Assembly: GCA_904373325.1 (NCBI GenBank)
Contig: CAJFFP010000016.1
Span: 56,310 to 120,309 of the forward strand
DNA: 64,000 bases
DNA from: Candidatus Gallimonas merdigallinarum
GTDB lineage: Bacteria > Bacillota > Clostridia > Christensenellales > Borkfalkiaceae
Direction of reading: 5' to 3'
In this document: piece by piece, positions 1 through 64,000 of the stretch
Position numbering within the stretch: position 1 is the stretch's first letter
Layout: the number at the start of each line of letters is the position of its first letter
Program-made: the position numbers and the translations under genes
Notes under the pieces: generated by a model
What the model saw: the letters and a program-made list of their open reading frames with translations, nothing else
What the model was told of the DNA's origin: nothing
Databases searched by the model: none

Positions 1-2
1 GT

Positions 3-110
3 GGACTGCGCGACGAAAAGGTGTTCGGCGACCCGCGTGAAATTTTTGAGTTTTACGAGCAAAAGAAAGGTGCGCAGATTTTCCGTATTCATAATTTATT
101 TTATCGATAG
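3..110 (+). CDS. C-terminal end of an unrecognised protein (partial)
   Basis: An open frame enters from the left edge and ends with TAG at 108-110, giving the last 35 residues of a protein that ends IFRIHNLFYR. The tail is rich in charged and aromatic residues (DPREIFEFYEQKKG). I do not recognise the family from so little sequence. It points the same way as leuCDB. The leuC promoter lies about 30 bases downstream of its stop, so the two need not be co-transcribed. No clear terminator is visible between them. Confidence 0.5.
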   Translation, partial: GLRDEKVFGDPREIFEFYEQKKGAQIFRIHNLFYR

Positions 111-140
111 CCTCTATTCAATAATTCATTTTGCAAATAA

Positions 141-170
141 TTGACGGCAGTATAACATATATGGTATACT
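141..170 (+). promoter_or_regulatory. SigA-type promoter of leuCDB
   Basis: A -35 box TTGACG (141-146), an 18-bp spacer and an extended -10 (TGG before TATACT, 165-170) precede leuC. The predicted 5' leader is only about 26 bases long, so there is no room for a T-box or attenuator. This contrasts with leuA, which has a full T-box leader. Confidence 0.75.
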
Positions 171-202
171 CTTGTCAAACAAAACGAGTAAGGAGATTGC
201 TT

Positions 203-1459
203 ATGGCAATGACGATGACGCAGAAGATCCTTGCGGCGCACGCAGGACTTGACGCGGTAACGGCGGGCCAGCTGATCGTAGCCGATCTCGATATGGCGCT
301 CGCCAACGACATTACCGCGCCCGTCGCCGTAAAAGAGATGGAGAAAGTGGGCGGTCATGTAAAGTATCCCGACCGCGTCGCCCTCGTAATGGATCATTTC
401 ACGCCCAACAAAGATATTAAAGCGGCGTGTCAGGTAAAATGCACGCGCGAGTTCGCAAAGCGCGAACAGGTCAGGAACTTCTTCGACGTGGGGCGCATGG
501 GCATCGAACACGCGCTCCTGCCCGAACAGGGGCTTGTGGGCGCGGGCGACTGCGTGATCGGCGCGGACAGCCACACCTGCACCTACGGCGCGCTGGGCGC
601 GTTCTCGACGGGCGTCGGCTCTACCGACCTCGCCGCGGGCATGATGACGGGGCAGTGCTGGTTCAAAGTTCCCGCCGCCATCCGCTTCGTGCTCAAAGGC
701 GCTCTTCCCAAGTATGTGACGGGTAAAGACCTCATATTACATATCATCGGCATGATCGGCGTGGACGGCGCACTCTACAAGAGCATGGAGTTCACGGGCG
801 AGGGCGTTTCCTCCCTCTCGATGGACGACAGGTTCACCGTGTGCAACATGGCGATCGAGGCGGGCGCGAAGAACGGCATTTTCCCCGTGGACGAACAGAC
901 GCTCGCCTATATGAAGGGCAGATTCCAACGCCCCGTAAAAGTTTACGAGGCGGATGCCGACGCGGAGTATGAAAAGACGATCGAAATCGACCTCTCCGCG
1001 CTGAAACCCACCGTCGCGTTCCCCCACCTTCCGGAAAACACGAAAACGGCGTGGGAGAATATCCCCATCGAGCAGGTCGTCATCGGTTCGTGTACGAACG
1101 GGCGCATCTCCGATTTGCGGCAGGCGGCTGAGATCCTCGACGGCAGACAGGTCGCGGAAAATGTGCGCTGCATCGTCATTCCCGCAACGCAGGAAATCTA
1201 CTTGCAGGCGGTGCGCGAAGGACTTGCGGAGATCTTCGTCAAAGCGGGCGCGGTGCTCTCCACGCCCACCTGCGGACCCTGCCTCGGCGGGCATATGGGC
1301 ATTCTTGCGGACGGCGAAAAGTGCGTTTCCACCACAAACCGCAACTTTGTGGGGCGCATGGGACATATCACGAGCGAGATCTACCTCGCCTCCCCCTACA
1401 CGGCGGCGGCGAGCGCGGTGCTCGGCAGACTTGCTTCGGCTGAGGAGGTTCTCAAATGA
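203..1459 (+). CDS. leuC: 3-isopropylmalate dehydratase large subunit
   Basis: This is the large subunit of isopropylmalate isomerase, which converts 2-isopropylmalate to 3-isopropylmalate in leucine biosynthesis with a [4Fe-4S] cluster. The 418-residue length fits the short HacA-like LeuC class. Diagnostic segments are [20 protein letters not shown] near residue 125, the first cluster cysteine in VIGSCTNGR near residue 296, and the cysteine pair in [11 protein letters not shown] near residue 356. I chose the ATG at 203 because AAGGAG lies seven bases upstream; the frame is open further upstream but without a plausible start. The stop overlaps the leuD start (ATGA), so the two subunits are translationally coupled. 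Confidence 0.96.
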
Positions 1460-1935
1460 CGGTAAAAGGCACGGTCCACAAATACGGCAACGACGTCGAT
1501 ACCGACGTCATCATTCCCGCACGGTACTTAAACACCTCCTCGGAGGAAGAGCTTGCCTCCCACTGCATGGAGGACATCGACCCCGAATTTGTCCGCCGCG
1601 TACAGAAGGGCGATATCATCGTGGCGGAAGATAACTTCGGCTGCGGCTCTTCGCGCGAGCACGCCCCCATCGCCATCAAGGCGAGCGGCGTTTCGCTCGT
1701 CATTGCCAACACGTTCGCGCGCATTTTCTACCGCAACGCCATCAATATCGGGCTGCCCATTCTCGAATGCCCCGAGGCGGTCAAGCATATCAGGGCGGGC
1801 GACGTGGTAAGCTGCGACCTTGCAAAGGGCGTCATCACGGACGAGACGACGGGCGAGTCGTTCACCGCGCAGCCCTTCCCCGAATTTATTCAGAAGATCG
1901 TCGACGCGGGCGGACTTTTAAAGTCGCTCAGATAA
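1456..1935 (+). CDS. leuD: 3-isopropylmalate dehydratase small subunit
   Basis: This is the swivel-domain subunit that pairs with LeuC to complete the isomerase active site. At 159 residues it has the usual length for the short LeuD form. The N-terminus carries [16 protein letters not shown], followed by the conserved [15 protein letters not shown] loop near residues 58-72 that contacts substrate. It starts inside the leuC stop codon (4-base overlap) and is followed 46 bases later by leuB, so leuCDB reads as one operon. Confidence 0.96.
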
Positions 1936-1981
1936 GGCGCATTCCGCCTCTGTCAGAAGAATCGGACATTCAGGAGTTACG

Positions 1982-3070
1982 ATGAAAAAACATATTGCAG
2001 TACTTGCGGGGGACGGCATCGGTCCCGAGATCACGGACGGCGCGATCGCCGTTCTGCAAAAAGTAGGCGAAGCATTCGGACATACGTTCACGTTCGAGCG
2101 GCTGCCCATCGGCATCTGCGCGCTCGAAGAGACGGGCGAACCGCTGCCCGCGCGCACGGTGGAGCGCTGCCTTGCCTCCGATTCCGTTCTGCTCGGCGCA
2201 GTCGGCGGCGCGGTCGGCGACAAGCGCATTCTGGCGCTCCCCGCCGAAAAACGCCCCGAGGCGGGCTTGCTCGCCATCCGCAAGGCGCTCGGGCTGTATT
2301 CCAATATCCGCCCCGCCAAGCTGTGGAAGGCGCTTGCAGACGCCTCTCCGCTCAGAAAGGAGCTCGTCGAGAACGGGATCGAGATCATCGTCGTGCGCGA
2401 GCTGACGGGCGGCATCTACTTCGGCGAGCGCGGCGTGCGCGAGGACGCGGACATGGGTACGACGGCGTGGGATACCGAACAGTATTCCGTGAAGGAGATC
2501 GAACGCATTACCAAGATCGCGTGCGAACTTGCCATGAAGCGCACCAAGCGCATTATTTCGGTGGATAAGGCGAACGTGCTCGAAAGCTCCCGCCTGTGGC
2601 GCAGGACCGTCCACGCCTATGCGGAGGCGCACTACCCCGAAGTCACCGTGACGGATATGCTCGTGGACAACGCGGCGATGCAGATCGTGAAAAATCCCGC
2701 GCAGTTCGATATTCTGCTCACGTCCAATATGTTCGGCGACATTCTCTCGGACGAAGCCGCGCAGGTGACGGGGTCGATCGGAATGCTCGCCTCCTCGTCG
2801 CTCGGCGACACCGCCCGCGGGCTGTACGAACCCATTCACGGGTCCGCGCCCGACATTGCGGGGCAGGACAAGGCGAACCCCATTGCGACCATTCTCTCGG
2901 CGGCGATGATGCTGCGCGATTCCTTCGGACTGACTGCGGAGTGCGCGGCGGTGGAAAACGCCGTTGCAGCCGTGCTCGACGAGGGCTGGCGCACGGCGGA
3001 CATCTTCTCCGAGGGCATGAAACTGACGGGCTGCAAGCAGATGGCGCAGCTCATCGCCGATAAAATCTGA
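1982..3070 (+). CDS. leuB: 3-isopropylmalate dehydrogenase
   Basis: This NAD-dependent enzyme oxidatively decarboxylates 3-isopropylmalate to 2-oxoisocaproate, the third leucine-specific step. At 362 residues it is full length. Family motifs visible are [12 protein letters not shown], the metal and substrate region [21 protein letters not shown] followed by [11 protein letters not shown], and the NAD-binding segment [18 protein letters not shown]. It is the last gene of the leuCDB operon. The 92-base gap to the next gene contains GC-rich imperfect inverted repeats but no classical U-tract terminator. Confidence 0.96.
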
Positions 3071-3162
3071 ATTTTTAAGCGGTTATCTGCGGCGCGGTCT
3101 CTGCGCCGCTTCGGCGCGTTTTCCGCCGCAGACGCCGCACCCGAATTACGGAGAACAACAGC

Positions 3163-3840
3163 ATGAGCATTTCCCAGAACGTAAAAACCCTGCTCGACGA
3201 ACTGCGGGCGGGGAACGGATACGGCGAGCCTGTCACGCTGGTCGCCGCGACCAAGACGCGCACCCCCGAAGAGATCAACGAGGCGATCGCGGCGGGCATC
3301 ACCGACATCGGCGAGAACAAAGTACAGGAATTCCGCGATAAGTTCGACGCCGTGCAGGGCGGAAACCGCCACTTTATCGGGCATTTACAGACGAACAAGA
3401 TCAAATATCTCGTGGGCAGGACGTACCTCATTCAGTCGCTCGACAGAGACGAGCTTGCCGAAGAACTCTCCAAACGCTGCCAAAGAGCCAACGTCACGCA
3501 GGACGTGCTCATTGAAGTGAATATCGGCTGCGAGGAGTCCAAGAGCGGCTATCCCCTTCAAGAGGCGTGGGCGGCGTACGAGCGTATCCGCGGCACGCAG
3601 GGGCTGCGCGTGCGCGGCTTCATGGCGATGCTCCCCCTTGCAGGCGGCGAAGAGGAGCTTGCCGCGCTCGTAAAGGAGATGCGCGCGCTCTTTGAACGCG
3701 CCAAGGCGCAGGACGAAAATATCCGCTGGCTCTCCATGGGCATGAGCGGCGATTGGAAGCTCTGCCTCAGACATGGCGCCAACATGATCCGTCTCGGAAC
3801 AGCCATTTTCGGCGAACGGCACTACGCACCCGCGGAATAA
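3163..3840 (+). CDS. yggS: YggS/PROSC-family pyridoxal phosphate homeostasis protein
   Basis: This is a single-domain PLP-binding TIM-barrel protein that buffers the PLP pool; it has no known catalytic activity. The PLP lysine lies in VAATKTRTPEEI (about residue 32), followed by GENKVQEF, FIGHLQTNKIK and the phosphate-binding end SMGMSGDWKLCLRHGANMIR then LGTAIFG. At 225 residues it has the family's usual length. In other Firmicutes this gene usually sits next to sepF/ylm genes; here it follows leuB. A GGAG-containing stretch precedes the ATG. Confidence 0.93.
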   Translation: MSISQNVKTLLDELRAGNGYGEPVTLVAATKTRTPEEINEAIAAGITDIGENKVQEFRDKFDAVQGGNRHFIGHLQTNKIKYLVGRTYLIQSLDRDELAEELSKRCQRANVTQDVLIEVNIGCEESKSGYPLQEAWAAYERIRGTQGLRVRGFMAMLPLAGGEEELAALVKEMRALFERAKAQDENIRWLSMGMSGDWKLCLRHGANMIRLGTAIFGERHYAPAE

Positions 3841-3873
3841 TTCCCGCGATCAGCACATACTCAAAGAAGAACT

Positions 3874-4749
3874 ATGCCATCCTCTATCACGCACGCGCTC
3901 ATCGCAGAAGAGGCGAAAGAGCGCCTTCCGCAAGACATCAAAGACATTCTCGACGGCGCGCCCGACGCGTTTTTTCTGGGCGCGCAGGGTCCCGATCCCT
4001 TCTTTTTCGCCACGGCTTCCAAAGAGGGGCAGAACTTCGGGAAGTTCCTGCACCGCAACAGCGTTTACGAGCTGTTCTGCGCCTTTCTGCACTATCTGGA
4101 AACCGCGCCCGCGGAACTGCGCGGCGCGGCGACCGCGTACTGCCTCGGCTATGTGACCCATTACTGTGCCGACGTGGCGTTCCACCCCTGCGTGTACCGC
4201 TTTATGGAGCAGAACGGGCTGAAAAAGCGCGAGCATCAGCGCATTGAAAACGATTGGGACGTCTATTTCGTGCGCAAACTCCGCGGGAGAGAGGCGGAAC
4301 ACTACCCCTTCCCCGACGTGACCGCGCTCGAAAACGACGTGAAACCGCTCTGGAAGTACGCCTCGGCGGAGCTGGGCAGGAAGATCCCGCACGGCACCAT
4401 GCGGAGCGCGCTGACGGGCTTTGCAAAATTTTTGCGCTTTTTCCATAAAAAGTGCTATTCTTCGCAAAAACGCTGGGCGCGGTTTGACGCGTTCTTTCAT
4501 ATCCGCTCGCTCTCCTGCCTGTACCCCGCGCGCAATCCCGACGAAAAGATCCTGCGCGGCGAGGCGTTCGAGCGCGCCGCCAACGCGGAGGGACTTCCGC
4601 CCGTAAAGTGCGCGGACGATCTGCTGGAACGCGCGGTCTCGCAGAGCGCGTACCGCATGCTGCTCTTCTACCATGCCCTCGGGGGCGCGCCCCTTCCCCG
4701 CGAGGAGTTCGACCGCCATCTGCTGACGGGAAAACACGTTACAGAATAA
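3874..4749 (+). CDS. Zinc-dependent phospholipase C-like protein
   Basis: The 291-residue protein matches the Zn_dep_PLPC pattern. An early histidine sits in MPSSITHALIAEE, followed by FFLGAQGPDPFFF, and then by the metal-ligand helix YCLGYVTHYCADVAFHPCVY at about residues 89-108. It lacks a signal peptide, so unlike secreted alpha-toxin-type enzymes it is probably cytoplasmic; such cytosolic members are widespread in Clostridia and their substrate is unknown. The family call is firm, phospholipase activity is not. The Shine-Dalgarno (AGAAG) is weak. A perfect 16-bp-arm hairpin follows the gene. Confidence 0.75.
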   Translation: MPSSITHALIAEEAKERLPQDIKDILDGAPDAFFLGAQGPDPFFFATASKEGQNFGKFLHRNSVYELFCAFLHYLETAPAELRGAATAYCLGYVTHYCADVAFHPCVYRFMEQNGLKKREHQRIENDWDVYFVRKLRGREAEHYPFPDVTALENDVKPLWKYASAELGRKIPHGTMRSALTGFAKFLRFFHKKCYSSQKRWARFDAFFHIRSLSCLYPARNPDEKILRGEAFERAANAEGLPPVKCADDLLERAVSQSAYRMLLFYHALGGAPLPREEFDRHLLTGKHVTE

Positions 4750-4755
4750 AACACG

Positions 4756-4790
4756 ACGCGCGCCGCGGACACCATGTCCGCGGCGCGCGT
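4756..4790. terminator. Strong bidirectional hairpin between convergent genes
   Basis: A perfect inverted repeat has 16-base arms (4756-4771 and 4775-4790) around a CCA loop. It lies between the convergent phospholipase-like gene and queH. The T-rich tails on both sides are modest (GATTTTC on the plus strand, GTTTTATT on the minus strand), so it could end transcription from both directions. Confidence 0.7.
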
Positions 4791-4812
4791 TCGATTTTCA
4801 GATTCCGTGCGG

Positions 4813-5403
4813 TCAGCCTCGCTTGGAAAACGCGCAGCCGCAGTAGTTCTGACGGTACAGGCAATGCTCCCGCGAAAGGTCGAGAGAATGCTGATAGCCG
4901 CCCCGTTTTTTGAAGTCGGAAGGCAGGTATTCCACGCCGTACCGCTCCCCTGCCTCGAACCCGATGCGGTTGATGAGATCGGCGTTTTTCAGGGGCGAGA
5001 GCGTGAGCGTCGTGCCGAAGAGATCGTACCCGTTCTCCCTTGCCGCCGCCGCGGTATGTTCCAGCCTGAGGCGGAAACAGCGCGCGCACCGCGCGCCGCC
5101 CTCGGGCGCGTCCTCGTACCCCGCCGCAACCGCCGCGAAGTCCTCGGGCGCATAGGCGCAGTCCAGCGCGTCCGCCCAGCCCGTCTCGCCGATCAGGCGG
5201 AGAAGCTCCGCCCTGCGCTTTTCGTACTCCTCCCGATCGGAGAGATTGGGGTTGTAGAAATACACGGTGACGCGCGTCTTTCCCGCAAGTTCCGAAAGGC
5301 AGTGCGATGCGCACGGCGCGCAGCACGCTTGCAGCAATACGCGCTTTTCCGCCGCCCCTTCGAGCGCGCGGAGCATCAGCGCGTCGTAATTGATCTTGTT
5401 CAT
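4813..5403 (-). CDS. queH: Epoxyqueuosine reductase QueH
   Basis: This protein carries out the last step of queuosine synthesis, reducing epoxyqueuosine in tRNA. QueH (DUF208) is the non-cobalamin alternative to QueG. Visible signatures are the N-terminal cysteine cluster LLQACCAPCASH (about residues 23-34), the ATP-pyrophosphatase-like YFYNPNLSDREEYEKR, and a second cysteine pair in GARCARCFRLRLE. At 196 residues it is full length. Its ATG overlaps the leuA stop (ATGA), so it is translationally coupled to leuA and should respond to the leucine T-box, an odd regulatory partner for a tRNA modification enzyme. Confidence 0.9.
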   Translation of the reverse strand: MNKINYDALMLRALEGAAEKRVLLQACCAPCASHCLSELAGKTRVTVYFYNPNLSDREEYEKRRAELLRLIGETGWADALDCAYAPEDFAAVAAGYEDAPEGGARCARCFRLRLEHTAAAARENGYDLFGTTLTLSPLKNADLINRIGFEAGERYGVEYLPSDFKKRGGYQHSLDLSREHCLYRQNYCGCAFSKRG

Positions 5404-7055
5404 GCGTCGAGAAGGTTATTCAGCGCCGAAACGAGCGCCTGCACCGACGAACGGGTGATGTCCGAATTTTCGCCCGCGCCCCAGAATACACGCTCGCGGC
5501 TCTCCACGCCCAGATAGCTGATCGCCTGCGCGAAAGACCCCGAAGAGAGCGCGTGCTGTTCGTACCCCGTTAAGTTGTACTGCACGCCGAAATGCTTTTT
5601 GAGCGCGTTGGAGACGGCGTCCAGACGCCCGTTGCCCGTCGCCTCGACGACGGTCTTTTTCTCCCCTTCCACGATCTCCACGATGGCGGTGATGCCGTTC
5701 TCCTGCCTGTAATGGACCTCTCCGAGATCGAAGTGCGCGCGGGGCGTGAGGAACTTCTTCCCGAACACCTCGAAGATTTCGGGCGCTTTCAGCTCGCGGT
5801 GCTCCACGTCGGAGACGTGCTTGACGGCGTAGCTCATCGCCTCTTTCATGCGCATGGGAAGTTTGATGCCGTAGGCGTGTTCGAGGACGTACCCGACGCC
5901 GCCCTTGCCCGACTGCGAATTGATGCGGATGACGTCGGAATCGTACTCCCTGCCCACGTCTTTGGGGTCGATGGGAAGGTAGGGAACGTCCCACACGGTG
6001 CGCCCCGTCTCCTCGCGGAACTTCATGCCCTTGGCGATGGCGTCCTGATGAGAGCCGGAGAACGCCGCGAACACCAGCTCGCCCGCATACGGCTGACGGG
6101 GGGAGATCTGCATATTCGTATAGCCCTGATAGAGCGCCGCCACATAGGGCATATTGGAGAAATCCAGCTTGGGGTCGACGCCCTGCGAATACATATTCAT
6201 GGCAAGCGTGACGACGTCGCAGTTGCCCGTACGCTCGCCGTTGCCGAAGAGCGTCCCCTCCACGCGGTCCGCGCCCGCAAGAAGCCCGAACTCCGCCGTA
6301 GCGACGCCCGAACCGCGGTCGTTGTGCGGATGCAGCGAGATGACGACGTTTTCGCGGTATTTCAGATGCTTGTGCATATATTCGATCTGCTGCGCGTAGA
6401 CGTGCGGCATGGCGTTTTCCACCGTGGCGGGCAGATTGATGATCGCCTTTCTGTCCGCGGTCGGCTGCCATACGTCGAGCACCGCGTTGCATACTTCGAG
6501 CGCGTATTCGGGTTCCGTACCCGTAAAGCTCTCGGGCGAATATTCAAAGCGGTAGTTCGCGCCCGCCTCGTCCGTCAGTTTTTTGAGGAGCTTCGCGCCG
6601 TCCACGGCGATCTGCTTGATCTCCTCCTTCCCCTTGCGGAACACCTGCTCGCGCTGGGCGACGGAAGTGGAATTGTACACGTGTACGATGACGTTCTTTG
6701 CGCCGCGGATGGCTTCAAACGTCTTTTTGATGATGTGTTCGCGCGCCTGCGTCAGGACCTGAATGGTCACGTCGTCGGGAATGAGATTACGGTCGATGAG
6801 CGCGCGCAGAAAGTCGTACTCCGTTTCGCTCGCGGCGGGGAACCCCACCTCGATCTCCTTGAAGCCGATCTCCACGAGAAGGTTGAAAAATTCGAGCTTG
6901 GTTTCCAGCCCCATCGGCTCGATGAGCGCCTGATTGCCGTCGCGCAGATCCACGCTGCACCACACGGGCGCGCGCTCCACCATGCTCTTTTCCGCCCAAT
7001 CCATGCACCGTTCGGGGGGCAGAATAAACTGTCTGCAATACTTTTTCACGTTCAT
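5400..7055 (-). CDS. leuA: 2-isopropylmalate synthase (long, LeuA2-type)
   Basis: This enzyme condenses acetyl-CoA with 2-oxoisovalerate, the committed step of leucine synthesis. At 551 residues and with the opening region MDWAEKSMVERAPVWCSVDL followed by RDGNQAL, it belongs to the yeast/actinobacterial-type branch rather than the shorter common LeuA. The HMGL-like barrel contains HPHNDRGSGVATAEFGLLAG, and about the last 120 residues form the allosteric leucine-feedback domain. GAGAGGTGACG precedes the ATG. It is transcribed separately from leuCDB behind a T-box, so the leucine pathway is split between two promoters of different logic. Confidence 0.95.
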   Translation of the reverse strand: MNVKKYCRQFILPPERCMDWAEKSMVERAPVWCSVDLRDGNQALIEPMGLETKLEFFNLLVEIGFKEIEVGFPAASETEYDFLRALIDRNLIPDDVTIQVLTQAREHIIKKTFEAIRGAKNVIVHVYNSTSVAQREQVFRKGKEEIKQIAVDGAKLLKKLTDEAGANYRFEYSPESFTGTEPEYALEVCNAVLDVWQPTADRKAIINLPATVENAMPHVYAQQIEYMHKHLKYRENVVISLHPHNDRGSGVATAEFGLLAGADRVEGTLFGNGERTGNCDVVTLAMNMYSQGVDPKLDFSNMPYVAALYQGYTNMQISPRQPYAGELVFAAFSGSHQDAIAKGMKFREETGRTVWDVPYLPIDPKDVGREYDSDVIRINSQSGKGGVGYVLEHAYGIKLPMRMKEAMSYAVKHVSDVEHRELKAPEIFEVFGKKFLTPRAHFDLGEVHYRQENGITAIVEIVEGEKKTVVEATGNGRLDAVSNALKKHFGVQYNLTGYEQHALSSGSFAQAISYLGVESRERVFWGAGENSDITRSSVQALVSALNNLLDA

Positions 7056-7090
7056 ATCGTCACCTCTCTCTTTTTTGCCGCTTCGCCGAA

Positions 7091-7348
7091 TGAAAAAAGC
7101 GTCTCTTTCTTCCGAAAGAGACGCTTATCTTCGCGCGGTACCACTCTTTTTGCGGGAAAATCCCGCCCCTCTGCGGGCACAATCATGCCCTTCCCCCGTA
7201 ACGGTGGGATTCCGTTCCTCCTTACTCCGCGTTCGGGAGGACCGCTCTGCGGCGAGTTCGCCCCTCCGCCTCTGCCGTCTCGCACCAGCCGACGGCTCTC
7301 TGAAAGCAGGCATGAAAAGGTTACTGTTCCGCTTCACAGCGTTATCTT
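7091..7348 (-). promoter_or_regulatory. Leucine-specific T-box leader with terminator
   Basis: The leader contains the T-box sequence AGAGTGGTACCGCG (7134-7147, minus strand), which pairs with the uncharged tRNA acceptor end. It is followed by a terminator hairpin with 11-base arms and a run of six T (7091-7124). Upstream there is an apical stem I hairpin preceded by AGAGAG with a GGTG..GA loop. On its 3' side the specifier loop reads GCGAA-CTC, with CTC at 7254-7256, a leucine codon. Uncharged tRNA-Leu(GAG) would stabilise the antiterminator and turn on leuA-queH. Confidence 0.92.
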
Positions 7349-7354
7349 ACTACC

Positions 7355-7383
7355 ATAATAGCACACGCTCGCCCGAAATGCAA
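7355..7383 (-). promoter_or_regulatory. SigA-type promoter of leuA-queH
   Basis: A -35 TTGCAT (7378-7383) and -10 TATTAT (7355-7360) are separated by 17 bp on the minus strand, placing the start near 7348 at the 5' end of the T-box leader. The promoter begins only 17 bases past the rubrerythrin stop. I see no convincing terminator in between, so readthrough from rubrerythrin into the T-box is possible. Confidence 0.7.
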
Positions 7384-7399
7384 GCGATTTCAGAAATTT

Positions 7400-7939
7400 T
7401 TAGTAATTTTCGGGCTTGACTTGGAAATAGGACTGCGGGTGCGCGCAGACGGGGCAGACTTCGGGCGCCTCGCTCGCCTTGACGATCGCGCCGCAGTTGA
7501 GGCACTGCCAATACACTTCGCCGTCCTTTACGAACACTTTGCCCTCTTCCACGTTTTTGAGGAGTTTGAGATAGCGCACCTCGTGCTCCTTCTCGACGGA
7601 AGCGACCTTCTCGAACATGGTCGCGATCGCGTCGAATCCCTCTTCGCGCGCGACTTTTGCGAACGTGGGATACATATCCGACCACTCGTCGTTCTCGCCC
7701 GCCGCCGCGGCTTTCAGGTTCTCCGCCGTCGTGCCGATTCCGCCCGCAATGAGCTTATACCACATTTTCGCGTGCTCGCGCTCGTTGCCCGAGGTCTCCT
7801 CGAAGATCGCCGCGATCTGATTGTAGCCGTCCTTCTTTGCCTTGGATGCAAAATAGGCGTACTTGTTCGTCGCCATGCTCTCCCCCGCAAACGCCGCCAT
7901 CAGATTTTCCAACGTCTTGCTTCCTTTCAGTTCCTTCAT
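7400..7939 (-). CDS. rbr: Rubrerythrin
   Basis: This non-haem diiron peroxidase of anaerobes removes hydrogen peroxide. At 179 residues it has the classical two-domain layout. The N-terminal four-helix ferritin-like domain carries two ExxH motifs (EREHAKMWY and EKEHEVRYL). The C-terminal rubredoxin domain has paired cysteines in WQCLNCG and [11 protein letters not shown]. An AAAGGAGAAAGG ribosome site precedes the ATG. It lies 30 bases downstream of a Fur/PerR-family regulator in the same direction, the usual pairing for peroxide-responsive control. Confidence 0.95.
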
Positions 7940-7969
7940 AACCTTTCTCCTTTGATTTCATTTGCGTTT

Positions 7970-8359
7970 TCACGCATTCGTTTTCTGACTGCAATCGGCG
8001 CACACGCCGTAAAATTCCACCTCGCACCCGTCGATGCGGAATCCGTTGCTCCGCGCCGTCTGCGCAATGGCGGAAAAGTCGGGCAGGAACACGTCGCATA
8101 CCCGTCCGCAGACGCGGCACCTGCCGTGCGCGTGCGGTTCGAGCGTGTGATCGTAGCGCGTATCGCTGTCCGCAAGCGTCACGCGGCGCACCTGTCCGCC
8201 CGCCGCAAACCCGCCGAGCACGCGGAACACCGTCCCCCGCGATACGGTAGGATGTTCGCTGTGTACGCGCTCGTAGACCTCCGTCGCCGTCGGGTGATCG
8301 AGCCGCGTGAGCGCGTCGTAGACCATCTGTTTTTGTCTGGTATTGCGCACCGCGCCCAT
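7970..8359 (-). CDS. perR: Fur-family regulator, PerR-like
   Basis: This is a 129-residue winged-helix metalloregulator. The N-terminal helix-turn-helix spans NTRQKQMVYDALTRLDHPTA and the recognition part reads SRGTVFRVL. The dimerisation half has YDHTLEPHAHGRCRVCGRVC and a second cysteine pair in YGVCADCSQ, typical of the structural zinc site. The ATG at 8359 is preceded by AAAGGAGAGG; an upstream in-frame ATG lies within the promoter and is rejected. Linkage to rubrerythrin favours PerR (peroxide sensing) over Fur or Zur; the assignment within the family is inference. It is probably autoregulated through the inverted repeat at 8372-8384. Confidence 0.82.
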   Translation of the reverse strand: MGAVRNTRQKQMVYDALTRLDHPTATEVYERVHSEHPTVSRGTVFRVLGGFAAGGQVRRVTLADSDTRYDHTLEPHAHGRCRVCGRVCDVFLPDFSAIAQTARSNGFRIDGCEVEFYGVCADCSQKTNA

Positions 8360-8371
8360 AGCCTCTCCTTT

Positions 8372-8422
8372 AATAAGACTTATTCTTGATAAGAGTATAG
8401 CACAAAAAAGGAAGGCTGTCAA
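8372..8422 (-). promoter_or_regulatory. perR-rbr promoter with Fur/PerR-like operator
   Basis: A consensus promoter has TTGACA (8417-8422), a 17-bp spacer and TATACT (8394-8399), with the start near 8387. Just downstream the sequence AATAAG-A-CTTATT (8372-8384) is a perfect 6-1-6 inverted repeat of the kind bound by Fur-family dimers, well placed to block transcription. The -35 box lies inside the loop and arm of the terminator hairpin that ends the upstream operon. Confidence 0.75.
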
Positions 8423-8429
8423 GCCTTCC
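8404..8429 (-). terminator. Terminator of ruvX-DUF1292 overlapping the perR promoter
   Basis: The inverted repeat has arms GGAAGGCT and AGCCTTCC (8410-8429) and a six-T tract on the minus strand. It follows the DUF1292 gene. Its loop and arm contain the TTGACA of the perR promoter, so terminator and promoter share bases. Confidence 0.75.
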
Positions 8430-8479
8430 CGTGAAAATATTCTCGGTTTTCTCCGCGCCCGACGCGCACGGCTGCGGGT

Positions 8480-8818
8480 TTATTCGTTCCCGCCGTCCAG
8501 CTCGGCGGCTTCGTCGGCGTCCTCGAAGTCCTCGTACTGCGCGCAGAACTCGGCGAACACCTCGTCCAGCTCATCGTCGTCCTCGATCTGCACGAGCCGC
8601 TCGTCGTCCTCTTCGCCCTCGATGCGGTAGATGGCGACTTCCTCGCCCTCGTCGTCCTCGTCCGATTCCTCCGCGTCCTTGATCTCGGTGAGCGCGCAAT
8701 ACCAGCCCCCCTTGTACTCGAAGGTCATCAGATGCTCGAAACGGAAGGTGTTGCCGTCGTCGTCCACAAGCTCGACGATGTTTTCTTCCTCGTTGTAATC
8801 GTTGCGTTCCTCTTTCAT
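8480..8818 (-). CDS. DUF1292-family acidic protein
   Basis: This is a 112-residue, very acidic protein. The N-terminal core NIVELVDDDGNTFRFEHLMT followed by FEYKGGWYCAL matches the DUF1292 (YrzB-like) family of Firmicutes, which commonly sits beside ruvX and mtnN/udk genes. No catalytic function is known. The middle and C-terminus are runs of Asp and Glu and are likely disordered. It begins 12 bases after ruvX with a GGAG ribosome site, so the two form an operon. Confidence 0.85.
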   Translation of the reverse strand: MKEERNDYNEEENIVELVDDDGNTFRFEHLMTFEYKGGWYCALTEIKDAEESDEDDEGEEVAIYRIEGEEDDERLVQIEDDDELDEVFAEFCAQYEDFEDADEAAELDGGNE

Positions 8819-8830
8819 GTCTGCTTCTCC

Positions 8831-9253
8831 TTATTTGATTTTTGCAAGATAGCTCTCCAAGATATACGCCGCGGCGATGGAATCTATCTGCTTTTTCTTC
8901 TTATCCTTTTTGACGGAGACGCCCATTTCGAGGAGGTCTCCGCGGGCGGCGCGCGTCGTGTAGCGTTCGTCCTCCAAGACGACGGAAAGCCCTCCCTCCG
9001 CAAGCGCGGCGGCAAAGCGGCGCGTCTTTTCGCTCTGGACGCTCTCCGTGCCGTCCTCGTTAAGCGGAAGCCCCACCACGACGGTGCGCACGCCTCGCGC
9101 CCGCGCGATCTCGCACAGCGCGGCGACGTCCCGACGGAAATCGCCCGTGCGGAAATAGGTATCCGACGGCACGGCGTAGTCGCCGAACGGGTCGCTGAAC
9201 GCGACGCCCACTCTCTTGTCGCCCACGTCAAAGGCGGCGATCTGTTCCAACAT
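8831..9253 (-). CDS. ruvX: Holliday junction resolvase-like RuvX/YqgF
   Basis: This RNase H-fold nuclease has been implicated in pre-16S rRNA 5'-end processing and in resolving Holliday junctions. At 140 residues it is full length. The catalytic aspartate lies in AFDVGDKRVGVAFSD near residue 9, with VVGLPLNEDG in the middle, LEDERYTT, and the final aspartate in KQIDSIAAAYILESY. I chose the ATG at 9253 because the family begins a few residues before DVGDKRVG. No spaced Shine-Dalgarno precedes it; the -10 box TATAAT is only six bases upstream, implying a leaderless message. Confidence 0.93.
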   Translation of the reverse strand: MLEQIAAFDVGDKRVGVAFSDPFGDYAVPSDTYFRTGDFRRDVAALCEIARARGVRTVVVGLPLNEDGTESVQSEKTRRFAAALAEGGLSVVLEDERYTTRAARGDLLEMGVSVKKDKKKKQIDSIAAAYILESYLAKIK

Positions 9254-9259
9254 ACCTCG

Positions 9260-9288
9260 ATTATACCATGTTTTTCCGCATAAGTAAA
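9260..9288 (-). promoter_or_regulatory. ruvX promoter with TSS at the start codon
   Basis: TTTACT (9283-9288), a 17-bp spacer and TATAAT (9260-9265) are followed by exactly six bases and then the ruvX ATG. By normal SigA geometry the first transcribed base is the A of that ATG. Confidence 0.65.
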
Positions 9289-9334
9289 TACTTTTCCCCG
9301 CGAAAAGCGCGGCAAAATTTGCGGCGGTTTCCGA

Positions 9335-9367
9335 TAAAAATTCCCGCACGGACGTGCGGGAATTTTT
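9335..9367 (-). terminator. Intrinsic terminator upstream of ruvX
   Basis: The hairpin TTCCCGCAC-GGAC-GTGCGGGAA (9341-9362) is flanked by A- and T-runs on both sides. It ends the operon of the small membrane protein and isolates ruvX, which therefore needs its own promoter. Confidence 0.8.
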
Positions 9368-9371
9368 ACGC

Positions 9372-9563
9372 TTATTTCGCCTTTTTTTCCGTGCCTGCGG
9401 ATTCGGGCTGCGCTTTGAGGCGTTCGTCCATCATTTCGTCCACCTTCTGCAACAGCTCCGCCTGACTCTTTTTGACGAGCGAACGCGCCTTGTAGCTGTT
9501 TGCCACGATGAGCGCGCCGCCCACCAGACCGAGCGTAAGCCCGAGACAAAAAATTTTTTCCAT
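9372..9563 (-). CDS. Small single-pass membrane protein
   Basis: This is a 63-residue protein with an N-terminal hydrophobic segment (about residues 4-21, FCLGLTLGLVGGALIVANSY) followed by a basic, helix-prone tail ending in lysines. The layout recalls YtxH/YtxG-type small envelope proteins, but I cannot assign a family. GGAGG lies about five bases before the ATG. It follows the Myb-like gene by 57 bases in the same direction and is followed by a terminator, so it ends a two-gene operon. Confidence 0.65.
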   Translation of the reverse strand: MEKIFCLGLTLGLVGGALIVANSYKARSLVKKSQAELLQKVDEMMDERLKAQPESAGTEKKAK

Positions 9564-9620
9564 GTGATCCTCCGTTGCGGACTGCGCCGCTTGAAGGTAG
9601 TTTGTGAAAGAATGCGCCGA

Positions 9621-10205
9621 TTATTCCTCTCCGGCGGGCGTTCCGCCGCTGCGCAATTTTTCCAGCTCCTCGCGCAGACGCCTGTTCTCCTCTTTCAGAT
9701 CGGAGGCGATGCGCTCGTAAAGCGCGTCGATCTCACGCTCCAAACGCCGCTGCAAGAAGGTCTTTTCCTCGGGCAGCCCCGCCTCGCGCGCCACGCGCTG
9801 CACCCGTTCGGGCTGTTTTTTGACGAGGTTGCGGTACTTGTTCTGCATCCGCAGCATGAGCTTTTCGTCCCCCTCCGAGAGGTTCCTGATGGCTTTGCGC
9901 ACGGACATGCCCTTGCTCTTTTCCGTGAGCACCTTCCGGAGCATGTCGTCCGTCTCCTCCTCGGTGAACGATCTAATCTCCCCCGCGCGCAGGTCCTTCC
10001 CTTCCAGAATGCGCCTGACGCGCTCGTCCCCGCGCTTTTTCAGGAACGCGTAGTAATAGTTGCGCACGCTGCCCTTGGCGCGGTTGTGCGCGCGCCCGTA
10101 CGTCTCGAAGAGATAGGAGAGCGTCTTGCCCGCGTTCTTCCCCGTGTAGATGTATTCGATGAGCCCCGTTGCCTCTTCTTCCGTATAGCCGTTGATTTTA
10201 TTCAT
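9621..10205 (-). CDS. Myb/SANT-like DNA-binding protein with C-terminal coiled coil
   Basis: This is a 194-residue protein. The N-terminal pattern YTEEEATGLIEYIYTGKNAG and GRAHNRAKGSVRNYYYAFLK (about residues 7-55) resembles the SANT/Myb-like half of prespore regulators such as RsfA and related clostridial proteins. The central stretch is a basic helical region. The C-terminus (from about residue 145) is a Lys/Glu/Arg/Leu-rich coiled coil ending LREELEKLRSGG. The ATG at 10205 follows GAGGTGATTGCT and replaces a longer frame that lacks a ribosome site. The DNA-binding role is inferred from pattern only. Confidence 0.6.
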   Translation of the reverse strand: MNKINGYTEEEATGLIEYIYTGKNAGKTLSYLFETYGRAHNRAKGSVRNYYYAFLKKRGDERVRRILEGKDLRAGEIRSFTEEETDDMLRKVLTEKSKGMSVRKAIRNLSEGDEKLMLRMQNKYRNLVKKQPERVQRVAREAGLPEEKTFLQRRLEREIDALYERIASDLKEENRRLREELEKLRSGGTPAGEE

Positions 10206-10227
10206 AGCAATCACCTCACACAGATGA

Positions 10228-10255
10228 TTGACATAATTTTGCCCGAACATACATT
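10228..10255 (+). promoter_or_regulatory. Probable promoter of the unknown gene at 10280
   Basis: A perfect TTGACA (10228-10233) and a weaker TACATT (10250-10255) are spaced by 16 bp in the divergent gap. AAGGAG (10269-10274) serves as ribosome site. No equally clear promoter is visible for the divergent Myb-like gene. Confidence 0.5.
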
Positions 10256-10279
10256 GAATAATAAGGATAAGGAGATAAA

Positions 10280-11158
10280 ATGCGGATATTTTTTTGCGCC
10301 GAACAGACGTGCGCGTTCTTTGTAAACGGAATGTATCTGGGCGCGGTGGACAGCTTCGAGCGATCGGTGGAGATCGACCCTGCGGACGGGGTATTCTGCG
10401 AGCTCAAAGCGCCCGCATACGCGCCCGTCCGCTTCTGCCTTGACGAGGACTTTTTGTTTTCCCCGCCCGAGGGCGTGGAACTGTACTTTTTCGGCGGCGC
10501 GGCGGGCGTTCATATCAAGGATTTCGTGCGCGCCGATCCGAGCCTGCGCGTCGTATGGCAGCAGCGGATCGCGGGGTCGCTCCTCACGCTGTGCGTGCAG
10601 GGGCGCGTTCTGCTCAATCTGGAAAGCGGGCAGGGCTTCTTTCAGATCCCGCTCCCCTTTTCCTTTGAGGAATGCGCCGTCACCCGCGCGGGCGCGCTCT
10701 TTCTGCTGGAAAGTCCCTCCGCGTTCGCCGTCATCGGCGAGGACGGCGCTGTGCGCGTTCTTTCGGACGGCAAGGTGACGGAGCGCGGCGCGCGCGTCAC
10801 GGCAGAGATCCCGCTGCAAGACAGCCTCGGACACATTGTGCGCCGCTCGTGGGAGAACGGCGAACCGACCGAGTGCGCCGTGCTCTCGGCGCAGGAGCCG
10901 ACGGCGGCGACCTTCGCGCTCGCCTTTTTCGAGAGCCTGCTCATCGGCGGAGACCCCGCGCCCTACCTGTCGCCCGCGCTCGCGCCCAAAACGGGGCTTT
11001 TAAGGCAATTTCTGGGGGCGTACCGAGCCGTCGTCCTCACCGAAAAGACGGACGTTATAGGGCTTGTTTATGCCCGCAAACCGCGCGTCTTTGACGTCCG
11101 CCGTTTCCGCGTGACCGTCGAGGACGGAAAAATTGCCAATATCCTGCCCGAGACATGA
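10280..11158 (+). CDS. Conserved-looking protein of unknown function
   Basis: This is a 292-residue protein with no recognised family, signal peptide or membrane segment. It starts MRIFFCAEQTCAFFVNGMYL and is composed mostly of alternating hydrophobic and polar stretches typical of beta structure (for example GSLLTLCVQGRVLLNLESGQ). A helical middle part holds FALAFFESLLIGGDPAPYLS near residues 217-236. Codon usage and GC content match its neighbours, and the AAGGAG start is strong, so it is a real gene. It is transcribed divergently from the Myb-like operon. A hairpin-rich repeat starts ten bases after its stop. Confidence 0.7.
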   Translation: MRIFFCAEQTCAFFVNGMYLGAVDSFERSVEIDPADGVFCELKAPAYAPVRFCLDEDFLFSPPEGVELYFFGGAAGVHIKDFVRADPSLRVVWQQRIAGSLLTLCVQGRVLLNLESGQGFFQIPLPFSFEECAVTRAGALFLLESPSAFAVIGEDGAVRVLSDGKVTERGARVTAEIPLQDSLGHIVRRSWENGEPTECAVLSAQEPTAATFALAFFESLLIGGDPAPYLSPALAPKTGLLRQFLGAYRAVVLTEKTDVIGLVYARKPRVFDVRRFRVTVEDGKIANILPET

Positions 11159-11168
11159 TTTTCCGCAC

Positions 11169-11362
11169 AAAAAGTAACCCACCAGCTTAGCTGGTGGGAG
11201 CCTGTCGGATGAGGGGTCATTCCCAATTCCGCCATTATGAATACTCTAACACAAACCCCTCATCACCGCCTTCGGCGGAGCTTCCCCCCAAGGGGATATT
11301 TTACTCATCGGCATAAGCCTCTACTGAACCCCCAGACTATCTGGGGGCTTTCTAAATACAAA
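11169..11362 (+). repeat. Hairpin-rich intergenic repeat, copy 1 (IS200-like MITE candidate)
   Basis: The element opens with hairpin CCCACCAGC-TTA-GCTGGTGGG (11178-11198). It contains long-range arms GATGAGGGGT/ACCCCTCATC (11208-11217 and 11255-11264) and a CCGCC-TTC-GGCGG hairpin, and closes with CCCCCAGA-CTA-TCTGGGGG (11329-11347). It matches 63451-63722 closely over nearly its whole length but lacks about 65 internal bases present there. End hairpins without terminal inverted repeats or coding capacity suggest a non-autonomous IS200/IS605 relative; this is inference. Confidence 0.75.
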
Positions 11363-11392
11363 AAATCCGCTGCCGAAATGCAGCGGATTTTT
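11358..11392 (-). terminator. Terminator of the cyclophilin-like lipoprotein gene
   Basis: The hairpin has arms AAATCCGCTG and CAGCGGATTT (11363-11390), with a T-run on the minus strand. It abuts the end of the intergenic repeat. Confidence 0.8.
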
Positions 11393-11432
11393 GATTGTTC
11401 TGATTTTATTGCGCCGAAGCGATGACGGAAGA

Positions 11433-12323
11433 TCAATACTTCGTCACGACGACGGACTTGACCACGATGGGCATTTCCATCGGCGTGTTGAACGTATCCT
11501 GATCCCCCGCCTTGCGAACTTCCTCAAACGGGTCGTACTGGTTGCGCGGGACCGTCTGCTCCACCGTGAAACTTGCGTCCTCTTCCAGCGTCTCCTGATA
11601 GTCGGAGATCGCCGCAAGAAGTCCGTTCGTCATCTGTTCCTCGTAATTCTTCGCCATACCGAACACGGCATATGCGGAAGAGTTCGTATCGTTTTCGCCC
11701 GTAAAGGTATAGAAGAGCGACGTCGCGCTGTTATACTTGTATGCGACCTGCTGGGTCTCCTGTCCGTCGTTCTCGCTGCCGCCGTCCGCGCGCTTCACCG
11801 TGACGTTGCCGTTGAAGTTGCCCTTGTCGGTGTAATACATGACGAGCGCGCCCGTGGTATAGGAGAGCTCTCTGCCGTACTCCTGCTCCACGCCGTTGTC
11901 GGAAAATTCGCCGTACAGAGTATACAATCCCTCCGTGCACGCCTCGTCCGCCCAGACGGACTGCGTGAACGTCATGTTGTTCTCCGTTTCGAGACTGCGC
12001 ACGGTCGAGAAATAGTCCACTTCGACAAGCGAATCGTTCTCGATGCGGTAGCCGCCCGTGTACATTCTGTTCTCGTCGTAATTGTGTACGACAAGCCCGT
12101 CGTAAAAGCCTGCGTCCGCAAGCTCGATAAAATGCTGAACGGTATTGGGCGCGTCCGTGCGGGAAAGAACGTAATCCACGGCGTAATCCTTGCCGTTGAA
12201 CGTGTAGGTGATGGTGACCTCGGGATTTTTGGACGAACAGCCCGCGAACATCATGAGCGCGCCCGCCGAGAGTACTGCGGCGGCGCCGAGCGTAGCCGCA
12301 CGGAATAAGATCTTCTTTTTCAC
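11433..12323 (-). CDS. Cyclophilin-like peptidyl-prolyl isomerase lipoprotein
   Basis: This is a 296-residue lipoprotein. The signal segment ends in a lipobox with the cysteine in MMFAGCSSKN (about residue 28). The mature part begins with a cyclophilin-type segment (TDAPNTVQHFIELADAGFYD, then GLVVHNY), matching the family's APxTVxNFxxLxxxGFYDGxxFHR region. The catalytic FHR is replaced by VHNY, so isomerase activity is doubtful, and a large Asn/Thr-rich insertion follows. The start codon is GTG at 12323, with GGAGG nine bases upstream. It is probably an extracytoplasmic folding factor of secreted proteins. Confidence 0.7.
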   Translation of the reverse strand: MKKKILFRAATLGAAAVLSAGALMMFAGCSSKNPEVTITYTFNGKDYAVDYVLSRTDAPNTVQHFIELADAGFYDGLVVHNYDENRMYTGGYRIENDSLVEVDYFSTVRSLETENNMTFTQSVWADEACTEGLYTLYGEFSDNGVEQEYGRELSYTTGALVMYYTDKGNFNGNVTVKRADGGSENDGQETQQVAYKYNSATSLFYTFTGENDTNSSAYAVFGMAKNYEEQMTNGLLAAISDYQETLEEDASFTVEQTVPRNQYDPFEEVRKAGDQDTFNTPMEMPIVVKSVVVTKY

Positions 12324-12352
12324 GAAAAGAAACCTCCGAATGATTCCTTTCT

Positions 12353-12381
12353 ATTTTACTTTGATTTTGCCGATTCGTCAA
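12353..12381 (-). promoter_or_regulatory. Promoter of the cyclophilin-like lipoprotein gene
   Basis: TTGACG (12376-12381), a 17-bp spacer and TAAAAT (12353-12358) on the minus strand precede the GTG start by about 30 bases. Confidence 0.65.
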
Positions 12382-12474
12382 GCGCTTTCCGCGCGTTCGC
12401 GATGAAAATTGTGTGCAAACCGCAGTGCGGAACGCGTTTTCTTCCGCGACGACGCAAAAATACACGCAAAAATG

Positions 12475-12520
12475 CAAAAAGAAAACCCGCAGGCTGCCTT
12501 ACGGCGTACCCGCGGGTTTT
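12475..12520 (-). terminator. Terminator of the rplJ-rplL operon
   Basis: The outer arms AAAACCCGC and GCGGGTTTT (12482-12520) enclose an inner GCC-TTAC-GGC stem and are followed on the minus strand by a T-rich tail. A related hairpin with a similar loop occurs at 36866-36913. Confidence 0.8.
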
Positions 12521-12571
12521 TCTCGTTTTTACGGCGTTCCCTCCCGACAAACGGGAGAGAATGCGCGCAGA

Positions 12572-12943
12572 TTACTCCAAAACAGCCGTAGCGCCTGCTT
12601 CTTTGAGCTTCGCGACAGCAGCCTCTGCGTCTGCCTTCGGCACAGCCTCTTTGAGCACGCCGAGGGACTCGACTGCCTTCTTCGCCTCTGCAAGGCCAAG
12701 ACCCGTGAACTCGCGGACGACCTTGATGACGCCGATCTTGTTCGCGCCGAAATCTTTGAGGACGATGTTGAACTCCGTCTTCTCTTCCTCTGCGGGAGCA
12801 GCCTCGCCTGCGCCTGCCGCGCCTGCAACTGCAACGGGAGCAGCCGCGGAAACGCCGAACTCCTCTTCGAGCGCCTTGACGAACTCGTTAAGCTCGACGA
12901 CGGTCATTGCCTTTACTTCTTCGATAAACTTCTGAACGTCCAT
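12572..12943 (-). CDS. rplL: 50S ribosomal protein L7/L12
   Basis: This is the dimeric stalk protein that recruits translational GTPases. At 123 residues it has the canonical layout: N-terminal dimerisation helices ([20 protein letters not shown]), an Ala/Glu hinge (about residues 35-53), and the C-terminal factor-binding domain with [20 protein letters not shown] and [12 protein letters not shown]. The ATG at 12943 with AAGGAG nine bases upstream is preferred over an upstream in-frame TTG. It lies 24 bases downstream of rplJ. Confidence 0.97.
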
Positions 12944-12967
12944 GATCAAATTCTCCTTGTTTGTTTT

Positions 12968-13465
12968 TTAAGATTTGGATTTCGCGACCGCATTCAATGC
13001 GTACACGAGATTTGCGATAGGAGCCTGCAAGCAGCCCACCATCTTTGCGAGCAACACCTCTCTCGAAGGGATCGCCGCGAGCTTCTTAACGCCTTCCGCG
13101 TCCACGTAAGCGCCGTTCACATATGCACTCTTGGGAACGAGCTTGCCGTCGAGCGTGGGCGTGTCCTTCACTGCCTTTGCAATGATCGAGCAGCCGCTCG
13201 TCTCATCGGGGCAGAACACGAACGCAGTTGCGCCGTTGAGGTCGTTATCGAACCCCGTAACGCCAAGCTCTTCAAACGCCTTGCGGACAAGGGTGTTCTT
13301 GTACACCTTGTACTCGCAGGAGGCGTTACGGAACTTGCCGCGAAGCTCGGTGACTTCCGCAACCGTAAGGCGGTCGTACGTTGCAAGAACGACGGACTTG
13401 CTCGCCGAGATCTTTTCTTTGATCTCTTCGACAACTGCTTTCTTTGCCTCAAAATTTGCCGACAT
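12968..13465 (-). CDS. rplJ: 50S ribosomal protein L10
   Basis: L10 anchors L7/L12 dimers on the 23S GTPase centre and represses its own operon by binding the mRNA leader. At 165 residues it is full length, with the N-terminal rRNA-binding part AKKAVVEEIKEKISASKSVV, then RGKFRNASCEYKVYKNTLVR, and a C-terminal L7/L12-binding helix. The ATG at 13465 with GGAGG five bases upstream is used; the long in-frame extension upstream is the untranslated leader. Confidence 0.96.
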   Translation of the reverse strand: MSANFEAKKAVVEEIKEKISASKSVVLATYDRLTVAEVTELRGKFRNASCEYKVYKNTLVRKAFEELGVTGFDNDLNGATAFVFCPDETSGCSIIAKAVKDTPTLDGKLVPKSAYVNGAYVDAEGVKKLAAIPSREVLLAKMVGCLQAPIANLVYALNAVAKSKS

Positions 13466-13620
13466 AATTACCTCCGTAAAACTCCTTCCGGAGCCGATTG
13501 TCGCGCCCTCGGGCGCAAAAAAACTTCCGCCCCGCAGACGGGTACGGAAGTGAAAATGCTTTCTCTTTCCTACCTCGACGGGATATTGAGCGCACGCGGC
13601 GCACCCGTTGTCTGCGGTAT
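13466..13620 (-). promoter_or_regulatory. Ribosomal L10 leader with attenuator-like hairpin
   Basis: About 155 bases separate the predicted start (near 13620) from rplJ. The leader holds a hairpin with arms ACTTCCG/CGGAAGT (13523-13551) followed directly by seven T on the minus strand, then a compact GCGCCC-TC-GGGCGC hairpin (13503-13516). The position matches the conserved L10 leader of Firmicutes. Autoregulation by L10 is expected from the family; the U-tract also suggests premature termination. Confidence 0.75.
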
Positions 13621-13626
13621 GATTCA

Positions 13627-13655
13627 ATTATACAGTCTGCGCGAAGATCCGTCAA
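13627..13655 (-). promoter_or_regulatory. rplJ-rplL promoter
   Basis: TTGACG (13650-13655), a 17-bp spacer and a perfect TATAAT (13627-13632) lie between rplA and the L10 leader, so rplJL can be expressed independently of rplKA. Confidence 0.85.
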
Positions 13656-13681
13656 GCGATTTTACGCGCGTTCGCGGAAAT

Positions 13682-14371
13682 TTAACCGCGGTTGAAGCTG
13701 ACCTTCACGCCGGGGCCCATCGTGGAAGTGAGCGTAACGCTCTTCACGTACTGACCCTTTGCAGCGGCGGGCTTTGCGCGGACGATCGCGTCCATCAGCG
13801 CGTTGAAGTTTTCGAGGATCTTCTCCGTACCGAAGCTCTTCTTGCCGATGGGGCAGTGAATGATCGCCGTCTTGTCGAGACGGTACTCGACTTTACCTGC
13901 CTTGACTTCCTGCACCGCGCGGGTGACGTCCATCGTGACCGTGCCCGACTTGGGGTTGGGCATGAGTCCCTTAGGACCGAGCAGACGGCCGATGCGTCCG
14001 ACGACGCCCATCATGTCGGGCGTGGTGATCATGACGTCGAATCCGAACCAGTTCTCCGTCTGGATCTTCTGGATCATTTCCTCTGCGCCGACGAAGTCTG
14101 CGCCTGCGGCTGCCGCCGCGTCCGCACGCTCGCCCTTTGCGATGACGAGGACTTTCTTCGTCTTGCCCGTGCCGTTGGGAAGGACGAGCACGCCGCGGAC
14201 CTGCTGATCCGCCTGACGAGGGTCGATGCCGAGGCGGACGTGAAGTTCCACCGTCTCATCGAACTTCGCCTTTGCGTTTTCGAGAACGATCCCTACCGCT
14301 TCGGCTGCTTCATATGCGCGCTGCTTGTCGTAAGACTTGATACTTTCAGCGTATTTTTTCCCGTATTTCAT
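13682..14371 (-). CDS. rplA: 50S ribosomal protein L1
   Basis: This is the L1-stalk protein and, in many bacteria, a translational repressor of rplKA. At 229 residues it is full length, with recognisable segments [20 protein letters not shown] (about 115-135) and KSGTVTMDV. The ATG at 14371 with AGGAGG upstream is preferred to the in-frame TTG before it. It follows rplK by 41 bases. Confidence 0.97.
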
Positions 14372-14412
14372 CAATAACCTCCTGTGGTCCGAACGAGATT
14401 GCTCTCTCCCAC

Positions 14413-14838
14413 TTACTCCTCGACGGTGACGCCCATGCTGCGCGCCGTACCCTTGATCATGCTGACTGCGCTTTCAAGGCTCGTGCAGTTGAGATCGGGC
14501 ATCTTCATCTTCGCGATCTCCTCCACCTGCGCCTTGGTAAGCTTGCCGACTTTGACCTTGTTGGGCGTAGCCGATGCGGTCTCCAATCCAAGCGCCTTCT
14601 TAATGAGGACGGGCGCGGGGGGCGTTTTCAGAACGAACGTGAAGGAACGATCCTGATAGATCGTCATCACAACGGGGATGATAAGCCCTTCCTGACCTGC
14701 CGTCTTGGCGTTGAATTCCTTGGTAAAGCCGGGGATGTTGATCCCGTGGGGGCCGAGCGTCGAACCGACGGGGGGACCGGGCGTAGCTTTACCGGCGGGA
14801 AGTTGCAGTTTGACGACTGCGGTGATCTTCTTTGCCAT
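14413..14838 (-). CDS. rplK: 50S ribosomal protein L11
   Basis: L11 forms the GTPase-associated centre with 23S rRNA and is needed for RelA-type stringent sensing. At 141 residues it has the standard length. It shows the proline-rich N-terminal [29 protein letters not shown], and the C-terminal rRNA-binding [24 protein letters not shown] precedes the ATG. A short GC hairpin and a TATAAT lie in the 101-base gap after nusG. Confidence 0.97.
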
Positions 14839-14906
14839 AGTTACTTCCTCCGTAGTGGTACTTGCAAGGCGGCAGGAAAAGAATTTACCGCCTCTCCCAC
14901 ATTATA

Positions 14907-14930
14907 TCGAAAAGCGCGATGCGCTTTGCC
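14907..14930 (-). promoter_or_regulatory. Hairpin between nusG and rplK, possible attenuator
   Basis: AAGCGC-ATC-GCGCTT with short A/T flanks lies upstream of rplK on the minus strand and is followed by TATAAT. It could be a weak terminator that lowers flow from nusG into rplK. The -35 element for the TATAAT is poor, so a separate promoter is uncertain. Confidence 0.35.
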
Positions 14931-14939
14931 GAACGAATT

Positions 14940-15509
14940 TTATTCTTCCTCGCGGGGAACTTCCACCGCGTCGGGCGAGATCTTCTGCATCTGTACGTAT
15001 TCGACTTCCACGTCCTGCTGACGCCCGAACATGACGATGCTCACTTTGGCGCGCTGCGTTTCGTCGTTGATCTCGCGGATCGTACCGACGAACCCTTCCA
15101 GAGGGCCGTTGTCGATGGAGACGCGGTCGCCCACTTTGAAATCTGCGTCCACCACGAACTCTTCGAGGCGCATTTTGCGGATCTCATCCTCTTTCATGGG
15201 GATGGGTCTGCCCTGCGGGCCGCAGAAGCCCGTCACGCCGCGCGTGTTGGTCACGAGATACCAAAGCTGGTTGGAATACACCATCTTGATGAACACGTAG
15301 CAGGGCAGGAGCTTGCGCTCGACGACCTTCTTTTTGCCGTTCGCCTTCTCCTCGATGGTCTGCTCCGTGGGGATCTTGACGTCGACGATGCTGTCCTGTA
15401 AGTTGTTGTTTTCGATGAGGCGCAAAAGGTCTTCCTTCACGATGGCTTCGTAGCCGGAATATGTGTGAAGGATATACCACTTCGGCTCGGTGTCAACTGC
15501 TTTCGCCAT
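14940..15509 (-). CDS. nusG: Transcription termination/antitermination protein NusG
   Basis: NusG binds RNA polymerase and links it to ribosomes or Rho. At 189 residues it is full length, with the NGN domain opening KWYILHTYSGYEAIVKEDLL and a C-terminal KOW domain (VGDRVSIDNGPLEGFVGTIR). It lies in the standard rpmG-secE-nusG-rplKA order, 14 bases after secE, with a GGGGAGG ribosome site. Confidence 0.96.
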   Translation of the reverse strand: MAKAVDTEPKWYILHTYSGYEAIVKEDLLRLIENNNLQDSIVDVKIPTEQTIEEKANGKKKVVERKLLPCYVFIKMVYSNQLWYLVTNTRGVTGFCGPQGRPIPMKEDEIRKMRLEEFVVDADFKVGDRVSIDNGPLEGFVGTIREINDETQRAKVSIVMFGRQQDVEVEYVQMQKISPDAVEVPREEE

Positions 15510-15523
15510 ATCCGCCTCCCCTT

Positions 15524-15862
15524 TTATGCACCGGCGTTCGTCATAAGGTCGAGCAATTCGGAAAGTCCGAAGTTAATACCCGTAACGACAACGGTAAAGA
15601 TAAGCACGATGACGAGCACGACGCCCGTTGCTTTGAGCGCTTTGCCAAAGGACGGCCATGTGACGCGTTTCAGCTCGGAGAACGTCTCCTTGATCTTGCG
15701 CCCCATGCGCACGAAGATATTCGGCTTCTTGTTCTTATCCGCCTTCTTGCGCTTGTCGGCTTGTTTTTTGGCGTCCGCGGACTGCATATTGCTCTTTTTG
15801 GCAAGTTCTGCCGCCTGCGCTTCCGCCTGCTCTTTTTCGAGCTGTCTGTTCTTTTTCGACAT
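15524..15862 (-). CDS. secE: Preprotein translocase subunit SecE
   Basis: SecE is the clamp subunit of the SecYEG channel. At 112 residues it is longer than the minimal clostridial form because of a Lys/Ala/Gln-rich cytoplasmic N-terminus of about 45 residues. The conserved part is FSELKRVTWPSFGKALKATG followed by a single membrane helix (VVLVIVLIFTVVVTGINFGL). Position between rpmG and nusG supports the call. Confidence 0.94.
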   Translation of the reverse strand: MSKKNRQLEKEQAEAQAAELAKKSNMQSADAKKQADKRKKADKNKKPNIFVRMGRKIKETFSELKRVTWPSFGKALKATGVVLVIVLIFTVVVTGINFGLSELLDLMTNAGA

Positions 15863-15891
15863 GGCTTTTCCCCTATGCTATGCCCGCGGGC

Positions 15892-16056
15892 TTACTTCGA
15901 CTCTTTGTGGACCGTGTGCTTTTTGCACGTGGGGCAGTATTTTTTCAGCTCGATGCGGTCGGGATCGTTGCGCTTATTCTTGAAGCTGTCGTAATTGCGG
16001 TTTTTGCACTCCGTGCACTCGAACGTTATTTTCATTCTCGTGGATTTGGTTGCCAT
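15892..16056 (-). CDS. rpmG: 50S ribosomal protein L33, zinc-binding form
   Basis: At 54 residues it is a complete L33 with two CxxC pairs (CTECKNRNY and YCPTCKKH), the zinc-containing form. I start at ATG 16056 ([11 protein letters not shown]), the family's usual N-terminus, with GGAG upstream; an in-frame ATG at 16074 would add six atypical residues. It is the first gene of the secE-nusG operon. Confidence 0.93.
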
Positions 16057-16105
16057 CGTGAAAACTCCATACAAAAAAATTACACCCCGTCAGGTGCGTA
16101 AGCAT

Positions 16106-16134
16106 AGTTTAGCACAACGGGGCGTAGGTGTCAA
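16106..16134 (-). promoter_or_regulatory. rpmG-secE-nusG promoter
   Basis: A perfect TTGACA (16129-16134), 17-bp spacer and TAAACT (16106-16111) stand about 50 bases before the rpmG ATG on the minus strand. Confidence 0.8.
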
Positions 16135-16270
16135 TCGATTTTCAGAGAAATTTTCAGATTTTTCTTCCGATTTCAAATCGCCTTTTATTTTGCAGACGCC
16201 GTTTTTTCCGCTTTCCCGATCGGCGCGGCGGGAAATCGCAGCACGCTCGGGCGCGCCGCCGACGGAAACA

Positions 16271-16312
16271 AAGAAAGAGAGCGCGCATCTGCACGCTCTC
16301 TTTGGTTCTGAA
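16271..16312 (-). terminator. Terminator of the large surface lipoprotein gene
   Basis: Long arms of the AGAGAGCG type with one internal mismatch lie just after the lipoprotein stop, with T-rich sequence beyond them on the minus strand. Confidence 0.7.
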
Positions 16313-16327
16313 CAACTTCGGATAGAT

Positions 16328-19300
16328 TTAATCCCAAGAGATGGAAGGTCCGTTCACAGACAGCTTGTTGTCAACATATCCGGAATTCTCACAACCGAAT
16401 CCGAGCAAGTACGTTTTATCTTTCAAACCGGTCAACGTAAAAGTACGTGTTCCGGTTACAGGCGTTGCAAGCTCGGTATCGCTTGCCTCATATTCCGTAA
16501 TCGTTATCGTCAAAGTACCGTCTGCATTATACTCGGCAACAAGCTTCACCCTTCTTCCGGGGCGCGCATTGGAATTCGCCGTACTGTGCTGCATATCGCC
16601 GCCCGCACTGCAAGTCTCGCCCGTCTGAGCGACGTTCCATGCTCCATTCAGTCCTTGATATGCACCGTCAGAATATCTGAAAATATATCTCCACTCGGTG
16701 GGATCGCTTGACAAACGAAGCGTAAACAGCGACTGCGCCCAATCAAGAGGACTGTAATCCGTGTACTGGAATGTCAGGGTTGTCGTCATCCCCTTCATAA
16801 TAAGAACGGATTCTGTATCGGCAGGATTAAGCCAATCAAACGTGCCGCCCGTTACTTCGGAACTTACAGTCGATAATTTTGCGCCGCACGTCTGGCAAAC
16901 TCCGTCAACAAGGTCATTGTGCTCACAAACCTCACCGCACACACATTCACCCCTTACATACGTATGCGCCGTATGATGAGGATCGAGCGAACCGCATGCG
17001 TAGCAGTGCAGCGTTCCGTCGTAGACGTGCTTCTGCCCGCCGAGACCGGTCTTTCCGTGGAGAGGATTGATCTCGCCGCAGACGGTGCAGTGGTCGTACG
17101 TTGCGTCGAGCGCAGAGCTGTAAACGTGCTCGTGATGAGGATCGACCATGCCGCAGCCGCTCACCGTACACACGCCATTCACATAAACGTGCGTATGATC
17201 GGGATTCAGAATGCCGCACGACGTACAACGGCTTTCCGCATTCCAAGTATGGTTATGAGGATAATCGCCGTTTTCCGCCAGATAGTTGTTGTAGCGGGTC
17301 ACAACCTGTTCCGCAGTGAGCGCGCGGCTTTCGACGAGCATATCGGTCGTCGAGAGCGTGCCGCCGGCATACTTCGCGCCGTTCACATAGACGCCGCTTT
17401 CCTGCGCGCAGCGGAGGAAAAGCTCCGTAAACTGCGCAACCGTGAAGCCGCTCACCCTCGTCCGGGCAGCGTAATGATACAGAAGTTCGCCGTTCACGTA
17501 ATACAACACGCCGTCCGTTTCTCTGTTTTCCCCGGGCTTTACGACGACCGTCACATAGGAGTTCGAGGAGAGAATCAACGTATCCCATGCGGCGCCCTCC
17601 GCCATCTCCGCGTTGGCTGCGGGCAGCATATTGTTGTCGCCGCCCGCCGCGGCATCCCAAAGCTCCTGATCGACGCTTGCCGGTTTCGTCGTTTTTACGT
17701 TTACCTGCAAGTTGGGCATCGTGATCTGAATATTGCCCGCCACCGTGGCAAGCACGACGTTATCCCAGTCGCTCGACGCGCTGTTCAGGAAGAAAGATAC
17801 GGACATACCCGATTCAGCCAGCTTATCGCCGAGAAGCGTTTCGTCCACTTCCGTACCGTTATCGGGTACATTGTCGCCCGTTCCCCTCACGCTGACGCCC
17901 GTCGAATTGAGGACTGCGCCGCACGTTTTGCACGCAAACAGAACGTGACTGCCGTCAACGGCTTCCCACTCGTGCGTGGCGACGCTGACGTCGTACCAGA
18001 ACGCCCCGTTTTCAGCCACTTTCGCCGTAACGCCGAACGTATCGCATTCATGTCCGGCAACGCTCGTCTTTGCCGTTTCGGCAGGCGTGTATCCTTTAAC
18101 TTCCGTCTTGGCAGGCTCGATGCCCGAAAGCTGGTTGTTTTCATCGAAGGTAATCTTTTGCGCCGTATACGTGACCTTGTAGAGGTGCGAAACGCCGTTT
18201 GCAACGACCTCGAAGTAGTAAACAGTCTGTTCGCCGTTTCCCGTTCCGAGCGTCACGCCGTAAGAACCCGCGTTGACGGCGCCCGTCACGAGCCAGCCGC
18301 GATCGTAATCTTTTGCATCGTTTGCAGTGCCGAGCACGCGGAGCGAACCCGTAAACGCCGCATTCTTTTCCGAAGCGGCATCCAGACAGCTCACTTCGCC
18401 GTCTACCATCCCAAGCCCCGTCCCGACGTTCAGGTACGCATACATCGTCGCAGGGGTATTCGCGCCCGCATTCGTGTTGATGACGAAAGAAGGAACATCG
18501 ACGGAACTGTCGACCACATTATCGCCCGAGCCGACAACCGCATAGTACACGGTCGCGCCCACTGCGTTCACCCAGACTCTGACGCCGTCGATATCCAGAA
18601 TAAATCCGGAAGCGCCTTCTCTTTCGACGGGCGCGCCGTAGTACACCGTATCGGTGACCGTAACGCCGTTGTACGTCATGCGGAGCGCGGCATACCCGGG
18701 GTGCTGCTCGGAAAGGTTGGGAAGCGCGGGCACACGGTATGTGACCGTGAGTTTCATGCCGTTTTCCAACGCCGACACAGAGCCGCTCATCGTAACGGTG
18801 GAGTTCCCCAAAGCGACGCCCGATGTATTCTTAAACGAATTTTCCGTCCAATTGAAGCCATTCGTTCCCGACATTCCCATCGACGCGGTTGCCGACCCGA
18901 CGCCGAGAATAACCGCATTGCGGTTGGCGTTGAACGCTTCCAACGTAAGCCCGGGAATGGTATATTCCACGGTGACGTCTCCGCCGACGTTGACGGGAAC
19001 CGAACCCTGAGCATCCACGCCGTCCGTGATGGCGGAGCTTACGCTCGGGATCGTGACGCCCGTGAGATCGACGCGGACAGGCGTCGTCTGCATTCCCGTA
19101 ATGACGATGTTATTCTGCGCGACGATGTCCGCGTTGAGGAACACGAGCACGTCGACAAACGAACCGTCGTCTGCGCGGCGGACGGTGACGTTCGCCTGAT
19201 TCGCGCTCGGCGTACCGAACTTCGCGCCGTCTTTCGCAAAGAGACGGAACGCCATGAAGTGCGTGTACCCCTCCCCTGCGTTTGCATTGGCGGGAATCGC

Positions 19301-21010
19301 GTCGGGCACGCCGGTGGGCGCGACCGCTACGGTCGTGCCGTTTTCCGCGCTCGTTCCCGCGCCGTATACAAGCTCGCCGTAGGCAAGCATATTCTCGATC
19401 TGATTCTGATATGCGAAGCCTTTCAGCGTGATGCGCGAAGAAGCGACGTCTTCCACGCTGTTGGGCGCAATCTCGGAAAGGAAATTGGAATAACCGACGT
19501 TGAGATAGGAATATCTCGACAGACCGCCGACGCTGCTGCGCACGCGGAAGAACTGCCATGCGGAGGAGAGCGGCGTATCAGCCGTGACTTCCGTCCAGCT
19601 CTCGGGTGCGATATCCGCCTGCGCGGCTTCCGCCGTCGTTGCGCTGCCGATATACGCCTGCAACGTGTAATCCGTCGTGAACTCGTACGCCTCGGGCGCG
19701 CTCTCGAACGCGATGCGGACGCTGAGCTCGTCAAGGTCGAGCGTTTCGCCCTCGACATAGGTGCGCTTCGCGTCGGTCGTAAGCTGCGCCGTCACGGAGG
19801 AGAGCAGATCGCTCTGCACCGCGGTAATGGACGTGAACGTCATATTGACGAACTCGCCGTGGAGCACGGTGTCGAACGTGTAGTCGCCCATCGAATCGGG
19901 CACGCGGATATAGGAGACGAGGCTCGTTCCCGTCGTATCGTTGCGGTTGGTGACGACGATGACGTTATCCTCGCGGAACTGCCACGTGAAGGTGACGTCC
20001 TGCGCCTCCGCGTAGTCCTCCTTATACAGCTGCGTACCGGAGGAATAGACATACCATGCGGGCCAATCTTCCGCCGCCGTCGAAGTCGGGACGGTCCCCG
20101 CCTGATAGTTCGCGGGCGCGGTCGAACCGCCCGTGACCGAACTGTAATTGTAATTTTCGGACGAACCGCCCGCAAAGCCCGCCAGAAGGCGGTTGGGGTC
20201 GCCGATACCGTTCAGCAGCACCCAGCCGTCGTTACGGACAAGCACGGACGCGCCGGACGCATACTCGCCCGTCGAATAGGGAGAGCCGACCGTGGCGGGA
20301 TCGAACTCGCGCATCGCAATGCCGAGAATGGGATAATACCACGAATCGTCGCCCGTGCCGACGGACTGCGCCGTACCCGTGACGGAGAGCGTCATGCCCT
20401 TTCTCAGTTTGCCGACGGAATAGGTGCCGACCTCGACGTTTCCGCCCGTCGCGCCTGCAACCGTGCCGAACGGCTTGACGAGCCCGTCGGGATCCTGCGT
20501 GCTGTCCGACGTGTAGCCGCCGTGGAACGCGCCGTAATTGACCGTTACGGGCGTTGCGAACGTCGTGTTGGACTCCACCTTGCCGCAATGCGTGCAGCGC
20601 GCGACGCCCGTCGTGGGATCGGGATCGCCGAACTGGTGCTCGATCGTGACGGTCAGCGTCGTTGTAAGCGCGTTTGCATTGTTCTCCTTGGGCGTAACGG
20701 TCACGCTGTACGACCCGACTTCGCCCCATACGACCGAACTCGTATCGTACTCGCAGTCAGCCCCCGAAATAATGTTGCGCATCAGAGATCCGTCGGCATA
20801 GACCCGCAGTCTCGTCTCCGCAACTTTCTCGTTGAATGCCTCCAAAGCGCTCTCTTCTTCCGACGTCTCGGCGTCCGTAAGCGTGATGGAAGCGTCGCCG
20901 CTGTACCGGATGCGTTCGATCGTGTATTCGTCTGCATTGGAACACGCGGTCAGACCCAGCGCCAGCGTCATTGAAAAGGCTAAAATCAAACCGAATTTTA
21001 ACTTTTTCAT
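16328..21010 (-). CDS. Giant surface lipoprotein with H-x(n)-CxxC repeats
   Basis: The 1560-residue protein has a lipoprotein signal with lipobox LALGLTACSN (cysteine near residue 23), so it should be anchored outside the membrane. Most of it is Thr/Ser/Val/Asn-rich, beta-type, consistent with Ig-like and lectin-like modules. Cysteine motifs of the CxxCG kind occur near residues 140 (CTHCG) and 1027 (CKTCG), then as a dense array at about 1250-1375 (CTSCG, CTVCG, CYACG, CVCG, CQTCG), each preceded by a His-rich H-x-Y/W spacer. The C-terminal part may be a concanavalin-like domain. The function is unknown: adhesion or glycan binding is a guess. It is a single-gene transcription unit. Confidence 0.75.
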   Translation of the reverse strand: MKKLKFGLILAFSMTLALGLTACSNADEYTIERIRYSGDASITLTDAETSEEESALEAFNEKVAETRLRVYADGSLMRNIISGADCEYDTSSVVWGEVGSYSVTVTPKENNANALTTTLTVTIEHQFGDPDPTTGVARCTHCGKVESNTTFATPVTVNYGAFHGGYTSDSTQDPDGLVKPFGTVAGATGGNVEVGTYSVGKLRKGMTLSVTGTAQSVGTGDDSWYYPILGIAMREFDPATVGSPYSTGEYASGASVLVRNDGWVLLNGIGDPNRLLAGFAGGSSENYNYSSVTGGSTAPANYQAGTVPTSTAAEDWPAWYVYSSGTQLYKEDYAEAQDVTFTWQFREDNVIVVTNRNDTTGTSLVSYIRVPDSMGDYTFDTVLHGEFVNMTFTSITAVQSDLLSSVTAQLTTDAKRTYVEGETLDLDELSVRIAFESAPEAYEFTTDYTLQAYIGSATTAEAAQADIAPESWTEVTADTPLSSAWQFFRVRSSVGGLSRYSYLNVGYSNFLSEIAPNSVEDVASSRITLKGFAYQNQIENMLAYGELVYGAGTSAENGTTVAVAPTGVPDAIPANANAGEGYTHFMAFRLFAKDGAKFGTPSANQANVTVRRADDGSFVDVLVFLNADIVAQNNIVITGMQTTPVRVDLTGVTIPSVSSAITDGVDAQGSVPVNVGGDVTVEYTIPGLTLEAFNANRNAVILGVGSATASMGMSGTNGFNWTENSFKNTSGVALGNSTVTMSGSVSALENGMKLTVTYRVPALPNLSEQHPGYAALRMTYNGVTVTDTVYYGAPVEREGASGFILDIDGVRVWVNAVGATVYYAVVGSGDNVVDSSVDVPSFVINTNAGANTPATMYAYLNVGTGLGMVDGEVSCLDAASEKNAAFTGSLRVLGTANDAKDYDRGWLVTGAVNAGSYGVTLGTGNGEQTVYYFEVVANGVSHLYKVTYTAQKITFDENNQLSGIEPAKTEVKGYTPAETAKTSVAGHECDTFGVTAKVAENGAFWYDVSVATHEWEAVDGSHVLFACKTCGAVLNSTGVSVRGTGDNVPDNGTEVDETLLGDKLAESGMSVSFFLNSASSDWDNVVLATVAGNIQITMPNLQVNVKTTKPASVDQELWDAAAGGDNNMLPAANAEMAEGAAWDTLILSSNSYVTVVVKPGENRETDGVLYYVNGELLYHYAARTRVSGFTVAQFTELFLRCAQESGVYVNGAKYAGGTLSTTDMLVESRALTAEQVVTRYNNYLAENGDYPHNHTWNAESRCTSCGILNPDHTHVYVNGVCTVSGCGMVDPHHEHVYSSALDATYDHCTVCGEINPLHGKTGLGGQKHVYDGTLHCYACGSLDPHHTAHTYVRGECVCGEVCEHNDLVDGVCQTCGAKLSTVSSEVTGGTFDWLNPADTESVLIMKGMTTTLTFQYTDYSPLDWAQSLFTLRLSSDPTEWRYIFRYSDGAYQGLNGAWNVAQTGETCSAGGDMQHSTANSNARPGRRVKLVAEYNADGTLTITITEYEASDTELATPVTGTRTFTLTGLKDKTYLLGFGCENSGYVDNKLSVNGPSISWD

Positions 21011-21076
21011 GTCTTCTTCCGTCCTCCCCCTTAAATTTTAAACATAGTTTTCCACAATGGATATGCTGATATGACA

Positions 21077-21105
21077 ATTCTACACCAATTTTTTTTCAAT
21101 GTCAA
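21077..21105 (-). promoter_or_regulatory. Promoter of the large surface lipoprotein gene
   Basis: A perfect TTGACA (21100-21105), 17-bp spacer and TAGAAT (21077-21082) sit in an AT-rich stretch. The leader of about 60 bases contains a purine-rich ribosome site. Confidence 0.75.
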
Positions 21106-21184
21106 TATATTTTGGGAAAAAATCACAGACGCTTTTCATGCTGTTATCATTTTTTGCCCCCGTTTTATGCGCGTATTTTTCATG

Positions 21185-21214
21185 AAAAAAGGAAAAACGC
21201 CGCGAAACGCGGCG
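21185..21214 (-). terminator. Terminator of nadABC
   Basis: CGCCGCG arms (21198-21214) around a three-base loop are followed by a T5 tract on the minus strand, right after nadC. Confidence 0.85.
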
Positions 21215-21226
21215 CTTATCCCCGAA

Positions 21227-22087
21227 TCAGCCGACGGGCTGCAAATGTTTGAGCGAAACGTCGAGAATGGGCGAACTGTGCGTGAGCGCGCCCGACGAAA
21301 TGTAGTCCACGCCGAGCGCGACGTACTTTTGCACGTTCTCGCGCGTGACGTTGCCCGAGATCTCCGTTTTGGCGCGCCCCTTGGCGAGGCGCACCGCCTC
21401 TTCGAGCGCTTCCCCGCGCATATTGTCGAGCATGACGATGTCCGCGCCCGCGTCGAGCGCCTCTCTGAGCTGCTCGACCGTCTCCACTTCGATCTCGATT
21501 TTGCGGACGAAGGGCGCGTATTCGCGCGCACGGGCGATCGCCTGCGCGATGCCGCCCGCCGCCCCGATGTGATTATCCTTCAAAAGCACCCCGTCCGAGA
21601 GGTTGAAGCGGTGATTGCTCCCGCCGCCCACGGCGACCGCGTATTTTTCCAGACTTCTGAGAAGAGGCGTCGTCTTGCGCGTATCGAGCAGGACGGTGTT
21701 CGTCCCCTTTAAAAGGTCCGCCGTCTGACGGGTGTAGGTGGCGATCCCGCTCATGCGCTGCAAGAAGTTGAGCGCGGTGCGCTCGCCCGAGAGAACGGCG
21801 CGCATATCCCCCGTGACTTCGGCGAGCAGATCGCCCGCTTTTACGGATGCGCCCTCCTCGACGTGAAAGACGATCTCTGCGCTCTCGTCGAGCAGTTCAA
21901 ACGTGCGGGCGAACACGGGAAGCCCCGCCACGACCCCGTCCGCCTTGGCGATGAGGTCGGCATGACCGCGCGCCCCCTCGGGTACGACGGCGTTCGCGGA
22001 GACGTCCTCCCACGGAATATCTTCGCGCAGGGCGGCGAGGATCAGCTCGTCCCAATGCAGTTTTTGCGTCACTTTACTTGCTTTCAC
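21227..22087 (-). CDS. nadC: Nicotinate-nucleotide pyrophosphorylase (quinolinate phosphoribosyltransferase)
   Basis: This enzyme converts quinolinate and PRPP to nicotinate mononucleotide in de novo NAD synthesis. At 286 residues it is full length. Signatures are LLDTRKTTPLLRSLEKYAVA, VGGGSNHRFNLSDGVLLKDNH and the late IVMLDNMRGEALEEAVR. It overlaps the nadB 3' end by 14 bases and closes the nadA-nadB-nadC operon. Confidence 0.96.
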   Translation of the reverse strand: MKASKVTQKLHWDELILAALREDIPWEDVSANAVVPEGARGHADLIAKADGVVAGLPVFARTFELLDESAEIVFHVEEGASVKAGDLLAEVTGDMRAVLSGERTALNFLQRMSGIATYTRQTADLLKGTNTVLLDTRKTTPLLRSLEKYAVAVGGGSNHRFNLSDGVLLKDNHIGAAGGIAQAIARAREYAPFVRKIEIEVETVEQLREALDAGADIVMLDNMRGEALEEAVRLAKGRAKTEISGNVTRENVQKYVALGVDYISSGALTHSSPILDVSLKHLQPVG

Positions 22088-23363
22088 GATGGATCTCCTT
22101 CCTCACGCGCGCTTTCCGCGCCCGTTCCATGGTATGAATATCGTAAGCGGCGGGATCGAAGGTCGCTTCGCCCGAAGCCGCGCCCGTCTGCACGATGTCC
22201 CCCGCGGCGCGCCCCGCAAAGATGAGCGCTTCGAGAAGGGAGTTGGACGCCAGACGGTTTCTGCCGTGCACGCCGTTGCAGCACGTTTCGCCCACGGCGT
22301 AGAGGTGGGGCATCGTCGTTCTGCCCGAAAGGCCGGAACGGATCCCGCCCATGAAGTAATGCTGTGCGGGAACGACGGGGATCGGCTCGGAAAAGACGTC
22401 GTACCCCTCTTCGCGGCAGCGTTCCACGATGCTCGGGAAGTGGCTTTTCAGCGTCTCCGCGCCCCCCTCGACGGTGCGCAGGTCGAGGCGGACGTATTCG
22501 CTCCCCTCTTTGCGCATCTCTTCGCGGATCGCCGCCGTGACGACGTCGCGCGGGAGAAGCTCGTCCACGAACCGATGTCCATCGCGGTTGATGAGGTGCG
22601 CACCCTCGCCGCGGACGGATTCGGAGATGAGAAACCGCCGCCCGTGTCCTTTGGTATAGAGCGTGGTCGGGTGGAACTGCACGTAATCGGCGTGATCGAC
22701 GGCGATCTCATGTTCGAGGCATACCCCCACGCCGTCGCCCGTCAGAATGCGGTAATTGGTGGAGTGCGGGAAGAGTCCGCCCACGCCGCCCGTCGCGAGC
22801 ACGGTATTGCCCGCCTGCACGGCGTACAGCCGCCCCGTGGAATTTTCCGCAAGCGCCGCGCCGAGGCAGACGTCCCCCTCCTCGGAGAAGAGCAGGTCCA
22901 CCATCGTCGTATGCGGGCGGAGCTCGATATTCTTCCGCTTCTGCGCCGCCGTTAAAAGGTGCGAGGTGATCTCCTTGCCCGTACAGTCGGCATGGAAGAG
23001 AATGCGCGGACGGGAGTGCGCGCCTTCCCGCGTGAATCTGAGTTCGCCCTTTTCGTCGCGCGCGAAGCGCACGCCGCAGGCGATGAGTTCCTCGATGGTC
23101 TGGCGGGAATTCTCGATCATGCAGCGCACGGTAAAGGGATTGTTCTCGTAATGCCCCGCGCGCATGGTATCTTCAAAATATCCCTGAAAATCGCCCTTGT
23201 CGCGCAGGACGCAGATCCCGCCCTGTGCGAGGAAGGAGTCGCTCTCTTTCAGCCCGCCCTTGCATACGACGAGCACGCGCATCTCCTCGGGCAGATGCAG
23301 CGCGCAGTTCAGCCCTGCGACGCCCGCGCCCACGATGAGCGCATCATACCGTTCCATACTCAT
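22074..23363 (-). CDS. nadB: L-aspartate oxidase
   Basis: This FAD enzyme oxidises L-aspartate to iminoaspartate, the substrate of NadA. The FAD-binding N-terminus reads DALIVGAGVAGLNCALHLPE. Other active-site segments are SFLAQGGICVL, YVQFHPTTLYTKG, SVRGEGAHLINRDG and YAVGETCCNGVHGRNRLASN. At 429 residues it is shorter than the proteobacterial enzyme and largely lacks the C-terminal helical domain, as in other clostridial forms. The start at 23363 overlaps the nadA stop (ATGA); the long upstream extension is nadA in another frame. Confidence 0.95.
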   Translation of the reverse strand: MSMERYDALIVGAGVAGLNCALHLPEEMRVLVVCKGGLKESDSFLAQGGICVLRDKGDFQGYFEDTMRAGHYENNPFTVRCMIENSRQTIEELIACGVRFARDEKGELRFTREGAHSRPRILFHADCTGKEITSHLLTAAQKRKNIELRPHTTMVDLLFSEEGDVCLGAALAENSTGRLYAVQAGNTVLATGGVGGLFPHSTNYRILTGDGVGVCLEHEIAVDHADYVQFHPTTLYTKGHGRRFLISESVRGEGAHLINRDGHRFVDELLPRDVVTAAIREEMRKEGSEYVRLDLRTVEGGAETLKSHFPSIVERCREEGYDVFSEPIPVVPAQHYFMGGIRSGLSGRTTMPHLYAVGETCCNGVHGRNRLASNSLLEALIFAGRAAGDIVQTGAASGEATFDPAAYDIHTMERARKARVRKEIHRESK

Positions 23364-24247
23364 GCACCAAGCTCCAACATTCTGTTGAGCGCAACCGCCG
23401 CCTTTGCCGCAACGTCTGCGGGGACTTCGACGGGCGTTCCCTCGCCGCGGAAGACGCGTTCGAGCGCCTCGGGCGTGATTTTCTTCATATCCTCGCACAG
23501 GAAATCCCCGCGCGTGACGTAAAACTTCTTTTCGGGGCAGCGGCGGCGCAGTTCGTACAGCGTGCCCGCCTCCGTGCCGACGAGAAACTCCTTAGCGTCG
23601 CTTCTTTCCGCATAGGAGATGATCCCCGCCGTGGAACCGATATACGCCGCGAGCGAACGGACCTCTTCGGGGCATTCGGGATGCACGAGCAGGAGCGCGT
23701 CCGGGTGCGCCGCCTGCGCGGCGCGCACTTCCGCCGCCGTAGTCGCGTTGTGAATGGGGCAGCACCCCCAGCCGAGATAGAACTTCTTTTCGGGGAGCTG
23801 CGCGGCGACGTACGCGCCGAGATTTTTATCGGGGATAAAGTAGATATTCTTCTCTTTGAGGCGGGAGACGACCTTCACCGCGTTGGAGCTCGTGACGATG
23901 ACGTCGGAGAGCGCTTTGAGCCGCGCCGAAGAGTTGACGTATGTAACGACGGCGAGGTCGGGCACGGTGGCGCGCATCTTTTCGATCTCTTCCTCCGAAG
24001 CCATGTCCGCCATGGCGCAGTGCGCGTCGGGCGCGGGAAGATAGACTTCCTTCTCGGGGCAGAGGATCTTCGCGCTCTCTCCCATGAAGGAAACGCCGCA
24101 GAATACGATGACTTTTTTCTCGCTCTCCTTCGCCTTGCGCGCCAGCGCGAAGCTGTCGCCGACGAAGTCCGCCGCCGCCTGCACGGCGTCGGGGGCATAA
24201 TAATGGGCGAGGACGAGCGCGTCCTCGCGGCGGATGGGTTTTCTCAT
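23360..24247 (-). CDS. nadA: Quinolinate synthase
   Basis: This [4Fe-4S] enzyme condenses iminoaspartate with dihydroxyacetone phosphate. At 295 residues it is the short bacterial type. Its three cluster cysteines lie in FCGVSFMGESAKIL, LLVHPECPEEV and GDFLCEDMKKITPEAL. It is the first gene of nadABC. I see no obvious NiaR-type operator in the promoter region. Confidence 0.95.
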   Translation of the reverse strand: MRKPIRREDALVLAHYYAPDAVQAAADFVGDSFALARKAKESEKKVIVFCGVSFMGESAKILCPEKEVYLPAPDAHCAMADMASEEEIEKMRATVPDLAVVTYVNSSARLKALSDVIVTSSNAVKVVSRLKEKNIYFIPDKNLGAYVAAQLPEKKFYLGWGCCPIHNATTAAEVRAAQAAHPDALLLVHPECPEEVRSLAAYIGSTAGIISYAERSDAKEFLVGTEAGTLYELRRRCPEKKFYVTRGDFLCEDMKKITPEALERVFRGEGTPVEVPADVAAKAAVALNRMLELGA

Positions 24248-24296
24248 GGCGTCACCTCGCCTTTCTTCCGTACGGAAAATGTAAAATATGGGTTAT

Positions 24297-24325
24297 AGTA
24301 TATAACGAAACGGCGGGAATGTCAA
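24297..24325 (-). promoter_or_regulatory. nadABC promoter
   Basis: TTGACA (24320-24325), 17-bp spacer and TATACT (24297-24302) on the minus strand give a start near 24290, with a leader of about 40 bases containing GAGGTG. Confidence 0.85.
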
Positions 24326-24338
24326 GTCCGCGCAGGAA

Positions 24339-25046
24339 TTATCCGCGCAAAAGGCGCAGGTATTCGGCAAGTTCTTCGATGTCCGCGCCCACCTGAAAAG
24401 CGAAGTACGCCCCCAGAAGGCGCAGGGCGCGCACGACGCCGTCCGCCGTGACTTCTCCGCCCTCCGTCAGGGCGCGCACGGTGCGGTAGGTGCTCTCGCT
24501 CGCGGGAACGCCCTCCTCCGAACAGCCCTCGCAAAGGAACGTTCCGCCCGAAAAATCGAAGCGCATTCTGCCCGACGGAATTCTGCCGCACACGGGGCAT
24601 TCCTCCGCCGAAACGGGATAGCCCGCGAACGCGAGCGCCGCGGCGAGGAAGCGGACGAGGGCGAGCGGCTCGTCCTGCGCGATCTCTTCGAGCGCGGTGA
24701 CCGCCGCAACGAGCAACTCCCCGCTCTCCATGCCTTCGAGCGCGATCTTGTCGCACACGGAGAGCACGACCGCGCCCGCATAGTAGCGGGTCACGTCCTC
24801 GCGCAGGGCGTAGAATCCGTCGTGCAGCGCGGCGGACGTCACCGTGTTGCGCCCCCCGCGGGAGGCGAGCACGTATTCCGCAAAACAAAAGGGCTGGGCG
24901 GCGAATTTCAGCTTCGCCCCCGCCCTGCGCACGCCTTTGAGCGCCGCGCCGATCTTGCCGCGCTCCGCCGTGAGGAGCGTGACCATTTTATCGTACTCGC
25001 CGTAATCGGTCGCGCGCAGTACGAGCGCGTCTGCCTTGCTCTCCAT
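24339..25046 (-). CDS. recO: DNA repair protein RecO
   Basis: RecO loads RecA at gaps together with RecR. At 235 residues it has the family layout: an N-terminal OB fold (ADALVLRATDYGEYDKMVTL followed by LTAERGKIGA), a helical core, and a central zinc site (ECPVCGRIPSG and FLCEGCSEEG, about residues 147-182). Its place downstream of era and yqzL is conserved in Firmicutes. It is the last gene of this block before the divergent gap to nadA. Confidence 0.92.
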   Translation of the reverse strand: MESKADALVLRATDYGEYDKMVTLLTAERGKIGAALKGVRRAGAKLKFAAQPFCFAEYVLASRGGRNTVTSAALHDGFYALREDVTRYYAGAVVLSVCDKIALEGMESGELLVAAVTALEEIAQDEPLALVRFLAAALAFAGYPVSAEECPVCGRIPSGRMRFDFSGGTFLCEGCSEEGVPASESTYRTVRALTEGGEVTADGVVRALRLLGAYFAFQVGADIEELAEYLRLLRG

Positions 25047-25062
25047 GCCGCCCCTCCCGCGG

Positions 25063-25176
25063 TCACTTCTTCAACTGTTTATACAGCATATAGTAGGTGA
25101 AGTTGCCCGTCTTTTCAAACAGCTCCCAAGCAAGTTCGGAGGCGTCTTTTCCGTCCTTTCCCTCTTTTTCCCGCAT
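25063..25176 (-). CDS. yqzL: YqzL-like 37-residue protein
   Basis: This short frame between era and recO encodes 37 residues. Its C-terminal two thirds, ELAWELFEKTGNFTYYMLYK, matches the YqzL pattern (WxLFExTGxxxxYLLY) of a tiny conserved Firmicute protein encoded exactly between era and recO. The ATG at 25176 is preceded by GGGAGGGAGCT. Function is unknown. Product, location and ribosome site together make it a real gene despite its size. Confidence 0.88.
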   Translation of the reverse strand: MREKEGKDGKDASELAWELFEKTGNFTYYMLYKQLKK

Positions 25177-25191
25177 AGCTCCCTCCCGATC

Positions 25192-25218
25192 CTGTAAGGA
25201 AAAATAATTCCCTTACAG
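25192..25218 (-). repeat. Inverted repeat between era and yqzL
   Basis: A 27-base hairpin has 11-bp arms (CTGTAAGG core, one G-U pair) around a TTATT loop. It has no U-tract, so it is more likely an mRNA processing or stabilising element than a terminator. Confidence 0.5.
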
Positions 25219-25248
25219 TATCAGCAGTATGGGAAGGGTGCGGGCGGG

Positions 25249-26133
25249 TTATTCCTCGCCGTAGCCGAACTCTTTTAAAAGACGCGCGCTGTCGCGCCAA
25301 TCCTCGCGCACCTTGACGTACACGGTCAGAAATACCTTGCCGCCGAGGAATTTTTCCATATCCTTGCGCGCGAACGAGGCGACTTCTTTGAGCGCCTTGC
25401 CCTGTTTGCCGATGATGATCGCCTTATGATTGGGCTTTTCGCAGACGATATCGAGGTTGACGTCCCACACGCCGTCCTCTCTCTGCTTGAACGTATTGAC
25501 GACGACGGCGACCCCGTGCGGGATCTCTTCGTCGTACTTCAATAAGATCTTTTCGCGCAGAAGCTCGGCGACCATGAACTTTTCGCTGCGGTCGGAGACG
25601 ACCTCGTCGCCGAAGATGCGCCCGCCCTCGGGGAGCATCGCCGCGATGCCCTCTTCCAGCTTTTTCAGGTTCTGCCCCTTGCGCGCGGAGACGGGGTACA
25701 CGTCCGCCGTCACGCCCGCCTCGAAGAGCGTTTTCACGTCGGCGGGAATGTTCTCCTTGGGCATGATGTCGATTTTGGTATATGCGATGATCATCGGCAC
25801 GCCGAGAGACGCGTAGCTCTTCATGAGCGCAATATCGTCCTCTTTCAGCCCCGCGTGTCCGTCGTGTACGAACAGAATGGCGTCCACGTCGCGCGCGGTG
25901 TCCTTGGTCGTCTTCATCATGACGTCGGAGAGCGCGTTGCGGTGGCGGTAAATGCCGGGCGTATCCACGAACACGATCTGGTGCGCCTCGCGCGTGAGCA
26001 CGCCCATGATGCGGTCGCGCGTGGTCTGCGGCTTGGGCGAGACGATGGCGATCTTCTCCCCGACGAGCACGTTCACGAGCGTGCTCTTGCCCGCGTTTGC
26101 CTTGCCGATGACGGCGACTGTTCCGCTTCTCAT
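25249..26133 (-). CDS. era: GTPase Era
   Basis: Era is the GTPase and 16S rRNA 3'-end chaperone in 30S assembly. At 294 residues it has an N-terminal Ras-like domain, with P-loop GKANAGKSTLVN (the usual GRPNVGKS is altered to GKANAGKS), DTPGI switch and TKID specificity motif. The C-terminal KH domain has AIIIGKQGKALKEVASFARK. It abuts the ybeY stop without a gap and follows pgpH-ybeY as in Bacillus. Confidence 0.95.
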   Translation of the reverse strand: MRSGTVAVIGKANAGKSTLVNVLVGEKIAIVSPKPQTTRDRIMGVLTREAHQIVFVDTPGIYRHRNALSDVMMKTTKDTARDVDAILFVHDGHAGLKEDDIALMKSYASLGVPMIIAYTKIDIMPKENIPADVKTLFEAGVTADVYPVSARKGQNLKKLEEGIAAMLPEGGRIFGDEVVSDRSEKFMVAELLREKILLKYDEEIPHGVAVVVNTFKQREDGVWDVNLDIVCEKPNHKAIIIGKQGKALKEVASFARKDMEKFLGGKVFLTVYVKVREDWRDSARLLKEFGYGEE

Positions 26134-26607
26134 TTACTTCTCCTCTCTCGTCAGGTCAAGTTTTGCCATGACTTCCTCTTCTTTTGCGCGCATTTCGCGC
26201 TTTTCTTCCTCCGTCTCGTGATCGTACCCGAGGCAGTGCAGCACGCCGTGCACGGCGAGGTACCAGAGCTCCCGCTCAAAGGAATGCCCGTACTCCGCCG
26301 CCTGTTCGCGGGCGCGCTTTTCGCAGATGACGATGCTGCCCAGAAAGATACGCCCCTCCTCGTCGATGCACTCCCCGTGCTCGTCCGCGAGAACGGGCTT
26401 GCCCTTTATGCCGTCCATCGAAGGGAAGCTCAGAACGTCGGTCACGCGGTCCACGCCGCGCTCGCGGGCGTTCAGCTCCCTGATCTCCTCTTCGGAGACG
26501 AGCAGCAGTTCCGCGGAAAGGTCGTCCCCCTCCGCAATGTTTTCCAGCGCCGCGGAGAGCCTGTCCACGCCCTCCGCGGGCAGATCGCTGTCAAAGAAAA
26601 TTTTCAT
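26134..26607 (-). CDS. ybeY: Endoribonuclease YbeY
   Basis: This zinc-dependent RNase acts in 16S rRNA maturation and ribosome quality control. At 157 residues it has the conserved VTDVLSFP in the middle and the metal-binding motif AVHGVLHCLGYDHETEEEK (H-x3-H-x5-H, about residues 119-137). It is located between pgpH and era, the conserved order. Confidence 0.95.
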   Translation of the reverse strand: MKIFFDSDLPAEGVDRLSAALENIAEGDDLSAELLLVSEEEIRELNARERGVDRVTDVLSFPSMDGIKGKPVLADEHGECIDEEGRIFLGSIVICEKRAREQAAEYGHSFERELWYLAVHGVLHCLGYDHETEEEKREMRAKEEEVMAKLDLTREEK

Positions 26608-26611
26608 GATC

Positions 26612-28099
26612 TCACTCTTTGTTCTTCTCTTCCGGAACCGTCTGCCGCGCGCGGTTGAAGCGGATCGCGGGGTATTCCACGCGGTGGTGATGCACGCCCG
26701 AGAGCGCCTCGACGAGCGTCTGCTTGATGACGGTGAGTTCGCGCATGGTGATGTCGCATTCGCCGAACTGGTCGAGGTCCATGCGCTCTTCGATGATGGA
26801 ACGGACGACCCGCTCCACGTTGGCGGGAGAGCGGTCCGCGAGCGCGCGCGTCGCCGCTTCGGACGCGTCGGCGATCATGACGATCGCGGCGATCTTCGAC
26901 TGCGGGGTCGGTCCGAGGTAGGAATACGCCGCAATGTCCGCGTCGCCGCCCGAGAGCTTCATCGCCTTGTTGTAAAAGTATTTGATGGGCAGCGTGCCGT
27001 GGTGCTCGCGCGCCACGTCCGCAATGATCTTGGGGAAGCGCGCGGCGGTGAGCAGTTCGTAGCCGTCCTTCGCGTGCGAGCGGATAATGTCGGCGGAAAG
27101 CTCGGGCATCAGCTCGTCGTGGACGTTGTAGTCTGTCTGGTTTTCGGTGAAGCAGTCGGGCTGTTTGAGCTTGCCGACGTCGTGGTAGTACGCCGCGGCG
27201 CGCGCAAGTTCGGCGTTTTCGCCGATGGCGACCGCGCACGTTTCGCTCAGCTGCGCCACGATGAGCGAGTGGTTGAACGTTCCGGGCGCCTCCTGTTTGA
27301 GGCGGACGAGCAGCGGCGCGTTGGTGCTCGTCAGTTCCCGAAGGCGGAACACGGTGAGGCGGTTGAAACACGCCTCGAACACGGGCATGACGGCAAGCGC
27401 GAGCGCCGCGGAGACCAGACAGCCCATGATGCTGTACCCGAGGTAGGCGATGAATGCGATCCAATCGGTGTAGATGGCCGTCACTTGCAGCAGCGTGACG
27501 ATGATGACGGTGGGAATGGCGATGACGCAGCCCGTCAGGAGCAGACCGCCGCGCGTCTTGTTTTTGCCGACGGCGAAGATCGCGAACGTTCCGCACACGA
27601 AGTTGAGCATGAGCGAATAGTACACCTGCGTCGTTGCGCCGTCCACCGCAAAGTTGTTGGTGTAGGTGTCGATGACGAACATCAGGATGGAGAAGATGAA
27701 GTTGAGCATGATCGCCTGACGGCGGTTGAAGAGGAACACGCACAGAAGCGCAAGAAGCGCGCTCGGACGGGCGTAGATATTGACGAACCTTCCGAACAGA
27801 TAGGAGGCGATCACGCACACCGTGACGAGGGAAAAGACGAGCACGACGTTGCTCACCTTGACGAGAAACGCCTTATCCTCGAAATAATAGTAGTAGTAAA
27901 TGATGAAACACAGCAAAAAGGTACACACGCAGAGCGTGAGAATATCCGCAACGTTCTCGACGAAATAGCGCGTCCAGCCGGCGGGATCGTTGATCACGAT
28001 CATGAGGAACATCACGACGAGCAGCACGACATAGCACGCCGCAAAGACGAACGCGCTGCGCACAAGGCGGGAATTTCTGACTTCTCCTGTGTTTTTCAT
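26612..28099 (-). CDS. HDIG-domain membrane phosphohydrolase, PgpH-like without the extracellular domain
   Basis: This is a 495-residue multi-pass membrane protein. The first 230 residues hold about seven hydrophobic helices, and the C-terminus holds an HD domain with APGTFNHSLIVAQLSETCAV, then AYYHDVGKL, REHHGTLPIKYFY and MIADASEAA. This is the catalytic arrangement of PgpH c-di-AMP phosphodiesterases. It lacks the large extracellular 7TMR-HDED domain of the canonical form, so it may sense something different or nothing outside. Context (phoH upstream, ybeY downstream) matches pgpH/yqfF. It may oppose the CdaA encoded at 49 kb. Confidence 0.82.
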   Translation of the reverse strand: MKNTGEVRNSRLVRSAFVFAACYVVLLVVMFLMIVINDPAGWTRYFVENVADILTLCVCTFLLCFIIYYYYYFEDKAFLVKVSNVVLVFSLVTVCVIASYLFGRFVNIYARPSALLALLCVFLFNRRQAIMLNFIFSILMFVIDTYTNNFAVDGATTQVYYSLMLNFVCGTFAIFAVGKNKTRGGLLLTGCVIAIPTVIIVTLLQVTAIYTDWIAFIAYLGYSIMGCLVSAALALAVMPVFEACFNRLTVFRLRELTSTNAPLLVRLKQEAPGTFNHSLIVAQLSETCAVAIGENAELARAAAYYHDVGKLKQPDCFTENQTDYNVHDELMPELSADIIRSHAKDGYELLTAARFPKIIADVAREHHGTLPIKYFYNKAMKLSGGDADIAAYSYLGPTPQSKIAAIVMIADASEAATRALADRSPANVERVVRSIIEERMDLDQFGECDITMRELTVIKQTLVEALSGVHHHRVEYPAIRFNRARQTVPEEKNKE

Positions 28100-29067
28100 C
28101 TCTTTTCTCCCCTTGATTTCCGTTGCTCGTCCCGCTCATACGCGCGCACGATGCGCATGACGAGCGGATGGCGCACGACGTCGCGCTCGGTCAGCTCGAC
28201 GACGGCAATGTCCTCCACCCCCCTGAGCACGCCGACGGCGTGTTTGAGCCCGCTCGACTTCCCGTCGGGAAGGTCGGTCTGCGTGAGGTCGCCCGTGACG
28301 ACCATCTTGCTCCCCTCGCCGAGACGGGTGAGAAACATTTTCATCTGTTCGCGCGTGGCGTTCTGCGCCTCGTCCAGAATGACGAACGCGTTTGAGAGCG
28401 TTCTGCCGCGCATATACGCCAGCGGCGCGACCTCGATGACGCCCTTTTCCATCAGCTTCGCGTACGTCTCCAACCCGAACAGTTCTTGGAGCGCGTCGTA
28501 GAGCGGACGAAGATACGGATCGACCTTGGTTTGCAGATCTCCGGGCAGAAAGCCGAGTTTTTCGCCCGCTTCCACCGCGGGACGGGTGAGAATGATCTTC
28601 TCCGCCTCTTTCGCCTTATAGGCGGCGACGGCGAGCGACACCGCGAGGTAGGTCTTGCCCGTTCCCGCGGGACCGATCCCGAACGTGATGGTATTGCCGC
28701 GGATGGCGGAAACGTATTTCTGCTGCCCCGCCGTCTTGCACTTGACGGGCTTTCCGCGCGACGTGAACGCGACCACGTCCTTCAAGACGCTGCCGACGTC
28801 CACCTCGCTCCCCTCGCGCGCGAGGGAGATGCAGTACAAGAGGCTGCTCTTGTCGATCATCTCGCCCGCGTCCACGACGGACAGCAGATTGTTGACGACT
28901 GCGCCGCCCACTTCCGCCTCGTCCCCCATCAGCACGATCTTCGTGCCGTCGATACGGGTCATGAGCGAAAGCTCCCGCGCAATGGTCGTGAGATTTTCAT
29001 CCAGAACGCCGAGCACGCGTTGAAGCCTGTCCAACGTGACCGCGTCCACCGTGACGATCTTTTCCGT
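28096..29067 (-). CDS. phoH: PhoH-family ATPase, apparent ACG start
   Basis: This PhoH/YbeZ-type P-loop ATPase is often functionally linked to YbeY and RNA metabolism. The 323-residue protein has Walker A in GIGPAGTGKTYLAVSLA, Walker B in FVILDEAQNATREQMKMFLT and SKMVVTGDLTQTDLP. The start is unusual: family members begin M-E-K-x-V, and the codon in that position is ACG, six bases after a strong GAGGAGG. The first conventional in-frame start is GTG at 29049, far from any ribosome site. The frame is open far upstream, but that part is antisense-like sequence within yqfD. The stop overlaps the pgpH start. Confidence 0.88.
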   Translation of the reverse strand, partial: TEKIVTVDAVTLDRLQRVLGVLDENLTTIARELSLMTRIDGTKIVLMGDEAEVGGAVVNNLLSVVDAGEMIDKSSLLYCISLAREGSEVDVGSVLKDVVAFTSRGKPVKCKTAGQQKYVSAIRGNTITFGIGPAGTGKTYLAVSLAVAAYKAKEAEKIILTRPAVEAGEKLGFLPGDLQTKVDPYLRPLYDALQELFGLETYAKLMEKGVIEVAPLAYMRGRTLSNAFVILDEAQNATREQMKMFLTRLGEGSKMVVTGDLTQTDLPDGKSSGLKHAVGVLRGVEDIAVVELTERDVVRHPLVMRIVRAYERDEQRKSRGEKR

Positions 29068-29078
29068 AGTCTTCCTCC

Positions 29079-29918
29079 TCAGCCGAGGTTGACGGCTGCG
29101 ATCGCGAGCGCGCTGCCCGTGATGCGCCAGCCGTTCCCGGTCTTTTGCGACTGTAAATCGGCGATTTCGCCGTAATCGAGGTAGCTCTGCGCGCGCGCAG
29201 ACTCCTCGCTTCCCGTATATTCCGCGTCCACGGCGTACCGTACCGCGACGCGCGCTATAACGTAGTTCTCGCCCGCAGCGGGTTCCGCCACGGGATCGCC
29301 CGCGCGCACCTCGTCTCCGACGGATACGCACGCCCTGCCGCGCACCACGGTGAGCGATTCCACCGTGCCGTCCGCAGGCGCAGTAAGCGCGCCGACGACG
29401 AGCGGGAGCGCCTCGTCCTCCACCTCCACGCAGACGGTGAGCACGCCGCCCTCGTGCGAGAGAGAACAGAAGCTCACGCGCGGAAAAGAGAGAATGCGCG
29501 CCGTGATCGCCGCCTTCTCCTGCGGAACGGGCGAGAACAGCCCCGCGCCGCTCTCGGTGAGAACGCTTAAAACTTCCGAGCGATAATACGCCCCGCTGCC
29601 CACGACGTCGATTTTCAGCACGCGCCCCTGAAAGAACGCGACCGCGCACCAGAAGAGCGCCGCGCCCGCCAGAAGCCCCGCGTGCGCGGCGAGGGAACGG
29701 ACGGCGCGCGCCCACCCTATGGGGCGTGACTTTGTTATATTATAGCATGAACCCTGCAAAATTGCAAAAACTTTTTTGCTATGTTTGCCGTCGACGCGGA
29801 ACCGCACGGCATTTTTTTGTATCTTCTCGGCAGAGAGCACGGGCACGCCGCCCTGCGCGAGCTTTTCGACCGCCCGCTCCGCGCTCAGCCCCTCCACCGT
29901 AAACTCCGCTCCGAACAT
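29079..29918 (-). CDS. yqfD: Sporulation protein YqfD
   Basis: YqfD is a mother-cell sporulation protein of unknown biochemical role. At 279 residues it is shorter than Bacillus YqfD (near 400) but collinear. The N-terminal domain includes VPVLSAEKIQKNAVRFRVDG, a single membrane helix spans about AGLLAGAALFWCAVAFF (residues 82-98), followed by KIDVVGSGAYYRSEVL and a beta-rich extracellular part with ADGTVESLTVVRGRACVSVG. The ATG at 29918 with GGAGG upstream overlaps the yqfC end. Linkage yqfC-yqfD-phoH is conserved in spore formers. Confidence 0.85.
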   Translation of the reverse strand: MFGAEFTVEGLSAERAVEKLAQGGVPVLSAEKIQKNAVRFRVDGKHSKKVFAILQGSCYNITKSRPIGWARAVRSLAAHAGLLAGAALFWCAVAFFQGRVLKIDVVGSGAYYRSEVLSVLTESGAGLFSPVPQEKAAITARILSFPRVSFCSLSHEGGVLTVCVEVEDEALPLVVGALTAPADGTVESLTVVRGRACVSVGDEVRAGDPVAEPAAGENYVIARVAVRYAVDAEYTGSEESARAQSYLDYGEIADLQSQKTGNGWRITGSALAIAAVNLG

Positions 29919-29934
29919 CTCCGCCTCCCCGCCG

Positions 29935-30195
29935 CTATGTGACGCGCTCGACGCGCGCAATGTCGCCCTCGATCACGAGATCGCCCGCAAAATACTTGCC
30001 GAGCGAGAGGTTTTCGCCCTCCACGCGCACCGCGCCCGTTCTGCCGCGGAGCACGACCTCCGTGGAAGAGAACTGAACGAGCCGTTTCACGTTCTGAAAG
30101 TAGCCGCCCTTTCCGTCCACCACGGCGTACTGTACGCGGAATGCGCCCGCGGCGTCCGCCCCGAGAACTTTTGCGATCTCTTTCAGAAATTCCAT
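29935..30195 (-). CDS. yqfC: Sporulation protein YqfC (YabP/YqfC family)
   Basis: This 86-residue beta-rich protein of the YabP/YqfC family is expressed in the mother cell in Bacillus. The central VQFSSTEVVLRGRTGAVRVE and LVIEGDIARVERV fit the family pattern. It starts the operon with yqfD. No Shine-Dalgarno precedes the ATG at 30195; a SigE-like -10 element ends six bases upstream, so the message may be leaderless. Confidence 0.82.
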   Translation of the reverse strand: MEFLKEIAKVLGADAAGAFRVQYAVVDGKGGYFQNVKRLVQFSSTEVVLRGRTGAVRVEGENLSLGKYFAGDLVIEGDIARVERVT

Positions 30196-30201
30196 ACCGT
30201 T

Positions 30202-30231
30202 ATTGTATGCAATTTCCCGCCGTTTTACGAC
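30202..30231 (-). promoter_or_regulatory. SigE-like sporulation promoter of yqfC-yqfD
   Basis: On the minus strand GTCGTAAA (30224-30231) and CATACAAT (30202-30209) are separated by 14 bp, matching the spacing and the CATAnAnT -10 core of mother-cell SigE promoters. No SigA -35 sits at the right distance. The yqfC operon is SigE-controlled in Bacillus, which supports the reading. Confidence 0.7.
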
Positions 30232-30247
30232 AACGCGCCAATGCGCG

Positions 30248-30277
30248 AAAAAAAGAGCTTTCCCGAGGGAAAGCTCT
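30248..30277 (-). terminator. gap terminator
   Basis: Eleven-base arms AGAGCTTTCCC/GGGAAAGCTCT (30254-30277) with a GA loop and seven T on the minus strand follow the gap stop. Confidence 0.9.
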
Positions 30278-30299
30278 CTTTATTGTCCGTTGAGAACGA

Positions 30300-31322
30300 T
30301 TACTTCAATTCAGCAAAATACTTGATGGTGCGGACCATCTGGCTGGTGTAGGAGTTCTCGTTGTCGTACCAGGAGACGACCTTCACGAGCGTGGTGCCGT
30401 CGCCGACGGGCATGCACTTGGTCTGGGTCGCGTCGAACAGCGAACCGTAGGTGATGCCGACGATATCGGAGGAAACGATCTCTTCTTCGGTGTAGCCGAA
30501 GGAAGCGGAAGCGGCGTCCTTCATTGCCTTGTTCACGTCCTCAGCCTTGACCTCGCCTTCGCAGATCGCGACGAGCTGGGTAAGCGAACCGGTGGGAACG
30601 GGAACGCGCTGAGCGCAGCCGTCGAGCACGCCGTTGAGTTCGGGGATAACGAGGCCGATCGCCTTCGCAGCGCCCGTGGAGTTGGGAACGACGTTGACCG
30701 CCGCCGCGCGCGCACGGCGGAAATCACCCTTGCGGTGAGGGCCGTCGAGCACCATCTGGTCGCCCGTGTATGCGTGAATGGTCGTCATGTAGCCCTTCTT
30801 GATCTTAGCGAACTTGTTGAGCGTGTCCGCCATGGGAGCAAGGCAGTTGGTCGTGCAGGAAGCTGCGGAAATGATGGTATCCGTCGCTTTGAGCGTCTTT
30901 TCATTGACGGAGAAGACGACGGTGGGAAGATCGTTGCCCGCAGGAGCGGAAATAACGACTTTCTTCGCGCCTGCGTCGATGTGCGCCTGCGACTTCGCCT
31001 TGGAGGTGTAGAAGCCCGTGCATTCCAGAACGACGTCTACGTCGAGTTCCTTCCAAGGAAGGTTGACCGCGTCTTTCTCCTTATAGATCTTGATGGTCTT
31101 GCCGTCAACGGTGATGGTGCCCTCTTCGTCGTTTGCGCTGACGGTATCCGCGAGCGCGTATCTGCCCTGTGCGGAATCGTACTTCAAAAGGTGCGCAAGC
31201 ATCTTGGGGCTGGTAAGGTCGTTGATCGCGACGATCTCATAGCCCTTCGCGCCGAACATCTGGCGGAAAGCAAGACGACCGATGCGGCCGAATCCGTTGA
31301 TTGCAACTTTTACGTTTGCCAT
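30300..31322 (-). CDS. gap: Glyceraldehyde-3-phosphate dehydrogenase
   Basis: This is the NAD-dependent glycolytic enzyme. At 340 residues it has the Rossmann N-terminus [20 protein letters not shown], the catalytic cysteine in [16 protein letters not shown] (about residue 154), and the C-terminal [19 protein letters not shown]. The ATG at 31322 is preceded by CGGAGGAA. It is transcribed divergently from fba, so two glycolytic genes share one intergenic control region. Confidence 0.97.
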
Positions 31323-31383
31323 TGGTTTATTCCTCCGAAAACATTTTATATTGGGCGCGGACAAGCGCCTTTTTCCAAATATC

Positions 31384-31412
31384 ATTGTACTACACTTTTT
31401 TTCGCCTGTCAA
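31384..31412 (-). promoter_or_regulatory. gap promoter
   Basis: TTGACA (31407-31412), 17-bp spacer and TACAAT (31384-31389) on the minus strand form a near-consensus SigA promoter with a 55-base leader. Confidence 0.85.
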
Positions 31413-31484
31413 CGGTTTTTTTCAATTTCTGCGCGGCGGAATTTTCCGCCATGCAAATTCCCGCGCGAAATTTCGCGCAAACCC

Positions 31485-31513
31485 TTGCATTTTCATGCAA
31501 AAAGATTTATAAT
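31485..31513 (+). promoter_or_regulatory. fba promoter
   Basis: TTGCAT (31485-31490), 17-bp spacer and TATAAT (31508-31513) precede fba. The spacer and -35 include the inverted repeat TTGCAT-TTTC-ATGCAA, which might be an operator. Confidence 0.8.
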
Positions 31514-31543
31514 TGTAAAAAATCCATTCGGAGGAAGTTTCAT

Positions 31544-32479
31544 ATGCCTTTGGTTACCACAACCGAAATGTTCAAGAAGGCCTATGCGGGCGGCTACGCC
31601 GTCGGCGCCTTCAACGTCAACAATATGGAAATGATCCAGGCGATCGTGGAAGCGGCGAACGAGTGCCGTTCCCCCGTGATCCTGCAAGTCTCCGCGGGCG
31701 CAAGAAAGTACGCGAACCCCGTCTATCTGCGCCACCTCGTTGCGGCGGCTGTCGAGACGACGGACATTCCGATCGCCATGCACCTTGACCACGGCGCAGA
31801 TTTCGAGATCTGCAAAGCGTCCATCGACGGCGGTTTCACGTCCGTCATGATCGACGCTTCTTCCAAGCCTTGGGAAGAGAACATCGCCATCACCAAAAAG
31901 GTCGTGGAATACGCGCACGACCACGGCGTCGTCGTTGAGGCGGAGCTGGGCAAACTCGCGGGAATCGAGGACGACGTTCAAGTCGCCGATCACGACGCAA
32001 TGTTCACCTCTCCCGACGAAGTGGAAGAGTTCACGTCGAGAACGGGCATCGATTCGCTCGCGATCGCCATCGGCACTTCGCACGGCGCGTACAAGTTCAA
32101 GCCCGGGCAGGATCCCAAACTGCGCATCGACATTCTTGAAGAGATCGGCAGACGCCTTCCCGGCTTCCCCATCGTTCTGCACGGCGCTTCCTCCGTTCCG
32201 CAGGAGCAGGTCGCGATCGTCAACGAATTCGGCGGCTCCATGCCCAACGCGATCGGCATTCCCGAGAGCGAGCTGAGAAAGGCTGCGAAACTCGCCGTCT
32301 GCAAGATCAACATTGACTCCGACCTCCGCGTGGCGTTCACGGCGGCGATCAGAAAGCACCTTGCGGAGAACCCTTCCCACTTCGACCCCCGCCAATACCT
32401 CGGCGACGCGCGCGCGAATATGAAGGAAATGGTCAAGCACAAGATCGTGGACGTGCTCGGCTCTGCGAACAAGGCGTAA
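31544..32479 (+). CDS. fba: Fructose-1,6-bisphosphate aldolase, class II
   Basis: This zinc-dependent aldolase cleaves FBP to DHAP and glyceraldehyde 3-phosphate. At 311 residues it has metal and substrate motifs AMHLDHGADFEICK, VEAELGKLAGIEDD, AIAIGTSHGAYKF, VLHGASSV and NIDSDLRVAF. The ATG at 31544 follows CGGAGGAAG; the open frame upstream crosses the promoter and is not translated. A strong terminator ends the unit. Confidence 0.96.
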   Translation: MPLVTTTEMFKKAYAGGYAVGAFNVNNMEMIQAIVEAANECRSPVILQVSAGARKYANPVYLRHLVAAAVETTDIPIAMHLDHGADFEICKASIDGGFTSVMIDASSKPWEENIAITKKVVEYAHDHGVVVEAELGKLAGIEDDVQVADHDAMFTSPDEVEEFTSRTGIDSLAIAIGTSHGAYKFKPGQDPKLRIDILEEIGRRLPGFPIVLHGASSVPQEQVAIVNEFGGSMPNAIGIPESELRKAAKLAVCKINIDSDLRVAFTAAIRKHLAENPSHFDPRQYLGDARANMKEMVKHKIVDVLGSANKA

Positions 32480-32500
32480 CCGCATTCGGAAAAACAAAAA

Positions 32501-32537
32501 GACCGTGCGTCGGACTTCCCGACGCACGGTCTTTTTT
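32501..32537 (+). terminator. fba terminator
   Basis: Thirteen-base arms GACCGTGCGTCGG/CCGACGCACGGTC with a five-base loop and six T on the plus strand. Confidence 0.92.
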
Positions 32538-32561
32538 GCCGCAAAAACACTTCCATAAAAC

Positions 32562-32588
32562 AAAAAAACGGGCGAACGCCCGTTTTTT
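32562..32588 (-). terminator. Terminator of the collagen-like lipoprotein gene
   Basis: ACGGGCG-AA-CGCCCGT flanked by A7 and T6, functional on either strand. Confidence 0.8.
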
Positions 32589-32612
32589 CGCTTTAATGTA
32601 CCATGCCGCAGA

Positions 32613-33920
32613 TTACGCTTTTGCTTTGATCGTGTAGCCACCCTCGTTTTCCGTAACCGTGACCTTGTCGTCGCCGAGACTTTCTACAACGGCGTTTTTC
32701 ATTTCTTCCCCGACAACCTTAATAGTCCCGAGCGTGGAGAAGTTGTTGTTCATCGGATACAAAAGCTTTGCACCCTCGTAATTCACTGCCTCGCCGATCG
32801 TCAGTTCGCCTTTATCCATTTCAGCGTTTGCATACCCGTTCAAGATAATCGCCTGCGCCTCTTCGGACGCGAGGAACGTTCCGCCCTCGATCGCGGCGAC
32901 GTTCCAATTGAGCACAACCGCCTGCGTTACGTTTTCAAACGTGCCGCCTTTGATCGTCAGATTGCCCCAATCGTCGTTTTTAATGGTGTTCAGACCGCCC
33001 GAGAAATGTCCGCCGTTGATAACGAGAACGGAGGGCGCTTTCGTGGTATTCTGCGCGCCCGTGTACCAGCCATTGTCAAACAAGCTCGAATAGCTGCCGT
33101 TCTGCGAAACCGTCACGCCGTCGTTGATTGTCATCGTACCGTGATTGAGCATCGTGTACCAGCTATTCCCGCCGTTGTCGTCCGCGCTGATACCATTCTC
33201 TTTGCTGCGCGTGAACGTTCCGCCATTCAGAACGGCTTTTGCGCCAACCTCGTTGTAGAGTGCGGCTTTCGCGTGCGTTACGTTGTCCACCACGCCGCCG
33301 CCGACGGTATCGGAGACCGTGAGTGTTCCCGAATTGTAAATGGTGTGGCTGTTTTCATTCGTCAGCGTATAGCCGTTGAGGTCGAGCGCAAGCGTCTTCC
33401 CTTCCGCAACGGTGAGATCGGTCTCAACATCCGCGCCGAGGGCGATCTTTTCAAAGCCCTTCTCCATGAGCGCAGCGATCTCAGCCGCGCTGTCCGCCAC
33501 GCACTCCAAAGAGGTATCTTCCGCGGCGGGAACTTTCGCCGTATAGGAAGCGCCGTCCGTCAGCGCAAACGTGATCTCGGTATAGAACGCGTCCGCCGCA
33601 GCGTCGTATGTATAGACCGACGAGACGGTTTCGATCCCGACGCCGTCCTCGCCGGCTGCGCCGGCTGCGCCCTGATCGCCCTTGTCGCCTTTGTCGCCTT
33701 TGTCTCCCTTGTCACCTTTGTCGCCTTTCTCCCCCTGAACGGATTCCAGCCATTCTTCATAGGAGAGAGGCTCTTCGCCCGCCGCCTCGGCGTAGACCAG
33801 ATATGCGTCGTAGATCTTTTCCTGCTCCGTCTTGGCGGTGTCGTCGCCGCATGCCGCGAGCGGTGCGCAGAGCGCCGCAGAGACGCCGATGACAGCCAAT
33901 GCTTTGAACAATTTTTTCAT
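32613..33920 (-). CDS. Collagen-like lipoprotein with beta-helix-type C-terminal domain
   Basis: The 435-residue lipoprotein has lipobox CAPLAACGDD (cysteine near residue 24). It continues with a YDAYLVYAEAAGEEPLSYEE segment that leads into a short collagen-like run of GDK triplets (about residues 62-93, ending GAAGAAGEDG). The rest, from about residue 165, is made of repeating short strands such as LTVSDTVGGGVVDN, AVLNGGTFTRS and VLVINGGHFSGGLN, typical of a right-handed beta helix. Such proteins are probably surface fibres or adhesins. The promoter carries a poly-G spacer (33957-33987) and the collagen run is encoded by 9-bp tandem units, so both expression and stalk length could vary. Confidence 0.78.
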   Translation of the reverse strand: MKKLFKALAVIGVSAALCAPLAACGDDTAKTEQEKIYDAYLVYAEAAGEEPLSYEEWLESVQGEKGDKGDKGDKGDKGDKGDQGAAGAAGEDGVGIETVSSVYTYDAAADAFYTEITFALTDGASYTAKVPAAEDTSLECVADSAAEIAALMEKGFEKIALGADVETDLTVAEGKTLALDLNGYTLTNENSHTIYNSGTLTVSDTVGGGVVDNVTHAKAALYNEVGAKAVLNGGTFTRSKENGISADDNGGNSWYTMLNHGTMTINDGVTVSQNGSYSSLFDNGWYTGAQNTTKAPSVLVINGGHFSGGLNTIKNDDWGNLTIKGGTFENVTQAVVLNWNVAAIEGGTFLASEEAQAIILNGYANAEMDKGELTIGEAVNYEGAKLLYPMNNNFSTLGTIKVVGEEMKNAVVESLGDDKVTVTENEGGYTIKAKA

Positions 33921-33956
33921 TTTGATTATTTCCTCCTGAACTTAATCTTATCTTCT

Positions 33957-33987
33957 ATTATAGCCCTCCCCCCCCCGCGTTTGTCAA
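33957..33987 (-). promoter_or_regulatory. Poly-G spacer promoter, probable phase-variable switch
   Basis: On the minus strand a perfect TTGACA (33982-33987) and perfect TATAAT (33957-33962) are 19 bp apart. The spacer contains nine consecutive G (33968-33976), then A and GGG. Loss or gain of G by slippage would change spacing around the 17-bp optimum. Confidence 0.8.
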
Positions 33988-34025
33988 GTATTTTGCTGAA
34001 CATTTTTAAAAATTTTTTTTCATGA

Positions 34026-34062
34026 AAAGGCGCGGGCGCGGCGGCGCCGCGCCCGCGCCTTT
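34026..34062 (-). terminator. Terminator of the TrkA/KtrA gene
   Basis: Seventeen-base GC-rich perfect arms around a GGC loop lie after the stop, with TTTTCATG then A/T-rich sequence on the minus strand. Confidence 0.75.
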
Positions 34063-34078
34063 CGCAGTTGTTGCGATG

Positions 34079-34732
34079 TTATTTCTGTTTGTTGGTGAAC
34101 GCGAGAACGCGCTCGGTGTTGCCGAACACAAGGAGCTGATCGCCCTCGCGGAACACATAGTCGCCGCTGATCGAATAGATGATCTCGCCGCTGTTCTTGA
34201 TCGTGAGGATATTCATGCCGTAATTGACGCGCGGATTTACCTCGACGAGCGTCTTTTTCAGCCACTTTTTGGGAAGCTCGATTTCAAAGATCGCGTAATC
34301 CGCGTCGAGATCCACAAAGTTGATGACGTTGTCCGAATTGAGACGCACGGCAAGTTTTTCCGCAATATCCATATCGGGATAGATGACCTCGTCCGCGCCG
34401 ACGCGCATGAGGAATTTGCGCTGGATCGCCGTCGTTGCGCGGGAGACGATGCGCCTCGCCCCGCAGTCTTTGAGGTTGGACGTGATTTCCAGCGAGGCCT
34501 GAAAGTCCTCGCCGATCGCGACGACGCAGGCGTCGAAAGACGGAATGTCCATCGTTTCGAGGTTATCGAGGCTCATGCAGTCCGCGATGAGCGCGTTGGT
34601 GTACCGCGGCGCGAGTTTATTGACGATGTCCTCGTTCTTATCGACGATCATGACCTCGTCGCCCATTTCCAGAAGCTGGTCGCCCAGCGTTCTGCCGAAT
34701 TTGCCCATACCGATGAGAAGTACCGAAATCAT
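34079..34732 (-). CDS. ktrA: Potassium uptake regulatory subunit, TrkA/KtrA type
   Basis: This is a cytosolic gating ring subunit. At 217 residues it has one RCK_N Rossmann domain (ISVLLIGMGKFGRTLGDQLL and EVMIVDKNEDIVN) and one RCK_C domain (about residues 135-217), the Ktr-type single-repeat form. It works with the membrane channel encoded upstream (35290-36642). RCK_C domains of this family can bind c-di-AMP, and the window also encodes CdaA and a PgpH-like hydrolase. AAGGAG lies six bases before the ATG. A repeat-filled 557-bp gap separates it from its partner gene. Confidence 0.9.
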   Translation of the reverse strand: MISVLLIGMGKFGRTLGDQLLEMGDEVMIVDKNEDIVNKLAPRYTNALIADCMSLDNLETMDIPSFDACVVAIGEDFQASLEITSNLKDCGARRIVSRATTAIQRKFLMRVGADEVIYPDMDIAEKLAVRLNSDNVINFVDLDADYAIFEIELPKKWLKKTLVEVNPRVNYGMNILTIKNSGEIIYSISGDYVFREGDQLLVFGNTERVLAFTNKQK

Positions 34733-34769
34733 AGAAAACTCCTTCTATATATTCACAGATCTCTTTATA

Positions 34770-34809
34770 TTCACACTTTTTCTTTCGAACTGACGAAAAA
34801 AACTCGTGA
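34770..34809 (+). repeat. Diverged inverted copy of the trkH/helicase terminator repeat
   Basis: The sequence from TTCACACTTTTT to ACTCGTGA resembles the reverse complement of the 43-bp repeats at 35244-35286 and 36917-36959, with several changes and a two-base gap in the second arm. It lies upstream of the ktrA start in a region otherwise without genes. Confidence 0.5.
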
Positions 34810-34827
34810 TTTTAAGAGACAACCCTT

Positions 34828-34980
34828 CCGTCGCAGCTCCGCTGCGCCACCCTCTCTTACACAGGGAGGGCGAGAACTCCCACTGTCACGGCTTTGCCGC
34901 GACACCTCCCTCAAAGAGGGAGGCAAGAACTCCCACCGTCGCGGCTTTGCCGCGCCACCTCCCTCAGTGAGGGAGGCAAG
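34828..34980 (+). repeat. Three tandem GC-rich repeat units
   Basis: Two adjacent 53-bp units (34875-34927 and 34928-34980) are nearly identical, and a third, more diverged unit (34828-34874) precedes them. Each holds two small inverted repeats, a GCGGC-TTT-GCCGC type hairpin and CCTCCCTCA-GTGAGGGAGG. They resemble dispersed extragenic palindromic repeats of gut Firmicutes. Nothing in the remaining 557-bp gap (34733-35289) looks coding. Confidence 0.8.
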
Positions 34981-35243
34981 CTGATTTTGCGCCCGCGCCC
35001 CACATTTGCGCATACCTGCGCTCGTCGCGACAAGGCGCATTTTGTGGTCATTCGGCTAAGCCGAACGCCGCACTTTTTACGCCTGTCGCTCCTCTTCACG
35101 AAAATCTTTTCTGCAAAAATATTTTCGTGATTGCTGCGGTACATTTTTCAAAGCGTGAATGCGGCGTTGCTGTTATGTTGCCATGAACGCCGCCGAGGAA
35201 AACCGCGCACAAAGCGTATGCGACTGCGGGGTTTTCCTTAAAC

Positions 35244-35286
35244 TCACGACTTTTTTCCGCGTCAGTTCGCGGAAAAAAGTGTGAAC
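35244..35286 (-). terminator. 43-bp repeated terminator, copy at ktrB
   Basis: On the minus strand it reads CACTTTTTTCCGCG, loop, CGCGGAAAAAAGTCGTGA. It begins four bases after the ktrB stop. It is identical to 36917-36959 except for one base. Confidence 0.8.
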
Positions 35287-35289
35287 CCC

Positions 35290-36642
35290 TCACCCGATAA
35301 ATACGTTGTCCACGGGTCTGCGCACCGCCGCCTCGCTCTTTTTGGCGCGTTTGAGCGCAAGAGCAAACGTGATGACGCCGACGCGCCCGAGGTACATGAG
35401 AAGCGTTAAGATCAGCTTGGACGCGATCCCGAGCGTGGGTGTGAGCGCCATGCTCAGCCCCACCGTACCGAGCGCCGAGACGACCTCGAACATGACCGCG
35501 CTGAACGAAGCGACCTCGTCCGGCTCGATGGTGTTGATGATGAGCGTAGCTGCCATCACCAGCGAAAGATACGCCGCAAAAATTGCAAGCGCCTGCCCCA
35601 TGAGGGAGTGATCGATACGCCGCCTTCCGATGGTAATATCCTTCTTTCCGCGCATGACCGCGACCATACCCACCATAATGACGGTGAACGTGCTCACCTT
35701 GATGCCGCCGCCCGTACTGCCCGAACACGCGCCGATGAACATGAGCATGATCATGAGCAGGCAGCCGCTGTTGGAGAGCGACTCGGGCGGGGTCGTAAAG
35801 TAGCCCGCCGTACGCGCCGTCGTCGCGTTGAAGAAGGAACAGAGCAGTTTTTCGCCGAAGTTGTAGTCCGCGTAGTACGGATTATTCCGCTCGAACAGCA
35901 GGAACAGGAAGGTGCCCGCAACGAGCAGGATCGCCGTTCCGACAAGCGCCATGCGCGTATAGAACTGGAACTTTTTCGGGTTACACTTGCAGTCGTAAAT
36001 ATCTCCCCAGACGAAGAACCCGAGTCCGCCCACGATGATCAGCCCGCAGATGACGAGGGAGACGAGCGGATCGGTCGCGTAATCCATGAGCGACTGCCCG
36101 TCCAGCCCGATGATATCGAATCCCGCGTTGCAGAATGCGGAAACGGCGTGATAGATGCCGTAATAGATGCCGATCGCGCCGAAATCGGGGATAAAGCGGA
36201 TCATGAGCAGCAGCGCGCCCACAAGCTCGATGACGAGCGTTCCGATGAGAATGCGGCGTACGAGCTTTTTCACATCCGTCACGCCGCTGCCGCCCACCGA
36301 CTGCACCATGGCGGTGCGGGCGTACAGTCCGATCCCCCTGCCCTTGATCGCCATGAAGATGAGGGTGACAAAGGTGGTGAACCCCAGCCCGCCCGTCTGA
36401 ATGAGACAGATGATGACGATCTGCCCGAACAGATTCCAATGCACGCCCGTGACGACGGGAGTGAGCCCCGTGACGCACGTCGCCGACGTTGCCGTAAAGA
36501 GCGCGTCCACAAAGTGCGTCCACTCCCCGCTCTGCGACGAAACGGGAAGGGTCAGCAGAAACGCGCCGAACAGAATGAGGATAAAATATCCCAACGCGAG
36601 AAAACGCCATACGCTCATTCTGCGCCTGACTTTGATTTTCAT
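35290..36642 (-). CDS. ktrB: Potassium uptake channel subunit, TrkH/KtrB type
   Basis: This 450-residue membrane protein of the SKT superfamily has four M1-P-M2 repeats. The selectivity-filter loops are visible as ATSATCVTGLTPV, SAFCNAGFDIIG, NATTARTAGYFTT and EVVSALGTVGLS, each with the key glycine. It pairs with the RCK subunit encoded downstream. The ATG at 36642 follows GAGAGGAATTC; an upstream frame extension has no ribosome site. It has its own promoter and repeat-type terminator, so ktrB and ktrA are likely separate transcripts. Confidence 0.93.
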   Translation of the reverse strand: MKIKVRRRMSVWRFLALGYFILILFGAFLLTLPVSSQSGEWTHFVDALFTATSATCVTGLTPVVTGVHWNLFGQIVIICLIQTGGLGFTTFVTLIFMAIKGRGIGLYARTAMVQSVGGSGVTDVKKLVRRILIGTLVIELVGALLLMIRFIPDFGAIGIYYGIYHAVSAFCNAGFDIIGLDGQSLMDYATDPLVSLVICGLIIVGGLGFFVWGDIYDCKCNPKKFQFYTRMALVGTAILLVAGTFLFLLFERNNPYYADYNFGEKLLCSFFNATTARTAGYFTTPPESLSNSGCLLMIMLMFIGACSGSTGGGIKVSTFTVIMVGMVAVMRGKKDITIGRRRIDHSLMGQALAIFAAYLSLVMAATLIINTIEPDEVASFSAVMFEVVSALGTVGLSMALTPTLGIASKLILTLLMYLGRVGVITFALALKRAKKSEAAVRRPVDNVFIG

Positions 36643-36676
36643 GAATTCCTCTCTTGCGGGCAAGCCCGACAGCACC

Positions 36677-36705
36677 ATGCTACCATATATGAATAAATAT
36701 GTCAA
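36677..36705 (-). promoter_or_regulatory. ktrB promoter
   Basis: TTGACA (36700-36705), 17-bp spacer and TAGCAT (36677-36682), start near 36670. The rest of the 317-bp gap up to the helicase stop holds two direct copies of AATTCGCGCGAAG, a large hairpin (36866-36913) and the 43-bp repeat; I see no gene. Confidence 0.7.
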
Positions 36706-36865
36706 CTGTTTGCACGATACCCGCCGCCCTCGCCTATCTGCTATCAATCACAGATACAAGGAAGGTTTCCTTCCGCAGTATGCCTCAATTTGCCGCTTAC
36801 GCGGCTTTCCCGAAAAGGTGAATTCGCGCGAAGTATTGTGGTTGTGCCCTTAAAATTCGCGCGAA

Positions 36866-36959
36866 GAGGAAAAACGAACGGTTGGCCTACGGCGTGTCCG
36901 TTGGTTTTTCCTCAGATCACGACTTTTTTCCGCGTCAGCTCGCGGAAAAAAGTGTGAAC
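36866..36959 (-). terminator. Double terminator of the giant helicase (includes 43-bp repeat)
   Basis: The 43-bp repeat (36917-36959) directly abuts the helicase stop codon. Beyond it lies a second hairpin with arms of the GAGGAAAAACGAACGG/CCGTTGGTTTTTCCTC type (36866-36913) around a GGCCTACGGC loop. A similar pair of elements follows ktrB. Confidence 0.75.
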
Positions 36960-39900
36960 TCACGCCAGCGAAATCCGGTCGGACACGGAGCGGACGAACA
37001 GCCCCTTCTCCTCGCCGTAAGCAATGCAGTCGCGCAGGAAGGATTGGAACCGCTCCCCCGCTTTCAGATCGGGGAACACGCCGACAAGAAGCGCGGTCAG
37101 TTCGTCCATGTAGAGCGCGACGCGCTCTTCCAGCGCCCCCTTGACGAGGGAGACGATCTCGTACACCGTGAAGTCGTCCTCATTCCTTCTGAGCGCGGGC
37201 GACGTTTCGGTGCGGAACTTCCCGATCATCAGCGACTTGGGATTTTTGTAGAAATAGTCCGTTCCCATGACGCGGTCGCGGCCTAGCGCGCAGCCGTCGA
37301 TGAGCGCGTCGAGACGGCTCTCCACCTTGGAACCGCTCTTCTGAATGCCGAACGACGCAAGCACGCGCTTTTTGAGGAAGGCGCGGGAGATGGGCTCTTC
37401 CGTCGCGACGATCTCTCTGATGCGCGCCATGATGGCGGCGTCGTTGTCGCCGCAGGTGACGAAGGCGGACACCTCGGACGCGGTGGGCTTGACCGATTTA
37501 TAGGGCTTTCCGTATTTGGAAATCCAGCTCCCCGCCTTGCCGTCCGCGCCCGTCAGGCGGTCGAGAACGTCTTTGATGCGCTTGATCTCGCGCTTGGGGT
37601 TGTTGTAGTAGTTGACGCAGTTGACGCGCACCACGTTCCAATTTGCGCGTTTGAGCGTCTGCACCTGCAAAATGTTGCGGTCTTTGACGGAGAATTTGTC
37701 CGTGCCGTCGCAGAGCACGCCCAAAAGGAAGCGGTGCTTGTTTTTGGGATCGACGACGGCGACGTCCACTTTGAAGTCGGACGCGCCCACGTCGTAACGG
37801 CACTCATACCCGCACGCTTCCAGCTCTTCGGCGATGAACTTGCCGATGCCCGCGCCGCCGCGCACGGAGGCGGAGGGCGCGGCGAGCGTCGTTCTGCCCT
37901 TTTCGGCAAATTCGAGGAAGGCTTTCAGCCCCGCAACGCCCTTGGAGGACGTCTTGGCGAGGTCGATCATCGCGGACGTCATCGTGGAGAACACGAGCAT
38001 CTCCTCGCGCGCACGGGAGACGGCGACATTCAGCCTTCGCCAGCCGCCCGCCTGATTGAGCGGTCCGAAGTTGAGGGAGACGCGCCCCGTGCTGTCCGGT
38101 CCGTAACAGACGGAGAAGAGAATGACGTCGCGCTCGTCGCCCTGCACGTTTTCGAGGTTCTTGATGAAGAGCGGCTCTTCGCGGTCGTACGCCGCGGCGT
38201 CCAGCTTGCGCGCGACGATCTCCTTATTCAGAAGACGTTCGATGTCGTCGCGCTGCGCGCTTGAAAAGGTGACCACGCCCATGCTCGACTTGGAAAGCAC
38301 GGGGTCGGAGAGCCTGCGCACGACTTCGCGCACGAGCGCCTCCGCCTCCTTGCGGTTGCGCTTGGTGAACCCGCGGTCGTACGTGCCGTCCACGAGGCAG
38401 AGCCTGACCTTGCTGTCCATCGCGTCGGGCGACGGGAAGGTACACAGGCGGTTATCGTAATACATACTGTTGGAGAACGCGATCAGGCTCTCGTGCTTGC
38501 TGCGGTAGTGCCATACGAGATGCCGCTCGGGCATTCCGAGGGCGAGGCAGTCGTCCAGAACGCTTTCCAGATCCTCGTTTTCCAGATTTTCCTCGTCGAC
38601 GTACGCCGTATGGAAGAACGCCGTGGGCGGGAGCTGTTTGGGGTCGCCGACGACGATCGCCGCCTTTGCGCGCGCGATCGAGCCGACCGCCTCCGCCGTG
38701 GACATCTGCGACGCCTCGTCGAAAATGACGAGATCGAACTGATCGGCGACGGGCTTCAAATACTGCGCCACCGTGATGGGGCTCATGAGCATACAGGGGC
38801 AGGCGACGGACATGAGCGTAGGCACTTCTCCGAACAGTCCGCGCAGCCCCGTGCCGCGCAGATTGCTCTTGGAGAGGCGGGTGAACGCGCTCAGTTCGAC
38901 GGAGAGGCTCCCCTCTCCCTCGGGATCGGGCAGGCGGGAGATGAGCAGCGCGCGGATATAGTCGCGCGTGAGCTTGCCGTACTCGTCCCACGAGAGACGG
39001 AACTTTTCGATGGTCTCTTCCAGCGTCCCCACCGTCATGCGCGAGAGCGCGGGATCGGCGGGAATGTTGATTTCGAGGAAGTTGCGGTAGACGTTCTTTT
39101 CAAAGCCCGCGAGCACGTTGTCCGTTTTCAGCCTGCCGCTTTCGAGCGCTTCGGAGACGAAGTTCAGCCCGAGTTCCGCAAGCCGCCGCGTCGTGGCGCG
39201 GTACATACACCAGTTGGGGAGCATATCGATGTTATCGATGAGCGCGCTCGCCTTGTTGGAGTAGTATTCGAGCACGTCCTCCTCGCGCAGTTTCTCGCGG
39301 TCGGCATTGGTGACGGAGAGGAAGCTGTCCTGCGCGCGGAAATACGCCTCCGCCGCCTTGATATACCCCTCCAACACGGGCGCGGTGTAACCGCTCGTCG
39401 CGCGGATACACATGCCGTTGAACGCGTCGGGGTTATAATCCATGAACACCACGGACGCCTGCGCGTGCAGATCGTAGAGATCGGCGAGGAAGTCCGTGCG
39501 CTTTTTCAGGACGATATGCCCGCCGCGGTCGCAGAAGTTTTTGGAGAGCGTCGTCGCGGTCTTGATGCGGTCGGCGGCGGCGTAGATCTCCACGAGCGTT
39601 TCGAGGAATTTGGCGACGTCCTGCTCCTCCACGTCCCGCAGCGCGGCTTTCGTCAGCTTTTTCACGACGGCGCGCGCCGTGCGGTTGAGCCGCCAGTCGC
39701 CGCCCGCCTCGCAGAATTTGGAAAGCTCGGCAAGCTCCTTTTCGTCCGGCTCGACGAGCGTTTTGAAGTGCTTGAAGTAATATTCGAGGCAGGCGTCGAA
39801 GCGGCGGTTCGCGTTGAAGAAGGTATAGAACTCCGCCTCGTCCGCGCCCTTGAAATACTTGTCGTACGCGTTGGAAGCGAGCTTCTGCGCGATCTCGGAC

Positions 39901-42572
39901 AGCACACGGATCTTGCGCATGGTGAGCATGGAGATCTTCTGGCGGTAGAACTCCAAAAAGAGCGCAAGGAAGGCTTTCAGGTGCTTGATCTCGGCGAGCA
40001 TGACCTCGCACGCGCAGAACACGCGGTCGCGGAGCACCTGCGAATATTCGGTGAGGTTGACGTTATCGAAGGGCGAGTTCCTGACTCCGCCGCACTCCTT
40101 GGCGGCGGCTGCCGCGGACAGGATCATGCGGCGGCACTCGAAGAGCTTGCTCTCGGTGAGGGTATCGTAGAAGGAACTTTCGATGTCCATCACGTCGGGC
40201 GCGGATTTGTTCTGCAAGTACAGCAGGATCGCCTGATAGACGGAAAGCCCCAGCCGCCGCTTCGCGTGCAGCGCCTTCATGGGCGCTTTCAGCTCCTCGC
40301 GCAGGGAGACAAGCTCCTTCGCGCGCTCCGAAAGGTCGGCGGGCGGCGTCTTGGCGAGCGCGAGCGTGCCCTCGATGCGGCGCAGCACGTCCGTTTTGTC
40401 CGTCTTGTTGGAGTGCAGTTCAAGGCAGAATTCGCCGATCCCGATATTGTCGAGACGCTTTTTGACGACGTCGAGCGCAGCCTTCTTTTCGGCGACGAAC
40501 AGCACGCGCCTGCCGCCAAAGAGCGCGTTGGCGATGATATTCGTGATCGTCTGGCTCTTGCCCGTTCCGGGCGGACCGTGCAGAACGAAGCTCGCGCCCA
40601 CGCCCGAAAGGGATACGGCGGAGTACTGCGAACTGTCGGAAGGGAGCGGGAGAAGGGTTGCGGCGGGGTCGCCGTCGTCCTCCTCGGCGGGCGCGGGGTA
40701 TTCCGGCTTCTCCATGCGGTTGTTGAGGAGCGCGGAAACGACGGCGTTTTTGGAGAGCGCGCCGAAATGGTTGCGGATATCGTTCCACATGAGGTAGCGC
40801 TGGAAAGAGAAGGCGGCGAGATAGACGTCGTTCACCACGTCCCAGCCCTTCATGTTGGCGATCTCGGCGCGCACCATGGCGAGGATCTCGGCGATTTTGA
40901 GCGCGGAAACGTCGCTGCCCAGCCCGCGCACGTCGATGTTGAATTCCTGTTTGAGATATTCGAGGAGCGTCGAGTTGACGAAATACCCCTCGTCCTGCGA
41001 GACGGAGACGGAGAAGTCCTCGTTCCCCTTGGCGCGCCCGATATTTGCGGGCGCGAGCACGAGGGGCGCGTAGCGTTCCGTCCCGTCAGCCGCGTATTTT
41101 AAAAATCCGAACGCGAGATAGAGCACCTTCGCGCCCGTCTCCTCGTCCGCTTCGCGGTTGCGGCGCATCAGGCGGGAGGCAAGCTCGGCGGTCGTGCGCG
41201 CGTCGTCGTAGGCGCGCAGGATCCCCTTCTGCTCTTCGAGCGCGATCAACTCGCGCCGCTGTTTGAGCGTCTCTCCGCCGAAGGGCGGCACGGTCTCGGG
41301 CGCGGCTGCGCCTTTGAGGCGCATATTCCCGCGGGCGGTGAGCGTATGATACAGCTCGTCCACGCCCGTCTCGTTCAGATGCAGGGCGTTTTTGCCCGTA
41401 AAGTTCAAAAGCGTATTCTTGGGCGTCAGGTCCAGAAGCCTGCGTTCCCACTGCTTGTTTTTGGGCTGTTTGCCCTCCAGACGGAGCTTGCGGAATACGG
41501 GAATGGGCGCGGGCGCGGCTTCGTCCGTCATCTCCTCTTCTTTCAAAAGCTCGTACCCTTTCAGCCCCTTTCCGCGCAGCGGGCAGGCGCGCACGCCGCC
41601 CATGCGGCAGCGGCGCACGTCCACGAATACCTCAAAACAGCCCGCTCTGAGCTTCTGGCGGAAATGCCCCTCGGAGGGCGTGAACGCCGCGTTGGAGGCG
41701 GAATACAAATCGTCCGCGTCGAAAAAGCTCAGATTGTTGATGCCCTCGGAGATATACTTGCCGACGATCTCGCCGTCGTCCGTCACGCTGTCGAGAAAAC
41801 AGCTCTCGTACAGCCACACGCCGACGCCGACGTGCTCTCTGCCGACCGCGAGGACAGGATTGAGATGCGCCGCTTCGAGGCACGCCGCGGCAAAGACGGC
41901 GAGTTCCAGCTCGGTCGCCGCGTGGTCCTTTAAAACCGACCCCTCGCGCGCGGCAGGCAGCGGCGCGGAAAGGTCGCACCCGCCCGCTTTTTCCACGGAA
42001 AAGCTCTTGATCGCGGCGTAGATCGCCGCGGCGATCTGGCGGACGTCGTTCTTATCCGTCCCCGCGTAGCCGTAGAACTCGGCGTTCGCCTTCCAGCGTC
42101 TGAGCCGCTTCCCCGCCTCGGCGAGCACGGCGGCGCAGTCCGCAAGGCGCGGGCGCACGAACGCGGAGAGCCGCTCCGCATTGCCTTCCAGCCCCTCCCA
42201 CCAATCGAAGGGAAGCGCGGTGATCTCCACGTTTTCGCGGCAGACTTCCTTGCCGTCCAGCTCCGCGCGTACCGTCACGGCGCAGACGGTCAGTTCGTTG
42301 TTCTCCGCAAGGAAGAGGGGCGAAAAAACGCCCTCCGCCGTCAGGGACACTGCGCTCTCGAAGGGGATTTCCGCCTGCGTCTCGTAATTGACGATCAGCC
42401 CGCTCCCGCTCTCGATGAACACGCGCAGCGTCGCCGTCTCCGCAGAGTCGTTCTTGACCTGTACGGAAACGGGCGTGGAAAGAAAATAGTCCGCGTATCC
42501 CGCGTATCTGGGAAACTGCGGCACGATGGAAAAATTCTTTTTGTCGGACGGCTTGATTTTTTTAACTGCCAT
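36960..42572 (-). CDS. Giant DUF4011 / SF1 helicase / Vsr-like nuclease / DUF3320 protein
   Basis: This is a 1870-residue protein. After a unique N-terminal region comes a DUF4011-type segment (about residues 390-660: RRLLDLTPKNTLLNFTGKNA). A split superfamily 1 helicase follows: Walker A GPPGTGKSQTITNIIANALF near 667, DLVIFDEASQMSTAEAV near 1284, VQGDERDVILFSVCYGPD near 1480, and LNVAVSRAREEMLVFST. A Vsr/DUF559-like PD-(D/E)XK fold follows near 1600-1660 (DVAVVDPKNKHRFLLGVLCD), then a DUF3320 segment near 1720-1780. Large helicases with this order occur in anti-phage defence loci, so defence is a fair inference; no partner genes are seen. ATG 42572 follows GGAG. Confidence 0.85.
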   Translation of the reverse strand: MAVKKIKPSDKKNFSIVPQFPRYAGYADYFLSTPVSVQVKNDSAETATLRVFIESGSGLIVNYETQAEIPFESAVSLTAEGVFSPLFLAENNELTVCAVTVRAELDGKEVCRENVEITALPFDWWEGLEGNAERLSAFVRPRLADCAAVLAEAGKRLRRWKANAEFYGYAGTDKNDVRQIAAAIYAAIKSFSVEKAGGCDLSAPLPAAREGSVLKDHAATELELAVFAAACLEAAHLNPVLAVGREHVGVGVWLYESCFLDSVTDDGEIVGKYISEGINNLSFFDADDLYSASNAAFTPSEGHFRQKLRAGCFEVFVDVRRCRMGGVRACPLRGKGLKGYELLKEEEMTDEAAPAPIPVFRKLRLEGKQPKNKQWERRLLDLTPKNTLLNFTGKNALHLNETGVDELYHTLTARGNMRLKGAAAPETVPPFGGETLKQRRELIALEEQKGILRAYDDARTTAELASRLMRRNREADEETGAKVLYLAFGFLKYAADGTERYAPLVLAPANIGRAKGNEDFSVSVSQDEGYFVNSTLLEYLKQEFNIDVRGLGSDVSALKIAEILAMVRAEIANMKGWDVVNDVYLAAFSFQRYLMWNDIRNHFGALSKNAVVSALLNNRMEKPEYPAPAEEDDGDPAATLLPLPSDSSQYSAVSLSGVGASFVLHGPPGTGKSQTITNIIANALFGGRRVLFVAEKKAALDVVKKRLDNIGIGEFCLELHSNKTDKTDVLRRIEGTLALAKTPPADLSERAKELVSLREELKAPMKALHAKRRLGLSVYQAILLYLQNKSAPDVMDIESSFYDTLTESKLFECRRMILSAAAAAKECGGVRNSPFDNVNLTEYSQVLRDRVFCACEVMLAEIKHLKAFLALFLEFYRQKISMLTMRKIRVLSEIAQKLASNAYDKYFKGADEAEFYTFFNANRRFDACLEYYFKHFKTLVEPDEKELAELSKFCEAGGDWRLNRTARAVVKKLTKAALRDVEEQDVAKFLETLVEIYAAADRIKTATTLSKNFCDRGGHIVLKKRTDFLADLYDLHAQASVVFMDYNPDAFNGMCIRATSGYTAPVLEGYIKAAEAYFRAQDSFLSVTNADREKLREEDVLEYYSNKASALIDNIDMLPNWCMYRATTRRLAELGLNFVSEALESGRLKTDNVLAGFEKNVYRNFLEINIPADPALSRMTVGTLEETIEKFRLSWDEYGKLTRDYIRALLISRLPDPEGEGSLSVELSAFTRLSKSNLRGTGLRGLFGEVPTLMSVACPCMLMSPITVAQYLKPVADQFDLVIFDEASQMSTAEAVGSIARAKAAIVVGDPKQLPPTAFFHTAYVDEENLENEDLESVLDDCLALGMPERHLVWHYRSKHESLIAFSNSMYYDNRLCTFPSPDAMDSKVRLCLVDGTYDRGFTKRNRKEAEALVREVVRRLSDPVLSKSSMGVVTFSSAQRDDIERLLNKEIVARKLDAAAYDREEPLFIKNLENVQGDERDVILFSVCYGPDSTGRVSLNFGPLNQAGGWRRLNVAVSRAREEMLVFSTMTSAMIDLAKTSSKGVAGLKAFLEFAEKGRTTLAAPSASVRGGAGIGKFIAEELEACGYECRYDVGASDFKVDVAVVDPKNKHRFLLGVLCDGTDKFSVKDRNILQVQTLKRANWNVVRVNCVNYYNNPKREIKRIKDVLDRLTGADGKAGSWISKYGKPYKSVKPTASEVSAFVTCGDNDAAIMARIREIVATEEPISRAFLKKRVLASFGIQKSGSKVESRLDALIDGCALGRDRVMGTDYFYKNPKSLMIGKFRTETSPALRRNEDDFTVYEIVSLVKGALEERVALYMDELTALLVGVFPDLKAGERFQSFLRDCIAYGEEKGLFVRSVSDRISLA

Positions 42573-42624
42573 AACACTCCATTCCGCGCATAGCGCACGC
42601 AGATTATTGCGATCTGTTTTCCTT

Positions 42625-42653
42625 ATTATACCATCTTTTCCGGCATATGGCAA
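42625..42653 (-). promoter_or_regulatory. Promoter of the giant helicase gene
   Basis: TTGCCA (42648-42653), 17-bp spacer and TATAAT (42625-42630), with a leader of about 45 bases. Confidence 0.65.
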
Positions 42654-42721
42654 CTATCGCGCCCAAAATCCCCGCGCAAAATATCGCGCGGGGTCTGCGG
42701 CGGAAACGGTCGTTTTTTCAG

Positions 42722-42751
42722 GAAAAGAGCCGCCCCGGGGCGGCTCTTTGC
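42722..42751 (-). terminator. Terminator of the tmk-to-yraN operon
   Basis: AAAGAGCCGCCCC/GGGGCGGCTCTTT (42724-42749) is a perfect inverted repeat following yraN, with TTTTCC on the minus strand. Confidence 0.75.
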
Positions 42752-42764
42752 GGATATTTTTGTT

Positions 42765-43121
42765 TTAGTAGGCGTTCTCGAAGTATTCCAGCCTGCCGTC
42801 CGTGACGGAGGCGACGTCGAAGCGGACGGGAACTTCCTCGCCGCGCGCCGCGCAGAAATACCGCGCGATGTTGTAGTACCGCCTGCGTTTGGCGGCGTTC
42901 ACCGCCTCGGACGGGAGCGCGAACGCGTCCTCCGTGCGCGTTTTCACCTCCACGAAACAGTAAATATCCCCCTTGCGGGCGACGATGTCCGCCTCGCCGA
43001 AGGGCGTCGCGTAATTGCGGGCGATAATCTTGTAGCCGCGGCGTTTGAGGTAGCGGCGGGTCAGGTTTTCTCCCTTCCGTCCCAGAATTTTGTTACGAAG
43101 GTCCTGCGATGAATCGGGCAT
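42765..43121 (-). CDS. yraN: YraN/UPF0102 family nuclease-like protein
   Basis: This 118-residue predicted PD-(D/E)XK protein has GRKGENLTRRYLKRRGYKII, then GEADIVARKGDIYCFVEVKT, the E-x-K active-site pattern being conserved. Its biological role is unsettled; Holliday junction or DNA uptake roles have been suggested for the family. The start overlaps rnhB by 61 bases; the ATG at 43121 has GAGGTGGG upstream and no other usual start lies before the conserved core. RNase HII-YraN adjacency is common. Confidence 0.9.
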   Translation of the reverse strand: MPDSSQDLRNKILGRKGENLTRRYLKRRGYKIIARNYATPFGEADIVARKGDIYCFVEVKTRTEDAFALPSEAVNAAKRRRYYNIARYFCAARGEEVPVRFDVASVTDGRLEYFENAY

Positions 43122-43681
43122 ATTCCCACCTCACGGATCGCGCGGATATGCTCCGCCGTGCCGTACCCGGCGTTGCGCTCGAACCCGTATTCGGGATACA
43201 GCGCGGCATAGTCGCGCATGAGCGCGTCTCTGTGTACCTTTGCCAGAATGCTCGCCGCACCGATGGAGTAGACGAGCGCGTCGCCCTTGACGACGGAACG
43301 CTGCGGCAAGCCGATATCCAGCGTCATGTTGCCGTCGGTGAGCACCATGTCCGCGGGCGGCGAAAGTTTTTCGACGGCGCGCTTCATGCAAAGGCGCGTC
43401 GCTTGCAGAATGTTGATCTCGTCGATGACGTCCGCCCCGACCTCCTCGATCGCGTAGGCGAGCGCGGCGGCGCGGATACGTTCCGCAAGCAGTTCCCGCT
43501 TTTTTGCAGAGAGTTTCTTGCTGTCGTTCACGCCCGCGACGAGCAGCGCGTCGGAGAGCGGCATGACGACCGCCGCACACACGACGGGACCCGCAAGCGG
43601 ACCGCGCCCCACTTCGTCGACGCCCGCCACGGCGGAAAACCCGCGCGAGACGTATTCTCTTTCCAGCGTAGGAATTTCCAT
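43061..43681 (-). CDS. rnhB: Ribonuclease HII
   Basis: RNase HII removes ribonucleotides and RNA primers from DNA. At 206 residues it has the catalytic AGVDEVGRGPLAGPVVCAAV (Asp-Glu) near residue 20, a further acidic residue in DMVLTDGNMT, and SIGAASILAKVHRDALM. It overlaps the rbgA stop by one base (TGATG). Confidence 0.95.
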   Translation of the reverse strand: MEIPTLEREYVSRGFSAVAGVDEVGRGPLAGPVVCAAVVMPLSDALLVAGVNDSKKLSAKKRELLAERIRAAALAYAIEEVGADVIDEINILQATRLCMKRAVEKLSPPADMVLTDGNMTLDIGLPQRSVVKGDALVYSIGAASILAKVHRDALMRDYAALYPEYGFERNAGYGTAEHIRAIREVGICPIHRRTFVTKFWDGREKT

Positions 43682-44538
43682 CAGATCAGCCCGACCTCCC
43701 GCAGATCGTCCGCATTATCCAAGCAGATTTTGCCCAGCCGCCCCTTCCGCAGATCGTCTAAAAGCGCGATCGCGCCGCGGGAATAGTCGTAATCGTTCCC
43801 TTTGAGCACGAATCCGCGGCGGCGGCAGAGCTGTTCGTACATTGCAAGCGGCGCTCCGCCGTCGATGCCGTACCGCTCGGCGAGCGCGGCGGGATACTTT
43901 TCCCACAGCTCGGCAAGCAGCGCGAGCGCAACCTCTTCGCGGTCGAGAATATCGTCGTTCACGCTCCCGAGGTAGGCGAGCCGCCGCGCAAGCGTCTGAT
44001 TGACGAGGGAGGGCGGCATCGTCCCGGGCGTATCCAGAAGCTCGAACGCGTCGCACCGCACCCACTGTTTGGCGCGGGTGACGCCAGCCTTATCGCCGAC
44101 CTGCGCCTTTCTCCCGCCCGCAAGCAGATTGATGACGGTGCTCTTCCCCGTGTTGGGAATGCCCGCGACGAGAAAGCGCAGCGGTTTGTTCACGCCCTTT
44201 TCCGCAAGACGGGCGCGTTTTTCCGCCGTGAGCGCCTCCATCGCCGCAGTGAGCGCGCGGGCGGACGAGGGCATGGTGGCGGCGATCCTGACCGCAGGCT
44301 TTCCCGCCTTCTGCATGGCGGAGGCAGCCATGTCCGCGCCGCCGTCGGCAAGGTCGCCCTTGTTGAGGATATACAAGACGGGTTTTGCCCCCACCATGTC
44401 CGCAAGGCGGGGGTTAAAACTCGACGCGGGCGCGCGCGCGTCAAGCACGAACACGACCGCGTCGCACAGCTTTAAGTTTTCTTCCATCATGCGCACGGCT
44501 TTCGCCATGTGCCCGGGGAACCACTGAATGTTTTTCAA
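43681..44538 (-). CDS. rbgA: Ribosome biogenesis GTPase RbgA (YlqF), TTG start
   Basis: This circularly permuted GTPase is needed for late 50S assembly. The 285-residue protein begins with the family opening xKNIQWFPGHMAKAVRMM. The motif order is G4 (ILNKGD), G1 (GIPNTGKSTVINLL) and G3 (DTPGTMPP), the permuted order of this family. The start codon is TTG at 44538, overlapping the trmD stop (TTGA) with AGAGGAC upstream. rnhB follows, as in Bacillus. Confidence 0.93.
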   Translation of the reverse strand: MKNIQWFPGHMAKAVRMMEENLKLCDAVVFVLDARAPASSFNPRLADMVGAKPVLYILNKGDLADGGADMAASAMQKAGKPAVRIAATMPSSARALTAAMEALTAEKRARLAEKGVNKPLRFLVAGIPNTGKSTVINLLAGGRKAQVGDKAGVTRAKQWVRCDAFELLDTPGTMPPSLVNQTLARRLAYLGSVNDDILDREEVALALLAELWEKYPAALAERYGIDGGAPLAMYEQLCRRRGFVLKGNDYDYSRGAIALLDDLRKGRLGKICLDNADDLREVGLI

Positions 44539-45209
44539 AATTTGTCCTCTAACAGATCGGGTCTGTTCTTTTTGGTGATTTCGAGCGAGCGTTCCCGCCG
44601 CCACTTGTCGATTGCGGCGTGATTGCCGCTGCGGAGCACGTCGGGCACTTTCAGCCCCCTGTACTCGACGGGGCGGGTGTACTGCGGATATTCCAGAAGA
44701 TTTTCCGAAAAGCTCTCCTGCACCAGCGATTCGGGAGAGAGCACGCCGTCGATATAGCGCGCCACGCAGTCGGTGACGACCATGGCGGGCAGCTCCCCGC
44801 CCGTTAAAACGTAGTCGCCGATGGACAGTTCCTCGTCGAAAAAGAGATCGATCGCCCGCTGATCGACGCCCTCGTAATGCCCGCACAAGAGCACGAGGTG
44901 CTCGCAGGCGGCAAGCTCAAAGACGCGGTCCTGACGGAAAGTTTTCCCCTTGGGCGAGAGATAGATGCGCCGCGCCCTGTGCTCGGGGTCGACCGCCTCC
45001 ACCGCGCTGCCCACGGGCTGCGCCATCATGACCATGCCCGCGCCGCCGCCGAAGGGATAATCGTCGCATTTCAAATGTTTGTCCTCGGTGTAGTCGCGCA
45101 GGTTGACGACTTCAACGCAGAGCTTTCCCTCCTTCTGCGCGCGCCCGATGATACTCGCCGAGAGCGCGGAAAACATTTCGGGAAAGAGCGTGAGAATGGT
45201 GATTTTCAC
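44535..45209 (-). CDS. trmD: tRNA (guanine37-N1)-methyltransferase
   Basis: This SPOUT-fold enzyme makes m1G37 in tRNA and prevents +1 frameshifting. At 224 residues it has the knot segments HYEGVDQRAIDLFFDEELSI and DYVLTGGELPAMVVTDCVAR. The start codon is GTG at 45209, overlapping the rimM stop (GTGA). Confidence 0.95.
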   Translation of the reverse strand: MKITILTLFPEMFSALSASIIGRAQKEGKLCVEVVNLRDYTEDKHLKCDDYPFGGGAGMVMMAQPVGSAVEAVDPEHRARRIYLSPKGKTFRQDRVFELAACEHLVLLCGHYEGVDQRAIDLFFDEELSIGDYVLTGGELPAMVVTDCVARYIDGVLSPESLVQESFSENLLEYPQYTRPVEYRGLKVPDVLRSGNHAAIDKWRRERSLEITKKNRPDLLEDKF

Positions 45210-45706
45210 AGCACCGCCACCTCGTAAAAGCGTTTTTCGTCCACGGTGATCGTACCCGCTTCAATGTCAACCGCGAGCACCACGCCGTCCGCCACGGGGA
45301 AGAGAATATCGCGCGCGCCGTCAAAGAGCGTATACACGTCCGTCGCCGCCTGCCGCACGTCTTTGAGTTTCCCCAGAATCTTCCCGCCCTCGGTGACGAT
45401 ATCGCAGCCGAGAAGATCGGCAACGTAATACCGCCCCTCTTCGGGTTCGGGAGCCTCGTCGCGCGGAATGACGATCTCTTTCCCGCGCAGAAGTTCGGCA
45501 GCGTTGCGGTCCGCCACCCCTTTGAGTCCGAGGTAGACCGCGCCGCCGCCCGTGCGCACGGAGAGCACTTTGTATTCCGTGCCGTCCAGAAACACGCGCG
45601 AAAACGCGGAGAAATCCTCCGCGGAATCGGTGTAAGGCTTGACTTTGAGTTCGCCGCGGATCCCCTGCGGCTTCAACACGATGCCGACCGTAAGCGTTTG
45701 GGTCAT
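45206..45706 (-). CDS. rimM: 16S rRNA processing protein RimM
   Basis: RimM is a 30S maturation factor that binds S19. At 166 residues it has the N-terminal GIVLKPQGIRGELKVKPYTD barrel and the PRC-barrel C-terminus with YYVADLLGCDIVTEGGKILG. The start overlaps the tmk stop (ATGA). The usual rpsP and KH genes are absent from this operon; tmk takes their place. Confidence 0.94.
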   Translation of the reverse strand: MTQTLTVGIVLKPQGIRGELKVKPYTDSAEDFSAFSRVFLDGTEYKVLSVRTGGGAVYLGLKGVADRNAAELLRGKEIVIPRDEAPEPEEGRYYVADLLGCDIVTEGGKILGKLKDVRQAATDVYTLFDGARDILFPVADGVVLAVDIEAGTITVDEKRFYEVAVL

Positions 45707-46335
45707 TTTTCGCCCCCGAATAATTTATCTGCCGCAGCGCGGATATTCGCCTGCGTGCGTTCTTTATCCTCTTCGCTGCGGATGACGGCGACGTTCTCCC
45801 GCCCCTCGAACATACGGAAAATATCGAAGTATTTATCGCGGATGCGCTTCTGCCTGTCCATCGTCTCGTAGCGTTCCGTCTCGCCGCGGCGCGCGACGCG
45901 CCGCATACTCTCCTCGGCGGGAATGTCGAGGAAGATCGTCAGATCGGGGCGCAGCAGCGACATGGCGGGTTTGTTGAGTTCGATCACCCAATCGAGCGGC
46001 ACAAAACCGCCGTTGTACGCGAACGAAGAAAAATAATATCTGTCGCACAGAACGGTCACGCCCTCGTCGAGCTTTTTCAAAAGTCCGTTGACGGAGTTCG
46101 TGATATGGTCGATGCGGTCGGCGGCGAACAGCGCCGCAATGGCGCGCTCGTCCGTCTCTACCCGCCCCGTCAGACAGGAGCGCAGCAGCGCGCCGAACGG
46201 CGATTCCGTCGGCTCGTGCGTGCCGTAAACGGGAATGCCCTTTGTTTTGAGATACTTCCCGAGCATCTTCATCTGCGTGCTCTTGCCGCTTCCGTCCGTG
46301 CCCTCGAATACGATAAATTTTCCTTTTGTAGCCAT
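45703..46335 (-). CDS. tmk: Thymidylate kinase
   Basis: This enzyme phosphorylates dTMP to dTDP. At 210 residues it has the P-loop FIVFEGTDGSGKSTQMKML near residue 8, the DR(Y/H) motif in VLCDRYYFSSFAYNG, and a LID region with arginines (RVARRGETERYE). It starts the operon tmk-rimM-trmD-rbgA-rnhB-yraN. No Shine-Dalgarno precedes the ATG, and the predicted transcript starts about three bases upstream. Confidence 0.95.
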   Translation of the reverse strand: MATKGKFIVFEGTDGSGKSTQMKMLGKYLKTKGIPVYGTHEPTESPFGALLRSCLTGRVETDERAIAALFAADRIDHITNSVNGLLKKLDEGVTVLCDRYYFSSFAYNGGFVPLDWVIELNKPAMSLLRPDLTIFLDIPAEESMRRVARRGETERYETMDRQKRIRDKYFDIFRMFEGRENVAVIRSEEDKERTQANIRAAADKLFGGEK

Positions 46336-46344
46336 AACGTATGT

Positions 46345-46373
46345 ATTATACCAAACGCCCGCCCGTTTGTCAA
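46345..46373 (-). promoter_or_regulatory. tmk operon promoter, near-leaderless
   Basis: A perfect TTGACA (46368-46373), 17-bp spacer and perfect TATAAT (46345-46350) lie only nine bases before the ATG, leaving a leader of about three bases. Confidence 0.8.
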
Positions 46374-46401
46374 CGGGGCGCAGCGCGGGATCCGCGCGCC
46401 G

Positions 46402-46440
46402 GAAAAAATCCCGCCCGCTGATTTTTCAGCGGGCGGGATT
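46402..46440 (-). terminator. lysC terminator
   Basis: Fourteen-base arms ATCCCGCCCGCTGA/TCAGCGGGCGGGAT with a TTTT loop and six T on the minus strand close the cdaA-lysC operon. Confidence 0.9.
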
Positions 46441-46447
46441 GCAAATC

Positions 46448-47764
46448 TTATTCAAAAAATTCTTCGTAGACCGCTTTGAGCGTTCTTTCGTAGTTCTCGT
46501 TATCGACGCCGACAATGATATTCAGCTCGGAAGAGCCTTGGTCGATCATGCGGACGTTCACGCCCGCGCGGGCGATCGCCTCGAACAGGCGGGCGGAAGT
46601 ACCCACGCTCCGCGCCATGCCGTGCCCCACGACCGCGATCAGCGCGATATCGTTGATGATGCGCAGGTTATCGGGGCGCACGTTCTCCTGAATTTCGGCG
46701 CAGACCTCTTCCAGAACGCCGTTTTTCAGAATTGCGCTGTCCACCACGAACGACATCGTATCGATGCCCGTTGGAATATGCTCGAAGGAAATGCCGTGTT
46801 TGAGGAATACGGCGAGCACGCGGTAGGTAAAGCCGATCTCCGCGTTCATGAGCGACTTTTCAAGGAAAATAACGGTGAAATTCTTCTTGCCCGCAACGCC
46901 CGTGACCCGCCGACCGCTGTATGTATGGCGGGAAGTCGGCACGATCTCCGTTCCCTCGTCCTCGGGGCGGAAGGTGTTCTTGATGCGGATGGGAATATCC
47001 GCCTCGCGCACGGGGAAGATGGCTTCGCTGTGCAGGACGTTCGCGCCCATGTACGAAAGCTCGCGAAGCTCCTTATAGGAGAGCGCGCGGATGGGCACGG
47101 GGTTTTCGACGATGCGCGGATCGCAGGCGAGGAACCCGCTCACGTCCGTCCAATTCTCGTAGAGTTCCGCGCCGACGGCGCGCGCGACGATCGCGCCCGA
47201 GACGTCGCTCCCGCCGCGGGAGAACGTCTTGACCCTGCCTTCGTGGTCCTCGCCGTAGAAGCCCGCCACCACGGCGCGCGGCTTGCCTTTGAGCGCCTCC
47301 GCCAGAAGAGAATAGGTGCGCTCGCTGTCCAGCCTGCCCTCCGCGTTGAACTTGACGACGTCGCGCGCGTCGATGAACGGCACGCCCAGAAGCGCAGCCA
47401 TCACCCTGCCCGAGAGATACTCCCCGCGGGAGGCGCAGAAGTCCGCCGTTCCCTCTTTTAAAATTTCCGCCTGCGTCTCGGCGAGAATGCCGTCGATATC
47501 CATATCGAGCGCAAGTTCGTGTACGATGCCGCGGAACCGCTCGGCGACCTTCTCAAAGGGCGCGCCCGTCGCGTGCGAGAGTTTGACGCTCTCGTACGTT
47601 TCATATAAAAGGTCGGTAATTTTAATATCCCCGCCGAAGCGTTTGCCGGGCGCGGACACCACGACGTAGCGGCGCGCGGGGTCGCTCTCGATGATATTTT
47701 TGACGCGGAGCATGGTGTTGCCGTCCGCCATGGACGTTCCGCCGAATTTGCATACTTTAATCAT
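46448..47764 (-). CDS. lysC: Aspartate kinase
   Basis: This enzyme phosphorylates aspartate at the entry of the Lys/Thr/Met pathway. The 438-residue protein has the kinase opening KVCKFGGTSMADGNTMLRVK, then KTFSRGGSDVSGAIVA and LSYKELRELSYMGANVLHSE, followed by two C-terminal ACT domains (from about residue 305) for feedback control. The ATG at 47764 overlaps the 3' end of the DUF1015 gene by eight bases. No lysine riboswitch is seen; it depends on the cdaA operon or an internal promoter. Confidence 0.94.
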   Translation of the reverse strand: MIKVCKFGGTSMADGNTMLRVKNIIESDPARRYVVVSAPGKRFGGDIKITDLLYETYESVKLSHATGAPFEKVAERFRGIVHELALDMDIDGILAETQAEILKEGTADFCASRGEYLSGRVMAALLGVPFIDARDVVKFNAEGRLDSERTYSLLAEALKGKPRAVVAGFYGEDHEGRVKTFSRGGSDVSGAIVARAVGAELYENWTDVSGFLACDPRIVENPVPIRALSYKELRELSYMGANVLHSEAIFPVREADIPIRIKNTFRPEDEGTEIVPTSRHTYSGRRVTGVAGKKNFTVIFLEKSLMNAEIGFTYRVLAVFLKHGISFEHIPTGIDTMSFVVDSAILKNGVLEEVCAEIQENVRPDNLRIINDIALIAVVGHGMARSVGTSARLFEAIARAGVNVRMIDQGSSELNIIVGVDNENYERTLKAVYEEFFE

Positions 47765-48923
47765 AGCTGATCTCTCTGCCCTCCAAATAATACCGTTTGC
47801 TCTTGCCGTCTCCGACGGAGAACGCCTTCTTGGGGAAGTTCGCGCCGCCTTTGAGGTAAGGGAAAAAGTCGTCCTTTTCAAGGGGAGACAGGACGACGCC
47901 CACGCACCCCTCTTCTTCCGCAAGGCGCGTTAAACTCCGCCTGCCGTGGATATAATCGATGCTGCCGCCGTTTGCGCGCACGAACTGTTCGAGCAGCGCG
48001 TCCACCTTCCGGATGCTCTCCGCCGACGCGGGGAGCGCGGGACAGAGCAGGTTCCCTTCCCGCTTGCATCTGATATTGCGCGTTACGAAGTCGCACAGCG
48101 CGTCCCGATCGACCTCCTTGACGAGGCGGTGAATGGGGTGGAACACGACGGCGGGGTCGAACAGGTTGACGAACTCCGCCAGCATGAAGCGCGCGGGGTG
48201 GTTGCGGATCTCCGCTTCGGTCAGCCCCGCTTTCACCTCTTCCCAATGCGCCTTCGCGGCGGCGACGGAGTGGTTGCCGTCCGCCACGGCAAAGGCGGGA
48301 TCGCCCTTCGCGTGCATGGATTGCAGCACGTCCGCGGCGATATATTCGGGAACGAACCAGCCCGTGACGTGTCCGCCGCCCTCCATCAGATCGAAATCGT
48401 ACAGTTTTTCAAGCTCCTCCCGCAGAAGTCCTTTGACGATCTTCTCCTTTTTATCGCGGTAAAAGACGAGCGCGTGCGGAAATTCGAGCGGTGAGGCGCG
48501 CCGCACCGCCACGCGGGGCGGAAGGCGGTCTTTGAGCACCTCTTCCGACGAGCGGATGGGCGCGGAAACGCCCGGCTCGCAGGAATAGGCTTCCAGATCG
48601 AGCGCGGCGACGATCCCGCGGCGAACGCCCTCGCGCGTGGTGCGTTCGGTGAAGATCACCCCGCGGTTGTACTTGACGAGCCCGTCGCTTTCGAGCGCGG
48701 CGTACATATTTTCGCGGATGGCGGCGATGCGCTCCTCGTCGTTTTCGCCGAGGTAGACTTCGGGCAAAATAAAGTTGAGCGTAGAGGGGGCGTCTCCGAC
48801 GTACCGCTCTACGCGCTTCCAATATTCCCTGTCCGACGTAAACTGATCGCAGGCGATGACCGCCCACTTTTCAAAGCCCTCCCGCGGGAGCAGGATCCGC
48901 GGAATGCGCAGACAATTCTTCAT
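47757..48923 (-). CDS. DUF1015-family protein
   Basis: This is a 388-residue cytoplasmic protein. The DUF1015 pattern is clear: an N-terminal RIPRILLPREGFEKWAVIAC, the central FAVADGNHSVAAAKAHWEEV near residue 210, and AVVFHPIHRLVK. The HSVAAAKA motif recalls ParB-like kinase folds, and family members are often linked to serine biosynthesis genes (serA, serC); biochemical function is unproven. The start overlaps the stop of the upstream micropeptide (ATGA) and its end overlaps lysC. Confidence 0.85.
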   Translation of the reverse strand: MKNCLRIPRILLPREGFEKWAVIACDQFTSDREYWKRVERYVGDAPSTLNFILPEVYLGENDEERIAAIRENMYAALESDGLVKYNRGVIFTERTTREGVRRGIVAALDLEAYSCEPGVSAPIRSSEEVLKDRLPPRVAVRRASPLEFPHALVFYRDKKEKIVKGLLREELEKLYDFDLMEGGGHVTGWFVPEYIAADVLQSMHAKGDPAFAVADGNHSVAAAKAHWEEVKAGLTEAEIRNHPARFMLAEFVNLFDPAVVFHPIHRLVKEVDRDALCDFVTRNIRCKREGNLLCPALPASAESIRKVDALLEQFVRANGGSIDYIHGRRSLTRLAEEEGCVGVVLSPLEKDDFFPYLKGGANFPKKAFSVGDGKSKRYYLEGREISYD

Positions 48924-49027
48924 ACGGCGCCCATCACGATCACAGCGGCGACCGCAAGCACGAGCGCAAGAAGTTTGAGCGGCACGTTATGGGTAAAGAG
49001 CTTGCCGAGAAAGGACCAGAATTTCAT
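48920..49027 (-). CDS. 35-residue membrane peptide resembling the CdaR N-terminal anchor
   Basis: This short frame directly follows cdaA, overlapping its stop (ATGA), and overlaps the start of the DUF1015 gene in the same way. It encodes a basic start and one hydrophobic helix: MKFWSFLGKLFTHN, then VPLKLLALVLAVAAVIVMGA. The NxPLKLLALVLA pattern is that of the membrane anchor of CdaR (YbbR), the regulator encoded right after cdaA in Firmicutes. The extracellular YbbR domains are absent. It could be a minimal CdaR that touches CdaA in the membrane, or a remnant. Confidence 0.7.
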   Translation of the reverse strand: MKFWSFLGKLFTHNVPLKLLALVLAVAAVIVMGAV

Positions 49028-49860
49028 GCCTTTTTACCTCCGCTGTTAAATTCCTTCCAATAGTACTCTTTGAGGAACCTTCTCAGGCTCTCAGAATCGA
49101 CGTAGCGGCTGATCTCCCCGCGCTTGACGACGGACACGATCCCCGTCTCCTCCGAAACGATGATGGTGGAGACGTCCGCCACCTCCGTCACGCCGATGCC
49201 CGCGCGGTGACGGGTGCCGTAATCTTTGGGGAAGTCCTTCTGCGTGAGGGGCAAAAAGCACCCCGCCGCCTGAATCTTATCGCCGTAAATGACCATCGCG
49301 CCGTCATGCAAAGGCGCCTTGGGAATGAAGATCCCCTCGATGAGCTGGTTGGAGATGTTCGCGTTGAGGGTCACGCCGCTGTCGATGATCTCCTTCGGAA
49401 GATTCCCGTTGGAGAGCACGATGAGCGCGCCCGTGTTGCTCTTGGAGAGCGCCTGCACCGCCTTGACGATGTTTGTGATGTATTCGTCCGCCCGCGCGCT
49501 GACCGCCGTGTTCTTGGCGGCGGCGTCGCTCGACGAGACGATCGTCCGCTTCGTCCTGTTCCAGATGCTCCGCTTGATCTCCACGCTGAACAGCAGCAGG
49601 AAAAAGAGCGAAATCAACAGGATAAAGATGTAGTAAACCCCCGTCGTGAGATCGCGCGAGAAGAGCGAGACCGCGCCCGCGCAGACGATGAGCAGCACGT
49701 AGACGGGAATGAGCTTTTTCGCGTTGTTCTCGTAGAGGATTTTGAGTACGAAATAGATGATCAGAAAGAGAAAGACCGCTTCGATGACGATGATCCAATT
49801 CTGCGAGAAGTTGGCAAATAAATTCCTGATCCCTTCCGCGACTTCCTGCGGCGTGCGCAT
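49024..49860 (-). CDS. cdaA: Diadenylate cyclase CdaA
   Basis: CdaA synthesises c-di-AMP, which controls potassium and osmolyte transport. At 278 residues it has three N-terminal membrane helices (about 20-90) and a DAC domain with the catalytic APLHDGAMVIYGDKIQAAGC and GTRHRAGIGVTEVADVSTII. The ATG at 49860 follows GGAGGAGG. It heads an operon with a CdaR-like micropeptide, DUF1015 and lysC; glmM, the usual third gene, is missing. Potential effectors in the window are the Ktr system and the PgpH-like hydrolase. Confidence 0.95.
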   Translation of the reverse strand: MRTPQEVAEGIRNLFANFSQNWIIVIEAVFLFLIIYFVLKILYENNAKKLIPVYVLLIVCAGAVSLFSRDLTTGVYYIFILLISLFFLLLFSVEIKRSIWNRTKRTIVSSSDAAAKNTAVSARADEYITNIVKAVQALSKSNTGALIVLSNGNLPKEIIDSGVTLNANISNQLIEGIFIPKAPLHDGAMVIYGDKIQAAGCFLPLTQKDFPKDYGTRHRAGIGVTEVADVSTIIVSEETGIVSVVKRGEISRYVDSESLRRFLKEYYWKEFNSGGKKA

Positions 49861-49917
49861 GGTCCTCCTCCTTTCCCCTGTTTTTGCGGGGCTTTCCAAA
49901 TCAATACGGTTTTTTCT

Positions 49918-49946
49918 ATTATACAGATTTTAACGGGAAAATGCAA
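49918..49946 (-). promoter_or_regulatory. cdaA operon promoter
   Basis: TTGCAT (49941-49946), 17-bp spacer and TATAAT (49918-49923), leaving a leader of about 50 bases with a strong ribosome site. Confidence 0.75.
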
Positions 49947-49969
49947 AGCGTTTCGTCCGTTATTTTGCG

Positions 49970-50956
49970 TCAACCGAAAAATATTTTTGCAATCGCCTCG
50001 AAAAGCGCGCCCGTTTTGCCGTAAAGTCCGCTCTTTGCGCCCGACGAGAGCCCGAACAGCGCGAGATAGGTCTCCTCGGCGCGCCCCTTCCCCAGCCGCC
50101 GCGCCGCCTCGCGGTTTTTCTGCACCGCGTACGGCTTGACGCCCAGCGTCTTTGCGACTTCCGCGTCCGACCCCGTCATTCCCGTCACCTCCGCGAGCGT
50201 GCGGTAGTGCGAGACGAGCGCGGCAAGCACGGCGTGTTCGTCCGATCCCTTCCCGAGCATATCCGAGAGGATCTCGGCAAAGAGCGCGAAGTTGCGACGG
50301 GACGCCGCCTGCGTCAGTTCATAAATTTTATATTCGGTGTCTTTGGCGACGTACTCCTCCACCGCGGCGCGCGTCACCCGTCCGTTTTCGCCAAGGATCG
50401 CGGCGAGCTTCTCCGTTTCCAGCTTCATGCGGGCGGCGTCCTGCGCGCAGTAGCGGACCATGAGCGCCGCGGCGTCCGCGTCCATCTGCAAGCCCTGCCG
50501 CCGCGCCACGCCGAACAGCCAGCGGGCGAGCGTCTCCTCGCTCTCGCGCGAGCAGTCCACATAGCACACGCCCTGTTTGCGTTTAAGGTCGGCGGCGTTC
50601 GCCTTCTTGCCCGCGTTGACGATGAGCAGCACCGTGCTCGGCGAAGGGTTCTGCACATAGGGTTTGAGATACGTCTCCCAATCGCGCTCGGAGGGATAGA
50701 ACTCATAGGCGCGCACGAGCCGCTTTTCGTCCAGAAAAGGGAGCGTTTCCAGCGCGCGGCGAAGGGAGGCGATCCACTCTCCTCTGAGCGTTTCGCCCTC
50801 GTAGCGCGCGTCGTTGAGCGCGGGGTTGATAAGCCCGCACGCGGCGCGGATACTCTCCACGGCGTGATCGCGGAAGTAGGCTTCCTCCCCTTCGATGAGG
50901 TAGACGGGCTGCAAGCCCTCCGCCTGAATGGATTTTGCAAGCTGAACAAATTTCAT
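49970..50956 (-). CDS. holA: DNA polymerase III delta subunit
   Basis: This clamp-loader subunit opens the beta ring. At 328 residues it matches HolA: the N-terminal QPVYLIEGEEAYFRDHAVES, FLDEKRLVRAYEFYP, and a C-terminal helical collar. It starts 11 bases after the comEC stop; comEC-holA adjacency is common in Clostridia. The ribosome site is weak, so coupling to comEC translation is likely. Confidence 0.9.
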   Translation of the reverse strand: MKFVQLAKSIQAEGLQPVYLIEGEEAYFRDHAVESIRAACGLINPALNDARYEGETLRGEWIASLRRALETLPFLDEKRLVRAYEFYPSERDWETYLKPYVQNPSPSTVLLIVNAGKKANAADLKRKQGVCYVDCSRESEETLARWLFGVARRQGLQMDADAAALMVRYCAQDAARMKLETEKLAAILGENGRVTRAAVEEYVAKDTEYKIYELTQAASRRNFALFAEILSDMLGKGSDEHAVLAALVSHYRTLAEVTGMTGSDAEVAKTLGVKPYAVQKNREAARRLGKGRAEETYLALFGLSSGAKSGLYGKTGALFEAIAKIFFG

Positions 50957-50967
50957 GCGACGGTTTC

Positions 50968-53001
50968 TTATATCCCTTTGATTTCCCTGATTATACCATT
51001 TTTCAGCAGATATTTCAAGTCCCCGTCCCCCGTTTGTACGAAAAGATCCGCGCCGAACGCCCGTTCGTCGGAAAAATCGAACTTCACGAGCACGCCCTCC
51101 GCCGAAAGCGTCAGCGCGTTCCCCTCGTAGCGGAAGGAAAGTCCGCCGTATTCAAACCGCACGCCGCCGAGTACGTTCGTCTCGCGAAATCCCGTCTCCT
51201 GCGACGTCCGCACGCGCACTTCCCTTGCGGGCAGGAACGCGGCGACGTTGACGGCGCGCGCCGTATTCTCTCCCGTCACGGCGACGGCGTCCAGCTCCCC
51301 GCCGTATGTGCGCATGAGGAAGTCCTCGCAGGCGGAGAGCGAAATATCGTCGTCGATGACGAGCACCGCGCAGTCCGAAGTACGGACGAGCGCGCACGCG
51401 CCCTGTCCATGTTCGTACACGACGATTTTGCAGCCGGAAAAGACGGCGTTCTCCCATACCATGCACGCGATGAAGGCGATGCAGAGCGTACCCGCCGCAA
51501 CGCCGCGCGCAAGCGTGCCGAGGCGCACCCGTCCGCTCAGAATCACCGTGCCGACGAGCCACACCGCGCCGCCCGCGCCCAGCGAAAACCCCGTGAGCAC
51601 CGCGGAAAAGTCGGCGGCGGAGAATACGAATAAAAGCGCGGCGATCATGCCGGTGGGTAGGGCAAGAAAGACGGACGCCGCCGCGGGAATGCACAGCGCG
51701 AAGAGCGCGCAGACGATGAGCGGCAGGAAGAGAACGGGCAGCGCGGGAATGACGAAAAAGTTTAAAAGCATTCCCCACACCGAAATATAGCCGAACGCCT
51801 CCGCCATGACCGGGAAGGTGAATATCTGCACCGCCGCGCTCGCCGCGAGATAGTTCGCAAGAAAGACGGGAACGTGCAGCCGCCTCAGTCCGCGCGAAAA
51901 TCCGCCCGAAAAGAGCGCAAGCCCGAGCACCGCGCCGTAGGAGAGGCGGAATCCCGCCGTGAAGATCTGCGCGGGCGCGATCAGCAGCGTGACCAATCCC
52001 GCGAAGGAGACGGAGCTGAGCAGATCGTACTTCCTTCCGAAAAAGCGGCTTCCTCCCAGCGCGGCGCACATCAGGACGGCGCGCACCGAGGAGACGGTGA
52101 ACGCGCACAGCGCGCTGTAACACGCCGCCAGCGCGATCGCGGGGAGAAAAGCGTACCTGCGGAGCGGGCGGAAGAGGAACATTGCCGCGGCGTACAGAAT
52201 GCCGATATGCAGTCCCGAGACGGCGAAAGCGTGCGCAATGCCGCCCGTGCGCGTTTCGGCGAGAAAACTCCCGTCCATGCCGCGCGAATTGCCCGTGAGC
52301 AGCGCGTACGCCACGCCCGCGCTGTCGGAATCCATGTTTTCATACAGCACGCCCCGCAGCGCGGCGTTGAGACGGAGAAAGGGATTTGCAGACCTGCCCG
52401 TGACGGAGAACTCCCCCGCCGATGCCGTGTAGCGCACGCCGTTCGCATAGGCGTATTCCGCGGAGACGTCGCCGTTGTCGGGAAGCGGACTGCGCCCGAC
52501 TGCGGCGGTGAAGGATACGATATCGGCGGGAGCCACCTCCTCGGAGGCAAACGTCACGCTCATCTTGCCCGCCACGGGCGTTCCGTCCAGCGTGAGCGAG
52601 ACGAGCGTCGCCGTCGTCCGCCCGTTCTGCACCGCCGCAGACTGCACCGTTCCCGTGACGGCGTACTCCCCTTCGGGCATACCCGCGGCAAAGCGGCTGC
52701 GCTCCCAATGCGCAAGCCCCGCGCCCAGCCCTGCGAACGCGATAAAGAGGATCGCCGCCGCGATCGCGCCCCGCTTGGGGCGCAGAACGAGCAGCGCGCA
52801 AAACACGGCAACGAAAAGCGCGTCCGAGGGAACGAAGCCCCCGAACGCGATGCGAAGATACAGATATACGCCCGTAACGCAGCCGACCGCCGCAAACAGC
52901 AGCGGACGGAAATTGATGCGCGGCAGACGGCGCGCCTTGCGGCGCGCCGATTGATCCGACGTATCCCGCGCGGGCAGCTCCTGCACGCCGACCGCAGACA
53001 T
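50968..53001 (-). CDS. comEC: ComEC/Rec2 DNA-uptake channel with degenerate C-terminal domain
   Basis: This is a 677-residue membrane protein. It has an N-terminal DUF4131-like part with an OB-type domain (about 95-200), then the Competence domain with the hallmark GIAHAFAVSGLHIGILYAAA near residue 250 and many helices. The C-terminal region (from about 525) occupies the place of the metallo-beta-lactamase domain but is short and lacks the HxHxDH zinc motif (it reads CAVLVIDDDISLSACEDFLM). The channel may persist while the nuclease-like domain is dead. It starts five bases after the upstream glycosidase gene. Confidence 0.85.
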   Translation of the reverse strand: MSAVGVQELPARDTSDQSARRKARRLPRINFRPLLFAAVGCVTGVYLYLRIAFGGFVPSDALFVAVFCALLVLRPKRGAIAAAILFIAFAGLGAGLAHWERSRFAAGMPEGEYAVTGTVQSAAVQNGRTTATLVSLTLDGTPVAGKMSVTFASEEVAPADIVSFTAAVGRSPLPDNGDVSAEYAYANGVRYTASAGEFSVTGRSANPFLRLNAALRGVLYENMDSDSAGVAYALLTGNSRGMDGSFLAETRTGGIAHAFAVSGLHIGILYAAAMFLFRPLRRYAFLPAIALAACYSALCAFTVSSVRAVLMCAALGGSRFFGRKYDLLSSVSFAGLVTLLIAPAQIFTAGFRLSYGAVLGLALFSGGFSRGLRRLHVPVFLANYLAASAAVQIFTFPVMAEAFGYISVWGMLLNFFVIPALPVLFLPLIVCALFALCIPAAASVFLALPTGMIAALLFVFSAADFSAVLTGFSLGAGGAVWLVGTVILSGRVRLGTLARGVAAGTLCIAFIACMVWENAVFSGCKIVVYEHGQGACALVRTSDCAVLVIDDDISLSACEDFLMRTYGGELDAVAVTGENTARAVNVAAFLPAREVRVRTSQETGFRETNVLGGVRFEYGGLSFRYEGNALTLSAEGVLVKFDFSDERAFGADLFVQTGDGDLKYLLKNGIIREIKGI

Positions 53002-53006
53002 ACGCG

Positions 53007-54968
53007 TTACAGACGTTCAAATACGGGAATGATCTCGACGGGCGCGGCAGCGTCGATCGTGCAGCCGCCCTCGTACACCTCGCCCGTGTTCATATCGCGC
53101 CACTTGCCCGCGGGCAGATAGACGCTGCGGTTCGTGACGCCCGCCCACAGCACGGGCGCGACGAGATATTTCGGTCCGAACATATACTGATCGGCGCACG
53201 ACCAGCAGGCGGGATCTTCGGGGAATTCATAGAACATCGCGCGCATGACGGGCGAACCGTTCGCGCTCGCCTCCCCCATGACCTCTTTGATATACGGCTT
53301 CATGCGCTCGCGGAGATCGACGTACCCTTTGAGCACCTCATACACGTCCTCGCCGTAGCTCCAAAGCTCGTTGGCAAGCCCCGTATGGCAGAAGCCGCCG
53401 CCCCAATCGCGGTCGTCGAGCAGCGGAATGTCGCTCGGTCCCTTGTCGCCGTGCATTCTGAGGACGGGTCCGAACGTCGCCCACTCGAACCAGCGCATTA
53501 AAAGCTCCCTGTGCGCGGGGTCTTTGACGTTGACGAAGAATCCGCCGATGTCCGTCGTCCACCACGGGATGCCCGCAAGCCCCACGTTCAGCCCCGCCGC
53601 AAACTGATCGCGCAGCGTCTCGAAATTGCCCTGAATATCGCCCGACCACAGCACGACGCCGTACTTCTGACTGCCCACCCACGCCGAGCGGATGAGATTG
53701 CACACGTCCTTCTGCCCCGCCGCCTGCTGTCCTTCCCAGAAGGCGCGCGCGTGCATGACGGGGTAGATATTGCCCACTTGCAGGTCGGTGCCGAGATAGT
53801 AGCGGAAGTTATCGAAGTCGTACGCCGTGTATTCCGGCTCCGCCTCGTCCAGCCAGAACATATCGATGCCGTCCTCGAAATAGTTCTGCCTGCACTTCTC
53901 CCAGAGATATGCGCGGGCGGAGGGATTCGTCGCGTCGTAGATATAGGAATCGCCCAGAAAATCGAAGCACTGACTGCCGCGCTCGGGGCGGATGAGGAGG
54001 CCGCGGTCGCGCATCTCTTCAAAGTTTTCGCTCTTTTTATCCACCGTCGGCCAGACGGAGATCATACAGCGCGTGCCGTACGATTTGAGTTCGCGCACCA
54101 TTGCGGCGGGATCGGGCCAATACGTTTCGTCGAACTTCCATTCACCCTGACGCGTCCAATGGAAGAAGTCGATGACGATGACGTCGAGCGGAATGCCGCG
54201 GCGGTGATATTCGCGCGCGACGGAGAGCACTTCCTCCTGCGTGCGGTAGCGGAGCTTGCACTGCCACAGCCCGAGCGCGTTCTCGGGAAATTCGGGCGCG
54301 CGCCCGACGAGCGCCGTGTAGTTTTCCACGATCTCTTTGGGCGTGCCGACCGTCACCCAATAGTCCATCTGACGGATGCTCTCCGCGTGCCATTCGGTGA
54401 CGTTGTTCGCAAACGTCGCCCTGCCCACGGCGGGATTGTTCCACAAAAAGCCGTAGCCGAGCGAAGAGACGAGGAAGGGCACGCTCACCTGCGAGTTGCG
54501 CTGGGCGAGTTCGAGCGTGCAACCTTTCAGATCGAGCCGCGCCTCCTGATACTGCCCCATGCCGAAGAGCTTTTCGTCGCGCGCCTCAAAGCGGAGCGTA
54601 AAGGCATAGTCTCCGCCGCGGATGGGACGGTACTCGCGCGCCACCACCCTCAGCGAGGGCGTGTGCGGCATATCGTATTCGTAACAGCGGTAATATTCTT
54701 CCAGAATGAGTTCGCCGTCACGGAAAAAGCGCATTTTGCCGAGACGGTCGATGGTGACTTTCAGCCGCCCGTTGGTAAGTTCCGCGCAATTTTCTTCCAC
54801 CGAGACGACGGGCGTCGCCTGCTCCGCGCCCGTGAGCGCCCAATCGACGGGATCGTACGCGGCGTTCATGGTGGACTGCACGCGGATCCCGTCCTTCCCC
54901 TGCGCATAGACGCACACCGTCTCCCCTCTGCGCGAGAAATACAGTCTTCCCGATTTTACGGAAAACAT
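53007..54968 (-). CDS. Glycoside hydrolase family 31, alpha-xylosidase/alpha-glucosidase-like
   Basis: This 653-residue GH31 enzyme has no signal peptide and is probably cytoplasmic. The N-terminal beta domain is followed by the catalytic barrel with IDFFHWTRQGEWKFDETYWP, the nucleophile aspartate in DMFWLDEAEPEYTAYD near residue 370, and the acid/base aspartate in VVLWSGDIQGNFETL near residue 443. LAGIPWWTTDIGGFF shapes the substrate pocket. The WLDEAEPE variant is typical of XylS-like alpha-xylosidases, but alpha-glucosidase activity cannot be excluded. It shares a transcript with comEC-holA, an odd combination. Confidence 0.9.
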   Translation of the reverse strand: MFSVKSGRLYFSRRGETVCVYAQGKDGIRVQSTMNAAYDPVDWALTGAEQATPVVSVEENCAELTNGRLKVTIDRLGKMRFFRDGELILEEYYRCYEYDMPHTPSLRVVAREYRPIRGGDYAFTLRFEARDEKLFGMGQYQEARLDLKGCTLELAQRNSQVSVPFLVSSLGYGFLWNNPAVGRATFANNVTEWHAESIRQMDYWVTVGTPKEIVENYTALVGRAPEFPENALGLWQCKLRYRTQEEVLSVAREYHRRGIPLDVIVIDFFHWTRQGEWKFDETYWPDPAAMVRELKSYGTRCMISVWPTVDKKSENFEEMRDRGLLIRPERGSQCFDFLGDSYIYDATNPSARAYLWEKCRQNYFEDGIDMFWLDEAEPEYTAYDFDNFRYYLGTDLQVGNIYPVMHARAFWEGQQAAGQKDVCNLIRSAWVGSQKYGVVLWSGDIQGNFETLRDQFAAGLNVGLAGIPWWTTDIGGFFVNVKDPAHRELLMRWFEWATFGPVLRMHGDKGPSDIPLLDDRDWGGGFCHTGLANELWSYGEDVYEVLKGYVDLRERMKPYIKEVMGEASANGSPVMRAMFYEFPEDPACWSCADQYMFGPKYLVAPVLWAGVTNRSVYLPAGKWRDMNTGEVYEGGCTIDAAAPVEIIPVFERL

Positions 54969-55026
54969 ATCTTTTTTCCTCCGTTTTGTCCGTCTGTACG
55001 GACTTCTGTCGTGATATTGCGTTCAG

Positions 55027-55055
55027 ATTATAACATATGTGACTGTTAATTTCAA
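55027..55055 (-). promoter_or_regulatory. Promoter of GH31-comEC-holA
   Basis: TTGAAA (55050-55055), 17-bp spacer and TATAAT (55027-55032) precede the GH31 gene by about 58 bases. GGAGG stands before the ATG. Confidence 0.75.
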
Positions 55056-55076
55056 GATTTAGAATAAAATTTTCGC

Positions 55077-55105
55077 AAAAAAGAAGCGCCGCCCGCAGGC
55101 GGCGC
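55077..55105 (-). terminator. ATP synthase operon terminator
   Basis: GCGCCGCC/GGCGGCGC arms (55086-55105) are followed by TTCTTTTTT on the minus strand, after atpC. Confidence 0.88.
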
Positions 55106-55124
55106 GCTCATGCGCGGAACAAAA

Positions 55125-55528
55125 TTACTGCCCGTATTTTCGCTTGACGTTGAGCCTTGCGAGCGCGCGGGCGAGGCGCGCCTGCGCGGCGTGGTGCTCC
55201 TCGATGCTGCGGCGCTGCAAGAGCGCTTCCTTCGCCTCGTCCGCCTTGCGGCGCTGGCGTTCGGCGTCGATATCCTCGGGGCGGAGCGCGGAGTCCACCA
55301 GAACGAGCGCCTCGCCGTTTTCGATTTTCATGATGCCCGAAGCGACGGCGGCAACAAGCGTCTCCCCGTCGGGCGTGCGGAAGGTCAGCTCCCCGGGAAC
55401 GATGGCGCAGATGGTGTTGCAATGCCCCGCGAGTACACCGTATTCGCCGTCCAGCGTCGGCACGACGAGCGATTCGCAGTCGCCCTCGTAAAAGGGCTTA
55501 TCGGCGGCAAGCACGTGAAGCGGGAACA

Positions 55529-55529
<1 letters not shown>
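55125..55529 (-). CDS. atpC: ATP synthase epsilon subunit
   Basis: Epsilon is the central-stalk and regulatory subunit. At 134 residues it has the beta-sandwich half with VVPTLDGEYGVLAGHCNTIC and a helical C-terminal hairpin rich in Arg/Glu/Ala (about 86-134). It overlaps the atpD stop by one base and ends the operon. Confidence 0.95.
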
Positions 55530-57827
<2,298 letters not shown>

Positions 57828-57828
<1 letters not shown>

Positions 57829-59576
57829 CAGGCAGTCGCCCCCTCCCGCTTCCAGTCGGCGAGATATTCTTCGGAAAGGCGGCAGATGAGATCGCGCTCT
57901 TCGGGCGTCATTCTGCCCGTCTGCCCGATGCGCTCGCACAGATCGGCGGCGTGGACCTGAAAGTACGAAAGCAGTCCGGCGCGGAACCGCCCGATCTCGT
58001 CGAGCGGGATATCCTGCATGACGTGATGCAGCGCGGCGACGAGCAGGACGACCTGTTCGTGAAGCTGAAACGGATGATACTGCTGCTGACGGAGAATGCG
58101 CATGAGCCCCTGCCCGTAGCGGAGCTGTTTCTGCGTCGCTTCGTCGAGATCGGAGGAGAACTGCGTGAACACCTCCATTTCGCGGAACTGCGCGAGATCG
58201 AGACGGATCGCGCCTGCGGCGGATTTCATCGCCTTGGTCTGCGCGTCGCCGCCCACGCGCGAGACGGAAAGTCCCACGTTGACGGCGGGACGCTGCCCCG
58301 CGAAAAAGAGCGAGCTTTCCAGAAAGATCTGTCCGTCGGTGATGGAGATGATATTCGTCGGGATATACGCGGAGACGTCGCCGCCCTGCGTTTCGACGAT
58401 GGGGAGCGCGGTCATCGACCCGCCGCCCCGCTCGTCCGAGAGGTGCGCCGCACGCTCCAAGAGACGGGAATGCAGATAGAACACGTCCCCGGGATACGCC
58501 TCGCGCCCGGGCGAACGCCCGAGAAGCAGACTGAGCGCGCGGTAGGCGACGGCGTGTTTGGAGAGATCGTCGTAGACGATGAGCACGTCCTTGCCAAGCT
58601 CCATGAAATATTCGCCCATGGCGCAGCCCGCATAGGGCGCAATATACTGCATGGAGGCGGATTCGCCCGCCGATGCGCTGACGACGATGCAGTATTCGAG
58701 CGCGCCGCGGGTGCGGAGCGCTTCCATGAGCTGCGCCACGGCGCTCGCCTTCTGCCCGATGGCGACGTAGATGCAGATGACGTCCTTCCCGCGCTGATTG
58801 AGAATGGTATCGAGCGCGATCGCCGTCTTGCCCGTCTGTCTGTCGCCGATGATGAGTTCGCGCTGTCCGCGCCCGATGGGGAACATACTGTCGATGGCGA
58901 CAAGCCCCGTTTCGAGCGGACGGTTGACGGGCTGGCGGTCGATGATGCGGGGCGCGGCGACCTCGATGGGACGGTATCCGTCCGCGCCGATGTCACCTTT
59001 GCCGTCGATGGGCGCGCCGAGCGCGTTCACCGCCCTGCCCAGAAAGTTCTTGCCGACGGGCACGCCCGCCGTCTTTTTCGTGCGGTGCACGGAGCTTCCC
59101 TCCGAGACCTGTTCCTCGTCCCCGAACAGAATACAGCCGACGCTGTCGCGCCTGAGATCCTGCACCATGCCGCGCACGCCCGAGGAGAACTCCACGATCT
59201 CCCCGTACGAGACGCGCCCAAGCCCCGTGACGGCGGCAACGCCGTCGCCGACGGAGACGACCGTTCCGAGCTCTTCCGAGACGGCTTTGGGCGACCATGT
59301 CCGCACCGCGTCCCCCAGCATGGGGATGACGTCGCCGTTCTTTTTGGGAACTTCGGTGAGCGCATCTTTGAGCTGACGGAACCTGCCGTTGACGCTCCAA
59401 TCGTACACTTCCGCGCCCACTTCGAGGCGGAATCCGCCCGGGAAGGCGTCGCTCTTCACGAAATCAAGCGCAACTTCGCCGCCGTACTTTTTGCTCAGAA
59501 AGGCGCGGAAGCGCTCCTCCTGCGCCTTTGTAGGCGGAGCCGCCGCGTATAATTTTGCGCGAATGGGTTCATTCAT
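57828..59576 (-). CDS. atpA: ATP synthase alpha subunit with fused delta C-terminal-like domain
   Basis: This is a 582-residue protein. Residues about 90-582 are a complete alpha subunit (VSVGDGVAAVTGLGRVSYGE; P-loop GDRQTGKTAIAL at 244-255; VGLSVSRVGGDAQTKAMKS). Residues about 5-75 instead match the C-terminal domain of the delta subunit: AAPPTKAQEERFRAFLSKKY, then FPGGFRLEVGAEVYDWSVNG, equivalent to delta's GG-x-x-x-x-x-G-x-x-x-x-D-x-S motif. No separate atpH exists between atpF and atpA. The ATG with GGAGAAG overlaps the atpF end. See findings for stoichiometry. Confidence 0.93.
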
Positions 59577-60066
59577 CTTTCTTCTCCGCTTGCGCGTCGT
59601 CGGCGGCGTCTAAAAACTGATCGAACGCTTCGGACGCGGTGTCTTCCAATACGATCTTCTCCACCGCATCCGTCACGATGGAGGCGATCTCGGCGCGCGC
59701 CTCCTTTGTGGCTTGCGCCTTGATGCGAGCGGCGTCCTTGCGGGCGTCTGCTACGATGGTTCGTGCCAATTCGTCTGTTTCCCTGCGCATACGCTCGCTG
59801 TACTCCGCCGTCTCCTTTTCGGCAAGGCGGCGTTTTTCAGCGATCTCGTCCTCTGCACCCGCAAGTTTTTGCTCGTACGCGGCGCGTTTTTCCTCCGCTT
59901 CCGCGTTCTTTTTCTCGGCATCGGCATCCATCTTCTCGTAATGCTCTCTCCGTTTTTGCATAAAGGAACGCACGGGCTTGTAGAGAAGAAGCCACAGCCC
60001 CGCGAACAAAATGACAAAATTGAGAAGATGCAGCAAAATCTGCTGCCAGTCGATATTTAAAGGCAT
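59569..60066 (-). CDS. atpF: ATP synthase b subunit
   Basis: This is the peripheral-stalk subunit. At 165 residues it has one N-terminal membrane helix (ILLHLLNFVILFAGLWLLLY) and a long Glu/Lys/Ala-rich coiled coil. Normally delta's C-terminal domain binds the b C-terminus; here that domain is encoded by the next gene, fused to alpha. It overlaps atpA by eight bases. Confidence 0.93.
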   Translation of the reverse strand: MPLNIDWQQILLHLLNFVILFAGLWLLLYKPVRSFMQKRREHYEKMDADAEKKNAEAEEKRAAYEQKLAGAEDEIAEKRRLAEKETAEYSERMRRETDELARTIVADARKDAARIKAQATKEARAEIASIVTDAVEKIVLEDTASEAFDQFLDAADDAQAEKKDE

Positions 60067-60078
60067 GACTGCCTCCCC

Positions 60079-60525
60079 TTACAGGACGAATATGACGAGA
60101 ATTGCGACGATCAGCGCATAAATGATCGCCGTCTCGATAAATACAAGCCCGAGCATGAGCGTGGAACGGATCTTCCCCTCCGCCTCAGGCTGGCGCGCGA
60201 TCGCCTCGGACGTCTTCGCCACGGCGATGCCCATGCCCGCTGCGCCTGCGCCCGCGGCAAGCCCGATGGCAATGCCCGCGGCAAGCGCCTTGAATCCTGC
60301 GGAATCATCCGCCGTATCCTGCGGCGCGGCGGTATCCGTCTCGGACGCCGCTTCCGCGTCTGCGGTCTGCTCCGCGTCGACGTTCTCCGCCGCCACGGCG
60401 ACCGTGTCCATGACCTGCATATCATTCTGCCCGCCGCTCAGTCCCACTGCGAGCAGAACCGCCAGAATCACCGCCAGCACGACGCCGATCATGACGAACA
60501 TTTTCTTTCTTCCAATCGTTTTCAT
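60079..60525 (-). CDS. atpE: ATP synthase c subunit with N-terminal membrane segment and acidic linker
   Basis: The 148-residue protein is about twice the usual length. Residues 78-148 are a normal c hairpin, with GAGAAGMGIAVAKTSEAIAR, the RQPE polar loop, and the ion-binding glutamate in GLVFIETAIIYALIVAIL. The sodium-type glutamine in helix 1 is replaced by Met, so proton coupling is likelier. Residues 1-77 are extra: a basic start and a hydrophobic helix (MFVMIGVVLAVILAVLLAVG), then an acidic Asp/Glu/Ala/Thr linker. The ATG at 60525 has AGAGGTAAC upstream and overlaps the atpB stop, so the extension is translated. Confidence 0.9.
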   Translation of the reverse strand: MKTIGRKKMFVMIGVVLAVILAVLLAVGLSGGQNDMQVMDTVAVAAENVDAEQTADAEAASETDTAAPQDTADDSAGFKALAAGIAIGLAAGAGAAGMGIAVAKTSEAIARQPEAEGKIRSTLMLGLVFIETAIIYALIVAILVIFVL

Positions 60526-61397
60526 ACCGTTACCTCTGTTTCCGATTTGTTGTTTTCTTCCTGTTTGCCGCGCGCCCGACGACTGCGCTTCGGCTTTTTG
60601 ACGTGCAGCTCGCTCACTTCGCCGTAGAAGAGCGAAGTCAGCATGGTGAGCACGTACGCCTGAATCACCGCGTGGAGCACCGTGAAGAGAATGCCGACGA
60701 TGACGGGCAGCACGAACGAGAGCGCGAGATAGTAATACACAAGCTCCGTGACCAGCATCCCGCTCAGCAGCGCGCCGAACATACGGAAGCTCATCGAGAT
60801 GGGCAGCGAGAACTCTTTGAGCGTACGCCCCACGCCGCGCAGTCCGTTGGAGACGATGCCTCCTCCCAAAATGACGAGGTAGGAAAGACACCCCAGCGAG
60901 ATCGCCCCGTTGATGTCGGAAAGCGGCGCGGGAAGAATGACCGACTGCCCCGCCATGGACACCGCGGGCACGCCCACAAGCTCGAACAGCGTGCTGACAA
61001 AGATGTACGCGCCCGCCGCGAATACGTACGCGCCGAGGAAATGATTCCTGTGCGGGCTGTTGGACTTTGCGAGTCCGTCGAACATCCCCACCGCCTGTTC
61101 CAGAAGCATCTGAAATTTCCCGGGAACGAACTTGAAACGCGGAATGACGAAGATGCGCACGATCGCCGCGAATACGAGAATGACGCCCGTTACCACGAAC
61201 GCGGAGATCAGCCCGGGATTGACGGGCAACCCGAACAGGGAAATTTTATCCCCTTCGTGCAGAACGGCGTCCTGCATCGCGTCCTGAATGGACCCCTCTT
61301 TCTGATAGAGCCCGTCCGTCAGGACGATCCCGACGATCAGCGCGGCGATCACGGCGGCGACGACGGTGAGAAAAATACAAGTCTGTTTTTTTGTCAT
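60522..61397 (-). CDS. atpB: ATP synthase a subunit
   Basis: This is the stator proton channel. At 291 residues it has the conserved arginine helix in ISMSFRMFGALLSGMLVTEL, NGLRGVGRTLKEFSLP, and the last helix HAVIQAYVLTMLTSLFYGEV. The C-terminus carries an unusual basic then acidic cytoplasmic tail (KKPKRSRRARGKQEENNKSE). The ATG at 61397 follows GGAGGGAGC. It is the first gene of the operon; no atpI is seen. Confidence 0.94.
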   Translation of the reverse strand: MTKKQTCIFLTVVAAVIAALIVGIVLTDGLYQKEGSIQDAMQDAVLHEGDKISLFGLPVNPGLISAFVVTGVILVFAAIVRIFVIPRFKFVPGKFQMLLEQAVGMFDGLAKSNSPHRNHFLGAYVFAAGAYIFVSTLFELVGVPAVSMAGQSVILPAPLSDINGAISLGCLSYLVILGGGIVSNGLRGVGRTLKEFSLPISMSFRMFGALLSGMLVTELVYYYLALSFVLPVIVGILFTVLHAVIQAYVLTMLTSLFYGEVSELHVKKPKRSRRARGKQEENNKSETEVTV

Positions 61398-61452
61398 GCT
61401 CCCTCCGTAAAAATGCTGCGCGAAATTCGCGCGGTCCGCTGAAACCGCTCCT

Positions 61453-61481
61453 ATTATAACGCGCAAGGGGGCGCGTGTCAA
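61453..61481 (-). promoter_or_regulatory. ATP synthase operon promoter
   Basis: Perfect TTGACA (61476-61481) and TATAAT (61453-61458) with a 17-bp spacer give a full-consensus SigA promoter with a leader of about 50 bases containing the palindrome GCGCGAATTTCGCGC. Confidence 0.92.
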
Positions 61482-61505
61482 ACAATGAGCGGGCTTGCGG
61501 GCATT

Positions 61506-61533
61506 AAAAAAACGGATTCTATCAATCCGTTTT
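61506..61533 (-). terminator. Terminator of the unknown gene at 61545
   Basis: AAACGGATT/AATCCGTTT arms (61510-61532) with seven T on the minus strand, between this gene and the atp promoter. Confidence 0.85.
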
Positions 61534-61544
61534 ACTTATATATT

Positions 61545-62024
61545 CTATGTATTATCCCCTTTTCCGCGCGCCTTTTTTACAGAAGCAGCTCCCCTCCCCG
61601 CCGAAAAACGATGACGGAACGCCGACGCTGCCCACGCCTGCACGGCGGAACAGAACGCGGCGAGCGCCTCGTCTCCGCCGAATTCAAACGCGAAATCCCC
61701 TCGCGCGCCGCCGAACTCCGCCTCGATCTTTACGGGAAAATCGGGCGCGGGCATCTGCGCGGCAGCCGTGGCGTAACCGCATTTGGAGAGCGCGCGTTCC
61801 ACTCTGCGCTCGAACCGCTCCGCAGCCTCCCTTTCAAACGAGACCGCCGCAAAGACGGGCAGCCCGTCGCGCGAAAGCCGCGCCCGCACGAACGCGTGCG
61901 CGTTCCCCGTCAGAAAGTATGCGGCAACGCTGTCCTCCAACCGCCTGACGCGATGATAAAAATGCGGGAAGTCACGGGAAAACGCAGCTTCCATGTCATT
62001 CCCGAGCCGATAGGTCGCTTCCAT
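61545..62024 (-). CDS. Unknown protein with leaderless promoter
   Basis: This 159-residue protein has no recognised family, signal peptide or membrane helix. The sequence is Ala/Arg/Phe-rich, with a plausible alpha-beta pattern (GLPVFAAVSFEREAAERFER) and a Lys/Arg-rich tail. Its reality is supported by an excellent promoter and a terminator at its end. There is no Shine-Dalgarno: TATAAT is followed by six bases and then the ATG. Confidence 0.6.
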   Translation of the reverse strand: MEATYRLGNDMEAAFSRDFPHFYHRVRRLEDSVAAYFLTGNAHAFVRARLSRDGLPVFAAVSFEREAAERFERRVERALSKCGYATAAAQMPAPDFPVKIEAEFGGARGDFAFEFGGDEALAAFCSAVQAWAASAFRHRFSAGRGAASVKKARGKGDNT

Positions 62025-62030
62025 ACCCGT

Positions 62031-62059
62031 ATTATACTACGCCGCGCAAAAGATTTCAA
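62031..62059 (-). promoter_or_regulatory. Promoter with TSS at the start codon of the 62024 gene
   Basis: TTGAAA (62054-62059), 17-bp spacer and TATAAT (62031-62036), then six bases, then ATG. Expected +1 is the A of the ATG. Confidence 0.72.
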
Positions 62060-62093
62060 GCAAAGCGCAAAAAATTCCCGCGCGCCGCGGCAA

Positions 62094-63125
62094 TCACATT
62101 TTCACGGCGACTTTCATCACGCCGTCCGCCCGCCGCTCGAACAGGTCGTACGCGCGGTCGAGTTCGGAAAACGCGAACGTATGCGTGATGAGGGGCGTGG
62201 TATCGATCTTCCCCTCCGCGACGAGCCGCATGATCTCGCCGCACTTGCAGCCGTCCACGCCGCCCGTCTTGAAGGTGAGGTTCTTCCCGTACATATCGGG
62301 GAGCGGCAGCATCTGCGGCGCGTCGTACAGCGCCGCGACGACAACGACGGCGTTGGGGCGCGCGCACTCCCAGCCGAGACGGAAGCTCTCCGCCGTGCCC
62401 GCCGCCTCGATGACCGCGTCCGCGCCGCCGTGTCCGCTGTGCTCGCGCACGAACGCCGCCGCATCTTCGGGCGCGACGGTCAGAACGTCGGGATAATGCT
62501 CGCGCACAAAGCGCAGGCGGACGGGATCTTTTTCGCAGACAATGACGCGTGCGGACGATTTCAGCCGCGCGCACAGCATGGCGCAGATCCCCGTCGGTCC
62601 CGCGCCGATGACGAGCACGGCATCTCCCTTTCCGATCTCGGCGATGTCCGCCGCCCAATACCCCGTCGCCAGAATATCGCCGACGAAGAGCGCCTGCTCG
62701 TCGGAGACGCCGTCGGGGATTTTTGTGAGACCCATGTCCGCGAACGGCACGCGGACAAACTCCGCCTGACCGCCGTCGATGCGGCAACCAAGCGCCCAAC
62801 CGCCGTCGCGGTCGGTGCAGTTGTTCACATATCCCCTGCGGCAGAAAAAGCACTCGCCGCAGAACGTTTCCACGTTGACGGCGACGCGGTCTCCCCGCGC
62901 GAACGGGACCGCCGCGCCCGCCTCCTCCACCACGCCCACCATCTCGTGCCCGACGGCGATCCCGGGGACGGCGCGCGGCACGGAGCCGTGCCTGATATGC
63001 AGATCGCTCGTGCAGATGCTCGCCAGCGTGACGCGCACCACCGCGTCGCGGTCGCCGAGCACGCGCGGCTTGGGTTTTTCCGTGAATGCGAATTTCCCCT
63101 TTGCAAGATAGGTATATGCCTTCAT
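62094..63125 (-). CDS. Zinc-dependent medium-chain alcohol dehydrogenase
   Basis: This is a 343-residue MDR-family oxidoreductase. Catalytic zinc ligands are seen in SICTSDLHIRHG and GHEMVGVVEEAG, structural-zinc cysteines in CGECFFCRRGYVNNC, and the NAD(P) Rossmann segment in VLVIGAGPTGICAMLCARLK. The overall pattern is near sorbitol/threonine dehydrogenase-like alcohol dehydrogenases; the substrate is unknown. I chose ATG 63125 with GGAGAGGTG; a second in-frame ATG at 63212 lies six bases after a TATAAT but would add 29 untypical Arg-rich residues. A CCGCGGCG hairpin sits just before the ribosome site. Confidence 0.88.
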   Translation of the reverse strand: MKAYTYLAKGKFAFTEKPKPRVLGDRDAVVRVTLASICTSDLHIRHGSVPRAVPGIAVGHEMVGVVEEAGAAVPFARGDRVAVNVETFCGECFFCRRGYVNNCTDRDGGWALGCRIDGGQAEFVRVPFADMGLTKIPDGVSDEQALFVGDILATGYWAADIAEIGKGDAVLVIGAGPTGICAMLCARLKSSARVIVCEKDPVRLRFVREHYPDVLTVAPEDAAAFVREHSGHGGADAVIEAAGTAESFRLGWECARPNAVVVVAALYDAPQMLPLPDMYGKNLTFKTGGVDGCKCGEIMRLVAEGKIDTTPLITHTFAFSELDRAYDLFERRADGVMKVAVKM

Positions 63126-63450
63126 GATCGCACCTCTCCGCGGCGTTTCCCGCCGCGGCGTCGTCTGAGAGCGAAACGCCGCCGTCAGACGCCGCCGAAA
63201 CGCCTCAGTCATGAATGTATTATACCATCTTTTTCAAGCCATTGCATGATTTATCTGCAAAAATTCCGATTTTCCCGCCCGCAACGCGCGGAGAAACCGC
63301 TTTTTCCGTCCGAATCTTCAAAAAATACTGCGGTTTATGGAACGTGTCGCAGCGCGTGGGATTGAGCGCGTACAGCTCCTGCCCGCCGTCCGTGTGTTTG
63401 TTGCGACACAATTTTATGGACACTCATTAAATAATGGGTATTAGCAGCAG

Positions 63451-63722
63451 AAAAAAAGTAACCCACCAGCTTAGCTGGTGGTTCTTCATTATACTTCGCC
63501 TGCGGCTCGTGCCGCCAAAGGCGGGGCGGGCATAGCCCTTGACTACTAGCCCGTGCGCGATGAGGGGTCATTCCCAATTCTGCCATTATGAACACTCTAA
63601 CACAAACCCCTCATCACCGCCTTCGGCGGAGCTTCCCCAAAAGGGGAAGCCTTTATTTTTACTCATCGGCATAAGCCTCTACTGAACCCCCGGACTATCC
63701 GGGGGTTTTCTAAATACAAAAA
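63451..63722 (+). repeat. Hairpin-rich intergenic repeat, copy 2 (IS200-like MITE candidate)
   Basis: It has the same organisation as 11169-11362: opening hairpin CCACCAGC-TTA-GCTGGTGG (63462-63481), long-range arms GATGAGGGGT/ACCCCTCATC (63559-63568 and 63606-63615), and closing hairpin CCCCCGGA-CTA-TCCGGGGG (63687-63705). It has about 65 extra bases after the first hairpin and an additional GCTTCCCC-AAAA-GGGGAAGC stem. The rest of the 63126-63798 gap holds the dehydrogenase leader and promoter and no convincing gene. Confidence 0.78.
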
Positions 63723-63748
63723 AGCGCACAGGTTTTCCACCTGTGCGC
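63717..63748 (-). terminator. Terminator of the right-edge partial gene
   Basis: GCGCACAGGT/ACCTGTGCGC arms (63724-63748) with six T on the minus strand, adjoining the end of the repeat. Confidence 0.82.
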
Positions 63749-63798
63749 CATGACGTTGCGGCTTGTATATTCCGTATATTCGAACATTTTCTCTCCTC

Positions 63799-64000
63799 TC
63801 ACATATATCTCGGGTCCTGCACTTCATCCCATATATTCTTCAACAGACTTCCGTCAATACTTGCAGATTTATAAAACTCATCCTTCGTCGGAAATGACCA
63901 GGCCTGCATTTCATTATAAAATAGTACCGAATAATCATTTCTGTAACATACACCATATTTTACACCTTTATAGGTAAAAGCCATTTCACTGTAAAAATCT
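63799..64000 (-). CDS. C-terminal part of an unrecognised protein (partial, AT-richer)
   Basis: The frame is open from the right edge of the window to the stop at 63799, so an ATG at 63984 is probably internal. About 66 residues are visible, rich in Tyr, Phe and Asn (AFTYKGVKYGVCYRNDYSVL; SFPTKDEFYKSASIDGSLLK). I do not recognise the family. The DNA is clearly more AT-rich than the rest of the window, and it lies directly beyond the hairpin repeat and a terminator, which suggests acquired DNA to the right. Confidence 0.55.
   Translation of the reverse strand, partial: DFYSEMAFTYKGVKYGVCYRNDYSVLFYNEMQAWSFPTKDEFYKSASIDGSLLKNIWDEVQDPRYM

What the first reader, a model, noticed from the sequence alone, without database searches (positions are those of the whole stretch)
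57828..59576. ATP synthase delta C-terminal domain fused to the N-terminus of alpha, no stand-alone delta
AtpA residues ~5-75 match the delta C-terminal domain, whereas the family alpha begins about residue 90. The operon runs a-c-b-[delta-alpha]-gamma-beta-epsilon with overlapping genes, so no atpH fits. Canonical F1 has three alpha and one delta. A fusion would give three delta-type domains per enzyme, and delta's N-terminal domain, which normally binds the alpha N-termini, is gone. The peripheral stalk must attach in a new way: one of three equivalent domains binds b, or all three do.
Basis: partly seen in the sequence, partly recalled or inferred. Interest (0 to 1): 0.8.

Follow-up and report, generated by a model that had tools for sequence, protein, structure and literature searches.

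The report
Delta-alpha fusion in ATP synthase
In this bacterium the ATP-making enzyme has lost half of its delta subunit and carries the other half fused to its alpha subunit, the same design that was recently engineered in the laboratory to give an ATP synthase up to three side stalks, and many related bacteria have it or a variant of it.

Summary
On the minus strand (59576..57828) one 582-aa frame encodes the delta C-terminal domain (residues 5-73, Pfam OSCP positions 103-172, E=4.4e-9) followed by AtpA. Gene order is a-c-b-[delta-alpha]-gamma-beta-epsilon with no room for atpH. No other OSCP match was found in the genome, which is 92.6% complete.

The architecture is not new. Ueno et al. 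2025 (PMC12229609; [quoted passage not shown] The engineered chain 9jc1 is the top structural match to the window protein, collinear over both domains.

New here is the scale and the variants. In the window's order, 101 of 120 atpA loci examined lack the delta N-terminal domain: fused, stand-alone mini-deltas, tandem domains, and b'-delta-alpha triple fusions. Two Butyrivibrio genomes carry the fused enzyme beside a canonical one.

Most likely each alpha offers a b2 docking site, so one to three stalks can bind. The natural stalk number is untested; a one-stalk enzyme with idle domains remains a serious rival.

The parts
57828..59576 (-). fused delta-CTD::AtpA gene, 582 aa, start ATG at 59576
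59358..59564 (-). delta (OSCP) C-terminal domain, residues 5-73; predicted strand-helix-strand-strand-strand-helix
   Evidence: Pfam PF00213 103-172; delta-CTD profile E=2e-21; AlphaFold2 ten-residue blocks from 11 to 70 have mean pLDDT 79-87
59283..59357 (-). junction, residues 74-98: short linker plus helix 83-93 at the place of the usual alpha N-terminal helix
   Evidence: TIGR00962 begins at residue 82
57831..59282 (-). AtpA core, residues 99-582 (barrel, nucleotide-binding and C-terminal domains)
   Evidence: PF02874, PF00006, PF00306; TIGR00962 731 bits
60522..61397 (-). AtpB, subunit a
   Evidence: PF00119, E=2e-16
60079..60525 (-). AtpE, subunit c, with a signal-peptide-like N-terminal extension of about 75 residues
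   Evidence: PF00137, E=1e-14 (run on 60079-60528)
59569..60066 (-). AtpF, subunit b (165 aa); its end overlaps the fusion start by 8 bases
   Evidence: PF00430, E=1e-15
56929..57828 (-). AtpG, subunit gamma
   Evidence: PF00231, E=1.5e-90 (run on 56929-57834)
55529..56932 (-). AtpD, subunit beta
   Evidence: PF00006, E=6e-75
55125..55529 (-). AtpC, subunit epsilon
   Evidence: PF02823, E=1e-19

Best explanation
[quoted passage not shown] Shown: the fused frame, the absence of the N-terminal domain and of any other delta found, an ordinary length of b, and selection on the domain. Inferred: each of the three alphas presents one docking site; b2 binds it by the canonical delta-CTD interface; with no N-terminal domain on the threefold axis, one to three b2 stalks, each bringing an a-subunit, can attach to one F1. 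More a-subunits per ring raise the H+/ATP ratio and let the enzyme make ATP at low pmf, which would suit an anaerobic fermenter. The coupling ion is probably H+, inferred from the c-subunit motif.
For: Domain and operon anatomy. The engineered PS3 delta-deltaN::alpha has the same plan and nearly the same length (580 against 582 aa): phmmer aligns window 7-563 with 9jc1_I 6-565, the only one of 60 listed chains whose alignment starts before residue 79. Foldseek ranks 9jc1 chains 1, 2 and 4 over 565-572 columns, while the other 47 listed chains align over 469-507. That enzyme showed 0, 1, 2, 3 stalks in 15, 51, 26, 8% of particles, about two a-subunits by SDS-PAGE, and H+/ATP 5.8 against 3.0. 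No internal-start signal: 16 of 139 linkers have ATG plus SD>=4 against 12.6 expected, 2 against 4.4 at SD>=5. In 8 loci read from relatives (seven of genus g104, one of g118) the alpha frame begins with a b-type membrane strand; Pfam ATP-synt_B matches 7 of the 8 (two over the cut-off) and OSCP all 8, and a separate b gene lies upstream in all 8. There every alpha is tied to the membrane, so three anchored strands per F1 follow unless the chain is cut. In Butyrivibrio the fused operon's c looks H+-type while the canonical operon's c looks Na+-type (motif reading recalled).
Against: No direct evidence on natural stoichiometry. The operon has one a and one b gene and b is not lengthened (median 162 residues in 137 CTD-fused loci, 164 in 21 full-delta loci). 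Full-length delta::alpha fusions exist in 13 of 80 named loci: these also carry three delta copies although only one N-terminal domain can sit on the axis, so three copies need not mean three stalks. The engineered enzyme averaged 1.26 stalks in cryo-EM and its ATP-driven proton pumping was lower. Of the triple fusions only L129 is in the tree, on a long branch at the base of the window's half, so it is not a close relative. L129's own b' has no Pfam ATP-synt_B match at E<=0.1. The AlphaFold2 model has low-confidence stretches inside alpha and its match to 9jc1 has rmsd 6 A, so it shows the same fold and order of domains, not the same pose.
Confidence: 0.55

Rival explanations
1. One-stalk enzyme. 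All three alphas carry the domain, but only one binds a b2 stalk because a or b supply, membrane packing or asymmetry limits it; the other two domains are idle or stabilise the crown. The fusion is a way of keeping delta attached after its N-terminal domain was lost.
For: Fused full-length delta::alpha exists, and there three stalks look unlikely. Stand-alone mini-delta genes in 34 loci without Ns at the junction show that the domain is also kept untethered. In the engineered enzyme one stalk was the commonest class, 51%.
Against: The engineered analogue accepts two and three stalks with nearly identical sites. The b'-delta-alpha forms put three membrane strands on one F1.
Confidence: 0.35
2. 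Mixed alphas: processing or internal initiation makes some alpha without the domain, so that F1 keeps about one delta-CTD.
For: Would restore the canonical 3:1 stoichiometry; a few linkers hold ATG plus an SD-like site (16 of 139).
Against: That is near chance (12.6 expected); ATG codons are fewer in linkers than in control stretches (0.71 against 1.02 per linker); no start in the window's linker has an SD-like site. Proteolysis was not testable.
Confidence: 0.07
3. Artefact or decaying gene: chance similarity, an assembly join, or a non-functional enzyme.
For: The genome is an incomplete assembly in 38 contigs; one named locus (L234) did show an assembly artefact at the junction.
Against: The same fusion in 9 of the 10 same-genus relatives that have an OSCP match over the cut-off and in 64 of 80 named loci; purifying selection; invariant P-loop and other alpha motifs over 48 fused proteins.
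Confidence: 0.02

Closest known systems
Engineered delta-deltaN::alpha FoF1 of Bacillus PS3 (Ueno et al. 2025, PMC12229609; PDB 9jc1)
   Same: Delta CTD fused to the alpha N-terminus, delta NTD absent, no separate delta; collinear in sequence and predicted fold.
   Different: Engineered, epsilon C-terminal domain removed; the window is natural, keeps the epsilon long-helix domain (PF00401, 25.1 bits against a cut-off of 24.6), and its c has a long N-terminal extension.
Natural delta-alpha fusion of Acidaminococcus fermentans (and UniProt G4Q3K6, A0A1I2C5T3) noted in the same paper
   Same: Operon with delta-alpha fusion lacking the delta NTD, as the paper's discussion says.
   Different: I did not have those sequences; whether they belong to the same branch as the window is not tested.
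Mycobacterial b-delta fusion (e.g. PDB 7jg5 chain d)
   Same: Its C-terminal part resembles the window domain, weakly (E=0.007); stalk parts fused into one chain.
   Different: Delta is joined to b, not alpha, in a chain of 445 aa. The b'-delta-alpha of family f11 combines both ideas. That it is present once per enzyme is recalled.
N-ATPase
   Same: No separate delta subunit, as a passage of PMC5706428 states; its b model matches the window domain weakly (TIGR03321, E=0.0017).
   Different: There b is the long chain; the alternate-F1F0 alpha model stays below its cut-off here (602.1 of 750.5 bits).

Membership tests
delta-deltaN::alpha fused F1Fo (Ueno-type) | delta CTD fused in frame to the N-terminus of alpha | tested here: met
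delta-deltaN::alpha fused F1Fo (Ueno-type) | delta N-terminal domain absent, no separate atpH in the genome | tested here: met
   PF00213 finds only positions 97-172 at one place in a 92.6% complete genome
delta-deltaN::alpha fused F1Fo (Ueno-type) | more than one peripheral stalk and a-subunit can bind | not testable with these tools
   needs the purified complex
delta-deltaN::alpha fused F1Fo (Ueno-type) | raised H+/ATP ratio | not testable with these tools
   needs proteoliposomes
canonical F1Fo ATP synthase | a, b, c, alpha, beta, gamma, epsilon present in one operon | tested here: met
canonical F1Fo ATP synthase | separate two-domain delta | tested here: not met
N-ATPase | match to the alternate-F1F0 alpha model above its cut-off | tested here: not met
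   TIGR03324 602.1 bits, cut-off 750.5

The most novel reading that the evidence does not exclude
A large natural class of multi-stalk ATP synthases exists in anaerobic Clostridia. Loss of the delta N-terminal domain opened the threefold axis, and evolution then explored fused, unfused, doubled-CTD, doubled-b-end and b'-delta-alpha forms; in the last, three membrane-anchored stalks per F1 are built in. The number of stalks bound, not only the c-ring size, sets the H+/ATP ratio.
Probability: 0.45. Interest if true: 0.87.

Novelty: new member of a known kind. Interest (0 to 1): 0.63.

Why it matters
Ueno et al. state that all ATP synthases known so far have a single a-subunit; their engineered fusion broke that rule (PMC12229609). 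This window and its kin show that the same gene design, and stronger versions of it, is common in a clostridial order and present in cultured strains of other families. That makes the question whether multi-stalk ATP synthases with high H+/ATP ratios occur in nature directly testable. [quoted passage not shown] the link is my inference).

Tried and rejected
Chance similarity or fragment: rejected by profile scores, the control and selection.

Internal start giving free alpha: scanned 139 fused genes, no excess over control windows.

N-ATPase filing: rejected, alpha model below cut-off.

Missing atpH hidden elsewhere: not found. In the order sample only G071 shows a full delta beside a reduced one, and there each lies beside its own alpha.

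The AlphaFold2 model of the triple fusion (L289) was poor (pLDDT 54, eight rows) and was not used. The L234 'stand-alone' case was set aside as an assembly artefact (Ns at the junction); it is still counted as CTD_sep. Rows L267-L274, second copies of loci already present, were dropped before the tree (226 to 218 rows). Six of 126 order alphas (G217, G193, G250, G281, G270, G155) were not fetched; one search gives five of them fused-length frames and G155 a short one.

The tree is FastTree with local supports only; fused/separate needs 14 changes (9 forced by starred branches) and NTD presence 6 (4 forced). I draw no firm order of events from it.

The phylum sample has OSCP in 208 of 249 genomes; eight of them (window included) have a best E weaker than 1e-17. 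I did not examine the other seven, and the match list was cut.

Literature. Searches for natural delta-alpha, truncated delta or multi-stalk enzymes; some searches asked about butyrivibrio energetics. I opened seven papers, mostly passages: PMC12229609, PMC5706428, PMC4478896, PMC6131620, PMC7793690, PMC11026938, PMC5709465. Of what I saw only PMC12229609 describes the fusion; I saw nothing on stand-alone mini-delta, tandem CTD or b'-delta-alpha. The held library is open-licence PMC only, most listed papers were seen as listing entries, and supplements could not be read.

Full report
WHAT IS THERE. The finding's coordinates hold one minus-strand gene, 59576..57828, of 582 aa. Pfam matches residues 5-73 to OSCP positions 103-172 (E=4.4e-9, over the curated cut-off), then the three AtpA domains. 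NCBIfam TIGR00962 takes over at residue 82. Upstream lie a, c and b, downstream gamma, beta and epsilon, all matched by Pfam. Genes overlap or almost touch (c-b gap 12 bases; b and the fusion overlap by 8), so there is no space for atpH. In the whole genome of the window (1.56 Mb, 38 contigs, 92.6% complete) PF00213 finds only this place at E<=10. Residues 1-74 are predicted as strand-helix-three strands-helix, followed by helix 83-93 where alpha's own N-terminal helix would be.

IS IT REAL. The domain is not a chance match. A profile grown from relatives gives 2e-21. Of 226 rows none has a match both inside and outside the alpha frame, and the 30 rows with a separate full delta have none in alpha. 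Single-sequence similarity to solved delta chains is weak (best E=0.006), but 11 of 13 listed chains are of delta type. Among 12 close relatives (66 pairs) the domain has mean pN/pS 0.40 against 0.28 for alpha, so it is kept by selection although it changes faster than alpha. Of 36 same-genus genomes, ten have an OSCP match over the cut-off, three only a weaker one and 23 none; nine of the ten have the same fusion, and the tenth (G027) has a stand-alone double-CTD gene.

PRIOR ART. Ueno et al. 2025 (PMC12229609; I read the abstract, the Discussion, section 10 and passages) made this architecture in Bacillus PS3 by deleting delta residues 2-104 and fusing the rest to alpha. Cryo-EM classes had 0, 1, 2 or 3 stalks in 15, 51, 26 and 8% of particles (1.26 on average), SDS-PAGE suggested about two a-subunits, and H+/ATP was 5.8 against 3.0. 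The authors conclude that the delta NTD limits the stalk number to one by sitting on the threefold axis. They also point to a natural fusion without the NTD in Acidaminococcus fermentans and to two UniProt entries, and call verification open. The window protein aligns end to end with the engineered chain 9jc1_I (window 7-563 to 6-565), and 9jc1 chains are ranks 1, 2 and 4 of the Foldseek search over 565-572 columns, where the other 47 listed chains align over 469-507 (rmsd about 6 A, mean pLDDT 79). So the window is a natural member of a kind already named in print.

DISTRIBUTION. In an even sample of 248 genomes of the window's order, 125 have AtpA and 125 have an OSCP match, the same genomes by eye. 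I fetched 119 of the loci; with the window that is 120 of 126: CTD fused to alpha 66, CTD stand-alone 32, full separate delta 19, two CTDs fused 1, two CTDs stand-alone 1, b'-CTD-alpha 1. Thus 101 of 120 lack the delta N-terminal domain. They include Butyrivibrio hungatei, Pseudobutyrivibrio xylanivorans, Agathobacter ruminis, Faecalibacterium gallinarum and Acutalibacter. These 80 are the best-scoring part, not a fair sample. Of 14 of these genomes searched whole, eight hold both a separate full delta and a fused frame (in one, G284, the fused match is below the cut-off), five only a fused frame, and one only a separate delta. The closest named record is an uncultured Clostridia bin at 87% identity. 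I did not learn the order's name.

VARIANTS. (1) Mini-delta: 34 loci without Ns at the junction have a stand-alone CTD gene, 66-86 aa from the first M, with two of 131 aa holding two copies; 15 of the 34 have an alpha start with SD>=4. (2) G280 (L114, same family as the window) has two CTDs before alpha, and its b has a longer tail; L124 and L137 have b with a clearly duplicated C-terminal end. (3) In L129, L284, L286, L287, L288, L289, L291 and L292 the alpha frame (739-791 aa) begins with a b-type membrane strand, then the CTD, then alpha. Pfam OSCP matches all eight over its cut-off; ATP-synt_B matches seven at E 4e-8 to 6e-4, two of them over the cut-off, and L129 not at all. A separate b gene lies upstream in all eight. 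By frame length G330 (second operon), G355 and G359 look alike but were not read. (4) Full-length delta fused to alpha. On a FastTree tree of 218 alpha cores the reduced forms and their kin group in one clade of 190 (support 99) that also holds 15 full-delta rows; one further mini-delta (L067) lies outside it. NTD presence needs 6 changes and fusion 14.

MECHANISM. Shown: a CTD on the alpha chain, no sign of internal initiation, ordinary b length, invariant alpha motifs. Inferred: three docking sites per F1, b2 bound by the canonical interface as in the engineered enzyme, hence one to three stalks and a-subunits. The b'-delta-alpha form supports this, since every alpha there is tied to the membrane, but it is not a close relative of the window. 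The full delta::alpha fusions speak against reading three copies as three stalks. I therefore give 0.55 to the multi-stalk reading and 0.35 to a one-stalk enzyme.

ROLE. The c-subunit of the window and of the fused Butyrivibrio operons lacks the polar residue that I recall as a Na+ ligand, while the canonical Butyrivibrio operon's c has a Na+-like motif (for the other canonical operons searched I found no c in the stretch held, except L267). A review passage says that butyrivibrios have one H+- and one Na+-dependent ATP synthase (PMC11026938, citing Schoelmerich 2020, which I could not read). I infer that the fused enzyme is the H+ one. The window's genome also has a V/A-type ATPase D subunit, as do 75 of 121 order genomes sampled, so the fused F-type enzyme need not be the only rotary ATPase. 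Which one makes ATP is unknown.

VERDICT. The window alone is a new member of a known kind; the order-wide series, above all the triple fusion and the free mini-delta, is what I did not find in print (searches, open-licence PMC only).

Noticed in passing
window 60079-60525 (-): Subunit c has a signal-peptide-like N-terminal extension of about 75 residues, acidic and Ala-rich; the median extension is 46 residues in 135 CTD-fused loci against 9 in 20 full-delta loci.
   Followed up: partly
G000:C8:4186-4764 (L275), same genome outside the window: V/A-type ATPase subunit D, so the organism seems to have two kinds of rotary ATPase.
   Followed up: no
L129, L284, L286-L289, L291, L292: b'-deltaCTD-alpha triple fusions with a separate b gene upstream, seven in one genus (g104) and one in g118.
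   Followed up: partly
L124, L137 (and less clearly L114, L138): Subunit b with a duplicated C-terminal end (self-alignment scores 130 and 116; 53 and 29 for the weaker two).
   Followed up: partly
L067 (G279): A stand-alone mini-delta in an operon whose alpha groups with canonical full-delta enzymes, an apparently separate loss of the N-terminal domain.
   Followed up: partly
L243 and L240/L242: Full-length delta is fused to alpha in one and separate in its sister rows (Onthocola against Mediterraneibacter), so the fusion can be gained or lost over short distances.
   Followed up: no
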